Origin: Rossellomorea marisflavi | GTDB lineage: Bacteria; Bacillota; Bacilli; Bacillales; Bacillaceae_B | Assembly (NCBI GenBank): GCA_003667865.1 | Contig: CP033051.1 | Span: 445,501 to 509,500, forward strand | Length of the DNA: 64,000 nt | Direction: 5' to 3' | Part shown: positions 1 through 64,000 of the stretch, in pieces | Numbering within the stretch: the first letter of the stretch is position 1 | Layout: every line of letters starts with the position of its first letter | Notes under the pieces: model-generated | Database searches by the model: none | What the model saw: the letters and a program-made list of their open reading frames with translations, nothing else | What the model was told of the DNA's origin: nothing | Made by a program: the position numbers and the translations under genes

Positions 1-115
1 TTTCCGACACTAGTTTTCTTTCTCACTATATCGTAAGTCTTTCAATTATTAAAAGGTGATTTTCATTACATGTTGGGAAGCTTATAAAAGAAGGCTACCT
101 GAAAGGAGGATCACG

Positions 116-259
116 ATGAAAAAGAAAAAAAATACAGAAACACCAAATGTATCTGGCTCCTATCAAATTGTTGGCGATGATCGTAAAGAAGAAATTAAAG
201 AGCAGCATAATTTGGATGACGAATCTTTATACTATGCGCGCATCTTTATGGAGGATTAG
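116..259 (+). CDS. Small hypothetical protein, 47 aa
   Basis: The start is the ATG at 116, chosen because AAAGGAGG lies just upstream; an open frame reaches back to 56 but has no ribosome binding site. The product starts with a lysine run (KKKK), is otherwise acidic and hydrophilic, and ends in MED. It has no signal peptide, membrane segment or recognisable domain. A terminator follows directly, so it is probably a single-gene transcript. It points away from the TPR gene on the other strand, with which it converges. I do not recognise the family. That it is a real gene rests on the Shine-Dalgarno site, the compact layout and the terminator. Confidence 0.65.
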   Translation: MKKKKNTETPNVSGSYQIVGDDRKEEIKEQHNLDDESLYYARIFMED

Positions 260-268
260 AAGAGGGAC

Positions 269-296
269 GGACCTGCTGAGGCAGGTCCTTTCTTAT
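269..296 (+). terminator. Rho-independent terminator with GAGGGACGGACC motif
   Basis: An 8-bp GC-rich stem (GGACCTGC / GCAGGTCC) with a TGAG loop is followed by TTTCTT. It lies just after the 47-aa gene. Its left arm contains the GAGGGACGGACC motif that recurs across the window. Confidence 0.8.
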
Positions 297-1129
297 ACCA
301 TGACACTGTTGAAAGATTTTTGGAATTCACTATTCTTTTCCCATAATGGCTTTAACACTTGTGCGATAAAAATTCCTTCATCCTCACTTCCACTAGTGTA
401 GTATTCCGGAACCTTCAGTGGCAGTGTCTCTTCCCCCATCATGTACTCTGCTGCAAAAGGATTTTGTTGCATTGCGTCGTACCACAGGTCTTCTGCGTCC
501 TCCATTTCAGCGTCCAATAGATCGATAAAGAACATAGCATATTCAATGAATGCGTCCTGTTCATCATAAAATAAAGTGATCCAATAATCTGCTTCATCCA
601 AGTCCCCTAGTTCTAAAAGTAATGGGATGAATACGTACCGAACACCTTGATGGTCATCAGGGTTTTGTTCTAATAAGCGATGAAAGGTCTTCATGGCTTT
701 TTTCAATTGTCCGTTCTCTTTTAAAACCAAACCGTAATGTAAAAGCAGTCTCATATACGGTCTTGTATGAACATCTAGCCAATAAGCTCTTGGGTCCTTT
801 GTGATGATAGGATGTATTTGTTTTTCCGCTAATTCAATTCCTTTATCAAGGTACGACAATTTCTCATTCTTGCTACGTGCAAATTTTGCTAAAATTCCGT
901 ATGCATCTGCGCATTCTTCACTTAGATCTATAGCTTTTTTCGCTAAAACCTCTCGTTCTCTTCCAGTAAGAGCATAAGCGTCATATACCAGTAATTGCGC
1001 CTCTTCTCTTTGACTTAATCGTGGTAACTGTATCTTTCCTTCTTGATACTGCTGAATAATCCTTTCAGCTTCTTGTTGATTCTTAACGTTTTCCTCCGAG
1101 TCTAGCAATACCCGAATTTCCCACATCAT
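293..1129 (-). CDS. Tetratricopeptide-repeat protein of unknown function
   Basis: This 278-aa soluble protein is built of TPR-like helices. The clearest is around residues 125-170 (LLLHYGLVLKENGQLKKAMKTFHRLLEQNPDD). There is no signal peptide or membrane segment. The N-terminal start is ATG ATG behind GGGGATAG. The gene lies 42 bases downstream of the SEC-C protein gene on the same strand and is probably co-transcribed with it. TPR proteins are protein-binding scaffolds; the partner is unknown and could be the SEC-C neighbour. No enzymatic motif was seen. Confidence 0.75.
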   Translation of the reverse strand: MMWEIRVLLDSEENVKNQQEAERIIQQYQEGKIQLPRLSQREEAQLLVYDAYALTGREREVLAKKAIDLSEECADAYGILAKFARSKNEKLSYLDKGIELAEKQIHPIITKDPRAYWLDVHTRPYMRLLLHYGLVLKENGQLKKAMKTFHRLLEQNPDDHQGVRYVFIPLLLELGDLDEADYWITLFYDEQDAFIEYAMFFIDLLDAEMEDAEDLWYDAMQQNPFAAEYMMGEETLPLKVPEYYTSGSEDEGIFIAQVLKPLWEKNSEFQKSFNSVMV

Positions 1130-1171
1130 TTTCTCTATCCCCTGCGGTTCAATAAAAGAATGAACGCTATT

Positions 1172-2263
1172 TTAAGCGAGCTGCTGTCTATTTCCATTCG
1201 ATTTTGCACTTTGGATAGTACGCAATAAGTCTTCTCCAATGAACTCATCCATATCTAAATAACGTGAGGAAATACTTCCGACTGATACGTCAAAATGCCG
1301 CGCTAACTCTTTTTGAGAGAAAGAGTGTCCAAACGTAATATATTGCGCAACTAGATGAAACATTGAAGCTGCGTATATAGATGGATTTTGTATTCTTGGT
1401 GATCTCATCTCAAAATATTGAGAGAGTAGTTGTAAGCTTAAAGAAATCACTTCATTTGAAACCTGATAATCTTCCATGAAATATACTAACTCTTCTGCTG
1501 CCAGCTTCTCATTAACACTTCCCCATTCCAATTCACCTATATCTACCATTTCAAACTCAGATTCCGATTTAGGATTTGCATTAATCGCCATGAAATGATC
1601 TACGATTCGCAAGTACGATTCCTTAAAATAGTCCTGAACACTTCCATTAAAAGAGTCATATTCCGAGTGAAGAAAACGTCTGTATTTCGTTCCAAATTCT
1701 TTTTTAAATTTAAATAGAATGCTAAATGGTATAACTATATTCTCCCTATAGGGTAAGGCTATCCCAGCAGCGTAATCTCCTACTTCAAGTCGTGAGTTGT
1801 CTTGAAAATCAAAGATTTGGTCACGCAAAATATCATGCACCCTGACTCGATTTCCTTCTATTTCAGTAACTTCACCTATTACGAATTGGCTCTGATTCCA
1901 TTTGCTAATGATTTCTTTTACTCCGTGTCTTTTGACTGTATGTAGTTGTTTTTTTATAAAATCTTCAATGACTGTTTTACCTTTTTCGATTGGATATGTT
2001 GTAACAAACCAACCATCAAATAAAATGTCTACAGCTGCCTCTTCTAAAGTAAATAAGTGGTATTTCTGAGCAGCTCGATCTCTTTCATGATTCAGTTTCC
2101 ACTCGTAGTTAGTATATGCAAAATCTAGTATAGTAAATTGGATTCGTTGTGTTTCTTCTTCAAGTAGTGAATCAATCGTTACAACATTTCCTTTTTCACA
2201 GCATTTCTTGTATTTCTTCCCGCTACCACATGGACAAGGATCGTTACGTCCAATTTTATTCAT
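1172..2263 (-). CDS. SEC-C motif protein with C-terminal helix-turn-helix-like segment
   Basis: The 363-aa protein opens with a textbook SEC-C zinc-binding motif in its first 22 residues (NDPCPCGSGKKYKKCC), the same module found at the C-terminus of SecA. A long alpha-helical middle with no recognised domain follows. Residues about 300-345 (FSQKELARHFDVSVGSISSRYLDMDEFI) resemble a DNA-binding helix-turn-helix. The start ATG has GAGGTGAAAAG upstream. SEC-C modules bind zinc and often contact ribosomes or other proteins. A link to secretion cannot be inferred from the motif alone. Function unknown. Confidence 0.8.
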   Translation of the reverse strand: MNKIGRNDPCPCGSGKKYKKCCEKGNVVTIDSLLEEETQRIQFTILDFAYTNYEWKLNHERDRAAQKYHLFTLEEAAVDILFDGWFVTTYPIEKGKTVIEDFIKKQLHTVKRHGVKEIISKWNQSQFVIGEVTEIEGNRVRVHDILRDQIFDFQDNSRLEVGDYAAGIALPYRENIVIPFSILFKFKKEFGTKYRRFLHSEYDSFNGSVQDYFKESYLRIVDHFMAINANPKSESEFEMVDIGELEWGSVNEKLAAEELVYFMEDYQVSNEVISLSLQLLSQYFEMRSPRIQNPSIYAASMFHLVAQYITFGHSFSQKELARHFDVSVGSISSRYLDMDEFIGEDLLRTIQSAKSNGNRQQLA

Positions 2264-2350
2264 CTTTTCACCTCAATAGGAATCTATTAACCTTTGTAGT
2301 TATTATTTAGTAATCATTATAACGTAAATGCTATTTTTATATACATATAA

Positions 2351-2428
2351 AGGGTGTCTCTTTATAGTAAGGTCCTTTCGACAACATAACCATTGTTGTG
2401 AAAGCTGACTTCCTATATGAGACACCCT
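2351..2428. repeat. 78-bp imperfect palindrome in the gap upstream of the SEC-C gene
   Basis: Perfect 10-bp outer arms AGGGTGTCTC (2351-2360) and GAGACACCCT (2419-2428) enclose further nested pairing: TATAGTAAGGTC against GACTTCCTATA, and CTTTCGACAACA against TGTTGTGAAAG. The whole stretch can fold as one long interrupted hairpin. It lies downstream of the DUF1028 gene and could terminate it, but it is much longer than the other terminators here. A small non-autonomous palindromic element is an alternative. Confidence 0.55.
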
Positions 2429-2445
2429 CTATTTAAATCTACTAT

Positions 2446-3279
2446 TTAATTTTGTTTCTTCATGAACTCTAGCACATCAAGATCAATCATATTTTCTTCC
2501 TGCTCACGCATCTCGAAGTTTTCTGTATGAAGATAGTCTCTTAATGATTGTTGTAGAGATTTTCCTTCTTTATAATACCCGAGTCTTGTAAGCTCTGTAC
2601 GCAATACTTCCTCAATTTCACCTTCAACTAAAACAACACGCTCCGGTTTGGATGGTGCAAAGTAAAGCTGATGGAGGTTAAAGATTCTTATTAACTCATT
2701 GATTGGATCCGGATGGTCATCAACGCGTAAGTCAATATAACGATCGTTAAAGCCACCGTAGCCTCCAGCTTCTTTTACAACAAGAATAGAGGCAGACTGC
2801 ATGCCACGTGAGTCTCCACCTGCAGCTTGTCCAGCATTTAGTGCTGTTAGTAGACGCTCCGCTAATGAGCCTTCTGTTGATTCGAAGGTTTCACCCATTG
2901 CTTTTACCGTATCTTCTCCAACAAGGATGTTTCCTTGTGCTGCATAGTGCTTGCCAGTTTGGCCACCTGCCCAGTCGTAACAGCCTTCACCTGTGAAGGT
3001 TGCTGGGTTTCCGAGGGCATCGATGACACCTACTTGGCGGAGGTGACGTTCTTCGTCATCGCTTGTGATGAGTTCGATTGCTTCTTCTGCTGTTTTGCCT
3101 TGTGACATGAGGTCTAGTGCTTGTGGGCCGTATGCTGTGTTGGCGTAGGATTGGGTTGCTACTGCTCCTATTCCGGCTTTGGCGAATGGTACGACTGCTC
3201 CTACGCCGATGAATTTTGATTGGACGGCGATTCCCCATTCTTTTGCTTCTGGATCGTAGCCTACGATTGAGTATGTCAT
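2446..3279 (-). CDS. DUF1028 family protein (Ntn-hydrolase-like fold)
   Basis: The 277-aa protein has the family signature from its first residues: MTYSIVGYDPEAKEWGIAVQ, then GIGAVATQSYANTAYGPQALDLMSQG, TGEGCYDWAGG, GNILVG and AGGDSRGMQSASILVV. The aligned core (about residues 1-215) is followed by a C-terminal extension. DUF1028 proteins look like self-processing amidohydrolases and often sit beside peptidases or transporters; their substrate is not established. The start is ATG after AGGAGG. The neighbour on the same strand is an M29 aminopeptidase, separated by a structured repeat, so a role in peptide metabolism is an inference. Confidence 0.85.
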   Translation of the reverse strand: MTYSIVGYDPEAKEWGIAVQSKFIGVGAVVPFAKAGIGAVATQSYANTAYGPQALDLMSQGKTAEEAIELITSDDEERHLRQVGVIDALGNPATFTGEGCYDWAGGQTGKHYAAQGNILVGEDTVKAMGETFESTEGSLAERLLTALNAGQAAGGDSRGMQSASILVVKEAGGYGGFNDRYIDLRVDDHPDPINELIRIFNLHQLYFAPSKPERVVLVEGEIEEVLRTELTRLGYYKEGKSLQQSLRDYLHTENFEMREQEENMIDLDVLEFMKKQN

Positions 3280-3326
3280 ATTAGTTCCTCCTTTTTATGA
3301 TAAAAAAGTTATTACTTTCTAATATT

Positions 3327-3462
3327 GACCGTTGCTTTCCGCTGCAGGGTGCTTGCTTTCCACGGGGCGAGAGGTGAGCCTCCTCGGCGCGCACGCCTGC
3401 GGGGTCTCACCTTTCCCGCAATTCCCGTAGGAGTCAAGCACCCTTCCGCTCCAAGCAACTCT
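3327..3462. repeat. Structured repeat R1 (about 135 bp)
   Basis: This is copy 1 of five. It runs from GACCGTTGCTTTCC to CCAAGCAACTCT. The outer helix pairs GGGTGCTTG with CAAGCACCC. The inner helix pairs GAGGTGAG with CTCACCTT around the conserved core GCCTCCTCGGC ... GCCTGCGGGGT. It fills the 269-bp gap between the DUF1028 and aminopeptidase genes. Confidence 0.85.
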
Positions 3463-3548
3463 TAAGTTTTACTTGGATCTCATCTAAACTGAGAATTAAA
3501 CACATTTCTCTAAATTAAAAAATCAAATTAAACGATCCTACTAATCCA

Positions 3549-4658
3549 TTATCCTAAATTAGTCGGGTTTAATCCTTTTAGTTCTTCTAGTACGAATAGG
3601 CCGTCTTTTCGGATTAGGGTGTCGTCGAAGTAGATTTCGCCGCCGCCGTATTCTGGGCGTTGGATGCAGACCATGTCCCAGTGGACGGAGGAGCGGTTTC
3701 CGTTGTCGGCGTCGTCGTATGCTTGGCCTGGTGTGAAGTGGAAGCTTCCGCCGATTTTTTCGTCAAATAGGATATCTAGCATTGGTTCTTGGATTTTCGG
3801 ATTGACTCCAATCGCAAATTCTCCGATGTAACGAGCTCCTTCGTCTGTATCGAGGATTTCGTTTAATTTATCTGTTTTATCAGCAGTTGCTTCAATAATT
3901 TTTCCGTCTTTGAATGTTAATGTAATGTTATTGAACGTGATGCCGTGGTAAAGGGTTGGTGTGTTGAATGAGATCGTTCCATTTACACTGTCCTTTACTG
4001 GTGCTGTATACACTTCACCGTCTGGAATATTGTTTTCCCCGAAGCACATGACGGATGGGATGTCCTTAATCGAGAATGTAAGGTCCGTCCCTTTAGCCGT
4101 TATGCGGACTTTGTCGGTGCGATCGAGTAGTGCTTTAAGTGGTTTTTGGGCTTCTTCCATTTGCTTGTAGTCGACAGTACAGACGTCCATCACGTAGTCA
4201 AAGAAGCGCTCGTAGCTCATTTTTGCTTTTTGAGCTAGTGCTTGGTTTGGATAGTTTAGTAATAGCCATTTACGGTTGCTAATTAGGAAGTCGTTGGATG
4301 GCTTTGTGATGGTCATGGCTAGTTTGAATTGTTCTTGAGGAACATCACCGTATTCTGCGTCGTTGTGTTCGCTGACGATTTGGACTAGGGCGCTTAGGTC
4401 TTGGTAGCGTTCCATGTTCCATTTGTTTTGCAGTTCGAATTGTGGTTCTTTTGCTTCTGATACTAGGATTCGGTTTAGTTCTTCGTCTACTAGTTCGTAG
4501 TAGGGGTGTGCTCCTACTTTGTAGGCTGTTCTGATTAGTTCTTTGATTAATGGTTTTGTATTAACGTCTCCTACGAATAGGACTTTTTCGTCTTTTTGTA
4601 GTTTTAGTGAGTGGGTGATTAGTGTGTCTGCTAGTTTTGTTAGTCTTTGGTCTCTCAT
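3549..4658 (-). CDS. M29 family metallo-aminopeptidase (AmpS/PepS-like)
   Basis: At 369 aa it has the usual length for thermophilic-aminopeptidase (M29) enzymes, which remove N-terminal residues from peptides in the cytoplasm using two metal ions. Family landmarks are visible: GENNIPDGEVYTAP (about residues 212-225) and GEFAIGVNP, then HFTPGQAY and SSVHWDMV towards the C-terminus. These supply Glu, His and Asp ligands. There is no signal peptide. The start is ATG behind AAAGGGGAACACA. The coding sequence carries the AGGGACGGACCTT motif at about 4080-4093. Repeats R1 and R2 flank it, so it is probably transcribed separately from its neighbours. Confidence 0.92.
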   Translation of the reverse strand: MRDQRLTKLADTLITHSLKLQKDEKVLFVGDVNTKPLIKELIRTAYKVGAHPYYELVDEELNRILVSEAKEPQFELQNKWNMERYQDLSALVQIVSEHNDAEYGDVPQEQFKLAMTITKPSNDFLISNRKWLLLNYPNQALAQKAKMSYERFFDYVMDVCTVDYKQMEEAQKPLKALLDRTDKVRITAKGTDLTFSIKDIPSVMCFGENNIPDGEVYTAPVKDSVNGTISFNTPTLYHGITFNNITLTFKDGKIIEATADKTDKLNEILDTDEGARYIGEFAIGVNPKIQEPMLDILFDEKIGGSFHFTPGQAYDDADNGNRSSVHWDMVCIQRPEYGGGEIYFDDTLIRKDGLFVLEELKGLNPTNLG

Positions 4659-4762
4659 TGTGTTCCCCTTTCAGGTTTGTTTTCTTTAGTCTTCGTCATA
4701 AAGGGATATAATTCCTTCAATACTGAGAGAATTAGTGTATATCCTAGCTTTCTGGTAAAAGA

Positions 4763-4896
4763 GACCGTTGCTTTGCGCTCCAGGTGCTTGCTTTCCGCGG
4801 GGCGGGAGTGAGCCTCCTCGGCGCTTGCGCCTGCGGGGTCTCACTATTCCCGCTAGTTCCCGCTGGAGTCAAGCACCTTCCGTTCCAAGCAACTCT
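4763..4896. repeat. Structured repeat R2 (about 134 bp)
   Basis: Copy 2 of the R family lies in the 369-bp gap between the aminopeptidase and CHR transporter genes. The outer helix pairs AGGTGCTTG with CAAGCACCT. The inner helix pairs GGGAGTGAG with CTCACTATTCCC. Relative to R1 both arms have changed together. Confidence 0.85.
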
Positions 4897-4979
4897 GTGC
4901 AACCTATGTAGTTCCCCTATTTAACGGCTTAAATTAACTTACTGCAAAATTCTTCAAGACTATGTTACTCCATCTAAAA

Positions 4980-5011
4980 CAAGAGTTGCTTATAATTAGC
5001 AACTCCTGTCC
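4980..5011 (-). terminator. Terminator of the opp-ggt-chr operon
   Basis: On the minus strand GAGTTGCT ... AGCAACTC forms a hairpin followed by TTGTTTT. It lies just after the second CHR gene and closes the long operon. Confidence 0.8.
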
Positions 5012-5027
5012 TCGTGTTGAATTTTAA

Positions 5028-5558
5028 CTAAGCTAAAAATACAGCCCCATACACAAGTGCTGCTCCAATAACATACACCGGATGCACTTTTAGTTTTTCA
5101 AGCAAGAGGTAACTGGCTCCTGCTAGTAAGATGGTTTGGAGTAGGCCGATTCCTTCGTAGGATTCTGAGATGAATCCCCAGGTCATGACTCCTAGTAAGA
5201 CTGCGATTGTTGGTTTTACTAGGTTGGTCATTTTTTTTACTTTTGGTGAGCTTTTGTATTTCATTAGTAGGCTCAATAGGGCGATCATTAGAATCAGTGA
5301 TGGCGCTACGGAGGCAAAGACTCCGATTGCGGAGCCTAGGATGCCTCCTTGTTCGTAGCCGATGTAGCCTGCCATTTTTGTTGCAATTGGGCCTGGTAGA
5401 CCGTTTGCTAGGGCGAGTACTTCGGAAAATTCGTTAACGGTTAGCCAGCCGTAGCGGTCGACTACTTCGTTTTCTACTAGCGGAATGGATGCGGGTCCTC
5501 CACCGTACCCTAGAATACCTGGAATGAAAAAGGCTAAGAAAATTTCCCAATAAATCAT
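5028..5558 (-). CDS. CHR family half-size transporter subunit (chromate transporter type), second gene
   Basis: This 176-aa membrane protein has the CHR signature FFIPGILGYGGGPASIPLVENEVV at its N-terminus, then LANGLPGPIATKMAGYIGY, and four to five hydrophobic segments. Short CHR proteins work as pairs of homologous halves with opposite topology. The upstream gene supplies the other half and overlaps this one by four bases (ATGA). Family members export chromate; other anions cannot be ruled out. The B. subtilis pair ywrA/ywrB lies in the same context beside ywrC and ywrD. Confidence 0.88.
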   Translation of the reverse strand: MIYWEIFLAFFIPGILGYGGGPASIPLVENEVVDRYGWLTVNEFSEVLALANGLPGPIATKMAGYIGYEQGGILGSAIGVFASVAPSLILMIALLSLLMKYKSSPKVKKMTNLVKPTIAVLLGVMTWGFISESYEGIGLLQTILLAGASYLLLEKLKVHPVYVIGAALVYGAVFLA

Positions 5559-6115
5559 GAGGCTTTCACCTCTTTTTCAGGTTTTTTCTCTTTTTCTACT
5601 AGAGCATAAATTAATAATCCGGCTATTACGATGGCTGGGTGTATGCCTAGTAATTCAATAATAATTAGGCTTCCCACTAGAATACCCGCTGTGAGTGTCC
5701 AGCCTAGAGCTCCCTTAGACTTGTGAACAAAATCCCATGTTAGGACACCAAGCATAACTCCAACAACTGGCACTACCGCATTAGCCATTCCTTGAACCCA
5801 TGCTTTATCTTTGTACGCATTTAAGACGGTTAAAAGTAAGATCATCATGACAATGGTAGGGACGATTGTCGCAAGGACGGCATTAATCATTCCAAATAGA
5901 CCGCCGACTCTCCAGCCAATATAACCTGCCATCTTCGTAGCAATCGGTCCAGGAAGAGCATTTCCTAGCGCTAATATATCTGAAAAATCATCATCGTTAA
6001 GCCACTTATATTTTTCCACAACTTCTTTATGAACGAGCGGTATGGAGGATGGGCCACCTCCGTATCCTAGTATTCCCACTCGAAAGAAGGCTAGAAATAA
6101 ATGAAGCTGTTTCAA
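5555..6115 (-). CDS. CHR family half-size transporter subunit (chromate transporter type), first gene
   Basis: This is the partner of the following CHR gene, with the same landmarks: FFRVGILGYGGGPSSIPLV and LGNALPGPIATKMAGYIGW. I place the start at TTG 6115, where GGTGAT sits six bases upstream and the product begins MKQLHLFLAFFRVG, as expected for the family. A longer frame reaches ATG 6199 inside the end of the ggt gene but adds 28 hydrophilic residues without a good ribosome binding site. Either start is possible. It is the penultimate gene of the operon. A transport role coupled to the peptide and glutathione genes upstream is unproven. Confidence 0.82.
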   Translation of the reverse strand: MKQLHLFLAFFRVGILGYGGGPSSIPLVHKEVVEKYKWLNDDDFSDILALGNALPGPIATKMAGYIGWRVGGLFGMINAVLATIVPTIVMMILLLTVLNAYKDKAWVQGMANAVVPVVGVMLGVLTWDFVHKSKGALGWTLTAGILVGSLIIIELLGIHPAIVIAGLLIYALVEKEKKPEKEVKAS

Positions 6116-6155
6116 GGTTTCATCACCCACTTGTTGTTTCGGATTGTAGACTCCA

Positions 6156-7769
6156 TTACCAAACTGCAATTGCTCCATCTGTTCTCGACTCTGTTCCACC
6201 CATTAGTACACCTGTTTTCTCGTCTCGCCAAATGATTTGGCCTCTACCAAACATCCCTTCATCTGCTGCAACTTGTATTTCATGTCCTTTTCGTGCTAGT
6301 GCCTGTGCTATATGTGTTGGGAAGCTCGGCTCTACTAGCACCTTTTTATCATTAATCCATTGCCACCTTGGCGCATCAAGCGCAGATTGCGGATTTAAAT
6401 GAAAATCTATTGTATTCATCATCACCTGGAAGTGACCCTGCGGCTGCATGTAACCACCCATGACACCAAACGGGCCAACTGCTTTCCCGTTTTTCGTAAG
6501 AAATCCAGGAATAATGGTGTGATATGTTTTCTTACCAGGCTTTAAAGCATTTGGATGCTCAGGATCTAATGAAAAATCATGACCGCGATTTTGCAGGCCA
6601 ATTCCAGTACCTGGAATCACAATGCCCGATCCGAAGCCCATATAGTTACTTTGTATATAGGAAATCATATTTCCTTCATCATCAGCTGCTGCTAAATACA
6701 CCGTTCCACCTCGTGGTAAATCATACGGCTCTGGTGTAATTGCTTCGTCTCCAATGAGGTCACGGCGCTTTGAAGCATACGTTTCCGACAATAGCTCCTC
6801 AACGGTTAATGGCATGTCACCTTCTTCTGTGATAAATGCTTTTCCGTCTGTAAAAGCAAGCTTCATTGCTTCAATTTGCTTATGGAATGTGTCGACAGAA
6901 TCCTTTTCTGTAAAATCAAACCCTTTAGCAATATTGAGTGCCATAAGTGCTACAAGACCTTGACCATTGGGAGGAATCTCCCAAACATCGTATCCTCTAT
7001 AGTTTGCCTTAATTGGTTGCACCCATTCAGCACGATAATCCTTCAGGTCGTCGACAGATAAAAATCCTTCATGCTTTTCCATAAAGGACCCAATCTTTTC
7101 TGCAAGCTCTCCACGGTAAAAGCTTTCACCATTTGTCTCTGCAATGGATCTCAATGTTGATGCATGACCTTTTGAAGACCATACCTCTCCAATTTGAGGT
7201 GCTCTTCCATCCGGAGCAAATGTTTCAAACCATGGCTTAAATTCTTCATCTGTTAAAATTTGCTTGAATTTTTTATAGGCTAACTGCCAATACTTACCTA
7301 AGATTGGTGTTAACGGATAGCCTTCTTCTGCCAAGCGAATTGCTGGTGCTAATGTTTCTTTTAGCGAAAGCTTTCCGAAGCGCTCTGAAAGCTCTGCCCA
7401 TGCTGATGGCACTCCTGGCACTGTGACTGGTATTACACCATGTGTCGGCATGCGGTCAAAGCCTCGTTCCTTTACCTTTTCAATCGAAATGGACTTTGGT
7501 GAAGGACCGCTTGCATTGAGTCCATGAAGCTGATCCTTTACCCAAACGAGTGCAAAAGCGTCACCACCAATTCCGTTTGAAGTTGGCTCAACGACTGTTA
7601 GTGCAGCAGCTGTTGCTATCGCAGCATCAATGGCATTCCCACCCTGCTGTAAAATTTCTAAGCCCGCTTGTGCTGCAAGGGGCTGACTTGTTGCGACCAT
7701 TCCTTTTTTTGAGAATACCGTATTCCTCTGAGAAGAATACGGATGATATAAGAAATCCATGTTTTCCAT
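6156..7769 (-). CDS. ggt: Gamma-glutamyltransferase (YwrD-like)
   Basis: This enzyme of about 537 aa cleaves gamma-glutamyl bonds (for example in glutathione) and transfers or hydrolyses the glutamyl group. It belongs to the Ntn hydrolases and matures by self-cleavage before a threonine. That threonine is visible in RGGTVYLAAADDEGNMIS, followed by the small-subunit motif GFGSGIVIPGTGIGLQNRG and GVMGGYMQPQGH. The N-terminal signature is GGNAIDAAIATAAALTVVEP. No signal peptide is seen, so it is probably cytosolic. I chose ATG 7769 because AGGAGG lies upstream and the ATG overlaps the stop of the ABC ATPase gene (TAATG); an open frame continues to 7835. Translational coupling to the peptide transporter suggests imported gamma-glutamyl peptides are the substrate. 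Confidence 0.92.
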   Translation of the reverse strand: MENMDFLYHPYSSQRNTVFSKKGMVATSQPLAAQAGLEILQQGGNAIDAAIATAAALTVVEPTSNGIGGDAFALVWVKDQLHGLNASGPSPKSISIEKVKERGFDRMPTHGVIPVTVPGVPSAWAELSERFGKLSLKETLAPAIRLAEEGYPLTPILGKYWQLAYKKFKQILTDEEFKPWFETFAPDGRAPQIGEVWSSKGHASTLRSIAETNGESFYRGELAEKIGSFMEKHEGFLSVDDLKDYRAEWVQPIKANYRGYDVWEIPPNGQGLVALMALNIAKGFDFTEKDSVDTFHKQIEAMKLAFTDGKAFITEEGDMPLTVEELLSETYASKRRDLIGDEAITPEPYDLPRGGTVYLAAADDEGNMISYIQSNYMGFGSGIVIPGTGIGLQNRGHDFSLDPEHPNALKPGKKTYHTIIPGFLTKNGKAVGPFGVMGGYMQPQGHFQVMMNTIDFHLNPQSALDAPRWQWINDKKVLVEPSFPTHIAQALARKGHEIQVAADEGMFGRGQIIWRDEKTGVLMGGTESRTDGAIAVW

Positions 7770-8764
7770 TAATTCACGACCTCCTGTTCTACGTGATGAC
7801 ATGCGACAAAATGATTGTCTCCCATATCTCTCCACTCCGGCTTTTGTGACTTACAAATATCCGTTGCAAATGGGCAACGTGTATGGAACGTACAGCCTGC
7901 TGGAGGATTTGCTGGGTTTGGAATTTCTCCCTGTAATCGAATTCGTTCCTGCTTATTCCCTACCTTTGGACGAGGAATTGAGGATAATAAAGCTTTTGTG
8001 TATGGGTGAAGCGGGTTTTTATATAATTGCTCAGAGGAAGCGAGCTCGAATGTATTTCCTAGATACATAACGAGTACGCGATCACAAAAATAGCGAACAA
8101 CACCTAAATCATGAGAGATAAATAAGTACGTTAACCCGTATTTCTCTTGAAGATTTTTCATAAGCTTTAACACCTGTGCCTGAACAGAAACGTCCAGTGC
8201 AGAAACGGCTTCATCACAAATTATAACAGAAGGATTCAAAGCAATCGCGCGTGCAATCCCGATACGCTGACGCTGCCCTCCACTAAACTCATGTGGATAG
8301 CGGTCAAAGTGCTCTTCCTTTAAGCCCACTTCCTTTAAAAGATCATACACCTTTTGGCGGCGTTCCGAACTTGAAAGGTTTGTATGCATAATGAATACTT
8401 CTTCAAGAGCATTTCCAATTCGTTGTCGTGGATTTAACGATGCATACGGATCCTGGAAAATCATTTGCATTTCTTTTGTAAAAGCTTTTCTTTTACGACC
8501 GGATAAGTCTTGGATTTCTTGGTTTCGATACGTTACAGTACCTTCTGTAATTTCTTCTAACCCAAGAATCGTACGGCCAAGCGTTGACTTTCCACAGCCT
8601 GACTCTCCCACTATTCCAACACTTTCTCCCTCAAAAACCTCTAAGCTGACATCTTCAACCGCCTTCACATGACCTTGAACACGTTTTAAAAATCCGCCTT
8701 TAATCGGAAAGTATTTTTTTACACTTTGTAGTTTAAGTAGTGACGGTTTCTCTAGTGTTTGCAT
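7769..8764 (-). CDS. Oligopeptide ABC transporter ATP-binding protein, OppF type
   Basis: At 331 aa it has the usual length. Walker A is GESGCGKST, the signature is FSGGQRQRIGIARAIALNP and Walker B is VIICDEAVSALDVS. The C-terminal oligo_HPY region shows CTFHTRCPFATDICK, whose cysteines in OppD/OppF relatives bind an iron-sulfur cluster. It energises peptide import together with the OppD-type partner. The start ATG follows AGGAGGTGAAACACG and lies inside the 3-prime end of the partner gene (overlap about 32 bp), so the two are translationally coupled. Substrate specificity cannot be read from the ATPase. Confidence 0.95.
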   Translation of the reverse strand: MQTLEKPSLLKLQSVKKYFPIKGGFLKRVQGHVKAVEDVSLEVFEGESVGIVGESGCGKSTLGRTILGLEEITEGTVTYRNQEIQDLSGRKRKAFTKEMQMIFQDPYASLNPRQRIGNALEEVFIMHTNLSSSERRQKVYDLLKEVGLKEEHFDRYPHEFSGGQRQRIGIARAIALNPSVIICDEAVSALDVSVQAQVLKLMKNLQEKYGLTYLFISHDLGVVRYFCDRVLVMYLGNTFELASSEQLYKNPLHPYTKALLSSIPRPKVGNKQERIRLQGEIPNPANPPAGCTFHTRCPFATDICKSQKPEWRDMGDNHFVACHHVEQEVVN

Positions 8765-9737
8765 CGTGTTTCACCTCCTGAAGCCAGCATTTTACGCGAT
8801 GTGTTCCATGTAATTCATATTCCTGTGGCGATTCAACTTTACAGCGATCTGTTGCAAAAGGACAACGCGGATGAAAACGACAGCCGTCAATTTGTTCATT
8901 TAAGTTGGGTAACGAACCCGGTATGGCTTCAAGCTCGAACGACGGATCATCAACATCAGGTACGGAACGAAGTAAGCCTTGTGTATACGGATGCTGAGGG
9001 TTATTAAAAATACTTTCAACATCGCCTTCCTCAACCTTTTCACCTGCATACATCACCATGACCTTATCCGCCACTTCGGCAACAACACCCATATCATGTG
9101 TAACCATGATGACTCCCATATTAAATTGATCCTTTAAATTTTGAATCAAGTCAAGAATTTGTGCTTGAATCGTTACATCAAGAGCGGTTGTTGGCTCATC
9201 CGCAATAAGGAGCTGTGGATGACAGGCTAGTGCGATCGCAATCATTACCCTTTGTCTCATTCCACCACTGAGCTCATGTGGATATTGGTTCATTCGCTTT
9301 TCTGGGTACGGAATGCCAACCTGCTTTAAAAGGTCAATTCCTTTTACCGTTGCTTCTCTTTTGGAGATTTTTTGGTGAAGCATTAACGGTTCACGAAGCT
9401 GATAACCAATTGTTAAAACTGGATTCAGTGCAGTCATCGGCTCTTGGAAAATCATTGAGATTTCTTTGCCGCGTACTTTACGAAGCTCCTCTTTTGAAAG
9501 CTTTGTTAAGTCACGGTCACGAAACTCAATTGAGCCTTCTTTAATGATCCCGTTGCTTGGAAGTAACCCCATGATTGATAACGATGTGATACTTTTTCCA
9601 CAGCCAGATTCACCAACGATACAAAGAGTCTCCCCTTTGTCTACTGAAAAAGAAATGCCCCGTACAGCTGAGAGTTCCCCCTCAGCCGTACGGAAAGCAG
9701 TATTTAAGTTTGTTACAGATAATAGATTGTTTGACAT
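8733..9737 (-). CDS. Oligopeptide ABC transporter ATP-binding protein, OppD type
   Basis: It contains GESGCGKS (Walker A), [19 protein letters not shown] (signature), [14 protein letters not shown] (Walker B) and the C-terminal [15 protein letters not shown] cysteine region typical of OppD/DppD. I take ATG 9737 ([11 protein letters not shown]), seven bases after the stop of the binding-protein gene and behind AGGGG. The frame stays open to 9791 but that part overlaps the binding-protein gene. It forms a heterodimeric motor with the next gene. Confidence 0.94.
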
Positions 9738-9744
9738 TGTACCC

Positions 9745-11304
9745 CTACTCTCTGGAAACGTTGTATAGTGACCATTGTCCTGTTGGGTCAATAAGTAGTC
9801 CTTTTACCGATTTATCATATGCAGCTGTTACAACTCCGTGGTTCATGACAATGATTGGAGCATCTTGAATAATTAACTCATTTGCTTCATTTAATTTTTG
9901 CTTGCGAACCTCTTGGTCTACATTTGTTCTAGACTCCTCTACAAGCTTATTGAATTCTGGGTTGTTATAAGCTGTACGGTTTGATGCTCCGATATTGTCT
10001 GAATGGAAGTTTGGATATAAAAGCTCACTTCCATCAGCAGTTGAGTTTGACCAGCCTAGGAATGTAATATCATATTGGCCATCTCTTGCTGCATCAAGGA
10101 ATGTTCCCCACTCCATTGTTTCGATTTGGACATTGATTCCTGCTTCTTTTAGTTGAGATTGAGCGATTTCAGCCATCATCATATATTGATCTCTATTCGC
10201 TACAAGCATCTTCAACTCAATATCGCCAAAACCATTCTTCTCAACAAGTTCTTTCGCTTTGTTAACGTCATAATCGTAACCTAGTGAATCTGCAGATTCT
10301 TCATAACCAAATACTTTTGGTCCAATCACACTGTTTCCTTTTACACCTAAACCGTTTAGCTTCGCAACGAATGCTTCACGATCGAGTGCATACCCGACTG
10401 CTTGGCGGAATTCTAGGTTATTCATAGGTTCTTTGGTCATATTAAAGCCAAGATAGTACACTGGCGTACCGGCATTCTTAATGACTTCTGCATTATTTAA
10501 TGATTCAATACGACCTAATTGCTCTGAAGGAATGGCGTCAATAAATTGAACTTCACCTGTTTGTAGCATTGAGATTGCTGTGTTTACTTCTGGTACTACT
10601 TTAAAAACAACCTTCTCTAACTTCGGCTCACCTTTCCAGTAATCCGCGTTTTTCTCAAGAACTAATTCAGCACCTTGTGTCCAGCTCACAAACTTGAATG
10701 GTCCTGTACCAACTGGTTCCTTCATTAAATCTTGTGCTTGATCTGCTTCAGGACTTACGATTGCAGAGTTTGTATGCGAAAGTGCAGCAAGCATTGCACC
10801 GTATGGATATTTCGTTTTGATTTCTACTGTATGTTCGTCAATAACATTTACGGAATCAACTGGCTCTAAAAGAGATGCACGTGGAGCCGCTGTTGCTGGG
10901 TCACGGAATTTATCAAATGTGTATTTTACTGCTTCTGCATTGAATGGTGTTCCGTCATGGAATGTCACGCCTTCTTTTAGCTTGATGACCCATGTTGTGT
11001 TGTCTGGTGCTTCATATGATTCTGCTAATTGAGGTTCGATTTCCATTGTGTCTGGGTTGCGTGTGAAAAGAGTTTCATAGATTTGTTCGATTGCCGCTGA
11101 TGATACGGAATCGTTTGTCATGATTGGTGATAGTCCGACGATGTCAGATGTTGATGAGTATGTGATTTCTTGAGGTACGTTGCTGTCTGAGCTTCCGCTG
11201 TCTCCACCGTTTTCGTTTGAACTAGAGCTTGAGCTGCTTGAGCCTGAACATCCTGCTGCTGCAAGAAGTAAGAGTACTAACATACTGGCTAACCACTTTT
11301 TCAC
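9745..11304 (-). CDS. Oligopeptide ABC transporter substrate-binding lipoprotein (SBP_bac_5)
   Basis: This lipoprotein of about 519 aa captures peptides outside the membrane. The GTG start at 11304 has AGGGGGATTTCAA upstream and gives [19 protein letters not shown], a short signal with lipobox AAGC. A serine-rich linker follows, and then the family 5 binding fold: [48 protein letters not shown] and [11 protein letters not shown]. It lies directly upstream of the two ATPase genes and downstream of the permeases, with repeat R3 in the gap. Coupling to gamma-glutamyltransferase suggests glutathione or gamma-glutamyl peptides, but that is an inference. Confidence 0.94.
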
Positions 11305-11395
11305 TTGAAATCCCCCTTGGTTTTTTTGTCTCATTTATATCGGAGTTTTTTGCTCCGATTGGTCAACTACTTTTACAAGATTACTTGCTAACTTA

Positions 11396-11527
11396 GACCA
11401 TTGCTTTCCACTCCAGATGCTTGCTTTCCGCGGGGCGAGAGGTGAGCCTCCTCGGCGTTTCGCCTGCGGGGTCTCACCTTTCCCGCAATTCCCGCAGGAG
11501 TCAAGCATCTTCCGTTCCAAGCAACTC
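11396..11527. repeat. Structured repeat R3 (about 132 bp) inside the opp operon
   Basis: Copy 3 of the R family. The outer helix is AGATGCTTG / CAAGCATCT, changed on both sides relative to R1 (GGGTGCTTG / CAAGCACCC). The inner helix is GAGGTGAG / CTCACCTT. It separates the permease genes from the binding-protein gene, where it could reduce read-through or set transcript ends. Confidence 0.85.
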
Positions 11528-11620
11528 TGTGCTGAACATCTGAGTATCTAAGTAAACACTTTTGGCATCTATTTTTAGAAACCAAAGCATTCGTGCAAAG
11601 CTTGTAAAAGTAGTGTCACG

Positions 11621-12529
11621 CTATTGGTTTAGGTTCATGTTTGGGTCTAGTGCGTCTCGTAGGCCGTCTCCTACTACGTTGAAGGCGAATACGATTAGCA
11701 TGATGGCTATTCCTGGTACAATGGTCATGTGAGGTGCTGTCCACATGAAGTTTTGGCCTTGTGCGATCATGGCTCCCCATTCTGGTGTAGGTGGTTGTGC
11801 TCCTAAGCCTAGGTAACTTAAGGCTGATGTTGATAGGATTGCTGTTGCCATTCTCATTGTTGCGAATACGATGATCGGTGCCATACAGTTTGGTAAAATG
11901 TGCTTTACTAAGATTCGAAGGTCACTCGCTCCTAGTGAGCGCATTGCTTGGATGTACTCCTGTTTTTTTACCGAGAGTACGGAACCACGAACGATTCGGG
12001 CACAGGATGGAATTGACCAAATACTGATGGCGATTGCCACATTTACTAGGCTTGTTCCAAGGATTGCAATGATTAACATTGCTAGTAGAATGCCTGGGAA
12101 TGCAAACAATAAATCTACTAATCTCATAAGAATTCCATCTAGTCTACGGTAGTAGCCAGCTGCTAGGCCTAGAGTGACTCCTCCAATTAATCCTAAGCTT
12201 ACTGCTAAAAGACCGACTGCTAGTGAAATTCTCGCCCCATAAACAATTCGACTCCAAATGTCTCTTCCATAGTTATCTGTTCCAAGCCAATGTCCTTCTG
12301 AAAAAACAGGTAGCTCAGAATCTGTCAGCACTTGGTCGAGTGGATCATGCGTTGCAATCCATGGCGCGGTAAGTGCGATAAACAGCTGTGCTGCTATGAT
12401 GATGAGACCGATAACAGCCAGTTTGTTTTTGATTAGTCGTTTAAACGTAGTAAGTAGAAACTTTTCTTTTTTCTTTTTGACTTGAACGTGCTGGACGTCT
12501 TCTGATGTTACGATTTCTGCTGACATCAT
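11621..12529 (-). CDS. Oligopeptide ABC transporter permease, OppC/DppC type
   Basis: This 302-aa inner-membrane permease has an N-terminal cytoplasmic stretch, a first hydrophobic helix (LAVIGLIIIAAQLFIALTAPWIA), the LGTDNYGRDIWSRIVYGARISL motif typical of DppC proteins and the coupling loop EYIQAMRSLGASDLRILVKHILPN. About six membrane segments are visible. Start ATG ATG (12529/12526) follows GGGGGAG. It follows the OppB-type gene by 21 bases and forms the channel with it. Confidence 0.94.
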   Translation of the reverse strand: MMSAEIVTSEDVQHVQVKKKKEKFLLTTFKRLIKNKLAVIGLIIIAAQLFIALTAPWIATHDPLDQVLTDSELPVFSEGHWLGTDNYGRDIWSRIVYGARISLAVGLLAVSLGLIGGVTLGLAAGYYRRLDGILMRLVDLLFAFPGILLAMLIIAILGTSLVNVAIAISIWSIPSCARIVRGSVLSVKKQEYIQAMRSLGASDLRILVKHILPNCMAPIIVFATMRMATAILSTSALSYLGLGAQPPTPEWGAMIAQGQNFMWTAPHMTIVPGIAIMLIVFAFNVVGDGLRDALDPNMNLNQ

Positions 12530-12550
12530 GTACTCCCCCTTTCCTAGTCA

Positions 12551-13492
12551 TTAATCGTAGCTAATTCGTGGATCGATAAATACATAGACAATGTCAACAA
12601 TCAGGTTTACAAGAACAAATAATGAAGCAACTAAAAGTACGGAACCTTGAACCATCGGGAAGTCCCTTGCTGCAATCGCATCAATCATTAGTCGCCCAAC
12701 TCCATTAATCGCAAAAACCTGCTCGGTAATAATCGTCCCACCTAGTAAGAATCCAAAATTAAGACCGATAACCGTAATGACTGGAATCATTGAATTTTTC
12801 AGGGCATGAATCCAGATAACAGAACGTTCTTTTACACCTTTTGATCGAGCTGTTCTTATGTAGTCTGCTCGGATGACCTCTAGCATTGATGATCGGCTCA
12901 TTCTTGCGATCATTGCCGCTGAACCCGTACCGAGTGTAATTGCCGGAAGGATGAGTTGCTTCATTCCTTCAACTGTCCAAAACGGAGCATCTAAGCCACC
13001 AACCGGAAGAATCTGTAGGTTAACAGCAAACACGAGGATAAGGATCGTTCCTAGCCAGAAGTTCGGAATGGATATCCCACCAAGTGCGAACACCGTACTT
13101 GTAACATCGAGCCAGGAATTTTGTTTCAATGCTGAAATAATTCCGGCGATCACTCCAATTACAACCGCAACAACCATACTGGCTATCGCTAGATTTAACG
13201 TGTTTGGGAAACGAATGGCAATTGCTTCTGATACAGATTGCTTTGTTTGATAGGAGTAACCAAAATCTCCTTGTACCACATTTTTTAAGTAGTCCCAATA
13301 TTGAACGAGAAATGGCTTGTTAAGACCTAGGTTATCTCGGATGGCTGCAATATCAGATTCTGATGCTGTTGGTCCGCCAATGATGGAAGCGGGATCTCCT
13401 GGAGCAAGATGCATGCTACCGAATACTAGAAATGAGATTCCCAGTAGAAGTAGTAATAATTGAATAATTCTTCGACCTATAAGTGCGATCAT
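12551..13492 (-). CDS. Oligopeptide ABC transporter permease, OppB/DppB type
   Basis: The 313-aa permease has the family N-terminus IIQLLLLLLGISFLVFGSMHLAPGDPA, the loop DYIRTARSKGVKERSVIWIHALKNSMIP (coupling helix) and a C-terminal VNLIVDIVYVFIDPRI. Six membrane segments are expected. It is the first gene of the operon oppB-C-A-D-F-ggt-chr-chr. The start ATG has GGTGAAG upstream. A 38-bp inverted repeat 70 bases upstream is a candidate operator. Confidence 0.94.
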   Translation of the reverse strand: MIALIGRRIIQLLLLLLGISFLVFGSMHLAPGDPASIIGGPTASESDIAAIRDNLGLNKPFLVQYWDYLKNVVQGDFGYSYQTKQSVSEAIAIRFPNTLNLAIASMVVAVVIGVIAGIISALKQNSWLDVTSTVFALGGISIPNFWLGTILILVFAVNLQILPVGGLDAPFWTVEGMKQLILPAITLGTGSAAMIARMSRSSMLEVIRADYIRTARSKGVKERSVIWIHALKNSMIPVITVIGLNFGFLLGGTIITEQVFAINGVGRLMIDAIAARDFPMVQGSVLLVASLFVLVNLIVDIVYVFIDPRISYD

Positions 13493-13560
13493 GTCTTCAC
13501 CTACCCCCTCTTAATGAAAACGTTTAATTTTCTTTAGTAGTATTTTCGCGTACAATCCTA

Positions 13561-13598
13561 CGTTTGTTAATCATTTTTATATTTTTGGTTAACAAACG
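13561..13598. promoter_or_regulatory. Inverted repeat upstream of the opp operon, candidate operator
   Basis: Perfect 10-bp arms CGTTTGTTAA (13561-13570) and TTAACAAACG (13589-13598) with an AT-rich 18-bp centre lie 69 bp before oppB. The Lrp/AsnC-type regulator encoded next door is the obvious candidate ligand; this is inferred from position and symmetry only. Confidence 0.45.
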
Positions 13599-13771
13599 GA
13601 ATCGATTTGATGTTATTGACGATTATAAATGAATAGTCAGAATATTTCCAGTCTTTTTTGTTTAAATATTTAAAAAACTTATAAATAGTTTATTTTAGTG
13701 TATAAATATAAATTAGTAGTCATAATTTAGGGTTTGGTGAATAGGATTAGTAGATTTGATTTCTTCAAAAG

Positions 13772-13926
13772 GGCCGTTGCTTTCCACTCCAGTTGCTTGC
13801 TTTCCGCGGGTGGGAGTGAGCCTCCTCGCTTCGCTGTGGGGTTCCGTTCCAGTGGGTACGGAACCTTGGTCTCACTATTCCCGCTATTTCCCGATGGAGT
13901 CAAGCACCTTCCGTTACAAACAACTC
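13772..13926. repeat. Structured repeat R4 (about 155 bp, expanded form)
   Basis: Copy 4 of the R family lies in the 600-bp gap between opp and the Lrp-type gene. It keeps CTTTCCGCGGG, GAGTGAGCCTCCTCG, GTCTCACTATTCCCGC and GAGTCAAGCACCTTCCG, but its apical part is replaced by a longer arm with an extra palindrome (GGTTCCGT ... ACGGAACC). Confidence 0.8.
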
Positions 13927-14009
13927 TGTAGTTATTCCAAGAAATTGTTATACACTGTTGGTAGAATAACTCTTTTTTTATCTTGAAAGCTAACAACAAA
14001 TAAACAAAT

Positions 14010-14042
14010 AAAAAAGACCATTAGCTAACTTTGCTAATCGTC
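14010..14042 (-). terminator. Terminator of the Lrp/AsnC-type gene
   Basis: On the minus strand GACGATTAGC and GCTAATGGTC pair (one mismatch) around AAAGTTA, followed by TTTTTT. Confidence 0.75.
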
Positions 14043-14093
14043 TGGTTCTGTTGACTAATATAATGATCACTTTTAATTAGTTTACAAAGGGTG

Positions 14094-14543
14094 TTATAGT
14101 TTGAGGCCGTTTCTGCTTTTGAATCTTCTTAGTAGGATGTGGCTTTCTACTCGGGTGATACCTTCTAGGGAGTAGAGTTCGTTGTTGATGAATTTTTCTA
14201 GTGCGATAAAGTCGTCTACGAGGACGTGCATATGTAAGGTGCTTGGGCCTGTCATTTGGTAGCAGCTTGCTACACTGGGGTTGTCTGCTAGGTTTTGGGC
14301 TACTTCTACTAGATAGGCTGGTTCGCAGTCTACTTCGAAGAAAGCGGATACACCTTTGCCCACTTTTTCTGAATTAATCACTACACTGAATCGTTCAATG
14401 ACGCCGCCTTCGATAAGCTGGTTAACTCGTTCTCTGACGGATACTCTTGAAAGATTGAGCTCTTTTCCAATGTCCACATAGGAGGCTCTGCCATTTTCCG
14501 TGAGCAGTTGTAGGATTCTTCGATCGATGTCATCAATCTTCAT
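14094..14543 (-). CDS. Lrp/AsnC family transcriptional regulator (YwrC-like)
   Basis: At 149 aa it is a typical one-domain-pair regulator. The N-terminal winged helix-turn-helix is IDDIDRRILQLLTENGRASYVDIGKELNLSRVSVRERVNQLIEGGVI. The C-terminal RAM (ligand-binding) domain includes YQMTGPSTLHMHVLVDDF. Lrp-type proteins form octamers and respond to amino acids. It stands directly upstream of the opp-ggt-chr operon on the same strand. B. subtilis has the same association (ywrC beside ywrA, ywrB and ywrD), so control of that operon is the best guess. Confidence 0.9.
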   Translation of the reverse strand: MKIDDIDRRILQLLTENGRASYVDIGKELNLSRVSVRERVNQLIEGGVIERFSVVINSEKVGKGVSAFFEVDCEPAYLVEVAQNLADNPSVASCYQMTGPSTLHMHVLVDDFIALEKFINNELYSLEGITRVESHILLRRFKSRNGLKL

Positions 14544-14659
14544 TCATTTCTACACCACGCTTCTGATTTTTTTACTAAGTTTATTATAACGATGTTCTTT
14601 TTAGTAAGGAAGTATTTGTTAATGAGTAACTAATTCTAAAGGCTCATCGATTACATGCA

Positions 14660-14729
14660 AAGGGTCTGTCCCTCTGCTGGAATCTAGGGATATACTTAAT
14701 CCCAAAATTACAGTTGGTGACAGACCCTT
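14660..14729. repeat. Inverted repeat between hpf and the Lrp-type gene
   Basis: Arms AAGGGTCTGTC (14660-14670) and GACAGACCCTT (14719-14729) match perfectly across 48 bases. It lies 32 bases after the hpf stop and may act as its terminator, although no clear T-run follows. The arm resembles the GGGACTGTCCC terminator after flgL. Confidence 0.5.
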
Positions 14730-14760
14730 AAGCAATAATCTCTAGTATTTGAAGATTTTA

Positions 14761-15321
14761 TTAAGTCGCTTCAATTAACCCATATTTCCCATCTCTACGT
14801 TTGTAGACGATATTTGTACTGTTTGTTTCTGCATCTGTAAAGATGAAGAAGTTATGTCCAAGTAGGTCCATTTGAAGAATCGCTTCTTCACTATCCATCG
14901 GTTTTAAGTTGAAGCGTTTTTTACGAACTACTTCGTGATCGTCTTCGTCAATAGGTGGTGCAGTCGCTTCAGTTAGTCCTTCAATAGCTGCAAAGTATTC
15001 TTTCGGGCTCCCTTTATCACGCATTTTGCGGTTTACTTTTGTTTTATGTTTACGGATTTGGCGCTCTAATTTATCGATAATTAAGTCAATACCGGCATAC
15101 ATATCATCATGACGTTCCTCAGCTCGTAGAACTAAGTTAGGCATTGGGATCGTTACCTCTACCTTCGTCTTTTTGTCCGGATATACCTTTAGGTTTACAT
15201 TAACATTTGCATCAGGAGTTTCATTGAAATAACGCTCTAGCTTCCCAATCTTATTCTCCACGTGCTCTCGAATTGCTGGGGTTACCTCAATGTTCTCGCC
15301 TCGAATGTTGTAGTTCAACAT
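14761..15321 (-). CDS. hpf: Ribosome hibernation promoting factor, long form
   Basis: The 186-aa protein (B. subtilis YvyD/HPF type) has the sigma-54 modulation/S30AE N-terminal domain (MLNYNIRGENIEVTPAIREHVENKIGKLERYF, residues 1-100). The long-form C-terminal dimerisation domain contains KRFNLKPMDSEEAILQMDLLGHNFFIFTDAETN. It pairs 70S ribosomes into inactive 100S dimers during slow growth. A sigma-B-type promoter lies 44 bases upstream. In B. subtilis secA and prfB follow; here the next gene is an Lrp-type regulator, so this junction has been rearranged or carries an insertion. Confidence 0.96.
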   Translation of the reverse strand: MLNYNIRGENIEVTPAIREHVENKIGKLERYFNETPDANVNVNLKVYPDKKTKVEVTIPMPNLVLRAEERHDDMYAGIDLIIDKLERQIRKHKTKVNRKMRDKGSPKEYFAAIEGLTEATAPPIDEDDHEVVRKKRFNLKPMDSEEAILQMDLLGHNFFIFTDAETNSTNIVYKRRDGKYGLIEAT

Positions 15322-15364
15322 GTAAACTCCTCCTTTAAATTAGGGCTTGTCTATATAATTCTAC

Positions 15365-15390
15365 ATACCCTTTAAAAATCCTCCTCAAAC
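15365..15390 (-). promoter_or_regulatory. Sigma-B-type promoter of hpf
   Basis: On the minus strand GTTTGA (15390-15385) and GGGTAT (15370-15365) are separated by 14 bases, close to the sigma-B consensus GTTTAA-N12-15-GGGTAT. B. subtilis hpf is known to be part of the general stress response, which supports the call. Confidence 0.75.
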
Positions 15391-15646
15391 ATTCAAAATA
15401 TTTTGTCAATTATTCTGAAATTTTTTAAATTTGGATTTTTCCGGGTTGTTAGAGGTGTAATGAGATCCTTAGATGGTTTAAGAATGTCAGGGTGTTATGT
15501 ACATCATATGTTCTAGATGCTTTCAACATTCTTGTTTCTCATTACACTTTTATTATCTCACTATAATGGGTGTGGTAAACGTTTAAATTTTGGAGGGATT
15601 GTGAATAGTTTGTGGTTATTTTGTGAAAAAGAATGATATAAAAATA
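15391..15646. other. Intergenic stretch upstream of hpf, nothing assigned
   Basis: About 255 bases of AT-rich sequence lie between the sigma-B promoter of hpf and the terminator of the fli operon. I see no open frame of interest. The stretch GGATTTTTCCGGGTTG near 15435 is the only notable local feature. Confidence 0.4.
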
Positions 15647-15670
15647 CCTTGATGCTACTCTACACCAAGG
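15647..15670 (-). terminator. Terminator of the flaG-fliD-fliS-fliT operon
   Basis: On the minus strand CCTTGGTG and CATCAAGG form an 8-bp stem (one G-U) with an 8-base loop, followed by TATTTTTAT. Confidence 0.75.
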
Positions 15671-15676
15671 CATGTA

Positions 15677-16030
15677 TTATTGTTGTAACAATGGATTTAT
15701 TTCCTTTTGTATTTTTTGACTCCAGGAAGTAAAAGCAGGATATAGTTCTTTCGTAACAACGTCCTCTTTAAAATTTTGATTATCTAATTGACCTTCTAAT
15801 TTTGAAGTGTGATTAATAACTTCATTGAAAGAATCAACCTTGTCTTGGATATCTGCATTCTCAGTAAATAAATCGTTAAGAATAAGATTTGTTTCTGCAA
15901 CTTGACCTAATGCCATAAAAACATCAGAGAGCACTGTATCGCCTTCTGTTTTGCTATAATCTTGAAAGCTCCTAACGACATATTGAAGAGCTTCTTCAAT
16001 CGTTTGAATCACGCCTACGTATTGTTGCAT
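15677..16030 (-). CDS. Hypothetical protein at the end of the flagellar filament-cap operon
   Basis: This is an unrecognised helical, acidic protein of at least 117 aa without a signal peptide. ATG 16030 is the first ordinary start but has no ribosome binding site. The frame stays open to the fliT stop and adds residues GDPLTQAIKLDNTQFEF, and an AGGTGAT sits at 16082-16076 overlapping that stop. Translation may therefore begin at CTG 16072 (131 aa) or another rare start. It is the last gene before the operon terminator, so a role in the flagellum, perhaps as a chaperone-like helical protein, is suggested only by position. Confidence 0.65.
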   Translation of the reverse strand: MQQYVGVIQTIEEALQYVVRSFQDYSKTEGDTVLSDVFMALGQVAETNLILNDLFTENADIQDKVDSFNEVINHTSKLEGQLDNQNFKEDVVTKELYPAFTSWSQKIQKEINPLLQQ

Positions 16031-16080
16031 AAATTCGAATTGTGTATTGTCTAATTTTATTGCTTGTGTCAGAGGATCAC

Positions 16081-16428
16081 CTATTTCTTTTTATCATAGA
16101 ACATACCGTCAAATTGCAACGATTCATACGGATTGGTATATTTTTTTACTCCGGATTTCTTTTTATTCAAATTGTTCATATCTCGTTTAATTTCTACTTG
16201 GACAAGGTTCATCTTAGTATCAATCACTTGGTTAAGCTTCATGATCTCTTTTCCAAGCTCCATCTCAGCTTCTGAAAACGGATGCTGAATATGAGAGAAA
16301 AGCTGTTGACGCTCTTCCATGAGGACTTCAACAGCTTCAATCTTCTCATCACGATTAGACTCAGTCATTTCATTAAGAGTCTGTAACAGCTTTTTGGTAA
16401 TGTCGAAACATTGCTGAACAAAATCCAT
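16081..16428 (-). CDS. fliT: Flagellar export chaperone FliT
   Basis: This is a helical protein of about 115 aa in the FliT position after FliS. ATG 16428 (MDFVQQCFDITKKLLQ) overlaps the FliS stop as TAATG; the frame extends upstream only inside fliS. Regularly spaced heptads and the charged C-terminal tail fit a small chaperone. FliT binds the filament cap protein FliD and export components before secretion. Sequence conservation in this family is low, so the call leans on synteny. Confidence 0.82.
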   Translation of the reverse strand: MDFVQQCFDITKKLLQTLNEMTESNRDEKIEAVEVLMEERQQLFSHIQHPFSEAEMELGKEIMKLNQVIDTKMNLVQVEIKRDMNNLNKKKSGVKKYTNPYESLQFDGMFYDKKK

Positions 16429-16832
16429 TATGCTTGACCACCTAATCCAGCATGTTGTTTTTGACGATTCGTTTGTATCACTTGCTTCCACGTATCACGG
16501 AACTCAGTGACCAATCCTTCCACTTCATCAAGAATTGCAGAATCATTTTTAATGTTCGCATCCATTAGTCGACGATTCATATAATCATAGAGATGTAACA
16601 TATTTTTAGATACTTCAAGATCTGTATTTAAAGTTACCATTAACTCGGAAATGATGTTTTGTGCTTTTTGAATATTTGTATTCTTCACTTCTACATTTTT
16701 ATCTGTAATTGCTCTCTTCGCAATATGAATAAATTTTAAACATCCGTTATATAACATTAATGTAAGCTCACCTGGAGAAGCAGTGCTTACAGAATTATTT
16801 CGGTAGGTTTGATATGGATTGTTAAGTGCCAT
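16428..16832 (-). CDS. fliS: Flagellin export chaperone FliS
   Basis: The 134-aa protein opens with the family signature NPYQTYRNNSVSTASPGELTLMLYNGCLKFI. It then has the four-helix layout ending in YMNRRLMDANIKNDSAILDEVEGLVTEFRDTWKQV. FliS binds the C-terminus of flagellin (hag, 24705-25517) and stops premature polymerisation. In B. subtilis FliS also affects release of FliW. It lies between fliD and fliT in one operon. Confidence 0.96.
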   Translation of the reverse strand: MALNNPYQTYRNNSVSTASPGELTLMLYNGCLKFIHIAKRAITDKNVEVKNTNIQKAQNIISELMVTLNTDLEVSKNMLHLYDYMNRRLMDANIKNDSAILDEVEGLVTEFRDTWKQVIQTNRQKQHAGLGGQA

Positions 16833-16877
16833 GTCTACACTCCCTTAAAAAGTTTGTATTCAAAATTTAATAATGAC

Positions 16878-18407
16878 CTACATGCCTCCACCAAATGAGT
16901 TCATTATAAACATAGATTGTTGATTTGAACGTTGAATGGCTTTTTCCATTGCAGTGAACTGGCGCCAATAGCGGTCTTCGATTTGAAATAAACGATCTTG
17001 GAATCGCTGCATTGAGTTATTAACGTTCTCTAAATTTCTACCAATTGCAAAACTGTTATCTAGAGTTGTAGCTTTCCCTGCTTTTTTCTCAATACCTTCC
17101 ATTGTATCCTTAATAGTATCACGTAATCGGCGTGCAATTCCTTGTTCATTCGTTGTTGTTCCATCTTTTGTAAATAGTTCATAAATTGCATTAGGATTTT
17201 GTGCAATGGCCTCTTTTAATTTTGTTTCATCGATAATGAGTTTTCCACGATCATTGAAATTGCTTGACGTTTTAATTCCAATTTCAGAAATTTGATCATA
17301 ATCAGGATTTATACCTATTACTGGGGTATACAAGTCCATACGCATTTTATTTAATCCACTTGAGAAGATAGATTCTCTTCGAAGAGTGCCACTTCTTGCT
17401 TTCTCCTCCCATAGTTCAATTTCTTTTTCTTCCATGGACTCTTTTTGTTCTGCTGTTAGAGGCTTAAAGTCGCGATATTGTTTTTCGTTTAACTCACTGT
17501 TGATTTTACCAATAATCTCATTATATTTATCTACAAATTTTAGAACAGTCTCAAAGATTTTGTCTGTATCTGGTGATGAACTGAAAGAAATATCTTTGTT
17601 GGCTGCTTCTTTGAGAGTAACTTCAAAACCGTTTAATCTTACAACATTGGAGTTCCGCTGAGTTTCTAGCCCATTATAAGAGAATATAGCATTTTTTCCG
17701 ACTGAACCATGACCTTGAAGAACCGAATAGTCATTTGACATTTCTCCAGTAGTAGTGTTCTTATCAAAACGGAGAACATTACTAAACATATCACCCGTCA
17801 ATTCAATCTCAGAACCAGATTCATTGCTTCCACTGTTTTTAGCTGTGATAGAAACTTGACCTGTAAAAGAATCAAAAAACATGTTTACATTAGAATTTTT
17901 ATTCACTTGTTCTATTACACTTTCTAATGTATCGTCAGATTTAATTTTGTAAGTATACCCTTGCGTATCCATAGTACCATCTTTATTGATAGCCTTAATC
18001 GTAATTGTCTCATCTACAGCTACTCCTAAAGTAGTAAGCTTAGCTTTCGAGTCAATTTTTGATCCATCATTTTGAATAGGTTTACTATACATCACTGCGG
18101 AAGCGGCTAACTGACTTACATTTATGGTTCCAGTTAAATCTGATGTAGAAGAAACGTTTCTAACAGCAACACCCTCACCTGAAACATCTACCTTCTTTTG
18201 TGTATAAGTCGCTTGTCTGTACACACCATCAAATATCTGTTTATCAAAATCAAATAACATTTTATTCATTTCACGATAATCATCGCGTTGCCATTCCAAC
18301 CACTGTCTTTTTTGTTCTAGTTTGTCAAGCGGTATACGTTCTGCCTTCATTAAGTCTTTTACAAGACTGTCAATATCCATACCACTAGCTAGTCCACCAA
18401 TTCGCAT
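16878..18407 (-). CDS. fliD: Flagellar filament capping protein FliD
   Basis: At 509 aa it has the usual Bacillus size. The N-terminal FliD domain starts MRIGGLASGMDIDSLVKDLMKAERIPLDKLEQKRQWLEWQ. The central FlgD/FliD domain contains DLTGTINVSQLAASAVMYSKPI, and the C-terminal D0-D1 coiled region ends FQDRLFQIEDRYWRQFTAMEKAIQRSNQQSMFI. It caps the growing filament and folds flagellin monomers at the tip. It follows flaG by 13 bases. Confidence 0.97.
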   Translation of the reverse strand: MRIGGLASGMDIDSLVKDLMKAERIPLDKLEQKRQWLEWQRDDYREMNKMLFDFDKQIFDGVYRQATYTQKKVDVSGEGVAVRNVSSTSDLTGTINVSQLAASAVMYSKPIQNDGSKIDSKAKLTTLGVAVDETITIKAINKDGTMDTQGYTYKIKSDDTLESVIEQVNKNSNVNMFFDSFTGQVSITAKNSGSNESGSEIELTGDMFSNVLRFDKNTTTGEMSNDYSVLQGHGSVGKNAIFSYNGLETQRNSNVVRLNGFEVTLKEAANKDISFSSSPDTDKIFETVLKFVDKYNEIIGKINSELNEKQYRDFKPLTAEQKESMEEKEIELWEEKARSGTLRRESIFSSGLNKMRMDLYTPVIGINPDYDQISEIGIKTSSNFNDRGKLIIDETKLKEAIAQNPNAIYELFTKDGTTTNEQGIARRLRDTIKDTMEGIEKKAGKATTLDNSFAIGRNLENVNNSMQRFQDRLFQIEDRYWRQFTAMEKAIQRSNQQSMFIMNSFGGGM

Positions 18408-18420
18408 CTATTTCACACCC

Positions 18421-18792
18421 TTAAATCTTTTTATCTACCATTAACCCTAAAAACTCAGTCATTGCCGCATAAACATCCAACATTTTTTTTGCTGGGATTT
18501 CTCTTACAATCTCTTTTGTCTTGTCGTCAACAATAGTAACATAGTACTCTTGTAGTTTTTCATGAAATTCGAATTTAAGGTGTGATGTTGATGCACCTAC
18601 AAATTCATTCAAGCTATGAATCACATTTTCTAGCTTTTCTTTTGTCTTTTCATCCATTTGAACTTCGGATTGATTTTGTTTATCTTTTGGTTGATTAATA
18701 GATTGATTGTTTTTTTGTACATCTGCTGATTTTTGTGATGGGATTGAAGATAAGATTTGAACGGAATTAATATTTCCAAATTTTTCAACCAT
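18421..18792 (-). CDS. flaG: FlaG family flagellar protein
   Basis: The 123-aa protein has a low-complexity Gln/Asn/Lys-rich N-terminal half. The conserved FlaG domain at residues about 65-120 includes LNEFVGASTSHLKFEFHEKLQEYYVTIVDDKTKEIVREIPAKKMLD. FlaG proteins influence filament length or cap function in other bacteria. It is the first gene of the flaG-fliD-fliS-fliT operon. The start ATG follows GGGAGG, and a sigma-D promoter lies 43 bases upstream. Confidence 0.92.
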   Translation of the reverse strand: MVEKFGNINSVQILSSIPSQKSADVQKNNQSINQPKDKQNQSEVQMDEKTKEKLENVIHSLNEFVGASTSHLKFEFHEKLQEYYVTIVDDKTKEIVREIPAKKMLDVYAAMTEFLGLMVDKKI

Positions 18793-18834
18793 GGCTGTTA
18801 AGCCTCCCTACATCCTAAGCATATCTTAATCATT

Positions 18835-18861
18835 ATATCGGTTCATTATTGATTATTTTTA
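18835..18861 (-). promoter_or_regulatory. Sigma-D promoter of the flaG operon
   Basis: On the minus strand TAAA (18861-18858), 15 bases, then ACCGATAT (18842-18835), close to the sigma-D consensus TAAA-N15-GCCGATAT. Confidence 0.85.
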
Positions 18862-19190
18862 GAGTATATAATATTTTATTTTTTAAATCACACAATTCTC
18901 CAAATTCATGCAAGAAAAAATAACTTCCTGACCATAATGTTGATAACATAAATATATATAAAAGCATATCATCTTACGGTTACTAAGGATGGTTCACCCC
19001 GTAGGAGTGATCACCAGGGGCAGAAATATACTTAATCTCAAATCCATACACTGTTTGTGATCTTAATATAAAGGATGAAGATCATGGAGGTATTTACCAA
19101 TCACTGCTATTTTGGATACCTATTCTAAATCGATTTTTGCATGTGATTAAATCGGGAGAATAGGATTAAAAGTTTATATAGTTAAAAGAA
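18862..19190. other. Intergenic stretch between the flaG promoter and the IS element
   Basis: About 330 bases, AT-rich except for a GC-richer patch at about 18970-19025 with GGTTCACCCC, GTGATCACC and AGGGGCAG. I see no convincing open frame or known riboswitch consensus. It may be an old leader or gene remnant disturbed by the IS insertion. Confidence 0.35.
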
Positions 19191-19208
19191 TGGATTGTCA
19201 ACACTAAA

Positions 19209-20042
19209 CTAGACAGTTTTCTTAAGGTGCGTAAGTTTGTATTCAACTGGACTTAAATAGTCTAAAGTACCATGGATACGTAGATGGTTATACCAGTGCA
19301 CATAGTCTGTAAACTCTCTATGTAACTCTTCTAAACTATCAAAATGACGCTTCTTTACGAACTCTGTTTTGATGATTTTAAATGTTGCTTCTGCTACTGC
19401 ATTATCATAAGGACACCCTTTTAAACTGAGAGAACGTTTGATATTAAACGTTTCTAGTGCTTCATCAATGACCTGGTTTTTAAATTCTCTTCCTCGGTCC
19501 GTATGGAACATTTGAATGGAATGTAAGTTACCTTTAATTGATGACAGAGCTCGATAAACTAGTAAAGCATCTTTGTTCTCACCTGTGCTAAACCCTATAA
19601 TTTCCCGATTAAAGAGATCAATAAATACACATATGTAATGCCATTTTTTATGGACTCTTACATACGTTAAGTCGCTCACCACGACAGTCAACTCTTCTTC
19701 TTGTGAAAATTCACGGTTTAATTCATTTACTTGATCACTCTCGTTTGGTTTATCATTATGCGGTTTAAATTGAGCCACAGTATAAGTCGATACAAGTCCT
19801 TGTTCGTTCATAATTCTCCCGATTCGACGACGAGATACTAATTTTCCACGCTTCTTCAGCTCATGCTTTATTTTTCTCGTACCATAATTTTGGCGGCTCT
19901 GATGGAATACTTCTATGACATCTGATGTGATATCATCTTCATTCTTTCGTTCTTTTGCTTCATAATAATATGTACTCCTAGGGAGTTGTAGGACCTTGCA
20001 CATTGCTGATATCGAGTATTTGTGCTGGTTGTTTTTAATCAC
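19209..20042 (-). CDS. IS3-family transposase OrfB (DDE integrase domain)
   Basis: The 277-aa frame begins with the HTH_21-type region KYSISAMCKVLQLPRSTYYYEA and then the rve integrase core. The DDE catalytic triad is visible as VVSDLTYVRV (Asp), HTDRGREF (Asp) and NAVAEATFKIIKTEF (Glu). The conserved IS3 tail HWYNHLRIHGTLDYLSPVEY is complete. Translation alone would start at GTG 20042, two bases after the orfA stop. Members of this family usually make an OrfAB fusion by -1 frameshifting, but I see no clear A6G slippery run at the junction. Confidence 0.92.
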   Translation of the reverse strand: MIKNNQHKYSISAMCKVLQLPRSTYYYEAKERKNEDDITSDVIEVFHQSRQNYGTRKIKHELKKRGKLVSRRRIGRIMNEQGLVSTYTVAQFKPHNDKPNESDQVNELNREFSQEEELTVVVSDLTYVRVHKKWHYICVFIDLFNREIIGFSTGENKDALLVYRALSSIKGNLHSIQMFHTDRGREFKNQVIDEALETFNIKRSLSLKGCPYDNAVAEATFKIIKTEFVKKRHFDSLEELHREFTDYVHWYNHLRIHGTLDYLSPVEYKLTHLKKTV

Positions 20043-20044
20043 AT

Positions 20045-20329
20045 TTACTTTCGTCCTAGTATCAGCGCTGCTTGCTTTAAAATGTCATTTTCCATTTCTA
20101 ATAGTTTATTTCTCTTCCTAAGTTCCAGTAGCTCTTTCTGTTCGGGGCTGAGGTTATCCTTTTCTTTGAAGGAACCGGAGGTTTTACTTTGACTAATCCA
20201 CTTATCAAGTGAAGAAGGGGTTAATTCATATTCACGAATTATATCTTTGCGAGGCTTACCACTTAGATGAAGCTGCACGATCTGTTTCTTAAATTCCTCG
20301 GTAAATGTTCGACGTACTCTTTTTGTCAT
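20045..20329 (-). CDS. IS3-family transposase OrfA (HTH_Tnp_1)
   Basis: The 94-aa protein starts at ATG 20329 behind GAGGAGAATCTAC. It has RTFTEEFKKQIVQLHLSGKPRKDIIREYELTPSSLDKWI (helix-turn-helix that recognises the IS ends) and then a leucine-zipper-like helix LLELRKRNKLLEMENDILKQAALIL used for oligomerisation. Confidence 0.92.
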   Translation of the reverse strand: MTKRVRRTFTEEFKKQIVQLHLSGKPRKDIIREYELTPSSLDKWISQSKTSGSFKEKDNLSPEQKELLELRKRNKLLEMENDILKQAALILGRK

Positions 20330-20518
20330 GTAGATTCTCCTCATAACTGATTAGTATAGTTAATTCTACTTGACCTTAAATTTTCTGTCTAACTAAGTGT
20401 AGACTATCCAGAAACATTTCCTCCCTGATAACAACACAAGCTGAACTTTAGAAGATAATGAATATATTTTTTCACCTACTATCATTTGTGCTTTAGTATC
20501 ATTCATATAAAAGAAGCT

Positions 20519-20546
20519 AACCACCAAGATAAATATCTTGGTGGTT
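20519..20546 (-). terminator. Terminator of the glycosyltransferase gene
   Basis: A 13-bp stem, AACCACCAAGATA / TATCTTGGTGGTT, with a 2-base loop is followed on the minus strand by AGCTTCTTTTAT. Confidence 0.75.
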
Positions 20547-20638
20547 AAGAATAAAAAATATAGTTTTAAATAAATGTTAAAAATATTGAATATTTAACTC
20601 TTGTTAGTATTCATGAGGAATTTTTGTTCATGTTAAAT

Positions 20639-23600
20639 TTAATCTGAACAAACTGTCATTATAACTGCTGATATAAATTCATGCTTGAAAATTGAATCAA
20701 GATCATAGCTGTTCTCTTCACCATCCCGACTAAGTAAAGAATATGTCACCCCGTATTCTTTTTGGTAGCTATCTAGTAGATAATATAGCTGACTTGAGTC
20801 CTCTTTAGATCTCACTTTGTTGAGCTCAAAAACGACTTTCCCTACTCTTTTGGACTTTATTATTTCATTCATACCTAGTAGACAATGATATTCTCCACCT
20901 TCAATATCCACCTTAACATAATTTATAAATGCTTTTTCATTGATAAAGTCATCAAGAGAAATCGCATGTATTTTGCTTTCTTCCATGCCCCTATCAACTA
21001 GGAAATAGTCATAATACTCTTTATCTGGCTGATGAATAGATGCATTCCCACTAAATCTCTCAGTTGTATAGAACGATATTTCTTTATTCACACTGTATAC
21101 TGCCTTATTAACAAGTGTAACTCTGTCAACTAAATAATTTATTGATATATTATCCTGAAGGAATGTGTAAGTATTTTTATTTGCTTCAAAAGCAATAACC
21201 TTTCCATTTGCACCTACTTTGTTACCGAACAATATTGTAAAATATCCAATATTTGCACCTACATCAATTACTACATCGCCAGCTTTAATATTTTTGATAA
21301 AGTACTTTGTAAGTGATTCCTCTATTTGACCGTAGCTCATTAAATCAGGCATTAAACTCATATCTTTATTTGAGGTAAATAATTTTCCACCCCAAGTTGT
21401 TGTTATTAACATTTTATTATCTCCCACATACGCTCCATACATCTTATTGCCCCCGTTCTTACTACTAGAAGAATTATTCTCAAACACCTTATACTTTGAT
21501 ATACCTTTGTAATATTCAAGTAATTGTTTTGTAATCGTATCCCAATTAAACTGCTGAGTAGTTTTTAATCCGTTTAACACTAAACGACTCACTAAATTTT
21601 CTTTATCATTTAATACTCTTAAGACTTTAGTATATATATCTTTAGAATCTTTAATTTTCGTCGTTATTACATTGAAATTATCCTTTGCATATTCTAAAAC
21701 TCCAGTATTTTCAGTAGTCACTACAGGACAGCCACACGCCATTGCTTCTAAAACTGGAAGGGAAAAGGACTCATAATAAGATGCAGATACGTATACAGAT
21801 GCACCTTTGTATAAACTTGCAATTTTTTCTTGTGTTGGGTTAATAAATATTTTATCAACAACGTTTGTATACTTACTTGTTAATGGTTCATTTGGTGATA
21901 TCCAATACAACTTTATACCTTTAACTTCTTTCCTTATCATTTGAAAAGCATCGACAATATGAGATAGCCCCTTAAACTCTGCTTGTTCACTACCTATCAT
22001 TAGAATATAGGGTCCTTGTTCATAATCATCTTCTTGCTTATTATTAAAGATAGAATGATCGATTGCATTATGAATAACAGTCGCTTCTCTTCCGAATTTT
22101 ACTTTTATTTTCTTGGCTGCTTGTTCAGAAACTGTATAAATAAATTCTGGAAGCTGATACTGTTTAAAAATGTAATCTTTTAATTTTTGATTTAAACTTT
22201 CACTTTTAAACATATTGTATTTCTCATTAAATAGATGAAAATCACCTTGTTCAAAATAGGCAACAGGTGCAATAGCAGTATCAATACAGTCTTGCAAATG
22301 GCTCCAGTAAGTCGCCACAATAATGTCACATTTTGGAATTACACTTGCCAAAGCTTGGCCTTCGGGTACTAAAATATATTTTGCTTCAACTGGAAACCAG
22401 TCTGGTTTCGGTGATGGTGATACAATTGATACTTCTACCCCCATTTTGTGTAAACGATTGGTATGTTCTAGTATAACCTTAACCCCACCACTAATTCGAA
22501 CATGATTCACCACATACACCACATGAATACTATCTTTACGCTCCCTGCTCAATATTAATTGCTGAGTTTTGGCATTAAGCTGATATTCTAACTTTTTCTG
22601 AAACCATTCTAAATATATCTCTGAGCTACTTTCAACTACAGCTTCGTCCTTAGGAAGATAGTTTTTCAAGTAATTGCTATCTGGGTAAATTTCTAAAGCA
22701 ATCCTTACTAACTCTAATTTAAGTTCATGTTGCTCAAGCCTATTTGCTAGATCAATTCCTAATTCATAAATTCGAAAATCTAATCTATTCTGCTCGATTC
22801 CCATAACAGAGAAATTCAATGCGTCATTATACTCTTTCTTATCAATAAACTCCTTGATTATATTTACGATTGCCTCGTTATCCATCTTACTAGCATCATT
22901 AAGCTCTTGATAAAAAGAAATTGCCAGGTCAGAGAAGTTATATTTATATAATAAATGACCTATTGAAAGGTCAATTGATCTGTCGTAGTGTTTCTTCAAT
23001 GAAATTAGGGACTCAAATAATTCAAATTGTGATAATTGAATTGACTTTTCTAATAGTGATATAAAATATTTGGTGTTTTTTAAGTTATATGGTTCAATTT
23101 TACCAAGTAATAATTTTATAAAATCTATTTCATCTTTATTAATAAATAAATTTTGAATAGATTCTAATAAGCCATAATGATTAGTCTTTAGCCCAATTAT
23201 AATTAGGTCATAAAAATCTATCCATCTTTTATTTATTATTCCTTTAAAACCATCTAAAGGGCGTTTTTTCAGATATTGTAAAGCATCATCAAAATTCCCT
23301 CTATGTATGGCTAGATTGACCATTAGAGCTTCCTGTTCATCTTTTTCAATTAAATAATCCCTATATTCCATAGCTAATTCAATTTGTTTATTATTCAACA
23401 AAATTTTGATTATCGATTTTAAGACTTCTTGGTTGGCAATCCATTTTTGTTTTCTTATATAATTATCTATATCAATAGCAGAACTATAAATTGATAATAA
23501 ATATACTAGTTTATTTATTATCTCTAAATGACTCGTATTAAAGGATAATGCTTGAGAGTAATGATAAACTGCATCTTGAATCTTCTCATCATTCTCATAA

Positions 23601-24592
23601 ATACTACCCAATAACTTGTGGGGAATAAGTTCTAGATAATCGATACTTAAGATATAATTATCATATTGCTCTTTATTATTAACTATTTTTAATAACTCTT
23701 CTTTAGCGTCCTTAAACCTTTTCTGTGTTAGGTAAATTTCACTTTTAAAACATTTGAATTCAGGAGACTTTGCATACATTTTTTCAGAGTCAGAAATGAC
23801 CTCTAGGGCTTCTTCAAGTCTATTTAATCTCACCAGACAGCGAATAATCTCTATTACTGCATAAGGTACCCATGAGTATCTAATATCTGGTTTTTTTATA
23901 AAAGCAGTTTTATATGCATCTAGTGCTTCTTCTATTTTCCCAACTGATTTATATTCATTTCCCAAATTAAAGTAGTCAAATCCTGAAGCATCTTCTTTAC
24001 TCATTTCTTTGTGAAGTAACTCAGTGTTTCTTTCATTTTTATTTTTATCTTTAACTGTACCGCTAAGATAACCAGAATGATAAACTATAAGTGATGAAAG
24101 TTTTTCATTGAGTTTCTCCCCGTTTATTTTTTTTAATTGCTCATGGATATCTCTGTAATATTTAATTGTTCCATCATTTTTATATACTCTTGAGTGATGA
24201 TGTTGAAATACATTTTCACCATAAGTTCCTGTAAAGTTTAGGATTTTGACGGATAGAGAATCTAAGTTTGGGTTTTTAACACTTAAATTTCTAAGTTCAT
24301 CAATAAATTCTATCAAATTCTCTTTATCCACGTATTCATCTGCATCTAATGCAAAAACCCAATCACCTTTTGCAAAACTTTGCGCATAATTTCTTGCTTC
24401 TGAAAAGCTTCCCGTCCATTTATAATCAAAAACTTGCTCAGTGTAATTATTAGCAATGTATTTTGTTGAATCAGTGGAACCTGTATCTACAATAATAATT
24501 TCATCAACAATATCCTTTACTGAATCTAAACACCTTGTTAAAACCTTTTCTTCATTTTTCACAATCATACACAACGAAATAAAGGGCTTCAC
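20639..24592 (-). CDS. Giant fused enzyme: GT2 glycosyltransferase, TPR region, GT4 glycosyltransferase, FkbM methyltransferase
   Basis: The 1317-aa protein has four parts. Residues 1-110 are a GT2 domain (SLCMIVKNEEKVLTRCLDS, VDTGSTDST, DWVFALDADEY with the DxD-type motif). Residues about 190-640 hold TPR-like helices. Residues about 687-1035 are a GT4 domain (VNHVRISGGVKVILEHTNRL, then SYYESFSLPVLEAMACGCPV with the EX7E region). Residues about 1095-1310 are an FkbM-type methyltransferase (DVVIDVGANIGYFTILFG, then YVKVDIEGGEYHCL). It starts at GTG behind AAGGAGGTAACAGA and stands directly downstream of flagellin on the same strand. This suggests it builds and methylates an O-glycan on flagellin. 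It is visibly more AT-rich than neighbouring genes, which hints at transfer. Confidence 0.88.
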   Translation of the reverse strand: MKPFISLCMIVKNEEKVLTRCLDSVKDIVDEIIIVDTGSTDSTKYIANNYTEQVFDYKWTGSFSEARNYAQSFAKGDWVFALDADEYVDKENLIEFIDELRNLSVKNPNLDSLSVKILNFTGTYGENVFQHHHSRVYKNDGTIKYYRDIHEQLKKINGEKLNEKLSSLIVYHSGYLSGTVKDKNKNERNTELLHKEMSKEDASGFDYFNLGNEYKSVGKIEEALDAYKTAFIKKPDIRYSWVPYAVIEIIRCLVRLNRLEEALEVISDSEKMYAKSPEFKCFKSEIYLTQKRFKDAKEELLKIVNNKEQYDNYILSIDYLELIPHKLLGSIYENDEKIQDAVYHYSQALSFNTSHLEIINKLVYLLSIYSSAIDIDNYIRKQKWIANQEVLKSIIKILLNNKQIELAMEYRDYLIEKDEQEALMVNLAIHRGNFDDALQYLKKRPLDGFKGIINKRWIDFYDLIIIGLKTNHYGLLESIQNLFINKDEIDFIKLLLGKIEPYNLKNTKYFISLLEKSIQLSQFELFESLISLKKHYDRSIDLSIGHLLYKYNFSDLAISFYQELNDASKMDNEAIVNIIKEFIDKKEYNDALNFSVMGIEQNRLDFRIYELGIDLANRLEQHELKLELVRIALEIYPDSNYLKNYLPKDEAVVESSSEIYLEWFQKKLEYQLNAKTQQLILSRERKDSIHVVYVVNHVRISGGVKVILEHTNRLHKMGVEVSIVSPSPKPDWFPVEAKYILVPEGQALASVIPKCDIIVATYWSHLQDCIDTAIAPVAYFEQGDFHLFNEKYNMFKSESLNQKLKDYIFKQYQLPEFIYTVSEQAAKKIKVKFGREATVIHNAIDHSIFNNKQEDDYEQGPYILMIGSEQAEFKGLSHIVDAFQMIRKEVKGIKLYWISPNEPLTSKYTNVVDKIFINPTQEKIASLYKGASVYVSASYYESFSLPVLEAMACGCPVVTTENTGVLEYAKDNFNVITTKIKDSKDIYTKVLRVLNDKENLVSRLVLNGLKTTQQFNWDTITKQLLEYYKGISKYKVFENNSSSSKNGGNKMYGAYVGDNKMLITTTWGGKLFTSNKDMSLMPDLMSYGQIEESLTKYFIKNIKAGDVVIDVGANIGYFTILFGNKVGANGKVIAFEANKNTYTFLQDNISINYLVDRVTLVNKAVYSVNKEISFYTTERFSGNASIHQPDKEYYDYFLVDRGMEESKIHAISLDDFINEKAFINYVKVDIEGGEYHCLLGMNEIIKSKRVGKVVFELNKVRSKEDSSQLYYLLDSYQKEYGVTYSLLSRDGEENSYDLDSIFKHEFISAVIMTVCSD

Positions 24593-24647
24593 TCTGTTAC
24601 CTCCTTAAAGATTTTATATCTATTTATATTATTAGTAAATCTAATAA

Positions 24648-24681
24648 AAATATCGTGCTTTTTTAAGAAAGCACGATATTT
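24648..24681 (-). terminator. Terminator of hag
   Basis: A 14-bp perfect stem, AAATATCGTGCTTT / AAAGCACGATATTT, with a short loop lies 24 bases after the hag stop. It limits but need not stop transcription into the glycosyltransferase gene. Confidence 0.85.
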
Positions 24682-24704
24682 CTTTAAATTTACTATTATA
24701 ATTT

Positions 24705-25517
24705 TTAACGAAGTAATTGAAGAACACCTTGTGGTTGCTGATTTGCTTGTGCAAGCATTGCTTGTGCTGCTTGTGAAAGAATTGAATTCTTAGTTTGTGA
24801 CATCATTTCCTTAGCCATGTCTACGTCACGAATTCGTGATTCAGCAGCTGTTAAGTTCTCAGCAGATGTACCTAAGTTATTAATTGTATGTTCTAGACGA
24901 TTTTGAAGTGCACCTAAACCAGAACGTGCAGTCGAAACTGATTTAATAGCATCGTCAAGTGAAGCGATAGAAGCATCTGCCGCAGTTTGAGCAGAACTAA
25001 TGTCTAATCCATTGATTGATAAACCTGTAGTACTCATTGTAGCAATTGAGAAATTAATATTTTGACCATCATTTGCACCGATTTGTAGTGTTGCTGCAAA
25101 GCCACCATCTAGTAGAGTCATTGTATTGAATTGTGTATCATTAGAAATACGATCAATTTCAGATAATAATTGGTCAATTTCAGATTGTAATTGATTACGG
25201 TCATCAGATGTATTCGTATCATTCGCTGATTGAACTGCTAGTTCACGCATACGTTGAAGAATTGAATGAGTTTCATTTAAAGCTCCTTCAGCCGTCTGAA
25301 TTAATGAAATACCATCTTGTGAGTTCTTAGATGCCATTTCTAAACCACGAATTTGACCACGCATTTTCTCAGAGATTGCTAACCCTGCTGCATCATCTCC
25401 AGCTCGGTTAATACGAAGACCAGAAGATAGTTTCTCCATAGACTTCATTTGTCCATTGTTAGCATTTCCTAATTGGCGGTGTGTGTTAAGAGCTGCAATA
25501 TTGTGATTAATTCTCAT
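24705..25517 (-). CDS. hag: Flagellin
   Basis: This 270-aa flagellin has intact D0/D1 ends: MRINHNIAALNTHRQLGNANNGQMKSMEKLSSGLRINRAGDDAAGLAISEKMRGQIRGL at the N-terminus, and the C-terminal helix ending LSQAAQAMLAQANQQPQGVLQLLR. The central variable region is very short, as in other compact Bacillus flagellins. It contains several serines and threonines that could carry glycans made by the adjacent enzyme. It is the filament subunit, exported by the flagellar type III system with FliS. The leader carries a sigma-D promoter and a CsrA-type hairpin. Confidence 0.98.
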   Translation of the reverse strand: MRINHNIAALNTHRQLGNANNGQMKSMEKLSSGLRINRAGDDAAGLAISEKMRGQIRGLEMASKNSQDGISLIQTAEGALNETHSILQRMRELAVQSANDTNTSDDRNQLQSEIDQLLSEIDRISNDTQFNTMTLLDGGFAATLQIGANDGQNINFSIATMSTTGLSINGLDISSAQTAADASIASLDDAIKSVSTARSGLGALQNRLEHTINNLGTSAENLTAAESRIRDVDMAKEMMSQTKNSILSQAAQAMLAQANQQPQGVLQLLR

Positions 25518-25542
25518 CTTTAATTTCCTCCTTGGAATTAGA

Positions 25543-25562
25543 GGTTCACATCCTTGTGAACC
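25543..25562 (-). promoter_or_regulatory. CsrA-type hairpin in the hag leader
   Basis: On the mRNA GGTTCAC and GTGAACC form a 7-bp stem whose 6-base loop AAGGAT displays GGA, the CsrA recognition core. A second GGA lies in the AAGGAGGA Shine-Dalgarno site 20 bases downstream. B. subtilis hag is known to be repressed by CsrA bound to two such sites, with FliW as antagonist. csrA and fliW are the next genes upstream here. Confidence 0.8.
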
Positions 25563-25616
25563 ATTGTTTTTTAGTAGATACTCAGGTCGGCCGCCCCTTT
25601 CTCCCTTACACTATTA

Positions 25617-25643
25617 ATATCGGTCGAATATGTTATTTGTTTA
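25617..25643 (-). promoter_or_regulatory. Sigma-D promoter of hag
   Basis: TAAA (25643-25640), 15 bases, ACCGATAT (25624-25617) on the minus strand. It lies about 100 bases before the start codon. Confidence 0.9.
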
Positions 25644-25654
25644 ATAGTTTTTTA

Positions 25655-25891
25655 TTATTTTCTATTATTTTTTTTCGTTGCTGTTAGTTTCTTTAATAAA
25701 TCCTTAATATCTGCAGTTGCAGCGGTATTTTCAGCCTGAATATCTAAATAAATTTCTTTTCGGTGTATTTCTACGTTACGTGGTGCGTTAATACCAATCT
25801 TCACTTGATCCCCGCTAATAGACTTTACTACAATTTCAATGTCGTCTCCAATTTGTATAGCTTCACCATTTTTTCTTGATAGGATCAACAT
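25655..25891 (-). CDS. csrA: Carbon storage regulator CsrA
   Basis: The 78-aa RNA-binding protein starts [22 protein letters not shown] and continues [26 protein letters not shown], the standard CsrA beta-strand order, with a lysine-rich tail. I chose ATG 25891 by family alignment. GTG 25900 and ATG 25897 also lie in frame, the latter overlapping the fliW stop. It blocks translation of hag by binding GGA sites in the leader and is itself sequestered by FliW. Confidence 0.96.
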
Positions 25892-25896
25892 CCCCA

Positions 25897-26349
25897 TCAC
25901 CCCTTTTCTACTTTTGATGGAGAGTGATTAAATAGTTCATGCTTTGTTCTATAGTTTGTATTATTTAAAATGACTTGTTTTCCTAATCTCTTGTTCATAT
26001 TAATTATTATCGGTGCTTGAAGGTTGGCAGTCGTTTGCTCAAATGGGTCTTGTACTGTAAGAATCGATAACACTATTACATCTTTTTCATCATCTATTTT
26101 TAGTAATTCTATAACAGTGTCTTCTATTGAAAAGTCATAGTCATTGAAAAAGAAAAATGGATTCACAACTACAAATGCTATATCAGATGTTTTTGCAGAT
26201 TGAAGGATTTGAAATGAGTCATTGTCTGGTAAAGGTACTAATAGGAAGTCATGCTCGTCTGGAAAACCAGGGATCCCCTTTGGAAAATAGATTAACTTGT
26301 CTTCTTTTATTTCCAATACACCATGATACTTCGTATTAATTTTCGTCAT
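25897..26349 (-). CDS. fliW: Flagellar assembly factor FliW
   Basis: The 150-aa protein has the signature [30 protein letters not shown], then [17 protein letters not shown] and [18 protein letters not shown]. FliW binds either free flagellin or CsrA and so links filament subunit level to hag translation. Its stop overlaps the start region of csrA (TGATG), coupling the two antagonists. RBS AAGGAAC lies upstream of ATG 26349. Confidence 0.96.
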
Positions 26350-26368
26350 TTGTCACGTTCCTTTTCTT

Positions 26369-26956
26369 CTATATTTGTCGCTCGTAGTTTATACCGACAT
26401 ACTTTAAGTTCTCAAAATCAATTTGTAGACTTTGATATTGTTTTATACTTGTAGAAACTTTACCTGGTTGATAGTTAAGGATAGGCTTATTAATTTGCAC
26501 TTGTATATCTGGTTTATTTCTCTTCCATTGTATGTCCAATTTACCAGGGCCGTAATCAATTTTCACACTTCCATGTGAGGGAATGAAGCCAATATTAAAT
26601 TCATACATAGGATTTTCACTATTTCGTTTTGAGATTTCTGGAATAGAATTTGTTCCATTCTCAATCATCATTAGTTGATCTCCATCACCTGCCACTCTAG
26701 CTATTCCAGATAGCCAATCTTGATATCCTTTGTCAGAATACTCTTTAATTCTCCTAGCAATACTTTTCAAATCCATATCAGCCCTTGCTTCTGATTGGTC
26801 AATTGTAAGTTTTGATGGGCTGCGATTAATGGTCATCTCTGCTGGTTGTTGCTCAATCTTCAAATCAGCTTTGGGTTGTTGTATGGATTGTGTAGGTTTT
26901 TGTATATGTAATTGCATTTGAGCTTGCTGTGATTGCAATCGTATTTGTGGAAACAT
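26369..26956 (-). CDS. yviE: YviE-like protein (DUF6470)
   Basis: The protein is about 195 aa, rich in Gln and Lys, with beta-strand-like repeats at both ends (QIRLQSQQAQMQLHIQKPTQ and PDIQVQINKPILNYQPGKV). The middle is IARRIKEYSDKGYQDWLSGIARVAGDGDQL. It occupies the yviE position between flgL and fliW. The biochemical role is not established in the family. I take ATG 26956 (MFPQIRLQ); a GTG at 26968 is too close to the AAAGGGTG site. Confidence 0.82.
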   Translation of the reverse strand: MFPQIRLQSQQAQMQLHIQKPTQSIQQPKADLKIEQQPAEMTINRSPSKLTIDQSEARADMDLKSIARRIKEYSDKGYQDWLSGIARVAGDGDQLMMIENGTNSIPEISKRNSENPMYEFNIGFIPSHGSVKIDYGPGKLDIQWKRNKPDIQVQINKPILNYQPGKVSTSIKQYQSLQIDFENLKYVGINYERQI

Positions 26957-26981
26957 TTTATTTTTCACACCCTTTAATAGT

Positions 26982-27035
26982 AAAAAGGGACTGTCCCAAA
27001 AGGGATGTGTTATCCTTTAGGGCAGTCCCTTTTTT
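26982..27035 (-). terminator. Terminator after flgL
   Basis: AAAAAGGGACTGTCC pairs with GGGCAGTCCCTTTTT across a 23-base centre, with a T-run on the minus strand side. It would reduce read-through from the flgM-flgN-flgK-flgL transcript into yviE-fliW-csrA. Confidence 0.8.
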
Positions 27036-27039
27036 ATTT

Positions 27040-27933
27040 TCATCTTAAAAAGTCTAATAATGTCGGTTGGATAATACGAGCACTTGCACTTAATGCTGCA
27101 CGATGAACAGATTCTTGTGTCTTAAGGTCAGTAATTGCACGCTCCATGTCTACATCCTCGTTATCAGAAAGTATACGAGTTGATACAATTTCTTGATTAG
27201 ATAGTCGGCTATCTATCAGTTCTAAACGATTGTAGCGAGCTCCTAGTTCTGAACGTTCTGCTGATAATGTTTCCATTACATTATCTAAGCCAGTTAGTAG
27301 ATTATCTAATGAAGATTGGTCACCAGTTGTTAAGGCATCTTCTAAAGCCTGAATAGTATCAAACATTTTTTGATTGAACACATTACTTGGGTTTACGTTT
27401 GCTTTTAGATATACCCCTTGAGAAACTTCAACTTGATAGTTATTTATTGAAGCATCATTTAGATTATCAGCAACTTTTATCGGGGTTGTATTTGCAACAA
27501 TAGGTGATTTATCAACATCTGTACCATGAAAAATGTAGCGACCCGATACTTTTGTTTCCGCAACACTTGCGATGTCTAACTTAATTTGTTGAATTTCATT
27601 TGCTATGGCTTTTTGATCTTCCGGACTTAATGTTCCATTTGCACCTTGAACAGTCAATTCGCGGATACGTTGTAAACCATTGTTTGCTTGCTCAATTCCA
27701 GACTCAGAATTTTCTAGCCAAGAATACAATTCAGATAAATTACGCTTATACTGCTCAACCTCAGTAAGGTTTGAACGATAAAACATCCCTTTCATCGCAA
27801 CAACCGGATCATCAGAAGGCTTCGTAATTTTCTTACCAGTCGATAACTGATCTTGAATCTTGCCCATTTGTGAGTAGCTTTTACTCAAGTTACGTAATGA
27901 GTTTGATGTTAGCATTCCTTGTGTTACACGCAT
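27040..27933 (-). CDS. flgL: Flagellar hook-filament junction protein FlgL
   Basis: The 297-aa protein begins MRVTQGMLTSNSLRNLSKSYSQMGKIQDQLSTGKKITKPSDDPVVAMKG (flagellin-type N-terminal domain) and ends with the paired C-terminal helix TDLKTQESVHRAALSASARIIQPTLLDFLR. It forms, with FlgK, the junction between hook and filament. It follows flgK by 14 bases. Confidence 0.97.
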   Translation of the reverse strand: MRVTQGMLTSNSLRNLSKSYSQMGKIQDQLSTGKKITKPSDDPVVAMKGMFYRSNLTEVEQYKRNLSELYSWLENSESGIEQANNGLQRIRELTVQGANGTLSPEDQKAIANEIQQIKLDIASVAETKVSGRYIFHGTDVDKSPIVANTTPIKVADNLNDASINNYQVEVSQGVYLKANVNPSNVFNQKMFDTIQALEDALTTGDQSSLDNLLTGLDNVMETLSAERSELGARYNRLELIDSRLSNQEIVSTRILSDNEDVDMERAITDLKTQESVHRAALSASARIIQPTLLDFLR

Positions 27934-27947
27934 TTTTATTCACCTAC

Positions 27948-29615
27948 CTATCTTCCAACGGTACCCATACCGTTAATGATTTTATCTAGCATTTCATCTT
28001 GAAGTGTAATCATTCTTGCTGACGCATTATAAGCATGTTGGAATTTCACCATGTTTGTCATTTCTTCATCTAACGAAACCGAACTTACAGACATTCTGCG
28101 TTCGTCTACTGATTTTTGAAGGACTGCACTATTATTTGTTAAACGAACAGCTTCTTGTGATTGGACAGCCATGTCACCGATAATGGATTCGTAGAAACTA
28201 CGGAATGTTGTATTTTCTGGGTTTGTGCCATTGCGATAGTCATATTCATTTTGGTTGATAACATCAGCTAGGTTTTTGATTGTTTCAGAGTCACCAGCAG
28301 TTGGATTGGAAACGTCTGCTGTTGCGATGTTATCTAAGCTGTCATTTACTGAAGCTGAAATGCTGATACGACTTGCGAAACCTTCTCTTGCTCCTAAATG
28401 ACCTTCGATTGGTGTCATTTCATTTGAAGTTGAAGATGCTGGGTCAGAGAAGAATACGTTTTGAACATTGTTGTTTGCAATCGCATTTTGAGTAGCAGTA
28501 TCTAGATCTGCTTGGCTGTACCCAGGGTTGGCTGTTTTAAATGCTTCAACCTCTGCTTCAATTGCTTTCATCTCATTGGCACTTAGTCCATTTGCATGGA
28601 TTTTGTTAAACTCGTTTGCGAATGTGTACGCCATATTATCAAGCTCTCGAAGCATATCAGCGTAGACACCTGTTGCTTTACCAGCAGATTCATATCCATG
28701 TGTATCAATTAGAGCTTTAAATTTACCCGAAGTTTTGAAGTTGTCGGGTTGTATTGTTTGGTTCCCAATTTTAATTGCATTTACAGAGCCATTCACACCA
28801 TCAAATGTAACATCAATCTCAGTTGCTCCACCCGGTCCAACTAATGTTGCGATTGGTGATTGGTTTTCATCCACCATTCTAATGATGGCTTGTCCGTCTG
28901 CGATCGCACTAGCATTGCCACCGCTAGATTGATAGCTAACTTGAACGTTTACATGCTTTGAAAGCTCATCAATTAAACGGTCACGCTCATCATATAAGTC
29001 ATTGGGTAAGTAGCCATGTGGTTCTACGTCACCAATTTGTTTGTTGATTTTATCAATTTGTCTTGTTAATGAGTTGATTTGTGTTTTTGAAACATTGATT
29101 TCATTCTTTAAGTCTTTTTGAATGTTTTTTAGACTAGAAGATAGATAGTTAAATGTTTCAGCAACCGCTATACCACGTTGGCGGACAACGGATTTAGCAC
29201 CTGGATTTTTTGGGTTTACAGCTAAGTCCTGAAGAGATTGCCAGAACATATCCATTGTTTTAGAAAGACCCGATTCAGATGGCTCATTCATGACTTCTTC
29301 CATCTTCTTTAGTGCTTCCATTTTTGTTTCCCAGTATCCAAGCTTATTGCTTTCACCACGGTATTGAACGTCTAGAAATTTTTCGCGAATACGTTCGATG
29401 GAACCAGCTTCAACACCTGTACCCATTTGCCCGGGGATTTCCGGACGGTTCATAGCCGCTGTTGGAAATGGTGTTGTTTGTTCAAAGTTTACTCGTTGAC
29501 GAGTATATCCTAGTGTATTGGCATTTGAAATATTGTGACCAGTTGTATATAAAGCGCCTTGCTGCGTGTACATGCCTCGCTTAGCGGTTTCTAACCCTTG
29601 AAAAGTGGAACGCAT
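27948..29615 (-). CDS. flgK: Flagellar hook-associated protein 1 FlgK
   Basis: At 555 aa it has the conserved N-terminus MRSTFQGLETAKRGMYTQQGALYTTGHNISNANTLGYTRQRVNFEQ. The C-terminal rod-like domain is VDERRMSVSSVSLDEEMTNMVKFQHAYNASARMITLQDEMLDKIINGMGTVGR. The middle contains the coiled region IQKDLKNEINVSKTQINSLTRQIDKINKQIGD. It is the first junction protein on the hook. Confidence 0.97.
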   Translation of the reverse strand: MRSTFQGLETAKRGMYTQQGALYTTGHNISNANTLGYTRQRVNFEQTTPFPTAAMNRPEIPGQMGTGVEAGSIERIREKFLDVQYRGESNKLGYWETKMEALKKMEEVMNEPSESGLSKTMDMFWQSLQDLAVNPKNPGAKSVVRQRGIAVAETFNYLSSSLKNIQKDLKNEINVSKTQINSLTRQIDKINKQIGDVEPHGYLPNDLYDERDRLIDELSKHVNVQVSYQSSGGNASAIADGQAIIRMVDENQSPIATLVGPGGATEIDVTFDGVNGSVNAIKIGNQTIQPDNFKTSGKFKALIDTHGYESAGKATGVYADMLRELDNMAYTFANEFNKIHANGLSANEMKAIEAEVEAFKTANPGYSQADLDTATQNAIANNNVQNVFFSDPASSTSNEMTPIEGHLGAREGFASRISISASVNDSLDNIATADVSNPTAGDSETIKNLADVINQNEYDYRNGTNPENTTFRSFYESIIGDMAVQSQEAVRLTNNSAVLQKSVDERRMSVSSVSLDEEMTNMVKFQHAYNASARMITLQDEMLDKIINGMGTVGR

Positions 29616-29668
29616 GGTGTTGCCTCCAATCGTAAATTTTCTCTTGGCAATGACAGATGTATTCGCTC

Positions 29669-30175
29669 TTATGCCTTAGAGTCGAACATGGAACGTTGTC
29701 CAGAATGTTGTTTAGTATTGTTTGTTGGTCGACTATAAGTCGCCTGGTCTCGCTGTGGTTGCATTAAGGACAGGTTCATGTTGACAAATTGTAGCGATTG
29801 ATAAGTAAGTTTTTGATTTAAATCATTTCGCTCTTTTAGTTGTTGAATAATGTCAATCAGTTTTTCTTGAGCATTGTAAAGCAGCTCTTTTTCTTCCATA
29901 GTAGCAAACTGAAGACATTCTGAAATCGTAGGTGATTTTTGCATTGAACCCTGTCTAATTTGCAGAAACTTTTGAGCCTGTTTTTGTCGTTCTGCTTCAA
30001 TTGTGTTAATCGCAGCAATATGCTTTTGCTCATCCTTTAATGACTGGTCGAGCTTGTCCATGTCTCCACTTTTAATAATGTCTGTCTTCTTAACAGAGAG
30101 GTCGAACAAACTGATATGCAGTTTATGAAGTTTTTCTAATGTACTAACAAGCTGTTCCGCACTCATGTTTGTCAC
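29669..30175 (-). CDS. flgN: Flagellar export chaperone FlgN (YvyG)
   Basis: The 168-aa helical protein has the FlgN pattern: a long N-terminal coiled coil (LVSTLEKLHKLHISLFDLSVKKTDIIKSGD), then LNQKLTYQSLQFVNMNLSLM. A Gln/Ser/Asn-rich tail follows. It guards FlgK and FlgL before export and lies directly upstream of flgK. Confidence 0.92.
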   Translation of the reverse strand: MTNMSAEQLVSTLEKLHKLHISLFDLSVKKTDIIKSGDMDKLDQSLKDEQKHIAAINTIEAERQKQAQKFLQIRQGSMQKSPTISECLQFATMEEKELLYNAQEKLIDIIQQLKERNDLNQKLTYQSLQFVNMNLSLMQPQRDQATYSRPTNNTKQHSGQRSMFDSKA

Positions 30176-30191
30176 CTCCCTTTATTAAAAA

Positions 30192-30455
30192 TTACATTTT
30201 ATAAAAGTTTTGAATTGATTTTGCAACGGCTTGAGCATCCACTTTGTAGCTACCGTTTTCAACTTTAGCTTTTAATTCTTCAACCTTTGCTTGTCGCTCA
30301 ACTGTAATTTGAGAAGCAACTTGCATTTCCTTTGCAGCAGAAGAAATCTCTACTTTGTCTGCTTTTTGTCCAGACTGGATTTGTTTATCCATTTTCTTCA
30401 TATGTTGTTTGTATGGGTTAATCCCTGAGATTCCATTGTTATTAATTTTCATCAT
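30192..30455 (-). CDS. flgM: Anti-sigma-D factor FlgM
   Basis: The 87-aa protein reads MMKINNNGISGINPYKQHMKKMDKQ and then the sigma-binding C-terminal region DKVEISSAAKEMQVASQI ... VKAKVENGSYKVDAQAVAKSIQNFY, typical of FlgM. It holds sigma-D inactive until hook completion. ATG ATG at 30455 follows AAAGGATGAACAA; the frame is open further to 30518. A sigma-D promoter lies just upstream, giving the usual feedback loop. Confidence 0.95.
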   Translation of the reverse strand: MMKINNNGISGINPYKQHMKKMDKQIQSGQKADKVEISSAAKEMQVASQITVERQAKVEELKAKVENGSYKVDAQAVAKSIQNFYKM

Positions 30456-30498
30456 TTGTTCATCCTTTCGCCGATCTAGTCGAGCTCTCTTATCTATT

Positions 30499-30525
30499 AT
30501 ATCGGAAGGATTGAACAAATGTTTA
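30499..30525 (-). promoter_or_regulatory. Sigma-D promoter of flgM
   Basis: TAAA (30525-30522), 15 bases, TCCGATAT (30506-30499) on the minus strand. Confidence 0.85.
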
Positions 30526-30570
30526 GTCTCTTCAATAGGATATTTATCCTATTTTTTATCCTTAAACGAA

Positions 30571-30596
30571 AAGACTGACATCGTTAGGTCAGTCTT
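30571..30596 (-). terminator. Terminator of yvyF
   Basis: AAGACTGAC / GTCAGTCTT 9-bp stem; on the minus strand it is followed by TTCGTTT. Confidence 0.75.
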
Positions 30597-30601
30597 GCAT
30601 G

Positions 30602-31021
30602 TTATTTATTGTCTCGATTCGTCGTAAAATAAGTTCCTTGTTGGCTTTCTCTAATCTTTTTCGCAAAATCTTCTTGTGCTTCTAGGTTCTTCAAACTATT
30701 TGTAATATCTTTCGAGCAGGATTCACAAAGTTTTCCTCCAGAAATAATCTTTCCACATTTGTCACATGGATAGCCTAGGTTTGGAAACAATCTAGTTTGT
30801 AGACGCCCTTTTTTTACCCATTTGTATAGCATGTCCTCAGTTACACCTGTTACTTCCATAACACGCTCCTGCGAAGCAGCACGATTTTCTCTTTTACGTA
30901 AAAAATCATACACTTCTCTAAACAGGCGATCTTCATCTTTATTACATTTATCACAAACATCTCGAAACTTATTTTCAACATATATTGACCCACAGCGTGG
31001 ACAATTGATTAATTCTGCCAT
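30602..31021 (-). CDS. yvyF: Flagellar operon protein YvyF (TIGR03826 type)
   Basis: The protein is 139 aa from ATG 31021 (MAELINCPRCGS), chosen because GGGAGG lies upstream. Two zinc-ribbon cysteine sets are visible: CPRC ... CDKC at the N-terminus and CDKCGK ... CESC near residue 95-110. Between them is a MerR-like helical region (MEVTGVTEDMLYKWVKKGRL). The family sits between comF and flgM in Bacillus; its function is not settled but it may regulate flagellar genes. Confidence 0.9.
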   Translation of the reverse strand: MAELINCPRCGSIYVENKFRDVCDKCNKDEDRLFREVYDFLRKRENRAASQERVMEVTGVTEDMLYKWVKKGRLQTRLFPNLGYPCDKCGKIISGGKLCESCSKDITNSLKNLEAQEDFAKKIRESQQGTYFTTNRDNK

Positions 31022-31096
31022 GTTGATCCTCCCGATATACAATATACAAATATTATATCGTCAAATTTTCCTTATGGTTAAGTAATTATGTTTTTA

Positions 31097-31810
31097 TTAT
31101 CCTCTTGCTATTGTAAGCGATGAGACACTCTTTGCTCCACCGCTTAATATTGGTAATGCCGCTTGTCTTAGTGTCATGCCGGTTGTGTAGATGTCGTCGA
31201 ATAGGAGGATGGATTTGTTTTGGATAATGTCGGAGTGTTTGGGATTGAGATTAAAGACTTGTTCTTGTTTGATTCTTTGAGTTCGTGATTTTTTCGATTG
31301 TTTTTCTGTATGGGTGCGTGTGAGGATTTCTGTATAGTGTATTTGTGCTTCAAGGAGGATGCTTGTTGTTTGGTTGAAGGCTCTTTCATATATGCGTTCT
31401 TTGCTTAATGGAATGGGTACGATGATGTCAGGTGGGTCTAATTTCCCTAGGACTTCTTTTATTGGATTAGCAAAAGCTTTTGCTATTGCATAGTCTCCTC
31501 TGTATTTGTAGCGTGCAAGGGTTTCTTTTAGGAAGGGGTTGTATTCGTAGATCGAGGTGTTTTTTTGAAGAATACTGTTCCACTGAAGTGATTCTTCCCA
31601 TCTTTGACAGTCCAGGCAGATTGAGTTTCCGTGGTAGGATCCATCTAAGTTTTTTAGAGCGCGAGAGCATATCGTACACCTTTCTCCCTCTATTATCCCT
31701 AATTGCTCTTCACATTTTGAGCATAATACTGGAGTGTTTTTTGCAAATAAGCTACCCCATGTAGTTATTGAATTCATTCTCTCTATACAAATCGAACAAT
31801 AATCACTCAT
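31097..31810 (-). CDS. comFC: Competence protein ComFC (phosphoribosyltransferase fold)
   Basis: The 237-aa protein has an N-terminal zinc finger with paired cysteines (CSICIERM, CSKCEEQ, CTICSRAL, CLDCQ). The PRTase fold follows, with the PRPP loop motif ILLFDDIYTTGMTLRQAA and the region IIVPIPLSKERIYERAFNQT. It acts with ComFA in uptake of single-stranded DNA during transformation. The ATG overlaps the comFA end by 8 bases. The B. subtilis comFB gene is absent between them. Confidence 0.94.
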   Translation of the reverse strand: MSDYCSICIERMNSITTWGSLFAKNTPVLCSKCEEQLGIIEGERCTICSRALKNLDGSYHGNSICLDCQRWEESLQWNSILQKNTSIYEYNPFLKETLARYKYRGDYAIAKAFANPIKEVLGKLDPPDIIVPIPLSKERIYERAFNQTTSILLEAQIHYTEILTRTHTEKQSKKSRTQRIKQEQVFNLNPKHSDIIQNKSILLFDDIYTTGMTLRQAALPILSGGAKSVSSLTIARG

Positions 31811-33299
31811 CTAACAATCCTCTTTGCTTTCCTTCTTGATTCATTTCATATATATGAACAAGAGCCCGTATCATCTCAGTTGTTCTTCCGTTATGAAAAA
31901 ATGTGATGTTGCCCGTTGGCTGCTTGCTGCTTCTCCCCACTCTCCCAGAGATTTGGACCAAAGCACTTTCAGTAAAAATATCCGCATCCGCTCCGATGAC
32001 CGCTACATCAATCCCTGGGATTGTTACACCTCTTTCTAAAATCGTTGTAGTTAAGAGCATCGGTATTCTTTTTTGCCTCATGTCTTCAACCTTCTGCTTA
32101 CGGTCTGGGTCTGCTGCGTGAACAGATTGGATATCTGGGTGTAGTGATTGAAGGACTGCCAAAGCCATTTGAAGTGAGGAGATGTCTGGTAGGAAGATGA
32201 GGGCCGGGATGTTTTTGTTTAGTCGACCTGTAATCCATTTTAGAAATACTTTCGGCAACTTCTGTTTTTCTAATGATTTTTTCCAGTTTCCGCACCACTT
32301 GAACGTTGGGAGTGGCAATGGGTAGCGATGGAAACGAGCAGGGATTTTTATATGGTTTAGTTTCTGCCGTTTGCAGAGAATTTGTGTTTTTTTATCAGGG
32401 GTTGCGGTTAGGTGGACAATGGTTGAGTTTGTTTTGCGGGCTTTTTGGACGGCGAATTTTAGGGAATGATCGAAAGAATAAGGAAAGGCATCGACTTCGT
32501 CTACGACCATGACATCGAAGGCTTGCTCAAACCGGTAAAGCTGATGTGTTGTTGAGAGGGTTAGATCTGCGTATTTGTACTTGTCTTCACTTCCACCATA
32601 CAGTACAGCAAGACTGACACCAGGAAAAACTTTTCGAATCCTGGGAGCAAGTTCTAGAACAACATCTGTTCTTGGAGTCGCAATGCACACTCTTTTGCCT
32701 GATTTTAGGGCTGTTGAGATTCCATGAAATAGCACTTCTGTTTTTCCTGCTCCACAAACTGCCCAAACAAGCAGTTCCTCTTCTTTTTTAATTGCTTCTA
32801 TTACTTTATTTGAAGCTGCTTGTTGTCCCTCTGAAAGAATTCCTTCCCAAGCAAGAGGTTCTTTTTGAATAATAGATTGAGGTTGAGGGCCGCACCAGGT
32901 TATGAGTGGGGTACATTGGCTTACTATTCCCATCATAATACAGTTTCGGCAATAGGTGCAGTCCGAATGACAACGGGCACAATAAAACGTTGCAAACTTG
33001 AACTGGTCCTGATTGCCACAGCGTTCACACCGATAAGTAGAATTCTCCATTGTAATTCCCTTTTTATATTTGATATGACCATTTTCATAATGTTCTTGTA
33101 GATGTCTAATCGAGAAAGTGAGTTCATCTAATAGTAGCGATTTTCCTGAGAGAATGGTTTGGAGTTCTTCGTTGTAAACAAACGTTTGATTGAGGTTTTT
33201 TTGGGGGATTTGTTCTATATTCCCGATTGGTTGAAGTGCTGGGGAGTCACCAACTATTTTTTCGGGGTACAGGGTATTATTTTCCACAATAAATCTCAT
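31803..33299 (-). CDS. comFA: ATP-dependent helicase/translocase ComFA
   Basis: The 498-aa DEAD-box-like motor for DNA uptake has a four-cysteine zinc region (CERCGNQDQF ... CARCHSDCTYCRNC, about residues 93-125). Walker A is CGAGKTEV (about 180) and the DExD box is VVDEVDAFP. Motif III is HLTATP, and a C-terminal helicase domain with QISGRVGRS follows. It powers passage of transforming DNA across the membrane. RBS AAAGGAG precedes ATG 33299. Confidence 0.96.
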   Translation of the reverse strand: MRFIVENNTLYPEKIVGDSPALQPIGNIEQIPQKNLNQTFVYNEELQTILSGKSLLLDELTFSIRHLQEHYENGHIKYKKGITMENSTYRCERCGNQDQFKFATFYCARCHSDCTYCRNCIMMGIVSQCTPLITWCGPQPQSIIQKEPLAWEGILSEGQQAASNKVIEAIKKEEELLVWAVCGAGKTEVLFHGISTALKSGKRVCIATPRTDVVLELAPRIRKVFPGVSLAVLYGGSEDKYKYADLTLSTTHQLYRFEQAFDVMVVDEVDAFPYSFDHSLKFAVQKARKTNSTIVHLTATPDKKTQILCKRQKLNHIKIPARFHRYPLPLPTFKWCGNWKKSLEKQKLPKVFLKWITGRLNKNIPALIFLPDISSLQMALAVLQSLHPDIQSVHAADPDRKQKVEDMRQKRIPMLLTTTILERGVTIPGIDVAVIGADADIFTESALVQISGRVGRSSKQPTGNITFFHNGRTTEMIRALVHIYEMNQEGKQRGLLDE

Positions 33300-33355
33300 G
33301 ACACCACTCCTTTACTATACATACTTTCTATATTAATTTAAAATTTCCTCTATTA

Positions 33356-33385
33356 AAAAAGCGCCTATCCTAAGATAGACACTTT
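33356..33385 (-). terminator. Terminator of degV
   Basis: On the minus strand AAAAGTGTCTATC and GATAGGCGCTTTT pair with two G-U bonds around TTAG, ending in a T-run. Confidence 0.75.
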
Positions 33386-33391
33386 TATAAA

Positions 33392-34240
33392 CTAAGATAC
33401 TTTCTTAACCCAGCCCATTGCTAATGCACCTTCACCAAGATGCGTGCCGATTACGGGTCCAAAGTAGCTTAGAGTAAATTCAACCTCTGGGAAGCGTTGT
33501 TCTAGCTCAGACTTCCATTGAGCGGCATCCTCTTCACAATTCGCATGGATAACACATGCTTGAAGTGGGACACCCTTCTCGACATCTTCTCCTAGAAGGT
33601 CCGTGATTCGTTTTAAGGCCTTTTTCTTTGTTCGAATCTTTTCAAACGGAACGATGACCTTGTCAACGAAGTGAAGAACTGGTTTTACTTGAAGTAAGCT
33701 TCCGATGATTGCTTGTGCACTGGATAAGCGACCGCCTCTTTGCAGGTGCGATAAGTCGTCTACCATAAAATAAGCCTTTAGTGTTGGCTTCATCTCGTTT
33801 AATACATTGATAATCGTTTGTGGATCTTCACCTTGGTTTGCTAGCTTTGCTGCTTCTAACGTATAAAAGCCTTGCATCATACAGCTGATTTCTGAGTCAA
33901 AGGCATAGACTTCAATTCCATCTACCATGTCTGCTGCTTGGATAGCACCTTGATAGGTTCCGCTAATTCCGCTAGAAAGGTGAATTGAGATCACGGCATC
34001 GTACTCTTTTGATAGTGTTTCAAAAAGCTCTACGAAGTTACCGAGCGAAGGCTGTGATGTTGTTGGAAGACGCTCCTCATTACGCACCTCTGTGTAGAAG
34101 TCTGTAGCTGTAATATCTATTTCCTCACGATAAACTTCACCATTTAGAATCACACTTAGCGGGATCATATGTATGTTAAATTGTTCACGCAATTCTTTCG
34201 GGATGTAAGCTGTACTATCCGTTACAATTGCCGTTTTCAT
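33392..34240 (-). CDS. degV: DegV family fatty-acid-binding protein
   Basis: This protein of about 282 aa has family marks: MKTAIVTDSTAYIP at the start, LPTTSQPSLGNF, ISIHLSSGISGTYQGA and the C-terminal EVEFTLSYFGPVIGTHLGEGALAMGW. DegV/FakB proteins hold a fatty acid for phosphorylation by FakA. ATG 34240 with AGGATGG upstream is preferred over the ATG at 34252, which would overlap that site. Confidence 0.93.
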   Translation of the reverse strand: MKTAIVTDSTAYIPKELREQFNIHMIPLSVILNGEVYREEIDITATDFYTEVRNEERLPTTSQPSLGNFVELFETLSKEYDAVISIHLSSGISGTYQGAIQAADMVDGIEVYAFDSEISCMMQGFYTLEAAKLANQGEDPQTIINVLNEMKPTLKAYFMVDDLSHLQRGGRLSSAQAIIGSLLQVKPVLHFVDKVIVPFEKIRTKKKALKRITDLLGEDVEKGVPLQACVIHANCEEDAAQWKSELEQRFPEVEFTLSYFGPVIGTHLGEGALAMGWVKKVS

Positions 34241-34369
34241 AATGTGTACCATCCTTATTCTTAAGTTTTTTTGTTAAAGCTTACATATCGACTTGTCTTA
34301 CTAACATATGTATTGCTTCCATTTTATATGAAAAACATTTATTTTGCACCACTACATTTGTAAAAGTTA

Positions 34370-34413
34370 GAGGGACGGACCTTCGCGCTTGACGCTTGAA
34401 GGTCCGTCCCTCT
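34370..34413. terminator. Long hairpin with GAGGGACGGACC arms
   Basis: AGAGGGACGGACCTTC pairs with GAAGGTCCGTCCCTCT around GCGCTTGACGCTT. It follows the EamA gene on the minus strand and probably terminates it; it is a member of the GAGGGACGGACC family. Confidence 0.75.
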
Positions 34414-34416
34414 CGA

Positions 34417-35322
34417 TTAGCTTGCTGATTTTAGTAGTGCTGTCGCTTGTTTTTTTGATTTTCTTGATGAAAGGAACACTCCGACAAAAATAATCATAAG
34501 TCCAAGAATAAGATTATAGGAGATCGGTTCTCCTAGTAGGACAAATCCCCAAATCATTGCTGTAGCTGGCACCAGGTATGTGACGGTTGAAGCAAATTCT
34601 GGGCTGCTTTCTGAAATAATATAGAAGAAAATTAACGTTGCAATTCCTGACCCGAAGCAACCAAGTCCAATAATGCCTAGTAACACTTCCGTCGTGAAGA
34701 GCTCCGAAATTACAAACGGTTCTGTTAGGAGCATCCCTATGAAGCCTACGACTGTTCCAACGAGTAATTGAAAAGTTGAAATGGCGATGATACTAGTACC
34801 CGATAGCTGTCTTTTCGTAAATTGTGAAGAAAAGCCGTAACAGATTGTCGCAATGATCATCGTCCCCACTCCAACGAAATTCGAAGAGAAAAGGCCTGAT
34901 ATATCAAAGTTCATCAGCACCAAAATCCCGATAAACCCTACAATAATTCCAATCCATTGAAAGCTTGTTAGAGAAACTGCGAAGATCAAAAAGCCGATAA
35001 GCCCTGTCCAGATGGGAGTCGTTGCATTTAAGATCGAGGCTGTATTGCTGTTAATTTGTGTTTCACTAAGAGCAATCATCCCCCAAGGAATTGCTGCGTT
35101 TGTGAGTCCAACGACCAGGAGCTTCCAATACGGTAATGGCTGCTTTTCTTTCTGCTTCCTTCTCTTAACAAAAAAGATTGGTAGTAGTATAACCGCTCCG
35201 GCTAAACATCTTAGAAACACCGTCCCCCACACCCCCGCGGGTACGACTAACCATTTAATAAATACGAACGATAACCCCCATATTAAGCTCAGTCCGATTA
35301 AGGACAGGTACATTCTAGCCAT
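34417..35322 (-). CDS. EamA-family (DMT superfamily) transporter
   Basis: About 301 aa with ten hydrophobic segments arranged as two EamA halves: YLSLIGLSLIWGLSFVFIKW and the second half starting LFSSNFVGVGTMIIATICYGFSSQF. GEPISYNLILGLMIIFVGVFLSS near the end is typical. Such proteins export amino acids or small metabolites; the substrate is unknown. ATG 35322 is taken; a GTG at 35334 abuts AGGAG too closely. Confidence 0.9.
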   Translation of the reverse strand: MARMYLSLIGLSLIWGLSFVFIKWLVVPAGVWGTVFLRCLAGAVILLPIFFVKRRKQKEKQPLPYWKLLVVGLTNAAIPWGMIALSETQINSNTASILNATTPIWTGLIGFLIFAVSLTSFQWIGIIVGFIGILVLMNFDISGLFSSNFVGVGTMIIATICYGFSSQFTKRQLSGTSIIAISTFQLLVGTVVGFIGMLLTEPFVISELFTTEVLLGIIGLGCFGSGIATLIFFYIISESSPEFASTVTYLVPATAMIWGFVLLGEPISYNLILGLMIIFVGVFLSSRKSKKQATALLKSAS

Positions 35323-35334
35323 CGACTCTCCCAC

Positions 35335-35523
35335 CTCCTATTTATAGTTATGATAAATATTTTATGCGAATGTTTACTTTAGTGGATTTTTATACGCAAT
35401 AACATATTAACATCGTACTTAGATTGGAAAAGAAAGTAAACTACTTTTTTGTATATATTTGAGTACAGATTCTGGATTTCCACTTGAAATAGAGGTCCGT
35501 CCCTCCTTACTTAAACTTTCTAA
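35335..35523. other. Intergenic stretch between the EamA gene and the tre promoter
   Basis: About 190 AT-rich bases with one isolated half-copy of the dispersed motif (GAGGTCCGTCCCTCC, 35492-35506) that has no partner arm. No gene seen. Confidence 0.5.
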
Positions 35524-35575
35524 TTGACAACTTGTATATACATGAATACAATAAGTTTATGACTTGTATATACAT
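35524..35575 (+). promoter_or_regulatory. Sigma-A promoter of treP with two TreR operators
   Basis: TTGACA (35524-35529), 17 bases, TACAAT (35547-35552). One palindrome TTGTATATACAT (35532-35543) fills the spacer between the promoter boxes, and a second copy (35564-35575) lies just after the start point. They match the TTGTATATACAA operator known for B. subtilis TreR. A repressor bound there would block polymerase directly. Confidence 0.88.
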
Positions 35576-35587
35576 TTTTTGTTTTTT

Positions 35588-35601
35588 TGTAAGCGCTCTA
35601 C
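35588..35601 (+). promoter_or_regulatory. CcpA cre-like site, weak
   Basis: TGTAAGCGCTCTAC matches 12 of 14 positions of the cre consensus TGWAANCGNTNWCA. It lies in the treP leader. Confidence 0.5.
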
Positions 35602-35709
35602 TTTCTCTGTAGGCTCACTGTCCTACAGCTATAACTACAAACCCCAAAATGATTGGCATAGAATAACGGGTTTACCACAAACTAATTGTGGAATTTATTA
35701 ATGATTTTT

Positions 35710-35723
35710 TGTAAGCGATAACA
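35710..35723 (+). promoter_or_regulatory. CcpA cre site in the treP leader
   Basis: TGTAAGCGATAACA matches the cre consensus fully. It lies about 150 bases after the promoter, where CcpA would act as a roadblock under glucose. Confidence 0.8.
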
Positions 35724-35794
35724 GATAGGCGACGACAACTATTACAAATTTGACGATTCGAGGTCGTCATCGACAATAGAAAGGAGCTAGTAAG

Positions 35795-37207
35795 ATGAGT
35801 GTTTCAAGAGAATCAGTTTTAGAGATTATTGAGGCAATCGGTGGTAAGGAGAATATCCATACTGCTACACACTGTGTAACGCGGTTGCGTCTAGTATTAA
35901 ATGATGAAAAGAAAGTGGATAAAGATCGTTTAGAGGAGATTGATATTGTAAAAGGTTCATTTTCTTCTAATGGACAGTTCCAAGTCGTTATTGGACAAGG
36001 TCTTGTAGATAAAGCCTATGCCATTTTAGCTAAAGAAACAGGACTAGAAACAGCATCTAAGCAGGATGTGAAAAATGCTGCTGAGAAAAATCTTAACCCA
36101 TTACAGCGTGCGATTAAAACGTTAGCTGATATTTTCATTCCAATTTTACCTGCAATCGTTACAGCTGGTTTACTAATGGGGATTAACAACATTCTAACGG
36201 CACCTGATTTATTTTATGAAGATCAAGCGTTCATTGATGTCCATCAGAACTGGGCAGACTTCGCTAGCATCATTAACTTAATTGCGAATACTGCCTTCGT
36301 GTTTTTACCAGGTTTGATTGGTTGGTCAGCCGTTAATCGTTTTGGTGGTAGTCCGTTACTTGGTATTGTTCTAGGTTTAATGCTTGTACACCCTGACTTA
36401 TTAAATGCTTGGGGATATGCAAGTGCAGAAGAAGTTCCAACATGGAATATCTTTGGGCTAGAAGTTCAGAAAATTGGTTATCAGGGACAAGTACTTCCAA
36501 TCTTATTTGCTTCATATTTACTAGCTGTTATTGAAAAATGGTTGAACAAGCGCGTCCATGATTCAATTAAGCTTTTAGTTGTAGCACCAGTTGCACTTTT
36601 AATTACTGGTTTTGCAGCATTTATCGTCATTGGTCCTGTAACATTCTTTATCGGAAACCTATTAACAGATGGAGTTGTTTGGGTATTTGATCACTTCTCT
36701 TGGTTAGGTGGATTACTATATGGTGGTCTATATGCCGTAATGGTTATAACAGGTATGCACCATACGTTCCTAGCAGTTGACTTACAGTTAATCGGGAACA
36801 CAGGTGGAACATTCTTATGGCCAATTCTTGCTCTTTCAAATATCGCACAAGGATCTGCAGCACTAGCAATGCTATTTATCGCGAAAAAAGAAGATGAAAA
36901 ATTGCGTGGTCTTGCTGGAACATCGGCAATCTCAGCTTATCTAGGAATTACAGAGCCAGCTATGTTCGGGGTTAACCTACGCTTCCGCTACCCATTCATT
37001 AGTGCATTAATTGGTTCTGCTATTGGTGGGGTACTACTAGCCGTTTCTGGAACAGAAGCATTCTCTATCGGGGTTGGTGGATTACCAGGAATCATCTCAA
37101 TTAAAGCAGGCTTCTGGGGCGTATTTGGAATTGGAATGCTTATCGCAGTTGTCGTTCCATTCGTACTAACATTAATCTTCTCACGCTTTGCAAAGAAAAA
37201 AGCGTAA
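35795..37207 (+). CDS. treP: PTS trehalose-specific enzyme IIBC
   Basis: The 470-aa protein starts with a IIB domain holding the phosphorylated cysteine in ATHCVTRLRLVL. A IIC membrane domain follows (IFIPILPAIVTAGLLMGINNILT, GMHHTFLAVDLQLI, GITEPAMFGVNLRFRYPF). It has no IIA domain, so it must borrow one from another PTS. It imports trehalose as trehalose-6-phosphate for TreA. The start ATG follows AAAGGAG, and the leader carries TreR and CcpA sites. Confidence 0.95.
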   Translation: MSVSRESVLEIIEAIGGKENIHTATHCVTRLRLVLNDEKKVDKDRLEEIDIVKGSFSSNGQFQVVIGQGLVDKAYAILAKETGLETASKQDVKNAAEKNLNPLQRAIKTLADIFIPILPAIVTAGLLMGINNILTAPDLFYEDQAFIDVHQNWADFASIINLIANTAFVFLPGLIGWSAVNRFGGSPLLGIVLGLMLVHPDLLNAWGYASAEEVPTWNIFGLEVQKIGYQGQVLPILFASYLLAVIEKWLNKRVHDSIKLLVVAPVALLITGFAAFIVIGPVTFFIGNLLTDGVVWVFDHFSWLGGLLYGGLYAVMVITGMHHTFLAVDLQLIGNTGGTFLWPILALSNIAQGSAALAMLFIAKKEDEKLRGLAGTSAISAYLGITEPAMFGVNLRFRYPFISALIGSAIGGVLLAVSGTEAFSIGVGGLPGIISIKAGFWGVFGIGMLIAVVVPFVLTLIFSRFAKKKA

Positions 37208-37225
37208 CAGATAAAACAAACATAA

Positions 37226-37267
37226 AAAGGGGAGAATAAGGTGATCACACACCCACTCCCCTTTTTT
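37226..37267 (+). terminator. Terminator after treP
   Basis: AAAAGGGGAG and CTCCCCTTTT form a stem across about 20 bases, with a T-run. Its place between treP and treA would lower treA expression relative to treP. Confidence 0.7.
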
Positions 37268-37275
37268 ACATATTT

Positions 37276-37373
37276 AGAGGGACGGACCTTCACTATGAAG
37301 ACTTCTCCAACAGAACCGCTTCATATTAAAGGTAACGATTTCAATACGCCTTCCTTCTGAAGGTCCGTCCCTA
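37276..37373. repeat. GAGGGACGGACC inverted pair between treP and treA
   Basis: AGAGGGACGGACCTTC and GAAGGTCCGTCCCT are inverted with about 67 bases between them, too far apart for an ordinary terminator. It is a stretched member of the dispersed family. Confidence 0.7.
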
Positions 37374-37403
37374 TTCATTTAAACGAGGAAAGGTGCTGTT
37401 GTT

Positions 37404-39086
37404 ATGAGTTGGTGGAAGAAGTCGGTTGTGTATCAGATTTATCCGAAGAGTTTTTATGATACGTCTGGGAATGGCGTTGGAGATATTAAAGGAATTACGG
37501 AGAAGTTGGATTATTTGAAGAAGCTTGGTATTGATGTTATTTGGTTAACGCCTGTTTACGATTCTCCTCAACGCGATAATGGCTATGATATTCGTGATTA
37601 TTTTTCTATTTTTGAAGAGTATGGAACAATGGAAGACTTCGATGAAATGCTTGCAGAAGCTCACAAGAGAGACATCCGAATCATTATGGACATCGTCGTA
37701 AATCATACGTCTACTGAGCACCAATGGTTTGTGGAAGCCCGTAAGTCAAAGGACAATGAATATCGTGACTATTATATTTGGCATGACGGGAAGCCAGATG
37801 GCTCTGAACCTACGAACTGGGCTTCCAAATTTGGTGGAAACGCATGGCAATATGATGAAGAAACAGGTCAATACTATCTACACCTTTTTGATGTGACACA
37901 AGCAGACCTGAATTGGGAAAATGAAACACTGCGTAAAGAAGTGTATGATATGATGCACTTCTGGCTTAAAAAAGGCGTTGATGGCTTCCGCTTAGATGTT
38001 ATTAACCTTATCTCAAAGGACCAGGATTTCCCAGATGATGATAGGTCCGTCCCTCCTGGTGATGGTCGTAAATACTACACGGATGGGCCGCGTGTGCATG
38101 AGTTTATGCAGGAGATGAATCGTGAGGTGTTTTCGGAGTACGATATTATGACGGTTGGTGAGATGTCGTCGACGACAATTGATCATTGTATTAAGTACTC
38201 GAACCCTGAACGCAACGAACTGAGCATGACGTTCAATTTTCATCACTTGAAGGTTGATTATCCTGGTGGAGAAAAATGGACCGTTGCTGATTTTGATTTT
38301 TTAAAATTAAAAGAAATCCTTTCTACTTGGCAATCTGAGATGCATAAAGGTGGCGGCTGGAATGCACTTTTTTGGTGTAATCATGATCAGCCTCGAATTG
38401 TTTCTCGTTATGGCAATGATGATGAGTATCGTAATGTATCGGCAAAAATGCTCGCAACGACAATTCATATGATGCAAGGGACACCGTATATTTACCAAGG
38501 TGAAGAGATTGGAATGACCAATCCAAAGTTCACCTCCATTGACGAGTATCGTGATGTTGAGTCCCTTAATATCTTCAATATTTTAAAAGAAAAAGGTACA
38601 CCAGAGGAAGCAATTCTTGAGATCCTAAGACACAAATCTCGTGATAATTCAAGAACCCCAGTACAATGGAATGATGAAAAGCATGCAGGATTTACGTCTG
38701 GCACACCTTGGATTCCGGTTGCAAAGAATCATAAAGAAATAAATGTAGAGGAAGCATTAAAGGATGATAACAATGTTTTCTACCATTATCAGAAGTTAAT
38801 CAAGCTTCGTAAGCAATATGATGTTGTTGTTCATGGAGATTATCAGTTGATTTGTCCTGAGCATCATGATGTATTTGCATATGTACGTAACGGAAATAAT
38901 GAAAAGCTACTTGTGGTTAATAACTTTTATGGAAATAAAACGAATTTTGTTTTACCAGAAGAGGAAGTAGCGGTTGAGGACTGGAATTGTGAAATCCTAC
39001 TTTCGAACTATGAGGACAGTTCTGATGAGATTGGTTCCATCATATTGCGCCCTTATGAATCCATTGTTTTTCGATTAACAAAATAG
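37404..39086 (+). CDS. treA: Trehalose-6-phosphate hydrolase
   Basis: This 560-aa GH13 enzyme splits trehalose-6-phosphate into glucose and glucose-6-phosphate in the cytoplasm. Motifs: MDIVVNHTS (region I), GFRLDVINLISKDQ with the nucleophile Asp (region II), TVGEMSS with the acid Glu (region III) and FWCNHDQPR (region IV). The C-terminal beta domain is complete. RBS GAGGAAAGGTG precedes the ATG. The coding sequence contains AGGTCCGTCCCTCC at 38043-38056 (encoding RSVPP), an in-frame copy of the dispersed motif. Confidence 0.96.
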   Translation: MSWWKKSVVYQIYPKSFYDTSGNGVGDIKGITEKLDYLKKLGIDVIWLTPVYDSPQRDNGYDIRDYFSIFEEYGTMEDFDEMLAEAHKRDIRIIMDIVVNHTSTEHQWFVEARKSKDNEYRDYYIWHDGKPDGSEPTNWASKFGGNAWQYDEETGQYYLHLFDVTQADLNWENETLRKEVYDMMHFWLKKGVDGFRLDVINLISKDQDFPDDDRSVPPGDGRKYYTDGPRVHEFMQEMNREVFSEYDIMTVGEMSSTTIDHCIKYSNPERNELSMTFNFHHLKVDYPGGEKWTVADFDFLKLKEILSTWQSEMHKGGGWNALFWCNHDQPRIVSRYGNDDEYRNVSAKMLATTIHMMQGTPYIYQGEEIGMTNPKFTSIDEYRDVESLNIFNILKEKGTPEEAILEILRHKSRDNSRTPVQWNDEKHAGFTSGTPWIPVAKNHKEINVEEALKDDNNVFYHYQKLIKLRKQYDVVVHGDYQLICPEHHDVFAYVRNGNNEKLLVVNNFYGNKTNFVLPEEEVAVEDWNCEILLSNYEDSSDEIGSIILRPYESIVFRLTK

Positions 39087-39097
39087 CACAAACAATA

Positions 39098-39132
39098 GGG
39101 TTTTCCGCCAGTTTGGGCGGGAACCCTTTTTT
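39098..39132 (+). terminator. Terminator of treA
   Basis: GGGTTTTCCGCC / GGCGGGAACCC hairpin followed by TTTTTT. Confidence 0.88.
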
Positions 39133-39242
39133 CATATCAAATGAGTTGAATAGTAACTCATTAAAACATTTCGACAATTACTAACAAAGTTCTTACTTTT
39201 GTACTATAATACTTAGTATAAACAGCCTCGGGAGAATAACAT

Positions 39243-40352
39243 ATGACTTCTCAATTAGATAAGATTCTATATTTACAGTGGAGTTTCTCACTAATAGGTG
39301 CAATAGCCTTAACCTTTATCTACGGTACAGATTTGTCGGAGGAATTTAATGGACTGTACCCTAACTTAATGGCGTTATTTTTATTGTCCTATTTGCCATA
39401 CACGTTACTGAAAAACTTTCTACCTTACAAATGGAAAAAAAGGTTTTTATTTTTAAACATGTGTGCATTTTCCACCACACTAACATTTTTATTACCTTAT
39501 GATATATATTTCATCTTTTTCTTTATGCCTTTGATTTCAATTCTGTTTAAAAGCCGGTTCTATGTCTATACAGCCAGTATTTTCACGGTAATATCCTTAA
39601 TCATTCTGTCCACTATTAAGGGACAAGACATTGTTATTACGATAATAGAATTAACACTATTTGTATGCTTCTTTATTTTGTTGGTATTTGTAAGTAGGCT
39701 AAGCAGTTCTATTTTACAAACTGACTTTTTAAACAAAAAGATGATTTATGCTTTGATTTTTGCGATTGAAGGAAAAGATCCTTATACAAAAGGACACTCC
39801 ATTCGAGTTGCAGAATATGCGGTTATTATCGGGAAACAAATGATGCAAAAGGGGTATGATCTAAATCTTAGTGAACTGAAGATTATTGCACTCATACACG
39901 ATATCGGTAAGATGTACACCCCTTACGAAATCCTTGTAAAAGAAGGAAAACTAACCGATGAGGAATACAGCACAATAAAAGAGCACTCAGAAAACGGCGC
40001 AGTCCTAGCAGACCGACTGGGCTATCCTAAGCATTTCGTGACAAATATTCGCCATCACCATGAGCGCTATGATGGTCGTGGCTATCCACAACGACTTGCA
40101 GGAAAGGAAATTCCGCTAATGTCGAGGATTATTGCACTTGCAGATACATATGATGCTCTAACTAGTAATCGTACATATCGCCGTGCCTTTACTCCAGATG
40201 AAGCACGAAGGATTATAATGGAGAACTTCGGTTCGCAATTCGACCCGCTGCTAGAACCGATTTTTGAAGAGGTCTATCCATTGTTTGTTGAAAAACAAGA
40301 AGAAATGGCGAGCAATCCATCACTTGATGATCAATTAGAGGATGTATCATAA
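39243..40352 (+). CDS. Membrane-bound HD-GYP domain phosphodiesterase
   Basis: The 369-aa protein has an N-terminal region of about 155 residues with five to six hydrophobic segments. The HD-GYP domain follows (IEGKDPYTKGHSIRVAEYA, LIHDIGKMYTPYEILVKEGKL, IRHHHERYDGRGYPQRLAGKEIP, IIALADTYDALTSNRTYR). HD-GYP enzymes hydrolyse cyclic di-GMP. It interrupts the tre gene group and has its own terminator. A GGDEF enzyme at 55592-56659 could supply the substrate. Confidence 0.92.
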   Translation: MTSQLDKILYLQWSFSLIGAIALTFIYGTDLSEEFNGLYPNLMALFLLSYLPYTLLKNFLPYKWKKRFLFLNMCAFSTTLTFLLPYDIYFIFFFMPLISILFKSRFYVYTASIFTVISLIILSTIKGQDIVITIIELTLFVCFFILLVFVSRLSSSILQTDFLNKKMIYALIFAIEGKDPYTKGHSIRVAEYAVIIGKQMMQKGYDLNLSELKIIALIHDIGKMYTPYEILVKEGKLTDEEYSTIKEHSENGAVLADRLGYPKHFVTNIRHHHERYDGRGYPQRLAGKEIPLMSRIIALADTYDALTSNRTYRRAFTPDEARRIIMENFGSQFDPLLEPIFEEVYPLFVEKQEEMASNPSLDDQLEDVS

Positions 40353-40426
40353 TAAAACTTAAGTCCTTGCTTCCAACCTATGTAGTTCACGGTTTAGGGG
40401 GATAAAATAGAACAGACAATACTATT

Positions 40427-40456
40427 AGCATACGAAATATTCGTATGCTTTTTTTA
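40427..40456 (+). terminator. Terminator of the HD-GYP gene
   Basis: AGCATACGAA / TTCGTATGCT stem with a 3-base loop and a run of eight T. Confidence 0.88.
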
Positions 40457-40538
40457 TTGATATACTAACGATTGAATCATTTGGTGCCTTCGCCTTCAAC
40501 TAACGCCCCGTCTTAACGACATAGCAAGTTGATGGTGA

Positions 40539-40715
40539 GGACATTTATTCCGTTATTTCACCATATATCACGCTTTTCAGAGTGTTGACGGACATTTATT
40601 CCGTTATAATCAATATTCATTAGGAAATTGGCCAAGATTTTGTTAAATAGCGGAACAGATGTCCGCTTACACCCCAAATTCCTTGTTATAAGCTAAATTA
40701 ACGGAATAAATGTCC
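40539..40715. repeat. 177-bp phased four-unit element, copy A
   Basis: Two forward units (GGACATTTATTCCGTTATTT at 40539; GGACATTTATTCCGTTAT at 40590) and two inverted units (ending ATGTCC at 40664 and 40715) have 51 bases between equivalent points. It lies in the gap between the convergent HD-GYP and lipoprotein genes. Confidence 0.9.
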
Positions 40716-40834
40716 GCATGGCCTAACTAATGCCGCAGTCTCCATTCTTTATCCCGCATTCCAACTTTAACCAAGCAAAACATATTCCTCTTGCCTGTTC
40801 TTTAGTCAATAGAATAATCTTTACAGTACACAAA

Positions 40835-40861
40835 AAATAGCAGCCCTTTTCAGACTGCTAT
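40835..40861 (-). terminator. Terminator of the lipoprotein gene
   Basis: On the minus strand AATAGCAG / CTGCTATT stem with an 11-base loop, followed by TTTTG. Confidence 0.8.
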
Positions 40862-40925
40862 TGTCAAATTTGCACCCCAACAGAACCAAACTGCCTATTC
40901 CAAACCTGCAGGTGCTCATTTTATC

Positions 40926-41504
40926 CTATTCCTCTACTTCATCAGCGATAAAGAATAATGCCGCTACCTTCCAGCCGTCCTCATTCTTATGGAAGATTGT
41001 CATTTGTTTTCCAGAACGCGTTGCTTCCTCTCCAGTTTCTGGGTTCTTCGTAACAGCAGTGATTTCTGCGTAAACATCAGCCTTTTTTGCTTGATAGTTC
41101 ATAATTGTCACATTTTCTACCGTTCTTCTAGAATCAACTTGTTCGAAAATTTGCTGAACAAACTGCTTCTCTTCATCCCATTTGAAATTAACAGGCGTTT
41201 TTGAAATAACGTCCATATACTCATCTACATTCTCTTCATTAAATGCTTCAATATATTGATTGAATGCTGCCTGAATGGCTTCTTTATCTTCCACAGGAAT
41301 TCCTTCAGCCTCTTTTATTTCACCAAGACTATCAAGATTTAAGTGCATGTTGTTATTAGAAGCCGCCTCATCGGTTTCTGTCGCTTCTTCCTGAACAGGC
41401 TCTTCCTTTTCTGCCGGCTCATTGTTTTCTTCTGCACAACCAGCCAATAGAAGCGCACTTAATCCCATACCCATTGCCAATCGTTTCAATAATTGATTTG
41501 ACAT
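40926..41504 (-). CDS. Lipoprotein with NTF2/SnoaL-like domain
   Basis: The protein of about 192 aa has a signal peptide MSNQLLKRLAMGMGLSALLLAGC with lipobox LAGC, then a Glu-rich linker. A domain of about 115 residues follows (KEAIQAAFNQYIEAFNEENVDEYMDVI ... GKQMTIFHKNEDGWKVAALFFI) with the look of an NTF2-like cone fold. It is exported and anchored to the membrane; function unknown. ATG 41504 follows AAGGGTGAAGG. It is divergent from treR. Confidence 0.82.
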   Translation of the reverse strand: MSNQLLKRLAMGMGLSALLLAGCAEENNEPAEKEEPVQEEATETDEAASNNNMHLNLDSLGEIKEAEGIPVEDKEAIQAAFNQYIEAFNEENVDEYMDVISKTPVNFKWDEEKQFVQQIFEQVDSRRTVENVTIMNYQAKKADVYAEITAVTKNPETGEEATRSGKQMTIFHKNEDGWKVAALFFIADEVEE

Positions 41505-41645
41505 AACCTTCACCCTTTTCTAGTAATCGTGCTTTTCTTTTCTATTTTCAAATAACTCTCTCTATTTTAGAGAAAATATCCGTAACTCTCAAGTCGTATC
41601 TGAATGTTATGTGAAAAATATGGTAGAATATTGAATGGTGATACT

Positions 41646-42365
41646 ATGACGAAAAGCAATAAATACAAACAAATCTATCAAGAGCTACTTGAAAAGATCC
41701 ATAAAGGAACCTATTCTGCAAATTCTATTATGCCTTCAGAGAATGAGCTTTCAGAGATGTATGATACATCTCGAGAAACGATTCGTAAGGCGTTAACGTT
41801 GTTAGCTGAAAAAGGCTATATTCAAAAAATTCGCGGAAAAGGCTCTCTTGTATTAGATGTGTCAAAATTAAGCTTTCCTGTTTCCGGCTTGGTTAGCTTT
41901 AAGGAGCTACAACGGTCTCTAGGACGAGAATCGCGCACGATTGTATATGATTTTGGACTTATCCATCCTGACCCTTGGTTGGCAAAACAACTTGGTGTTG
42001 ATACAACCGAAGAGGTATGGAAGGTCATTCGTGCACGCGAAATCCAAGGAGAGCGAATTATATTAGATAAAGATTACTTTCTTAGAAAGCATGTTCCACT
42101 TTTAACAAAGGAAATCTGTGAAAATTCAATATATGAATACTTAGAGGGTGAATTGGAGCTAGCGATTAGTTTCGCAAAGAAGGAAATTGTTGTGGAGGAG
42201 TGTACCACAGAGGATCAAGAGCTGTTGGATCTTCATAACGATCAGCATATTGTTGTCGTAAAAAACTATGTTCATCTTGAAGATGCGACATTGTTTCAAT
42301 ATACCGAATCGCGACACCGACTCGACAAGTTTCGCTTCATTGATTTTGCCCGTCGTAAACAATAG
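41646..42365 (+). CDS. treR: Trehalose operon repressor TreR (GntR/UTRA family)
   Basis: The 239-aa protein has a GntR winged helix (KYKQIYQELLEKIHKGTYSANSIMPSENELSEMYDTSRETIRKALTLLAEKGYIQKIRGKGS) and a UTRA sensor domain (PVSGLVSFKELQRSLGR ... YTESRHRLDKFRFIDFARR). B. subtilis TreR binds trehalose-6-phosphate as inducer. ATG 41646 with GGTGATACT upstream gives the family length. Two matching operators lie 6 kb away at treP. In B. subtilis treR follows treA directly; here two unrelated genes intervene. Confidence 0.94.
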   Translation: MTKSNKYKQIYQELLEKIHKGTYSANSIMPSENELSEMYDTSRETIRKALTLLAEKGYIQKIRGKGSLVLDVSKLSFPVSGLVSFKELQRSLGRESRTIVYDFGLIHPDPWLAKQLGVDTTEEVWKVIRAREIQGERIILDKDYFLRKHVPLLTKEICENSIYEYLEGELELAISFAKKEIVVEECTTEDQELLDLHNDQHIVVVKNYVHLEDATLFQYTESRHRLDKFRFIDFARRKQ

Positions 42366-42411
42366 AGGGACGGACCTTTCAGCGCTTGAAGCGCATGAAG
42401 GTCCGTCCCCA
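42363..42411. terminator. Bidirectional hairpin between treR and degU (GAGGGACGGACC family)
   Basis: AGAGGGACGGACCTTTC and GAAGGTCCGTCCCC pair; TTTTTT follows on the plus side. It serves treR on the plus strand and possibly degU on the minus strand. Confidence 0.85.
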
Positions 42412-42415
42412 TTTT

Positions 42416-43093
42416 TTATCGTACTTCGACCCACCCATTTTTAATAGCTGTTACTACTGCTTGGGTACGATCGTTTACATTCATTTTTTGTAAAATATTA
42501 CTTACATGGTTTTTAACTGTTTTTTCTGATATAAATAATTCTTCCCCGATATTTCGGTTACTTTTACCGTCTGCTAGCATTTGAAGGACCTCACACTCAC
42601 GACGTGTTAGTAGATGAAGTGGGCGGCGAACCTCGCTTTGTGTAAATCCAGGGTTTGTTTGTGTATTTGCTAAACGACGATACTCAGCAACAAGCTTGTG
42701 TGTTACCTTTGGATGGATATAGGAACCACCCTTTGCAACAACCTTCACTGCCTCTATTAGAGCATCCGAGTCCATTTCTTTTAGTAAATAGCCAAGAGCT
42801 CCTGTTTTTAATGCATGACTAACATAGCTCTCATCATCGTGGATCGATAGAATAATGACTTTCGTCTCAGGATACTTTTCTAATAATTCTTTTGTAGCCT
42901 CAACCCCATTGGTTTCTGGCATATTTATATCCATTAGGACAACATCTGGTTGATGTTCTTCAACTAAATGTAGTGCATGAGCTCCGTCGTCACCTTCTGC
43001 TAGCACATCAAATGAAGGTTCAAATTCCAATATACGCTTAACACCTTCTCTAAATAATTGATGGTCATCAATGATGATGATTTTTGTTGTCAT
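42416..43093 (-). CDS. degU: Response regulator DegU
   Basis: The 225-aa protein has a receiver domain ([22 protein letters not shown], phosphorylated Asp in [42 protein letters not shown]). A LuxR-type HTH is at the C-terminus ([46 protein letters not shown]). In B. subtilis it controls exoproteases, competence and motility. ATG 43093 follows GGGAGG. The secreted protease gene at 57472-59097 is a conceivable target. Confidence 0.97.
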
Positions 43094-43123
43094 AATGCTT
43101 TCCTCCCTAACCATTACCTGTAG

Positions 43124-44266
43124 TTATTCATTTAATGGGACCTGTATTAATATAACAGTTCCACTTCCAAGCTTAGAATCAATAGATAGCTCGCCTTCTA
43201 ATAGCTCGACCCGTTCTCTCATTCCCATAATGCCAAATGATCCGTGTTGAATGTCTCCTACATCAAATCCTTTACCATCATCCTTAATGACTACGGACAT
43301 TCTATCTCTCTTTATTTCGAGCTTTACTTGTATTTCTTTTGGACTAGCATGCTTTAAGGCATTTTGTACTGACTCTTGTACTAACCGGAAGAAGGAAACC
43401 TCATATTTAGACTGTAATCTATTTTCTAAGCCTAAGTTCGTAAATTTTATCGTAATTCCTTCATTATACTCTTCGATCGTACTTAAGTATTTTTTGAGGG
43501 TCGGGACTAATCCTAAATCATCCAGTGCCATAGGTCTTAAATCATAGATAATTCTTCGCACTTCATATAAAGCAGAACGGACCATTCTCTTTAAATCTTT
43601 AATTTCATCTAAAGCAGACGCCGTTCCTTTTTCTCGATACACGCGATCAATTAAGTCAGATCTCATCAACACATTGGCGAGCATTTGAGCCGGTCCATCA
43701 TGAATTTCCCGCGAAAGACGCTTACGCTCGTCCTCTTGAGCTTCAATAATCTTTAGACCAAAATCCTGTTTCTGTTTGGCTGTCTCAAGAGCCTCACCAA
43801 CCTGTCTTAAATCACTATCTAAATAATTGAGTACGACACTAATCTGCGTACAAAGATTATCTGCTTTTTCTATAGTTGCCTGCAGGTTATGAAGCCTTCT
43901 TTCAAGTTCATCACGTCGTTCACGAAGCTGCGTTTCCTTCTGACGATTCATCGTAAGGTTCATTTGTAGCTCGTGCGCTTTTTCATATGCATCTCGCACT
44001 TCTTTTTCTGTATAGCTTTTGAAATGCTTGCTAACCTCTGATAAGCGATTACGGGCAAATTTTGATTTTAGTTCAAGCTCATCGCCTTCATCAATCACTT
44101 GATTCACCATAACTCGCACTTCTTCTAGTTCTGCTGATAAGATTTCAAAATCTTTTCGGCATTGTTCACCTATTTGAAAAATTTCGTCTTTACTGTTCCC
44201 AACCGTGTCAACCATCTTCTCTAGAATGTGATCGATCATTTTTATGTCAACTTTCTTAAACGACAC
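43124..44266 (-). CDS. degS: Sensor histidine kinase DegS
   Basis: About 380 aa, cytoplasmic, with no membrane segment. The N-terminal coiled-coil sensor (residues 20-180; RNRLSEVSKHFKSYTEKEVRDAYEKAHELQ) is followed by HisKA_3 with the phosphoaccepting histidine in DERKRLSREIHDGPAQMLANVLMRS. The HATPase domain is VSFFRLVQESVQNALKHAS, DDGKGFD and SFGIMGMRERVELL. GTG 44266 is spaced correctly from GAGGG; ATG 44272 is too close to it but in frame. It phosphorylates DegU. Confidence 0.96.
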   Translation of the reverse strand: MSFKKVDIKMIDHILEKMVDTVGNSKDEIFQIGEQCRKDFEILSAELEEVRVMVNQVIDEGDELELKSKFARNRLSEVSKHFKSYTEKEVRDAYEKAHELQMNLTMNRQKETQLRERRDELERRLHNLQATIEKADNLCTQISVVLNYLDSDLRQVGEALETAKQKQDFGLKIIEAQEDERKRLSREIHDGPAQMLANVLMRSDLIDRVYREKGTASALDEIKDLKRMVRSALYEVRRIIYDLRPMALDDLGLVPTLKKYLSTIEEYNEGITIKFTNLGLENRLQSKYEVSFFRLVQESVQNALKHASPKEIQVKLEIKRDRMSVVIKDDGKGFDVGDIQHGSFGIMGMRERVELLEGELSIDSKLGSGTVILIQVPLNE

Positions 44267-44272
44267 GGTCAT

Positions 44273-44763
44273 CCCTCATTTTCTTCAGAATTTATTGTAC
44301 AAATAATAGAGTAAGGAAACTATTACTATCTTTTAAAATTAGACGTTTTTCGGCAAAATTCGTTACAAAGACTCATATGCCTTTTATGAAAGATAAGTCT
44401 TAAATCCTATGTTTTCTCCACTTTTTCCTATAAAATATATTCCATGCACTAGGAAGAACTCCTTTATTCTTTTAGGCATAGTTCTCTTATGGTGAATTGT
44501 TTATTTTTACAACATTTTAAACATACCAGTAATAAAAGTAAAATCGACAACTCGAGTGCTTTTATTATACCATGGATAATACTACATAACGTTTAAGCTT
44601 TTTTTTCGTATGTTAAGTTTGTACAACAATCATGACTGTTGTCAGAATATATAGGTCTTTACAACTAATAATCGGTGAACATGTATACACTTTCGTTCGC
44701 CCAAACACTATTCTACCAAAATAAACCATTTCAGGGTACTACTATTTTAAGGAGGGGTTTGTC
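44273..44763. other. Divergent promoter region between degS and yvyE
   Basis: This is 491 AT-rich bases without an open frame of interest. It must hold the promoters of degS (minus) and yvyE (plus). A small dyad ACAACA ... TGTTGT lies at about 44623-44642. No riboswitch consensus recognised. Confidence 0.4.
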
Positions 44764-45396
44764 ATGCTACAACAGTATTTAACCGTAAAAGGATACGGAG
44801 AACACGAAATCACAATAGAACGTTCACGGTTCATTGCGTACATCCAACGAGCTGAGACTGAGGAAGAAGCACAGGCCTTTATCCAGGACATAAAAAAGAA
44901 GCATTGGGATGCTAACCATAATTGCTCAGCCTATATGATTGGTGAGCAAAACTTAATTCAGAAGGCAAATGATGATGGAGAGCCGAGTGGTACTGCCGGT
45001 GTTCCCATGCTCGAGGTGTTGAAAAAGCGCGATTTGAAGGATACCGTTGTTGTTGTCACACGATACTTTGGTGGAATTAAGCTTGGCGCTGGCGGTCTTA
45101 TTCGCGCTTATGGGAAAGCAACATCAGAGGGATTAAATGCAACAGGGATTGTAGAACGCAAGCTAATGAGGGTTATGAAAACAAAAATTGATTACACATG
45201 GTTAGGGAAAGTAGAAAATGAAATCCGCTCCTCACTATATCAATTAAAAGACATCCATTACCTCGAAGCCGTAGAAGTAGAGGTCTTTGTAGAAGAAACC
45301 AACAAACAAAGCTTTATCGACTGGATGACCGAACTAACAAATGGTCAAGGTAACATCTCTGAAGGCGAAGTCCAATACCTCGAAACGCTGCTTTAG
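44764..45396 (+). CDS. yvyE: YvyE/YigZ (IMPACT) family protein
   Basis: The 210-aa protein shows the IMPACT signature KKHWDANHNCSAYMIGEQ, then DDGEPSGTAGVPMLEVLKKRDLKDTVVVVTRYFGGIKLGAGGLIRAYGKA, followed by a DUF1949-type ferredoxin-like tail. The family resembles ribosomal S5 domain 2 folds and is thought to bind nucleic acid or regulate translation. The neighbourhood degSU - yvyE - LCP gene - tagO matches B. subtilis. Confidence 0.94.
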   Translation: MLQQYLTVKGYGEHEITIERSRFIAYIQRAETEEEAQAFIQDIKKKHWDANHNCSAYMIGEQNLIQKANDDGEPSGTAGVPMLEVLKKRDLKDTVVVVTRYFGGIKLGAGGLIRAYGKATSEGLNATGIVERKLMRVMKTKIDYTWLGKVENEIRSSLYQLKDIHYLEAVEVEVFVEETNKQSFIDWMTELTNGQGNISEGEVQYLETLL

Positions 45397-45457
45397 AGGG
45401 ACGGACCTCTATTAATAGGTAGAACTGCATATATATACAGGTAAGGTCCGTCCCTCT
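45395..45457 (+). terminator. Terminator after yvyE (GAGGGACGGACC family)
   Basis: AGAGGGACGGACCT overlaps the yvyE stop codon (TAG) and pairs with AGGTCCGTCCCTCT. CGGGCCTTTTTTT follows. An unpaired extra copy of the motif lies at 45593-45609. Confidence 0.75.
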
Positions 45458-45816
45458 AGTCGGGCCTTTTTTTATATGTTTCATGATAATGGATACATTC
45501 AAATCCTATCTGCTTACATATAATAAAGAGGAGATTGCAACAAAATTGTAAATTATTCGTTAACACTATATATATCAACATTTTCCCGATTTGAAGGTCC
45601 GTCCCTCTTAATTTTTTGTTTTACGGTTTCGCGAATGCGTAGTACAATAGAATTTAGTGTATTTCGTCAAATTTAGAGGTAATGTGATGGAAAGCGACAT
45701 TTTCTTTTGGGAGCTTTGCACTACTTTCGTATAGGACCATTTTCATTTATGTATTTTATCGCAGATTCAGATAGAGCATTGAACCACTGCACATTTTCGA
45801 TGAAGGAGTTCATAAA

Positions 45817-46875
45817 ATGGATAGAATTAAGATGCAAACGGATAGAAGAAAAAAGCTTAGAAGGCGGAGAATCTTGTATTTTATTCTTGTTCCCCTACTT
45901 GTACTTGCTTTTTCTGGAGTAAGCTATGGGTTTTACCTTTATAAAAAAGCTGAGACCGTATTTAATGATTCCCATAACGACCTTGATGGTAGACAGAAAT
46001 CAGAAAAACGTGAGGTTGCGGTAGATCCAAAAGATGATAGCATCTCGGTATTATTTATCGGTGTTGATGAAAGTAACAGCCGTTCTTATGGAGAAGCAAC
46101 ACGATCTGACGCATTAATGCTTGTTACCCTTAATGAAACAAATAAAACCGCTAAAATGGTCAGCATCCCTCGTGATTCATATGTGTACGTTCCTGAGGTT
46201 GGCTACAAGACCAAAATCAACCATGCCCATGCATACGGCGGACCATCTGCCACAATGGATACAATCGAAGAGCTTCTTGATATCCCTGTTGATTATTATG
46301 TGAAAATGAATTTCTATGCTTTTATTGATGTCATTGATGCCTTAAATGGAATTACGGCAGAAGTGCCTTATGAAATTTGGGAAAAAGATACTGAAGACAA
46401 TCGTAATGCGATACACCTATTACCAGGTGAGCAAGTCCTTGATGGTGAAGAAGCTCTAGCCTTAGCTCGCACACGTAAGCTTGATAATGATGTAGAACGT
46501 GGAAAACGTCAGCAAGAAATTTTGAAAGCCATTATTAAAAAAGCTGTATCAGCTAATTCCATTGCAAAATATGATGACGTGATTCAAGCTATCGGTGACA
46601 ACATGGAAACGAATATGACGTTTGAAGAAATGAGATCGCTAATGAGTTATGGTATCTCCGGGAACATCAATCTTGATACAATGACACTTGAAGGTTCTGA
46701 CACCTATATTGACAATATTTATTATTGGGAGCTAGATGAGGTCGCTCTTGAAGAAACGGCTTACTCGTTACAATCACATCTCGATCTGATAGACAGTGGT
46801 ACAAACCTAAATGCAAATGATGACAACAACAGCAGCACATCTTCAAGTAGCACTGGTGAAGTTGCTAGCGAATAA
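45817..46875 (+). CDS. tagV: LytR-CpsA-Psr family cell wall polymer ligase (TagV/YvhJ position)
   Basis: The 352-aa protein has a short basic N-terminus, one membrane helix (RILYFILVPLLVLAFSGVSYGFYLY) and an extracellular LCP domain (SVLFIGVDESNSRSYGEATRSDALMLVTLN, VSIPRDSYVYVPEVG, KINHAHAYGG, ALARTRKLDNDVERGKRQQ). The tail is a low-complexity Ser/Asn stretch. LCP enzymes transfer teichoic acid or other glycopolymers to peptidoglycan. Its place beside tagO supports wall teichoic acid attachment. The start ATG follows AAGGAG. Confidence 0.9.
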   Translation: MDRIKMQTDRRKKLRRRRILYFILVPLLVLAFSGVSYGFYLYKKAETVFNDSHNDLDGRQKSEKREVAVDPKDDSISVLFIGVDESNSRSYGEATRSDALMLVTLNETNKTAKMVSIPRDSYVYVPEVGYKTKINHAHAYGGPSATMDTIEELLDIPVDYYVKMNFYAFIDVIDALNGITAEVPYEIWEKDTEDNRNAIHLLPGEQVLDGEEALALARTRKLDNDVERGKRQQEILKAIIKKAVSANSIAKYDDVIQAIGDNMETNMTFEEMRSLMSYGISGNINLDTMTLEGSDTYIDNIYYWELDEVALEETAYSLQSHLDLIDSGTNLNANDDNNSSTSSSSTGEVASE

Positions 46876-46881
46876 TTATAG

Positions 46882-46943
46882 AATGAGGCAGTCTTGAGAG
46901 ATTTTCTTGTAAAGAAACCATCTCATAGGCTTGCCTCTTTTTT
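46882..46943 (+). terminator. Terminator of the LCP gene
   Basis: GAGGCA pairs with TGCCTC at the base and GAGA with TCTC inside, then TTTTTTA. Confidence 0.65.
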
Positions 46944-46971
46944 ATAGTGTTATTCTTAGTAACAATTTCAT

Positions 46972-47006
46972 AAAAAAAGAACCTGGTCACTAGAACCAAG
47001 TTCTTA
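46972..47006 (-). terminator. Terminator of tagO
   Basis: On the minus strand AAGAACTTGGT / ACCAGGTTCTT hairpin followed by TTTTTTT. Confidence 0.88.
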
Positions 47007-47012
47007 TCTCTA

Positions 47013-48074
47013 TTAGTTATTTCGCTTTGCCTTTACAAACTTTAGAAGTGGCTGATAGTTATTGCCAACAAGTCCAATACTCTCAACAAAGATCTCAATC
47101 GCAATCATAAGTACTGCGACAATGATAATCGATCCCCAAACTGTTGACTGAGAGAAAATGATAGCAGCTAATCCAAACATTGCTGCAATCGCATAGATAA
47201 TTAGAACCGTTTGGCGATGTGAGTAGCCAAGACGTAGTAAGCAATGGTGTAAATGCGACTTATCCGGTGCCGATAAAGGCTGCTTATTCATAAAGCGGCG
47301 AATGATAGCAAAGAATGTATCTGAAATCGGTACCCCTAAAATGATAACCGGAATGATTAAAGAAACAACCGTTACATTCTTAAATCCTAATAGCGCTAGT
47401 ACGGATATCATAAATCCAAGGAATAATGCTCCAGTATCTCCCATAAAGATCTTTGCTGGATGGAAGTTGTAGAATAAGAATCCTAAAGTACTCACTAGAA
47501 GAATTGAAGCGATTGTTGCAACATATGCGTCTCCCATAATAATCGCCATTCCACTAATCGTAATTAAAGCGATTGAAGAAACACCTGCCGCTAAACCATC
47601 TAGACCATCAATTAAGTTGATTGCATTTGTAACACCGACAATCCAGATAATGGTTAGAGGAATACTAAAGTAACCAAATTCTAATTGACCAACGCCAAAC
47701 GGTAAGTTGATGAATTCGACTTGAACTCCGCCCCACACAACAACCAAAATAGCAGCAGCAATTTGCCCTAAAAGCTTAATCTTTGCAGAAAGCTCCATCA
47801 TGTCGTCAAGTACTCCAGTGATGACGATGATAATGGCTCCCGCAATAATCGCACTAGACATTGCTGGTGAATAAGGATCCTCAGGTTGTAAAATAATAAA
47901 TCCAATTAAGAAGCTTATAAATATCGCTAAGCCTCCAAGACGAGGCATGATTTTTTGATGGACTTTACGTTGATTCGGTTTATCCGTTGCGCCGATTTTA
48001 AAGGCAAGCTTTTTCACAAATGGTGTTATGATGATCGAGGCAATAAAACATAAAAACAAGGTTAAATAAACCAT
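47013..48074 (-). CDS. tagO: UDP-GlcNAc:undecaprenyl-phosphate GlcNAc-1-phosphate transferase
   Basis: The 353-aa protein has about eleven membrane helices. It shows the polyprenyl-phosphate glycosyltransferase motifs KIGATDKPNQRKVHQKIMPRLGGLAIF, GVLDDMMELSAKIKLLGQ, NAINLIDGLDGLAAGVS, FMGDTGALFLGF and SHLHHCLLRLGYSHRQTV. It makes the first lipid-linked intermediate of wall teichoic acid and related polymers. ATG 48074 follows AAGGAGG; ten extra codons upstream are in frame but lack a ribosome binding site. Confidence 0.96.
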   Translation of the reverse strand: MVYLTLFLCFIASIIITPFVKKLAFKIGATDKPNQRKVHQKIMPRLGGLAIFISFLIGFIILQPEDPYSPAMSSAIIAGAIIIVITGVLDDMMELSAKIKLLGQIAAAILVVVWGGVQVEFINLPFGVGQLEFGYFSIPLTIIWIVGVTNAINLIDGLDGLAAGVSSIALITISGMAIIMGDAYVATIASILLVSTLGFLFYNFHPAKIFMGDTGALFLGFMISVLALLGFKNVTVVSLIIPVIILGVPISDTFFAIIRRFMNKQPLSAPDKSHLHHCLLRLGYSHRQTVLIIYAIAAMFGLAAIIFSQSTVWGSIIIVAVLMIAIEIFVESIGLVGNNYQPLLKFVKAKRNN

Positions 48075-48409
48075 GTAATACCTCCTTAATTTTATCTTAA
48101 CCAATTATTGTTGTTTTCATATTGCTACTTTTATGTAATGGAACCAATGTCAGAAACAGAGTGTCCATCCGAGCAATCCAAAAATGATTATACCATTTCA
48201 ATTACATTGTGGATACACTATTTTTCTACAATTTTATAAAAACCTCCTAATAGCCTAGTAGATTCCTATAATATTAGACGACATAAACTCCAATAAAGTT
48301 GCAAATTATTGCTAATTTTTCTAGCTTGTAGTCATTTTGTACAAGTTTTGATAAAATGAACGAATGATGGCTTACATTTTTTCGCAAATTAAGGAGAGAA
48401 AAATAAAAT

Positions 48410-50779
48410 ATGTTAAATATCATTAAAAAAGCCACAAACAAATCGAATCGCCAATTAAAAAAGTACTATAAACTTGTAGAAAACATTAATGAAATAGAAG
48501 ACAAATTTGTGAACCTTTCTGATGATGAGTTAAGAAACATGACCCAGTACTTTAAAGATCAGCTTCAATCGGGTAAAACAATTGATGATATTAAGGTTGA
48601 AGCCTTTGCAGTTGTACGTGAAGCGGCAAAGCGTGTGCTTGGAATGCGTCATTATGATGTACAGCTCATCGGAGGACTTGTCCTTGTTGAAGGAAATATT
48701 TCCGAAATGGCAACAGGTGAAGGAAAAACACTTGTTGCATCTTTACCTTCATATGTTCGTGCATTAGAAGGAAAAGGTGTTCATGTTATTACTGTAAATG
48801 AATACCTAGCACGTCGTGACCGTGAACAAATCGGTAAAATCCATGAATTTTTAGGGCTACAGGTTGGATTAAACTTACCGATGATGGAGCCAGAACACAA
48901 GAAAATGGCGTATCAAGCGGACATTACCTATGGAGTCGGAACTGAATTTGGGTTTGACTTCCTAAGAGACAATATGTCAAGAAGTGCAAAAGATAAGGTT
49001 CAACGTCCTTATCACTATGCTATTATCGATGAAATTGATAGCGTACTTATAGACGAAGCAAAAACGCCACTGATCATTGCAGGGAAAATGCAATCAAGTG
49101 AAGATCTTCATTATATTGCTGCACGTGTTGCGAAGAAGTTTGAAAAAGACACAGATTATGAGTTTGATGATGAAACAAAGGCAACAAGCTTAACCGAGGT
49201 AGGCATTGAAAAGGTTGAGAAAGCCTTTGGAGTAGACAACCTATACGAATTAGAGCATCAAACACTGTATCATTACGTAATTCAAGCTGTTCGTGCTCAC
49301 GTTATGTTTGAACGTGACGTTGACTACATTGTAAAAGAAGGAAAAATCCAGCTCGTTGACATGTTTACTGGTCGCATCATGGAGGGACGGACCTTAAGTG
49401 ATGGCTTGCATCAAGCAATCGAAGCAAAAGAAGGACTAGAGGTAACAGAAGAGAATAAAACACAAGCTCAAATTACCATTCAGAACTATTTCCGTATGTA
49501 CCCTACCCTTTCTGGAATGACTGGGACTGCCAAAACCGAGGAAAAAGAATTTAACCAAGTTTACAACATGCAGGTTGTATCAATCCCAACGAACAGGCCG
49601 AAAATTCGTGAAGATCTAAACGATATTGTGTTTGGCACGATTGAGGAAAAGTACAAAGCTATGGTGAAAGAGGTGAAAGAGCGTCACCAAAAAGGACAAC
49701 CTATCCTTATTGGAACAACGTCTATTTTACAATCAGAAAAAGTAGCTAAGTACTTAGATGATGCCCATTTAACATACGAGTTACTGAATGCAAAAAGTGT
49801 TGAGCAAGAGGTACGGTTAATCTCTCAAGCTGGTCAAAAGAATCAAATTACAATTGCAACGAATATGGCTGGGCGTGGAACAGATATCCTTCTTGGCGAA
49901 GGTGTCGCTGAAGTAGGTGGTCTATTTGTACTAGGAACAGAAAAACACGAAAGCAGACGTATTGATAACCAGCTTCGTGGCCGATCTGGTCGCCAAGGAG
50001 ATCCAGGAGCAAGTCAATTTTTCATCTCAATTGAAGACGATATGTTCCGAAGATTTGCTAAAGATGACCTTGAAAAACTAAGGAAAAAGCTTACCCTTAA
50101 TGACGAGGGTATTGTTCAAAACAAACAAATTTCTGAGTTTGTTGAACGTACACAGCGTATTGTTGAAGGTGCCAATTATTCAATGAGAGAATATAACCTA
50201 AAGCTGGATGATGTCATTAACGAACAGCGTAATATTCTGTATGATCTACGCGAAAAAGTTTTAAAAGGTGAAGATCTTTTAAGAATCTTTAAGGGTATGG
50301 TTAAAAACACGTTTAAGGAATCCATTGAACAATCTTGCCCTGAGGAAGAGCTTGTCGAGCAGTGGAACATTAGTGAATTAAATGGCATCATGAATCAATT
50401 ACTCACACAATCTGTTTCCATCCCTGGAGATGTTGATGAACAGCGTGAAGTAAAGCAACTTCTTCAACCTGCATTAGATGAAACACTTTCGTTCGTTGAA
50501 AGATTTGAGGAAAATGATCAATTAAATGCAACCTTCTCCCAGGTTATGATAAGCTTTATAGACCATCACTGGATTAAACATCTAGAAAATATGACACGTT
50601 TAAAAGAGGGAATTGGTTTACGATCTTATCAACAAGAGGATCCGATGAGAATCTATGCTCGTGAAGGATTAGAATTATTCTCAAGCATGTACTACACCAT
50701 GGAAAAAAATATTGCACTTGAATGCATGGGATTCTTAAAACAAATCTCCACTCTAGAAAACCAAGAAAAGGAGCAATAG
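48410..50779 (+). CDS. secA2: Accessory preprotein translocase ATPase SecA2
   Basis: The 789-aa SecA-type motor has Walker A MATGEGKTLVASLP, HVITVNEYLARRD and DEAD-box IIDEIDSVLIDEAKTPL. It also has VDMFTGRIMEGRTLSDGLHQAIEAKEG, NMAGRGTDILLGEGV and LRGRSGRQGDPG. It is shorter than housekeeping SecA (about 840 aa) and lacks the C-terminal CxC...CC metal-binding tail, which fits SecA2. It is followed one base later by slaP. In B. anthracis the SecA2/SlaP pair supports secretion of S-layer proteins. The codons for MEGRT carry an in-frame GAGGGACGGACC. Confidence 0.92.
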   Translation: MLNIIKKATNKSNRQLKKYYKLVENINEIEDKFVNLSDDELRNMTQYFKDQLQSGKTIDDIKVEAFAVVREAAKRVLGMRHYDVQLIGGLVLVEGNISEMATGEGKTLVASLPSYVRALEGKGVHVITVNEYLARRDREQIGKIHEFLGLQVGLNLPMMEPEHKKMAYQADITYGVGTEFGFDFLRDNMSRSAKDKVQRPYHYAIIDEIDSVLIDEAKTPLIIAGKMQSSEDLHYIAARVAKKFEKDTDYEFDDETKATSLTEVGIEKVEKAFGVDNLYELEHQTLYHYVIQAVRAHVMFERDVDYIVKEGKIQLVDMFTGRIMEGRTLSDGLHQAIEAKEGLEVTEENKTQAQITIQNYFRMYPTLSGMTGTAKTEEKEFNQVYNMQVVSIPTNRPKIREDLNDIVFGTIEEKYKAMVKEVKERHQKGQPILIGTTSILQSEKVAKYLDDAHLTYELLNAKSVEQEVRLISQAGQKNQITIATNMAGRGTDILLGEGVAEVGGLFVLGTEKHESRRIDNQLRGRSGRQGDPGASQFFISIEDDMFRRFAKDDLEKLRKKLTLNDEGIVQNKQISEFVERTQRIVEGANYSMREYNLKLDDVINEQRNILYDLREKVLKGEDLLRIFKGMVKNTFKESIEQSCPEEELVEQWNISELNGIMNQLLTQSVSIPGDVDEQREVKQLLQPALDETLSFVERFEENDQLNATFSQVMISFIDHHWIKHLENMTRLKEGIGLRSYQQEDPMRIYAREGLELFSSMYYTMEKNIALECMGFLKQISTLENQEKEQ

Positions 50780-50780
50780 A

Positions 50781-51686
50781 ATGTTTCCATTTTTCAAAAA
50801 GAAACAAGTAGATGAAATTAAAAAAACGGGTCGTGAGAGTTCTGTTTCTTCAGAGGAATTCCTCGACCAACAGGTAGAAGACCAAGAGCAAGAAATTGAA
50901 ACAGCTCTTTCCATTCATCCAAACTGGAACTTACCAAAAGAGCAGGAATATGTATTTCGTTTTCTAAACAATGACCTGCAGCCATTGAAACCAAATCAGA
51001 TTTCACTTTCTGGTGTTGAATTAGAGCAAGACAATGGAAGTCTACAGGTAACAGCCTTTGTTCGTAACTCTATTGCAAAGCCTATTCGTTTAGAAAAAGT
51101 AGAGTTACTTCTTCTGAATGCTGACAAAGATGTCATTGGTAGAAAAGAGTTTGACCTAAGTGAACTTGGAGAAATTCCGGCAAAAAGCAGTCGACCATGG
51201 ATGTTTGTTTTTGAACAAGGTACACTTGCAAGCCAGGACATGCCAAGTGAAGGTTGGTCACTTGCCTTTAATGTGAGCTCGATGCAGCCTCACCGTTTAG
51301 ACCTTGCAGAGGCCTGGAAGGAAAGCCTTCCTGAAGAAGAGCAAAACAAGCTTGCCGAGCTTGTAAAAACACTACCTAAACCGAAATCAAAAGAATTCAA
51401 CATTATGGGGCTTCAAGCGAAGTTTCTTGAAAACGGCAATTTAAATATTACGGTTTTATTCCGAAATGGAAACCATAAAGGGATCCAAATTCAGCAGCTT
51501 CCCCTTGAAGTATACGATGCGAACCAGGATGTTGTTGCCCGAGGTGCCTTTAAGCTAGAGGACTTTGAGGTAAAAGCCAATACAACAAAGCCTTGGTCAC
51601 TCATTTATCCTAAAGAGATGATCTTGAAAGAAAATCCTGATTTTTCTAAGTGGATTGTGAAGCCATTTCAAGGTGGTACTAAATAA
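50781..51686 (+). CDS. slaP: Accessory Sec S-layer assembly protein, SlaP-type
   Basis: The 301-aa soluble protein has no signal peptide. It starts MFPFFKKKQVDEIKK and contains two related beta-rich halves: QISLSGVELEQDNGSLQVTAFVRNS ... KSSRPWMFVF and FNIMGLQAKFLENGNLNITVLFRNG ... NTTKPWSLIYP. This internal duplication and the tight linkage to secA2 match the accessory Sec system S-layer assembly family. It probably works on the cytoplasmic side with SecA2. No S-layer gene is visible in the window. Confidence 0.82.
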   Translation: MFPFFKKKQVDEIKKTGRESSVSSEEFLDQQVEDQEQEIETALSIHPNWNLPKEQEYVFRFLNNDLQPLKPNQISLSGVELEQDNGSLQVTAFVRNSIAKPIRLEKVELLLLNADKDVIGRKEFDLSELGEIPAKSSRPWMFVFEQGTLASQDMPSEGWSLAFNVSSMQPHRLDLAEAWKESLPEEEQNKLAELVKTLPKPKSKEFNIMGLQAKFLENGNLNITVLFRNGNHKGIQIQQLPLEVYDANQDVVARGAFKLEDFEVKANTTKPWSLIYPKEMILKENPDFSKWIVKPFQGGTK

Positions 51687-51709
51687 TTTTTGAATTTTTG
51701 ATTATACAA

Positions 51710-51798
51710 TAAGGAAATTGCCCCTTTATAGTAGGCAGTTTTCCTTTGATAATGAAGCTAAAATGGCATACCAAATGATCTTGGTATGCTATTTTTTT
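51710..51798 (+). terminator. Tandem terminators after slaP
   Basis: The first hairpin (about 51710-51750) pairs AAGGAAATTGCC with GGCAGTTTTCCTT. The second (51763-51798) pairs TGGCATACCAA with TTGGTATGCTA and is followed by TTTTTTT. Confidence 0.85.
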
Positions 51799-51961
51799 GT
51801 GGCTTGGTTTTGTGTATTGGTGGTGTGTAATTATTAATATACAACTGAGGTTTTGAGTATAGTGGTGAGTGGAGTTGCTTCCTATTATTGATGTTTTTTT
51901 GGGCATATGATAAGGATGATAGCGGCGATTTTTCATTTGTAAACTGTGGCATTGGACAATA

Positions 51962-52138
51962 GGACATTTATTCCGTTATTTGTGTAAAAAGCAGGGTTTT
52001 AAATGGGTGTGCGGACATCTGTTCCGTTATTCAACGAAAAAGCAGCTAATTCCCTGCAATAATCATAAAATAGCGGAACAGATGTCCACTTGGTCATAAA
52101 AACTTTAGTTTTTTCAAAAAATAGCGTGCTAAATGTCC
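51962..52138. repeat. 177-bp phased four-unit element, copy B
   Basis: Units start at 51962 (GGACATTTATTCCGTTATTT) and 52013 (GGACATCTGTTCCGTTATT); inverted units end at 52087 (AATAGCGGAACAGATGTCC) and 52138 (ATAGCGTGCTAAATGTCC). It lies between the convergent slaP and phosphodiester glycosidase genes. The fourth unit is the most decayed. Confidence 0.9.
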
Positions 52139-52258
52139 GCTACACAATCCCCTCCCTCCAAATCCTCCATCACAATCAACCATCCTAATGAATGTACTAG
52201 AGTATAAGTCAAATCATCTTAAACCGCTTGTTGTGTTATTTTTCCACTTCTCCAAACA

Positions 52259-52290
52259 AAAAAGGAACCCAATGATAGGTTCCTTTTTCC
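52259..52290 (-). terminator. Terminator of the phosphodiester glycosidase gene
   Basis: AAAAAGGAACC / GGTTCCTTTTT stem, 11 bp, with a T-run on the minus strand. Confidence 0.88.
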
Positions 52291-52294
52291 TCCG

Positions 52295-54814
52295 TTATTT
52301 CACTTTAAATGGTGTGATATGATCCTTATTCATCAAAACATTTTTAGTAGACTTAGCATATCTAGTAACGACTAAGCGGTATTCTTTTCCTGATTCATAT
52401 CCACTAGACGGTGCTAGTACTTCTGCCTTCTTTCCACCATCGATAAGTTTTACCGTACCAGGAATTCTCTTTCCTGTTTGATCTTCTACATAGATTGTTT
52501 TATTCGTAACCCACGCTTGTGACATTGGCATATTGAATGCTACCGTGAACTTCTTATTTTTATCAACAATCATCGGCTTTGAAGCTGGCTCGAACGCAGT
52601 TTCCTTAAATGTATTCGTATATACAGCTTGGATTTTATCTAAATAAATGAAGCCAGAACCTTTTTTCACATCCTCAGGCTCTGTTAAATAGATTTGCTCA
52701 AGCTTAATCGGATAACGAACAGTTGATGGAACGATTGCTTCAGTATATTTCCAACCATACCAATTTAATTCACCATATCCAGTGAAATCAACCGTATGGC
52801 TTTTTCCGTTGGCATCTGTAATTTTCCCTCGTAGCCAGTGACCTGCACCATCACCATACACCCATGTTCCAATTTTCACAGGCTTCCCTTCAATTGGAGA
52901 AGGATTTTTAAAATTCACATAGGCTGCCGATACGCCTGATTGTGTTTTTGGAAAGCTATATCGCAGCTTTAAGGAAGCATCCCCTTCTTTAGCCTGCAAA
53001 ATTTTGTCTGACTCCAGGATGGATGTTGCACGAATGTGATCTGCTGAAATATTCGCAGTACTATTTAAGCCTTGTACGAGTACCGGTTTTGTAGAAACAA
53101 CAACAGGAATGGATACAGATTTATTACCAAAGCTTGCCGTGATGACACCCGATCCCTCTGTTGTCCCAGCTACAAAATAGTTCCCCTCAAATGTGCCAAG
53201 GTTTCCAGATGCAGACCATTTTACTTCTTGTTCATTAAAAATTAATGGTTCACCTGTTGTAGAAGTTGCATTAATATCAAGTACTTGACGGTCTCCCGGA
53301 ACAAGTCTGATTTTATCTACATTTGCTGTTAATGTTCCAATGGAATCAACGACTTTAACCGGTACCTTCGTTGTAGCAGTTCCATATTTTACAACAACAT
53401 TTCCTGAACCTGCTTGTTCCCCAATAAACTTGCCATTTTCAATACGACCAATATTTCCTTCAACAGTATAAGTAGCTCTTGATGGCTCGAATGAAATGCT
53501 ATTAAAATACTGATCTAGTACATAGTCAATCTCAAATCCTACTGAAGCACCTTTTGCAACTAAGCCATTTTGCTGTTGCTTCGCCTTTACAACTGATGGG
53601 CTTCCAAGAGGTGCAGTACTGATTGCTTGCAATACTGCTGATACACCCCTTTCCCTTCCATCAGATGGACGATTCACTAATGTCGCAAACTCTTCGCCAT
53701 ATTTTCGTGTTACCATCGATGTTGAACCTCCACCATCAAGGTTCATTGCATGATACGCACCGATGCTTACTAAGTAATCTGCAAATTCCTTCATATTCAT
53801 TCCTGTACTATAACCAGGTTGACGACCATCTACTGTTACAAAGAACACTCGATCACCTGTAGAATCAACAGCTACTGCTGTACGTGGAGCTCTTTCTGTA
53901 AGACGTGGGCTGTTTGAATCAATGGTTAAATTTGCTTTACCATTTTGCACGAGTAATGGACCACTTGCCAGCATAAACTCAGAATTCTTCCATTGGTTAT
54001 CAACATCTAATTTTATTGAGATTTCGTCTCCAATGGCCATTCCTTTTAACTGCTGAACATTTGCACCATTTGCCGATAATACATAACCATCTTTCGGAAT
54101 GGTTGCACTTGTATGCTGTCCATAAGGACGAATCGATGACACTTTACCTGTTAATGTTTCACCGAAGCTTGCTTCGTAATCAATTGATTTTGACAAGCCT
54201 GTAACAACTACTTCTAAACCAAAAGGATTTGTCCTTGTATTGTCATATCTAAAACTTTTCGTATATAGAATACTCTCTCCATCATTACGATTTCGATTGA
54301 TTCCACTTAAAGTAAAGCTATTATTCTTATGTGTGACAACTGCCGACAGATTATATCGTCCAATTTGTCCTTTTCCACTCTGAGTAACACCAAAAGCAGC
54401 TGGTGTATACATAAAGTCATTCGAGCTACTGGACACAACCCCTAAATTCATAATCTGATTATCTTTTGCCAATAAATAAGAAGGTAGTCGACTATCTAAA
54501 TGAAAGAACGATGCATTAATTCCACCAATAACACGGTGCTGGTCATATGTATTTCTTTTCACAATTGACGAGAGTGTCGATAGAGAATTAATTGGATCAG
54601 GCATCCCTATGTCTATTTTTGTGTAAGGATTTGCTAGATTCACCGTTAATTGATTAAAAGACTGCTTGGATCCTGAGATGACCTTTTGCTCTGCTTGATG
54701 ATTAACTCCTGGTGATAATTGAGTAGCCATAGATGTTAGCGGAGAAAACATTGAGCCGAGGCATAATAACAACACGATCAGAGGGACGTAGCGACGAGAT
54801 TTCCTTGATGCCAT
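52295..54814 (-). CDS. Secreted phosphodiester glycosidase (NAGPA domain) with Ig-like and carbohydrate-binding-like modules
   Basis: The 839-aa exported protein has a signal peptide (KSRRYVPLIVLLLCLGSMFSPLTSMA, cleavage about residue 30). The NAGPA phosphodiester glycosidase domain spans about residues 60-400 (IGGINASFFHLDSRLPSYL, FMLASGPLLVQNGK, TAVAVDSTGDRVFFVTVDGRQPGYSTGM, YHAMNLDGGGSTSMV, ERGVSAVLQ). Two bacterial Ig-like repeats (about 435-590), a jelly-roll-like domain and a C-terminal Ig-like segment follow. NAGPA enzymes cleave sugar-1-phosphate diesters, so wall polymers such as teichoic acids are plausible substrates given tagO and the LCP gene nearby. ATG 54814 is preceded by AAGGAG. 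Confidence 0.9.
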   Translation of the reverse strand: MASRKSRRYVPLIVLLLCLGSMFSPLTSMATQLSPGVNHQAEQKVISGSKQSFNQLTVNLANPYTKIDIGMPDPINSLSTLSSIVKRNTYDQHRVIGGINASFFHLDSRLPSYLLAKDNQIMNLGVVSSSSNDFMYTPAAFGVTQSGKGQIGRYNLSAVVTHKNNSFTLSGINRNRNDGESILYTKSFRYDNTRTNPFGLEVVVTGLSKSIDYEASFGETLTGKVSSIRPYGQHTSATIPKDGYVLSANGANVQQLKGMAIGDEISIKLDVDNQWKNSEFMLASGPLLVQNGKANLTIDSNSPRLTERAPRTAVAVDSTGDRVFFVTVDGRQPGYSTGMNMKEFADYLVSIGAYHAMNLDGGGSTSMVTRKYGEEFATLVNRPSDGRERGVSAVLQAISTAPLGSPSVVKAKQQQNGLVAKGASVGFEIDYVLDQYFNSISFEPSRATYTVEGNIGRIENGKFIGEQAGSGNVVVKYGTATTKVPVKVVDSIGTLTANVDKIRLVPGDRQVLDINATSTTGEPLIFNEQEVKWSASGNLGTFEGNYFVAGTTEGSGVITASFGNKSVSIPVVVSTKPVLVQGLNSTANISADHIRATSILESDKILQAKEGDASLKLRYSFPKTQSGVSAAYVNFKNPSPIEGKPVKIGTWVYGDGAGHWLRGKITDANGKSHTVDFTGYGELNWYGWKYTEAIVPSTVRYPIKLEQIYLTEPEDVKKGSGFIYLDKIQAVYTNTFKETAFEPASKPMIVDKNKKFTVAFNMPMSQAWVTNKTIYVEDQTGKRIPGTVKLIDGGKKAEVLAPSSGYESGKEYRLVVTRYAKSTKNVLMNKDHITPFKVK

Positions 54815-54957
54815 AATTGCTGCACTCCTTATTAATTGTTAATTTTACTAATTTTTGGATTTTAGCACTCTATTATTATATCGAAATTTCTCGTATTATG
54901 CAGTTTATTTGGGGATATTTTTTCAAAGATTGGTAGAATAGGAGAAAAGTAACAAAA

Positions 54958-55074
54958 AAGAGAAAAGTACCTCAACCTTTTGAGGTACTTTTCTCTTGAT
55001 TCCGGCCCAACCTAGCCCTTCGCTCTCACATATCTTTAAAACAAAACAGGAAAAAAACTTACACCCTTATTGTA
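54958..55074 (-). ncRNA. Candidate small RNA or attenuated leader upstream of the glycosidase gene
   Basis: On the minus strand a sigma-A-like promoter, TTGTAA (55096-55091), 16 bases, TACAAT (55074-55069), is followed about 65 bases later by an 18-bp perfect hairpin AAGAGAAAAGTACCTCAA / TTGAGGTACTTTTCTCTT (54958-54997) and TTTTTTG. The transcript would be about 105 nt with a GC-rich patch (GAAGGGCTAGGTTGGGCCGG) before the terminator. No open frame of note. It ends 144 bases before the glycosidase start. Confidence 0.5.
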
Positions 55075-55096
55075 CCACATATCCTATATGTTACAA

Positions 55097-55548
55097 GAAG
55101 TAAATAAGTAAATTTTAGATATATTGGTTTTTTTATCAGCACTAGACATAACTTACCACAAACGTTGATTTATTAGTCTTTTCAATATATCGTACCCCTT
55201 TCATTTTGTCTAGTTTTGTACTTATTCAGACTCATATTTGTCGAATTTTCGATAAGAATACCGAAAAGTTTTTTTGTAGGATTTCTTTCTATAAATGAAC
55301 AAGATTTTTCCGCTATTGTTTCTTAGAGAAGCTACTTTTCAATAGTATTAAATATTGCTACTAAATTTATAAATCAATAATCTTTCAAATGAGCCATTTT
55401 CCTAAATCCATATTGATCTTTTTTTAATTCAACATATTAAAAATGTACCAAGTGTAGATTTTTAACCCCCAAAAAGAATAGACCATAAAGGTTATTTAAA
55501 AGTGAACAATAATTTAATGAAGAAAGTCGCTTATTTTATGGCAATATT
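55097..55548. other. AT-rich intergenic stretch with one Spo0A-like box
   Basis: About 450 bases between the cyclase terminator and the candidate RNA. It contains TTTGTCGAAT at 55237-55246, a match to the Spo0A box. No coding frame of interest. Confidence 0.4.
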
Positions 55549-55591
55549 GAAAAAGCCCTTCCATCTTTAAAAATATGGAAGGGGCTTTTTT
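55549..55591 (-). terminator. Terminator of the diguanylate cyclase gene
   Basis: On the minus strand AAAAGCCCCTTCCAT / ATGGAAGGGCTTTT hairpin with a T-run. Confidence 0.88.
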
Positions 55592-56659
55592 CTAGTAGCA
55601 TACTTGATTACGACCAAGGTGCTTTGCTCTATATAGGCAGTTATCTGCTTGTTCAATCATTCGATCCATTTCATCAATTGTTTCTGGATAATTTGCAAGC
55701 CCGATAGAAACAGTGATGTTTAGCTTTTGAGTTTCTGTTATATAGAATTCATGCTGTTCAACAGCACAACGAATTCTCTCTGCAATCTCTAATGCTTGCT
55801 CATCTGAACAATCAGGAAGAATTATTGAAAATTCCTCTCCACCGTTTCGTGACACGGTATCAAAGGAACGAGTAGAAGCTTGTAGTAATTTCCCTAACTC
55901 TTTCAAGATAAGATCTCCTACAGGATGTCCATATGTGTCATTGATTGCTTTGAAATGATCAATATCAATGAGTAAAAGGGATAGCCTCTCCTTCTTTTCT
56001 TTTGCCTTAATCAAGTGGTTATTCCAGATAAAATCAAATTGACGAACATTATAAAGACCTGTGAGAAAGTCTGTTTGAGCTGATTCTTTAAGGATTCGAT
56101 AGTTTATATTGGATCGCGTAATATAATCAGCTATGTAGAAAATAACGAGTCCACCAATAATTGAAATAATGCCATAATACAAATAAATTGAAAGGATTTG
56201 CTTTACATCATCAAGTAAAAACAAGACAGCACCATCTAACACAAGGATGTTGGTTATATTCATTAAGAAAAACAATTTTATACTTGAAAGCTTGAGCTTC
56301 ATTATTTGGTAACACACGGCAATTAATATAAAAATAATCACAACAGCCATTATGGAAGAATCACTAATCCCAAAGAAAACAACACGGCTAAAGGCGATTA
56401 TGGTTCCTGATACAAGTCCACTGAAAATCCCGCCATAAAATAACGATAAAATGATAGCAAAATGCCTTAAATCTATGATCATCGTTTCATTAACTTGTAC
56501 AGAGAAAAACATTAAAAGAGACCCTAGAATCCCCGCAATACACCCACCGAACAACTTACAAGATAGAGTGGAATTCATCGGCTTCTCCTTGAAAAACTGA
56601 CCGGCAATTGATAAAAATGAAATTAATAGGGCAAGGTTTACGATTAAGTCTTTATACAA
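55592..56659 (-). CDS. Membrane-bound diguanylate cyclase (5TMR-LYT-like sensor plus GGDEF)
   Basis: The protein is about 355 aa from TTG 56659, chosen because AGAGGTG lies six bases upstream; the frame is open to 56722. About six N-terminal hydrophobic segments (residues 1-190; LFYGGIFSGLVSGTIIAFSRVVFFG) resemble the 5TMR-LYT sensor. The C-terminal GGDEF domain shows LTGLYNVRQFD, IDIDHFKAINDTYGHPVGD, active-site GGEEF and an intact inhibitory RxxD motif (RSFD) exactly five residues before it. It should make cyclic di-GMP and be product-inhibited. Confidence 0.92.
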   Translation of the reverse strand: MYKDLIVNLALLISFLSIAGQFFKEKPMNSTLSCKLFGGCIAGILGSLLMFFSVQVNETMIIDLRHFAIILSLFYGGIFSGLVSGTIIAFSRVVFFGISDSSIMAVVIIFILIAVCYQIMKLKLSSIKLFFLMNITNILVLDGAVLFLLDDVKQILSIYLYYGIISIIGGLVIFYIADYITRSNINYRILKESAQTDFLTGLYNVRQFDFIWNNHLIKAKEKKERLSLLLIDIDHFKAINDTYGHPVGDLILKELGKLLQASTRSFDTVSRNGGEEFSIILPDCSDEQALEIAERIRCAVEQHEFYITETQKLNITVSIGLANYPETIDEMDRMIEQADNCLYRAKHLGRNQVCY

Positions 56660-56840
56660 TGATGACACCTCTCTGGAGCATTCCCCAACTATTCTAAAAA
56701 AATATGTTTTTGCTGATATCAATTAAAGTATTAAAAATTGACAACCTATACTGTTATCATCGGATGTAATTAGAATTAGTTAACTGGTTTTAAAAATTTC
56801 CAGCAGTAACTTTGTTTATGTCGTTTTGAAAAGATTTAAA

Positions 56841-56868
56841 CCACAGGAGCAGCTAATCTGCCCTGTGG
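56841..56868. terminator. Hairpin after the 45-codon frame
   Basis: CCACAGG / CCTGTGG arms, extended inside by GCAG / CTGC; the minus side continues TTTAAATCTTTT. A GAGGGACGGACC motif copy lies directly upstream (56873-56889). Confidence 0.65.
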
Positions 56869-56887
56869 TTTTGGAAGGTCCGTCCCT

Positions 56888-57025
56888 CTAACTTTTCACC
56901 CCAACAGTAACAACCTTTTCACCAATGGCACGGATGAGTTCTGGTGGCATTGGGAAGGAAACAGCAGCTGGGTCTGATGAGACGGCAGCAATTGTTTTAT
57001 CAAAGTCTTCAAATATGACCTTCAC
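56888..57025 (-). pseudogene. 45-codon open frame, probable C-terminal remnant of a lost gene
   Basis: From GTG 57025 it reads VKVIFEDFDKTIAAVSSD, then PAAVSFPMPPELIRAIGEKV and ends VTVGVKS. The composition is protein-like, and the frame stays open upstream for 12 more codons (NYRSDIE...) without a start or good ribosome binding site before a TAA. This looks like the tail of a larger protein whose front is gone. A genuine micro-protein using GTG is the alternative. A terminator follows. I do not recognise the family. Confidence 0.45.
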
Positions 57026-57128
57026 CTCTATATCAGATCTATAATTTTTGAATAAAGTAGTTTAACTTTTCAATATATACTGGATTTTCAACTAGTAATC
57101 TAGATGATGAAATTCCTTATTTCTCTGC

Positions 57129-57305
57129 GGACATTTATTCCGTTATTTTCACTAAAAGCTCTAATTTTGATGGTTATGTGGACATTTATTCCGCTATTAG
57201 CTGAAAATCACATTGAATCTTCTCTATTTTTGCTAAATAACGGAACAGATGTCCGCCAGCACCACAAAATCAACGGTTTTTCCAATAATAACGGAATAAA
57301 TGTCC
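57129..57305. repeat. 177-bp phased four-unit element, copy C
   Basis: Units start at 57129 (GGACATTTATTCCGTTATTT) and 57180 (GGACATTTATTCCGCTATT); inverted units end at 57254 (AATAACGGAACAGATGTCC) and 57305 (AATAACGGAATAAATGTCC). It lies downstream of the protease gene terminator. Confidence 0.9.
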
Positions 57306-57378
57306 GGAACTATTGGAACTATTGCTAAAAGAGATTCCTAGACCAATAGTTTACTAATTTCCTCATGACTACCAATTA

Positions 57379-57410
57379 AAAAATTGGCATAGGTCAATAC
57401 CCATGCCAAT
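57379..57410 (-). terminator. Terminator of the neutral protease gene
   Basis: On the minus strand ATTGGCATGGGT / ACCTATGCCAAT hairpin followed by TTTTTTAATT, 62 bases after the stop codon. Confidence 0.88.
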
Positions 57411-57471
57411 CAGTCATTCACTTAATTAATATACTCCTTAACGTAACGATTTACACTAAGTTCAAAATGTT

Positions 57472-59097
57472 TTAATATACTCCTACATTACTCCAAGCAC
57501 TCGCTACAGAGTTTGCAACACTAGTGCCGTATAGGTCACGTGCTGACTGGATTAGGGCTTGGCGTGCGTCCGAGAAGTTGCTGTTTGGTGTTAGGTATAG
57601 TGTAAGTGCACGGTAGTAAATTTGTTCTGATCTTGATTTTCCAATCGAGTTGATTGTGTTATACGCTGCTTTGTTTGGAATACCACTATTGATGTGGACC
57701 CCACCATTGTCAGCTGTTGTATTGTTGTAGTTATTCATGTGTGCTGGTTGCCCGTATCTTGTTGGATCAGACATACTTCTTAAAGCATCTCCACTTCTTC
57801 CAGGCGTGTACACATCCTCACCTATTAACCAATCCTCTGAATCGAAGAAGTAAGCAAATACATCAGAGAATGACTCATTGAGTGCACCTGATTGATTTGA
57901 ATAGACTAGGTTTGCTTCTGTGCTAGTTACTGCGTGAGTTAACTCGTGTGCTACGATATCATCTGCACCGGATAGATATGTGAATGTTGAACCATCACCA
58001 TCACCATAGATCATTTGGTTTCCTACCCATGCTGCATTATTGTAGTTAGAACCATAATGTACGGTTGATGTGATGTCTGCTCCGTTGTTATCATAGCTTA
58101 CTCGACCAAATGTGTTATAGAAGTAGTCAAATACTTCACCAGCATAGTAGTGTGCATCGACACCCGCTTTTTGTCTTTCACTATAGAATGTGTTTCCTGT
58201 GTCTGTCATATAGGAGCCTGGTAGGTTATAAGTACCTGTGCTTCCATAGTAATCAAACGTTTGGATGACACCATTCATTGGTTTTGTTGTATCAAAGAGA
58301 TAATACGTATTGTTATAGAAGTAAGTATTTAATGACTTCGTATCTCCTAATACCCCATACCCTGTACCTGTTGCTTCGTGTACTCTATTTTCAGACTGTA
58401 CTACATCTCCTGTTTCTGCGTTGATCCAGATTTGCCAGTTTGCTGGATATGGATCAACGAATTGAAGCTGCACATGATAAGCTAACGTGTATTCCCCATC
58501 ATGCTCGACCACTACTAGATTATCTTTTTCAGTAAGATGACTTTTTTCTTTTCCTAATTTGTCTTTATACTTCTTATCCGCTTTACCTCGATCAACACCA
58601 ATGTGCTTCCAAGCTTTATCAATTGCATTTTGTTTTGCAAGCTTCTTTGATTGTTTGACTTTCTTAGGTGCATTTGGATGAAATTCTCCGTTAACTGCTA
58701 CAAGATTTTTTTCTGCATCAACGTGAACAACAATGTTGGATTGATCAATAGGAGTTTTTTGAATAGCTGGTTGGTACGTGTAGTGAGTCATACCAAGGTC
58801 ATCGGTTTCTTCACTAACGAAAAGTAATTCTGTTGAAGGCTTTATACCGAAAGTCTCTTCATTATCCTTGAAGAACTTTTGTACATCCTTCTCTGACTTA
58901 ATTTTTCCTAATGCGATATTACTACCAGTGATGAATGATGGAGTCGTGGATGAGGAGTCTTTCCAATTAATTTTTGCTTCAGGACTTAGCTTCCATTCCG
59001 TTTCCGCATTTTTCGCTGAAGCAATTCCACCAGAAAGAATGAGTGAAGCACTTAATGTTACCACTGTTGCAATGGACTTAAATTTTTTATTTTTCAT
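57472..59097 (-). CDS. nprA: Secreted thermolysin-like neutral metalloprotease (bacillolysin, M4)
   Basis: The 541-aa prepro-enzyme has a signal peptide MKNKKFKSIATVVTLSASLILSGGIASA. FTP and PepSY propeptide domains run to about residue 235. The M4 catalytic domain starts near ATGTGYGVLGDTKSLNTYF. Zinc and catalytic residues are visible in VAHELTHAVTSTEANLVY (HExxH), GALNESFSDVFAYF (third ligand Glu) and DNGGVHINSGIPNKAAY (proton-donor His). It degrades extracellular protein. RBS AAGGAGGGATTGTA is strong. It lies 319 bases after the peptide gene, and in B. thuringiensis the equivalent nprA is the direct target of NprR-NprX. Confidence 0.95.
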   Translation of the reverse strand: MKNKKFKSIATVVTLSASLILSGGIASAKNAETEWKLSPEAKINWKDSSSTTPSFITGSNIALGKIKSEKDVQKFFKDNEETFGIKPSTELLFVSEETDDLGMTHYTYQPAIQKTPIDQSNIVVHVDAEKNLVAVNGEFHPNAPKKVKQSKKLAKQNAIDKAWKHIGVDRGKADKKYKDKLGKEKSHLTEKDNLVVVEHDGEYTLAYHVQLQFVDPYPANWQIWINAETGDVVQSENRVHEATGTGYGVLGDTKSLNTYFYNNTYYLFDTTKPMNGVIQTFDYYGSTGTYNLPGSYMTDTGNTFYSERQKAGVDAHYYAGEVFDYFYNTFGRVSYDNNGADITSTVHYGSNYNNAAWVGNQMIYGDGDGSTFTYLSGADDIVAHELTHAVTSTEANLVYSNQSGALNESFSDVFAYFFDSEDWLIGEDVYTPGRSGDALRSMSDPTRYGQPAHMNNYNNTTADNGGVHINSGIPNKAAYNTINSIGKSRSEQIYYRALTLYLTPNSNFSDARQALIQSARDLYGTSVANSVASAWSNVGVY

Positions 59098-59330
59098 TTA
59101 CAATCCCTCCTTGCCTAGAAGTCTAGCAAATTCACAGAATAGTTCAACATCTGTCGTTTTTCTAAAAATCTATGAAAATATGCATAATAGTTTCAAAGTA
59201 CCTGACTATTAAGAAAATTTTCACTATATAACCATTCTTATCGGATTGATAGGGGATTGAAATTCTTTTTTTCTCAATTTTTAATTTTAATTAAAAAGAA
59301 ATAAAGGCTACCCTCCTCAACGAAATGGAA

Positions 59331-59368
59331 ACATGCCGTTCACTATGAACAAATAGTGAACGGCATGT
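59331..59368 (-). terminator. Terminator between the peptide gene and the protease gene
   Basis: A perfect 16-bp stem ACATGCCGTTCACTAT / ATAGTGAACGGCATGT has a 6-base loop. The following T-run is weak (TTCCATTTCG). It separates the nprR-nprX transcript from nprA, which must then have its own promoter in 59098-59330. Confidence 0.8.
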
Positions 59369-59416
59369 TCTATAACGAATGAAGAGAATAACCTTAGCTA
59401 GTTTCTTGTAATTTTG

Positions 59417-60049
59417 TTAGCCTAAGTTCTTTTTTTGTAAGCTAAAAATATCTGGCTCTATTTCTCCTGCTGCATACTTCGGTGCATCAAAAATATCTGG
59501 CTCTATTTCTCCTACTACATACTTCGGTGCATCAAAAATATCTGGCTCTATTTCTCCTGCTGCATACTTCGGTGCGTCAAAAATATCAGGTTCTATTTCT
59601 CCTGCTGCATACTTCGGTGCATCAAAAATATCTGGCTCTATTTCTCCTGCTGCATACTTCAGTGTATCAAAAATATCAGGTTCTATTTCTCCTGCTGCAT
59701 ACTTTGGTGCATCAAAAATATCAGGTTCTATTTCTCCTGCTGCATACTTCAGTGCATCAAAAATATCAGGTTCTATTTCTCCTGCTGCATACTTCGGTGC
59801 ATCAAAAATATCAGGTTCTATTTCTCCTGCTGCATACTTCAGTGCATCAAAAATATCAGGCTCTATTTCTCCTGCTGCATACTTTGGTGCATCAAAAATA
59901 TCTGGCTCTATTTCTCCTGCTGCATACTTCGGTGCGTCAAAAATATCAGGTTCTATCTCTCCATGTACAAAAGCTTCTGAAGTTCCTCCAACTACTGCCG
60001 TAATCCCCAAAGTCGTACCTAGTGCTAAAACCAACATTCTTTTCTTCAA
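59417..60049 (-). CDS. nprX: NprX-type multi-copy signal-peptide precursor: 12 tandem GEIEPDIF units
   Basis: The 210-aa exported protein has residues 1-29 as a signal-peptide-like leader (MKKRMLVLALGTTLGITAVV, then GGTSEAFVH). Residues 30-194 are eleven 15-aa repeats (GEIEPDIFDAPKYAA), and a final GEIEPDIF is followed by SLQKKNLG. The octapeptide is identical in all 12 copies; every amino-acid change falls in the linker (P/L, A/T, AA/VV). The TTG start at 60049 has AGGAGGAG upstream, which overlaps the TAG stop of the receptor gene, so the two are translationally coupled. The PDI core resembles the NprX signal SKPDIVG of B. thuringiensis. Inference: secreted polyprotein cut into many identical pheromones, re-imported to act on NprR. 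Confidence 0.88.
   Translation of the reverse strand: MKKRMLVLALGTTLGITAVVGGTSEAFVHGEIEPDIFDAPKYAAGEIEPDIFDAPKYAAGEIEPDIFDALKYAAGEIEPDIFDAPKYAAGEIEPDIFDALKYAAGEIEPDIFDAPKYAAGEIEPDIFDTLKYAAGEIEPDIFDAPKYAAGEIEPDIFDAPKYAAGEIEPDIFDAPKYVVGEIEPDIFDAPKYAAGEIEPDIFSLQKKNLG
59444..59962 (-). repeat. 45-bp tandem repeat array, 11.5 units
   Basis: In-frame 45-bp units encode the GEIEPDIF repeats. Two synonymous versions of the core alternate (reading TCTGGC or TCAGGT on the plus strand), so copies are neither identical nor random: DNA differs while the octapeptide stays constant. Confidence 0.95.
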
Positions 60050-60061
60050 AATAATCTCCTC

Positions 60062-61306
60062 CTATAAATCAATCATTTGAGAGTATGCCAGCGTTGCAAG
60101 TCTTTCATAGTGCAATGCTTGTTTATATTTAAATTTTCGAGAATAATGGTCACTTAAGATTTTTGAATAGTTCGCAAGCTCGGCATACTCTTCTTCTTTT
60201 CGAAGCAAAGGGATCAGTTCTTCTGACAGCTTATTTTCAAGAACATCGTCCGTTTGCTCTATTAAACATTGATACACTTGTAATTCTAAAATATTCATTC
60301 TTATAGTTATATTTTCACTCTCACGGGCCACTCGTAAGGCCACTTGAATCCATTGAAGCGCATCCTCATAGCGTTCTGCTTTGTGAAGTGCTTTAACAAA
60401 TTGCGTAATCGGAATAATATCACTTGTAACAAATGAACCTTTTTTTCCAAAGCATTTTAAGTACTGTGCTATTGCTTTTTCACTCTGACTCGTGGAGCTA
60501 TACAAATACGCTAAATTCAGATGAGCAAGATTACGTAGATTGAGGTCATCAATGATGTCGGATAACCGCAATGCTGCATGATAATGTCTTTCTGCTTCAG
60601 GATATTTATAAGTTCTTCGATAGGATATTCCTAGTGTAATATGACACTGGCCACAGCGTTTGAGAAAATATTGTTCCTTGTATTGAGCTAATGCTTTTTC
60701 TGTGTACTCGATTGCAGATACGGGCTTTCTCGCTTTGCTGTATGCAAGGCCTAAAATATAATGGAGATCTGCTTTTTCCAATACATCTTGATCGAGGTAA
60801 AGACTAAATTCTAATGCTTTCAAATAATGATTAAGACTCTCTTTGTTCTTTCCCTTCTTCCAACAGAAATTCCCCATAAACTTGTAAAAGTAATAGTTTT
60901 GTTCATTATTAAACACTGAGGAGATTTTTTGCATTTTTTTAATTTGCTTTTCTGCAGCGCTTATTTCCTTTTTTATCAGGTAATAGTTGATGAAATGGAT
61001 ATTAATTAGTGTTTTGAGATCTTTATTTTTTGTCTCTTTCTCAATATTACGGATTTCATTTGTATCCATTATGGTATTTGTTGTTTCTGAAGGGATTAAT
61101 AAGAATTGATGAAACCAATTCCTGCAGGCTTTGGTGTGATGTTCTTCACTGAAGTCATCCAAGACAATACCAAGTTTATTTGTTAGCAGTACAATGACCT
61201 CTTCGCTCGCGATGATTTGCCCGGTTTCTATTTTTGATAAATAGGAAACCGACACAATTCCATTTGCAAGCTCCCCCTGTGTCATGCCCTTATTCTTTCG
61301 ATACAT
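60062..61306 (-). CDS. nprR: NprR-type RRNPP quorum-sensing receptor (HTH + TPR)
   Basis: The protein is 414 aa from ATG 61306. The N-terminal HTH_3 domain is KNKGMTQGELANGIVSVSYLSKIETGQ. TPR helices fill residues about 95-410 (ADLHYILGLAYSKARKPVSAIEYTEKAL, YPEAERHYHAALRLSDIIDDLNLRNLAHLNLAYLYSSTS). Length and layout match NprR (about 423 aa) rather than PlcR or Rap. ATG 61306 would cut into the first HTH helix and has no ribosome binding site. The frame extends upstream as IGVGSVIK from ATT 61330, with GAGGTG five bases before it, so an ATT start is likely. NprR activates extracellular protease genes when bound to its peptide and, without it, can bind Spo0F. Confidence 0.88.
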   Translation of the reverse strand: MYRKNKGMTQGELANGIVSVSYLSKIETGQIIASEEVIVLLTNKLGIVLDDFSEEHHTKACRNWFHQFLLIPSETTNTIMDTNEIRNIEKETKNKDLKTLINIHFINYYLIKKEISAAEKQIKKMQKISSVFNNEQNYYFYKFMGNFCWKKGKNKESLNHYLKALEFSLYLDQDVLEKADLHYILGLAYSKARKPVSAIEYTEKALAQYKEQYFLKRCGQCHITLGISYRRTYKYPEAERHYHAALRLSDIIDDLNLRNLAHLNLAYLYSSTSQSEKAIAQYLKCFGKKGSFVTSDIIPITQFVKALHKAERYEDALQWIQVALRVARESENITIRMNILELQVYQCLIEQTDDVLENKLSEELIPLLRKEEEYAELANYSKILSDHYSRKFKYKQALHYERLATLAYSQMIDL

Positions 61307-61410
61307 TTTAATAACAGATCCTACTCCAATGCCATCACCTCACTAAAGTTCTATATTTTTAGAATATTTAATTTTTTACTAGATTGCAAACTAGATTCTG
61401 TTATTTGATT

Positions 61411-61448
61411 ATTCGACAAACTTTTATTCCAAGTCACTTTTGTCGAAT
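61411..61448. promoter_or_regulatory. Inverted pair of Spo0A-type boxes upstream of nprR
   Basis: ATTCGACAAA (61411-61420) and TTTGTCGAAT (61439-61448) are exact inverted copies with an 18-bp spacer. Each contains TGTCGAA, the Spo0A box. They lie about 80-120 bases before the nprR start, where phosphorylated Spo0A could control the quorum-sensing genes. Confidence 0.65.
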
Positions 61449-61456
61449 TTTACAAC

Positions 61457-61495
61457 AAAAAACCACACCTCGGCCATTTTATGCGAGATATGGTT
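61457..61495 (-). terminator. Terminator of the padR-HAAS-DUF4097 operon
   Basis: On the minus strand AACCATATCTCG and CGAGGTGTGGTT pair over 12 positions (two G-U), followed by TTTTTTG. Confidence 0.85.
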
Positions 61496-61525
61496 CTGGC
61501 AATCCTTCAGTTTTTGTCGTAAAAC

Positions 61526-62416
61526 TTAGTTAAGCTCAAAATCACCGGATGAGGTTCTAACAAATAATTTATATTCACCGTCACCTATGCTTCCTTTAAT
61601 AAGCTCTTCTGATTTTTCTTCATAATTCACACCGTCAATATTCACAACGCCATCACCGGAGCTTCCTTCAAAGTCAATCGCTAGTGATGTAGGGGCTTTT
61701 TGAAAGCTGATCATGACATCTCCACTAGATGCTTCAGCTAAAATATCACCGGCTACCTCTTGATTATCAATTGTGATTGTACCAGAGGATGTGTCTGCAG
61801 TAATATCACCCACAGCATTTTCCATAATGATATCTCCTGAACTAGCTTCAAGCTCATAGTTTATAGCATTTGTATTTGAGATTCTGAGCGTTCCACTGCT
61901 TGATTCTCCTTCAAACTGTCCCTCAACTTTTACATCTTCGACAAAAATATCTCCAGAGCTTACATCTGTACTAAAATCCTTTACTTGCAGGTCTTGGATA
62001 TCAATTGTTCCTGAGGACGCAGATACTGAAATCGAATCGTACACTTTCTGAGGAACTTCAATCTCAAGTACTAGATCTGTAATCGCCATACCAATGTGGA
62101 AGAACATATTGCTTTCTGCAGTTACCTTTAGTGTATCGCCACTTTGGTCGATGGTTAATTTGTATTTGTCTTTCATACTTTCACTCATTTGTCCGTCCAG
62201 TACCACTTTAATCTCATTCGATTTCGTTGGTACAACAATAATATCTGTTGAAGAGCCGTTTATCTCGATATTTTGTATGTCTTTACCGTTTACTTCTTTT
62301 TCGTCATGATAGCCTACTGTTTGCATTGTGAATACATTAGTAAAACTTGCTGTTGCAATCGCCCCTACAATCCCAAATGCTAATACCATTAATGCACCAA
62401 TTACGATTTTTTTCAT
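61526..62416 (-). CDS. DUF4097 family membrane-anchored beta-helix protein
   Basis: The 296-aa protein has an N-terminal signal or anchor (KKIVIGALMVLAFGIVGAIATASF). A repetitive beta-strand domain follows with the recurring motif SSG(T/D): SASSGTIDIQDL, DVSSGDIFVEDV, ESSSGTLRISN, EASSGDIIMENA, DTSSGTITIDN and EASSGDVMISF. This is the DUF4097/adhesin-like fold seen in LiaG- and YvlB-like proteins. It is exposed outside the membrane; function unknown. It overlaps the HAAS gene by four bases and is the third gene of a PadR-controlled operon. Confidence 0.88.
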   Translation of the reverse strand: MKKIVIGALMVLAFGIVGAIATASFTNVFTMQTVGYHDEKEVNGKDIQNIEINGSSTDIIVVPTKSNEIKVVLDGQMSESMKDKYKLTIDQSGDTLKVTAESNMFFHIGMAITDLVLEIEVPQKVYDSISVSASSGTIDIQDLQVKDFSTDVSSGDIFVEDVKVEGQFEGESSSGTLRISNTNAINYELEASSGDIIMENAVGDITADTSSGTITIDNQEVAGDILAEASSGDVMISFQKAPTSLAIDFEGSSGDGVVNIDGVNYEEKSEELIKGSIGDGEYKLFVRTSSGDFELN

Positions 62417-62979
62417 GCCGCTTTCGCTCCTTTTTCCCCTTTAATCACTCGAATATTAAATCGGATATATTTTAAAATTAGACGATATAAGAATTTTCCT
62501 ACGTAAATCATTCCGATGCTTAATAACACCCCTAAGCTGCACGTAATCATAGAAGCAAAGATCAATAATAGTAAGCCATGGAAACCATTAAAAATGATGG
62601 ATCCGATGATCGCTAATGGAGAAAGCATCATGACAAGAGCAGCCGCACAAAGTCCAATATATACTCCTAATATTCCGATTACAGGTCCAAGAATAAAGAC
62701 TAGATTGAAAAAGCTAAGACTAATTGTTGCGATGATGGCATTAAACATGTTGGGGATGGATTGATCAGATTCTGCTCTCGTTAATCGATATTCTGCCAGT
62801 AAATCTCTTGCGATGACGTTGGGATCACCAAGCTCTGCTGCAATTTCATCCTCTGTTCGGCCATCTGCGAAACCAATTTGAAAGTGTTCTTCAAAATCAT
62901 AAAGCATTTCCTTACGATCGTGCTCCGGAACTTTCTTAAGCAGAGCCTCCAGCTTTAAAATAAATTTACTCTTCTCCAT
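62413..62979 (-). CDS. HAAS/DUF1700 domain membrane protein
   Basis: The protein is about 188 aa from ATG 62979 (MEKSKFILKLEALLKKVPEHDRKEMLYDFEEHFQIGFADGRTEDEIAAELGDPNVIARDLL, the HAAS signature). Three hydrophobic segments follow. The start lies inside the end of padR and has GGAGGAG upstream. HAAS proteins are often membrane partners or sensors encoded next to PadR regulators and DUF4097 proteins. Function not established. Confidence 0.88.
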   Translation of the reverse strand: MEKSKFILKLEALLKKVPEHDRKEMLYDFEEHFQIGFADGRTEDEIAAELGDPNVIARDLLAEYRLTRAESDQSIPNMFNAIIATISLSFFNLVFILGPVIGILGVYIGLCAAALVMMLSPLAIIGSIIFNGFHGLLLLIFASMITCSLGVLLSIGMIYVGKFLYRLILKYIRFNIRVIKGEKGAKAA

Positions 62980-63295
62980 CTTCGTTCTCCTCCGTAATGA
63001 ATTCATTAACTGCGTTGGAAAATTGTCTCCACTCTTCAATAAGAATGTTACGATATTCCATCCCTTTTTCCGTTAAAGCGTAATATTTTCGTGGTGGTCC
63101 CTCAGAAGATTCAGCTAAATAAGTCGAAACATATTCTTCCTTTGTCAACCGGCGTAGCAAGGGGTATAACGTACCTTCTGCCACCTGAATTTTTTTTGAA
63201 ATATTTTGTGCCAATTCATATCCATATTGATCTTTTTGTGAGATTAGAATCAACACACATAGTTCTAGAGCTCCTTTTTTAAATTGAACATTCAA
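62966..63295 (-). CDS. PadR family transcriptional regulator
   Basis: The 109-aa protein has a winged helix (KKGALELCVLILISQKDQYGYELAQNISKKIQVAEGTLYPLLRRLTKEEYVSTYLAESSEGPPRKYYALTEKGMEY) and a short dimerisation helix. The first gene of the operon is likely to be autorepressed. Several TTCAGTA-like motifs lie upstream. ATG 63295 is preceded by AAAGGAGG. Confidence 0.93.
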   Translation of the reverse strand: MNVQFKKGALELCVLILISQKDQYGYELAQNISKKIQVAEGTLYPLLRRLTKEEYVSTYLAESSEGPPRKYYALTEKGMEYRNILIEEWRQFSNAVNEFITEENEDGEE

Positions 63296-63322
63296 TTTTT
63301 GTCCTCCTTTATCACTAGATGA

Positions 63323-63487
63323 TATTCAGTACTAATTAATATTCAATAGTTTAGTAAAAAAAATCAGTACCTCATTTGTTCAGTAGTTGTGTAAAAAAAT
63401 TAAATTCAGTTTCACTGGAAAAACTTACAATTTATTTCTCACTCATAATATATAACAAGGTACTGAACAATGCAAGATACTAAACAA
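63323..63487. promoter_or_regulatory. Cluster of TTCAGTA-like motifs upstream of padR
   Basis: ATTCAGTA (63323), ATCAGTA (63363), GTTCAGTA (63378), ATTCAGTT (63405), and the inverse forms TACTGAAC (about 63461) and TACTAAAC (about 63478). This density within 165 bases suggests a PadR operator region. Confidence 0.4.
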
Positions 63488-63506
63488 TACTTTTTACGGA
63501 ATTTCG

Positions 63507-63515
63507 TTCGACAAA
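63507..63515. promoter_or_regulatory. Isolated Spo0A-like box
   Basis: TTCGACAAA, the inverse of the Spo0A box, lies between padR and repeat R5. A single site, so weak evidence. Confidence 0.3.
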
Positions 63516-63522
63516 AAAACTA

Positions 63523-63650
63523 GATCGTTTCATTACGCTCCAGACACTCGCTTTCCACGGGGAGGAAGCTGAGCCTCCTCGGCTTCGCCTGCGGGGTCTC
63601 AGCCTTTCCTCTATTTCCCGTAGGAGTCGAGTGTCTTCCGCTCCATTCCA
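63523..63650. repeat. Structured repeat R5 (about 128 bp)
   Basis: Copy 5 of the R family. The outer helix is AGACACTCG / CGAGTGTCT and the inner helix is GGAAGCTGAG / CTCAGCCTTTCC. Both differ from R1-R3 on both strands while pairing is kept; the core GCCTCCTCGGC / GCCTGCGGGGT is unchanged. Confidence 0.85.
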
Positions 63651-63709
63651 CTAATTCTTTAAAAATAGTATTTAATTATCAAAAGTTATTAATGTGACAG
63701 AAAATAAAA

Positions 63710-63762
63710 AAACCGAACTATTTGGCGATATATCAATTAATATCACTTAATAATTCGGGTTT
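63710..63762 (-). terminator. Terminator of the MFS gene
   Basis: On the minus strand AAACCCGAA / TTCGGTTT hairpin with an AT-rich centre and TTTTTTTAT. Confidence 0.65.
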
Positions 63763-63800
63763 ATGATTAGTATAAATAACTTAGGTTCTAACCTCTTAAC

Positions 63801-64000
63801 TTATACTGCTTCCAATTGTCTTTGCACTTCGGATCGTTTCTTCTCTTTTCGACCTTCTCGAATCGTTAATATCATCGCTACGATGAGGAAGCTGCTAGAG
63901 ATTTGGAATAATGTTGCAAGCGCGAGGAATTCAGCGAGAACTCCAAACACGAGCCCGCTAAGCCCAATCCCTAGATCAATCGCTGAGAAGTACATGCCAT
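63801..64000 (-). CDS. MFS transporter, C-terminal part (cut by the window edge)
   Basis: About 65 C-terminal residues are visible: GMYFSAIDLGIGLSGLVFGVLAEF and a last membrane helix LFQISSSFLIVAMILTIREGRK, typical of the end of major facilitator drug-type transporters. The frame continues past position 64000, so length and substrate cannot be judged. Confidence 0.8.
   Translation of the reverse strand, partial: GMYFSAIDLGIGLSGLVFGVLAEFLALATLFQISSSFLIVAMILTIREGRKEKKRSEVQRQLEAV

Follow-up and report, generated by a model that had tools for sequence, protein, structure and literature searches.

In Listeria, GmaR transfers GlcNAc to flagellin and binds MogR through its antirepressor region (PMC9638930). 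In C. difficile type B, work with mutants and mass spectrometry assigned the addition of GlcNAc to the protein GT1, and that of two rhamnoses to GT2, a protein that contains a methyltransferase domain and to which the methylation of these sugars is attributed (PMC5207246). The joining of a glycosyltransferase to a methyltransferase for flagellin modification is already known (PMC5207246; PMC4875605). Here we analyse a window of 64,000 nucleotides from Rossellomorea marisflavi (contig CP033051.1, positions 445,501 to 509,500), in which a gene downstream of the flagellin gene hag encodes GT2, TPR, GT4 and FkbM methyltransferase regions in one protein. No paper describing this architecture was found in the open-licence literature that we searched.

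Results

The fused gene and its surroundings

The gene is a single unbroken frame of 1317 amino acids on the minus strand; the plus strand of the same interval contains 114 stop codons, which rules out a reading in that direction. It lies 112 bases after hag on the same strand, in agreement with its description as "right after hag" in the initial annotation, which named no strand. The features are, all on the minus strand:

24705-25517, hag, flagellin, 270 aa, the presumed acceptor
24646-24683, strong terminator-like hairpin in the gap between hag and the fused gene
24590-24606, GTG start and ribosome-binding sequence AAGGAGGT (24599-24606), read from the sequence
20639-24592, fused gene, 1317 aa, GTG start, stop codon counted (open reading frame list, Pfam and sequence)
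23993-24592, GT2 (GT-A) module, aa 1-200, DADE motif at aa 83-86 (Pfam; aligns with PDB 22ao, 'GmaR')
22655-23992, TPR, linker and antirepressor-like helical repeats, aa 201-646 (aligns with PDB 7x9r, Listeria GmaR)
21470-22624, GT4 (GT-B, retaining type) module, aa 657-1041, E-x7-E from aa 941
21450-21454, run of five G at the GT4/FkbM junction
20642-21442, FkbM methyltransferase module, aa 1051-1317, DVGANIG at aa 1110-1116
20517-20548, terminator-like hairpin 3' of the fused gene
about 19182-20410, IS3-family element with transposase frames at 19209-20042 and 20045-20344, downstream of the fused gene and not part of it
18421-18792, flaG, the far border of the variable slot

The whole 112-nucleotide gap between hag and the fused gene gave a folding z-score of -8.26. 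A scan for sigma-70 promoters returned 29 matches, fewer than the 40.6 found in shuffled sequences, and we therefore claim no promoter.

Between hag and flaG there is only the fused gene and the IS3 element. The gene had been read as unusually AT-rich and, with an IS element beside it, as a possible recent replacement in a variable glycosylation locus. The IS element is indeed present, and the genome holds four copies of it with a listed identity of 100% across some 1220-1230 bases in common, which marks the element as recent. However, the element sits past the fused gene and its terminator-like hairpin, before flaG, and interrupts no gene; it thus gives no date for the gene. The GC content of the fused gene (0.304) is low against the mean of 50 non-overlapping open reading frames in the window (0.389, sd 0.036), but flaG has the same low value (0.304), and the GC3 of the fused gene (0.234) is near the values of flaG, fliD and flgL. 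Neither the IS element nor the AT content can date the gene, and neither supports a recent replacement.

The slot itself does vary, as had been suggested. When the region between hag and flaG was compared across the genus, three of the 33 readable slots contained a Maf/PseD-type gene, identified by NCBIfam in two genomes (G032 and G005) and in the third (G006) because its protein is 83% identical to that of G032, but a GT2-TPR gene was found in none of the 33. The host's own slot lacks a Maf/PseD protein. The host stands apart from the rest of its genus, with a mean FliW identity of 52.8% to the other 35 members, compared to 68.3% among those 35.

Domain composition and the GT4/FkbM junction

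Domain searches with Pfam reproduced the order GT2-TPR-GT4-FkbM exactly, with GT2 at aa 6-102 (3.2e-20), TPR from aa 207, GT4 at aa 861-996 (7.1e-22) and FkbM at aa 1110-1266 (4.6e-16), and the catalytic motifs DADE, E-x7-E and DVGANIG are intact in all three enzymatic modules. Residues 1-200 match the GmaR structure 22ao (about 2.5e-55 to 8.4e-55) and residues 149-643 match 7x9r (3.5e-43). The N-terminal half has the architecture of GmaR-type proteins, a GT2 domain with a DxD-type motif followed by TPR, linker and repeats, and it is encoded next to flagellin. By sequence, aa 1-643 constitute a complete GmaR-like flagellin glycosyltransferase, including the antirepressor-like part.

The C-terminal modules can also be assigned to their families. 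The FkbM module, with its SAM motif DVGANIG, scores well over the cut-offs of both PF05050 (Methyltransf_21; 59.9 bits against 22.7) and TIGR01444 (fkbM_fam; 93.8 against 37.7), and the GT4 module combines a GT-B fold and E-x7-E with a Pfam score over the cut-off. For a structure model spanning aa 640-1317 (mean pLDDT 83.2), the fold matches listed were all GT4-type proteins, including MshA and BshA.

The junction between these modules bears on whether the protein works as one unit. The FkbM module, and perhaps GT4, could be a recently joined passenger, or FkbM could also be made separately from its former start codon at Met1051, or the junction could result from a one-base sequencing error in the five-G run. 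Met1051, where the fused FkbM begins, aligns with the start methionine of stand-alone homologues and is preceded by a G-rich stretch; a one-base change in the five-G run would truncate the upstream frame at aa 1049 or 1061, just at the expected end of a separate GT4 protein; and the junction region (model residues 402-450) is predicted to be disordered. Furthermore, no second GT2-TPR-GT4-FkbM fusion was found in the genomes sampled, and a contig scan with the whole fusion as query gave 33 pattern matches of which none was confirmed. Against a passenger or an error, the frame is open throughout in a genome that consists of a single contig with a completeness of 100, the FkbM motifs are intact, and fusions of a flagellin glycosyltransferase with a methyltransferase occur repeatedly in other systems (PMC5207246; PMC4875605). 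We consider it unlikely that the two halves are functionally unconnected.

GmaR-like genes after hag

In a draw of 397 genomes from the order, 41 contained matches at E<=1e-50, and most of the regions that were read showed a full-length GT2-TPR protein encoded directly 3' of hag on the same strand. The closest of these (L063; L and G numbers are our labels for loci and genomes), with 51% over 642 aa, is a stand-alone protein encoded directly after hag. A GmaR-like gene directly after hag recurs in many Bacillales families, alone or with extra fused modules, and GmaR-like proteins of this slot are also found in clostridia. GT4 and methyltransferase genes often adjoin the post-hag gene. The expectation that flagellin glycosylation usually involves several proteins is borne out in that the relatives are mostly separate genes, but it understates how common multi-module fusions are in this slot, and glycosyltransferase-methyltransferase fusions have been published. 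The Ser/Thr content of the flagellin centre was not significantly enriched in 26 species with an adjacent GT2-TPR gene compared to nine genus members without one (p 0.17).

The same activities as separate genes or other fusions

Loci of FkbM homologues were collected by a contig scan with an FkbM alignment. In six of the 31 close FkbM loci (L205-L208, L215 and L217) GT4 and FkbM genes are consecutive, with hpf-secA downstream and fliD 0.7-2.0 kb past the left edge in all six. In three of these, the Paenibacillus flagellar loci L206, L215 and L217, GT2-TPR, GT4 and FkbM are consecutive genes in the order of the fused domains, and in a GT4 tree the window's module groups with those of L206 and L217 (support 87/76). 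The nearest FkbM, from Anoxybacillus ayderensis (49-50%), is encoded in the corresponding hag-flaG slot, which also contains a GT2-TPR gene, and it groups weakly with the window's module (86/42). Related activities are also arranged in other ways: Thermoanaerobacter wiegelii (L195) and another clostridium (L169, identical with record L196) have an FkbM gene next to one for a GT4-GT4-GT2-TPR protein, a methyltransferase-GT4 fusion precedes hag and a GT2-TPR gene follows it in L164, GT2-TPR, GT4 and Methyltransf_23 lie between hag and flaG in L100, and L140 has GT2-TPR...GT4 plus a separate FkbM gene. The three modules of the fusion do not share a common nearest relative, which speaks against the three-step enzyme proposed below: that of the GT2-TPR part is a stand-alone Bacillales gene, that of GT4 is in Paenibacillus flagellar loci or a sister clade located beside collagen-like genes, and that of FkbM, weakly, in Anoxybacillus.

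A protein of 1323 aa with the order GT2-TPR-GT4-like-Methyltransf_23 (L139, genome G294) resembles the fusion in its post-hag slot, length and order of activities, but its GT4 match is weak (below the Pfam cut-off) and its methyltransferase is of another family. BLAST gave no match between its C-terminal part and the window's GT4 or FkbM, which rules the protein out as a direct relative and makes it an independent fusion.

Another surface protein or a polysaccharide could be the substrate, with flagellin as one target or none. Flagellar or hpf/secA markers were found in 14 of the 31 close FkbM loci, and none in the stretch read for the other 17 (in L189, the one case checked, the only fliD found lies about 560 kb away); of eight later regions, six had no such markers and two lay beside hag with hpf-secA, like L202 and L203. 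The FkbM subfamily is thus not purely flagellar, and these unmarked loci count against a flagellin glycan. In a sister clade of the GT4 module (48-55% identity to it; clade support 98/96), all nine loci carry a gene for a collagen-like Gly-X-Y protein, compared to one of 122 others. The Paenibacillus loci with the three separate genes also carry a large secreted-type gene, and the one tested, from L205, has VWA and ten TIG domains; the window itself encodes SecA2 and an S-layer assembly protein. However, the sole neighbour of the fused gene is hag, and its GT2-TPR half belongs to the type whose genes immediately follow hag. Moreover, the collagen link holds for the one clade and not for the GT4 family: it is absent from three further GT4 loci of one other genus (L280-L282), and a fourth (L283) lies beside flaG-fliD. 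A main target other than flagellin therefore seems rather improbable to us.

Discussion

The GmaR-like aa 1-643, the recurrence of GmaR-like genes after hag and the separate trio of genes in Paenibacillus make a role in flagellin glycosylation, as put forward in the initial annotation, the best reading of this locus. We propose that a single polypeptide probably starts a flagellin O-glycan, extends it and O-methylates it, as a predicted three-step enzyme. The enzymatic activity, flagellin as acceptor, the sugars, the order of the steps and the placement of the methyl group on a sugar are all features that we infer. The TPR/helical solenoid of the GmaR-like half would bind unfolded flagellin in the cytoplasm, and GT2 would begin the glycan on Ser/Thr in the exposed central part of Hag, most likely by transferring GlcNAc from UDP-GlcNAc. 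A second sugar would come from the GT4 module, and the FkbM module would methylate a glycan hydroxyl with S-adenosylmethionine, of which the terminal cap suggested in the initial annotation is one possible form; with the three modules on one acceptor-bound chain, each site could be finished before export. The protein most likely originated by the joining of genes ordered GT2-TPR, GT4 and FkbM in a flagellin glycosylation locus.

A more speculative idea is that the protein operates as an assembly line, in which the solenoid holds the acceptor while three sites act in turn, producing a uniform methylated disaccharide with no lipid carrier or partner proteins. Equally tentative is the suggestion that this gene by itself would serve as a kit for making one defined, methylated O-glycan, and that the retained antirepressor part could tie flagellin gene control to it.

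The target of the FkbM module might instead be a group outside the glycan, for example the side chain of a flagellin residue, or a sugar within the chain and not at its end. FliB methylates flagellin lysine in other bacteria (PMC13317340), and in C. difficile type B methylation falls on the first rhamnose even though the chain continues (PMC5207246); however, FkbM-family genes of flagellin glycosylation islands are read as sugar-modifying (PMC5109656; PMC4875605), and the neighbour of FkbM in the Paenibacillus trio is a glycosyltransferase, so we regard such a methylation site as improbable. A regulatory side role is possible because the N-terminal half is GmaR-like throughout, with homology running through the region that GmaR uses to bind MogR. 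A search for the MogR family (PF12181) gave no match in the host genome, nor in any of 14 control genomes. That this half is mainly a regulator with secondary enzyme domains is very improbable, as the occurrence of post-hag GmaR-like proteins in clostridia suggests a role wider than MogR binding.

The protein is a Rosetta-stone case, since it unites three activities that Paenibacillus and clostridial flagellar loci divide among separate genes. The fusion supports a common pathway from GT2-TPR to GT4 to methyltransferase for the widespread but hardly studied flagellin glycans of Gram-positive bacteria. The GmaR half emerges as a module to which varied enzymes are attached, among them GT4, CDP-glycerol glycerophosphotransferase-like and methyltransferase modules, and flagellin decoration can therefore change through C-terminal module swaps. 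If the protein is active alone, it would allow order and channelling in protein O-glycosylation to be tested with a single protein.

Comparison with known systems

GmaR of Listeria monocytogenes, both a flagellin O-GlcNAc transferase and a MogR antirepressor, shares all its parts with aa 1-643; it is 637 aa long (PMC9638930), and the fusion adds the C-terminal GT4 and FkbM modules. In C. difficile type B the genes for GT1, GT2 and GT3 also directly follow flagellin, GlcNAc is added first and then extended, and a protein that combines glycosyltransferase and methyltransferase domains is credited with the methylation; that system, however, uses several proteins, its GT2 combines PF00535 with PF08241 and its sugar is rhamnose (PMC5207246), whereas here the extending module is GT4 and the methyltransferase FkbM. 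Rhamnose is also unlikely as the second sugar here, since no RmlB scored over the cut-off in the host genome (best 156.8 bits against 365.1); four places in the genome gave epimerase/dehydratase-type matches of 107-157 bits, so a related sugar is possible. The Geobacillus islands, as described in PMC5109656, occupy the same slot, between flaA2 and flaG, have low G+C and contain GT2 and GT4 genes, with FkbM in some strains. They extend over 14.5-30.4 kb and include sugar-synthesis genes and, in most, Maf; in our locus a glycosyltransferase likewise lies between flagellin and flaG, but the fusion is the slot's only glycosylation gene and the usual sugar-nucleotide synthesis genes are absent. Enterobacterial flagellin glycosylation islands encode glycosyltransferase and methyltransferase in one protein too, but these are GT41 proteins of Gram-negative bacteria (PMC4875605), compared to GT2-TPR, GT4 and FkbM here. 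The fusion is thus an unusual form of known flagellin glycosylation systems and not a new kind of system.

The fused open reading frame

The fused open reading frame described in the initial annotation proved sound: all 1317 codons are open on the minus strand (20639-24592), and every domain was recognised, with the Pfam matches falling in the predicted order of GT2, TPR, GT4 and FkbM. The GTG start, preceded by AAGGAGGT, lies 112 bases past the stop codon of hag; NCBIfam assigned the latter to flagellin Hag and the downstream gene to FlaG. The hag/fusion gap folds far more strongly than its shuffles (z -8.26). The IS3-family element on the 3' side occurs in four copies, listed as 100% identical, in this single-contig genome of 4.59 Mb.

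24646-24683, terminator-like hairpin in the hag/fusion gap
20517-20548, terminator-like hairpin 3' of the fusion
about 19182-20410, IS3-family element, beyond the second hairpin
aa 6-102, GT2 (Pfam)
from aa 207, TPR (Pfam)
aa 701-1001, GT4 (several Pfam models)
aa 1110-1266, FkbM (Pfam)

Against solved structures, residues 1-200 aligned to GmaR 22ao (2.5e-55) and residues 149-643 to GmaR 7x9r (3.5e-43), the latter covering the TPR, linker and antirepressor parts, so the N-terminal half is a complete GmaR-like protein. A structure model of residues 640-1317 (mean pLDDT 83.2 overall) contained two confident domains separated by a poorly ordered stretch (model residues 402-450), and the structural matches listed for it are all GT4-type proteins, MshA, BshA and PimA among them. 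The catalytic motifs DADE (83-86), E-x7-E (from 941) and DVGANIG (1110-1116) are intact.

Five clostridial FkbM proteins that stand alone (40-44% identity) were aligned with the fused domain, and Met 1051, which opens the latter, is in register with their start Met or at most three residues off; a five-G run sits shortly ahead of this codon. Together these features fit the joining of two neighbouring genes. They also bear on a different reading, in which the joint may be a sequencing error or FkbM may have a second start, as a single base gained or lost in the five-G run would bring in a stop at aa 1049 or 1061 and Met 1051 agrees with the stand-alone start.

Relatives of the whole fusion

We searched with the whole protein in 36 genomes of the genus, a set that a family draw did not enlarge, in 397 from the order and in 398 from the phylum, and with the GT4-FkbM part in 398 from the class. 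No second protein combining GT2-TPR, GT4 and FkbM was seen in these overlapping draws, in which 2 to 17 candidates were scored per genome, so misses are possible. In the order draw, 41 genomes matched at E<=1e-50, and regions were fetched and read for nearly all of them. Among the regions listed, most with a full match have a full GT2-TPR directly 3' of hag on the same strand, in proteins of about 640 aa alone or 900-1477 aa with additions. These additions include a second GT4 (L140), a GT4-like part with Methyltransf_23 (L139) and, directly after hag at L072 (8568-11582) and L074 (9030-12110), a CDP-glycerol glycerophosphotransferase-like domain joined to the GmaR-like part; glycerol-phosphate on flagellin is possible there. 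Elsewhere, L138 (G031:C23, 6748-12435, minus strand) carries a tandem of three proteins with GT2 domains, each 571-692 aa long, adjoining a 2330-aa open frame that is truncated where the contig stops; flagellar genes were not recognised in the stretch.

The modules as separate genes

We scanned named genomes with the FkbM alignment and obtained 80 loci, of which 31 (L188-L218, about 36-54% identity) are close. Flagellar genes were found in 8 of the 31 stretches and hpf with secA in 6 more, all Paenibacillus, where coordinate matching placed fliD 0.7-2.0 kb past the left edge; neither marker was found in the stretches of the remaining 17. GT4 and FkbM are consecutive neighbouring genes in all six Paenibacillus loci, and in three (L206, L215, L217) a GT2-TPR gene stands ahead of them, giving the order of the fused domains (the L206 TPR part was recognised by Pfam, not by query comparison). 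The nearest FkbM (49-50%), from Anoxybacillus ayderensis, lies inside a hag-flaG slot together with a GT2-TPR gene and IS3 transposase remnants. In two clostridia (L169/L196, L195) the FkbM gene comes first and a protein of about 1520 aa with GT4-GT4-GT2-TPR modules comes next, which reverses the module order of the fusion, and L164 has a methyltransferase-GT4 fusion 5' of hag and a GT2-TPR 3' of it.

Large proteins also occur at such loci. One with VWA and ten TIG domains (L205, 71-3766) adjoins GT and FkbM genes in a Paenibacillus flagellar locus, and L197, L206-L208, L215 and L217 have similarly placed ORFs of 1023-1256 aa (VWA/TIG content was examined in L205 only). A 1715-aa fn3-type protein lies near flaG in L066.

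The GT4 of the fusion groups with those of L206 and L217 (support 87/76). Sister to this group is a clade, itself supported at 98/96, of nine GT4s of ~570-680 aa (L083, L084, L086, L088, L089, L090, L092, L093, L096), with a collagen-like Gly-X-Y gene at 9/9 of their loci versus 1/122 others; these are likely spore- or surface-glycoprotein loci. Four further relatives near 51% comprise three from one genus with neither marker and one beside flaG-fliD. The FkbM forms a weak pair with that of Anoxybacillus (86/42), and the GT2-TPR half shares 51% identity with the stand-alone G210 gene after hag but just 29-37% with its counterparts in the Paenibacillus trio. Because their nearest relatives differ, the three modules were not acquired as a single unit from any genome examined.

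The hag-flaG slot

The hag-flaG interval was readable in 33 of the 35 other genus genomes, contig ends cutting it in L111 and L119. A GT2-TPR is absent from all 33, and a Maf/PseD-type gene is present in three: L112 and L133 by NCBIfam (L133 being counted from interval reading and NCBIfam, outside the length-filtered protein comparison) and L131 by 83% identity to L112, two of these slots being 11-kb islands. The remaining slots are short or contain other ORFs. The slot is therefore variable, as the initial annotation had proposed in suggesting a recent replacement. The comparison puts no date on the change: mean FliW identity is 52.8% between host and genus and 68.3% among the rest, so the host genome is divergent within its genus.

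Other features of the window

The signal-peptide-like ORF consists of a 45-base unit (approximately GEIEPDIFDAPKYAA) repeated in tandem some 11-12 times, and is flanked by the regulator-like ORF and the protease; it resembles a precursor carrying many copies of a signal peptide, as in an NprR-NprX-type system.

48410-50779, (+), SecA2 of B. anthracis type, TIGR04397 above cut-off
50781-51686, (+), accessory Sec S-layer assembly protein, next after SecA2, TIGR04399 above cut-off
57472-59097, (-), thermolysin-like protease, M4 matches below cut-off
59417-60049, (-), signal-peptide-like ORF, 210 aa
60062-61306, (-), regulator-like ORF, 414 aa, HTH and helical repeats, no NCBIfam match

Proposed function and known systems

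That one enzyme builds and methylates the flagellin glycan remains the most likely reading, given two precedents. GmaR transfers GlcNAc to flagellin, and its TPR is proposed to recognise flagellin (PMC9638930). In C. difficile type B the chain begins with GlcNAc from GT1; rhamnoses are then added by GT2, to which their methylation is also attributed, and the chain goes on beyond a methylated first rhamnose (PMC5207246). By analogy, the GT2 of the fusion would start with GlcNAc on Hag, the GT4 would attach a second sugar and the FkbM would methylate it; acceptor, sugars and methyl position are all predicted. As the second sugar, dTDP-rhamnose is unlikely, because RmlB had no match over cut-off in the host genome.

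A glycosyltransferase-methyltransferase fusion in flagellin glycosylation (PMC5207246; PMC4875605) and FkbM genes in flagellin islands (PMC5109656) are already published. Our searches of open-licence papers turned up no description of a protein that joins a GmaR-type GT2-TPR to GT4 and FkbM.
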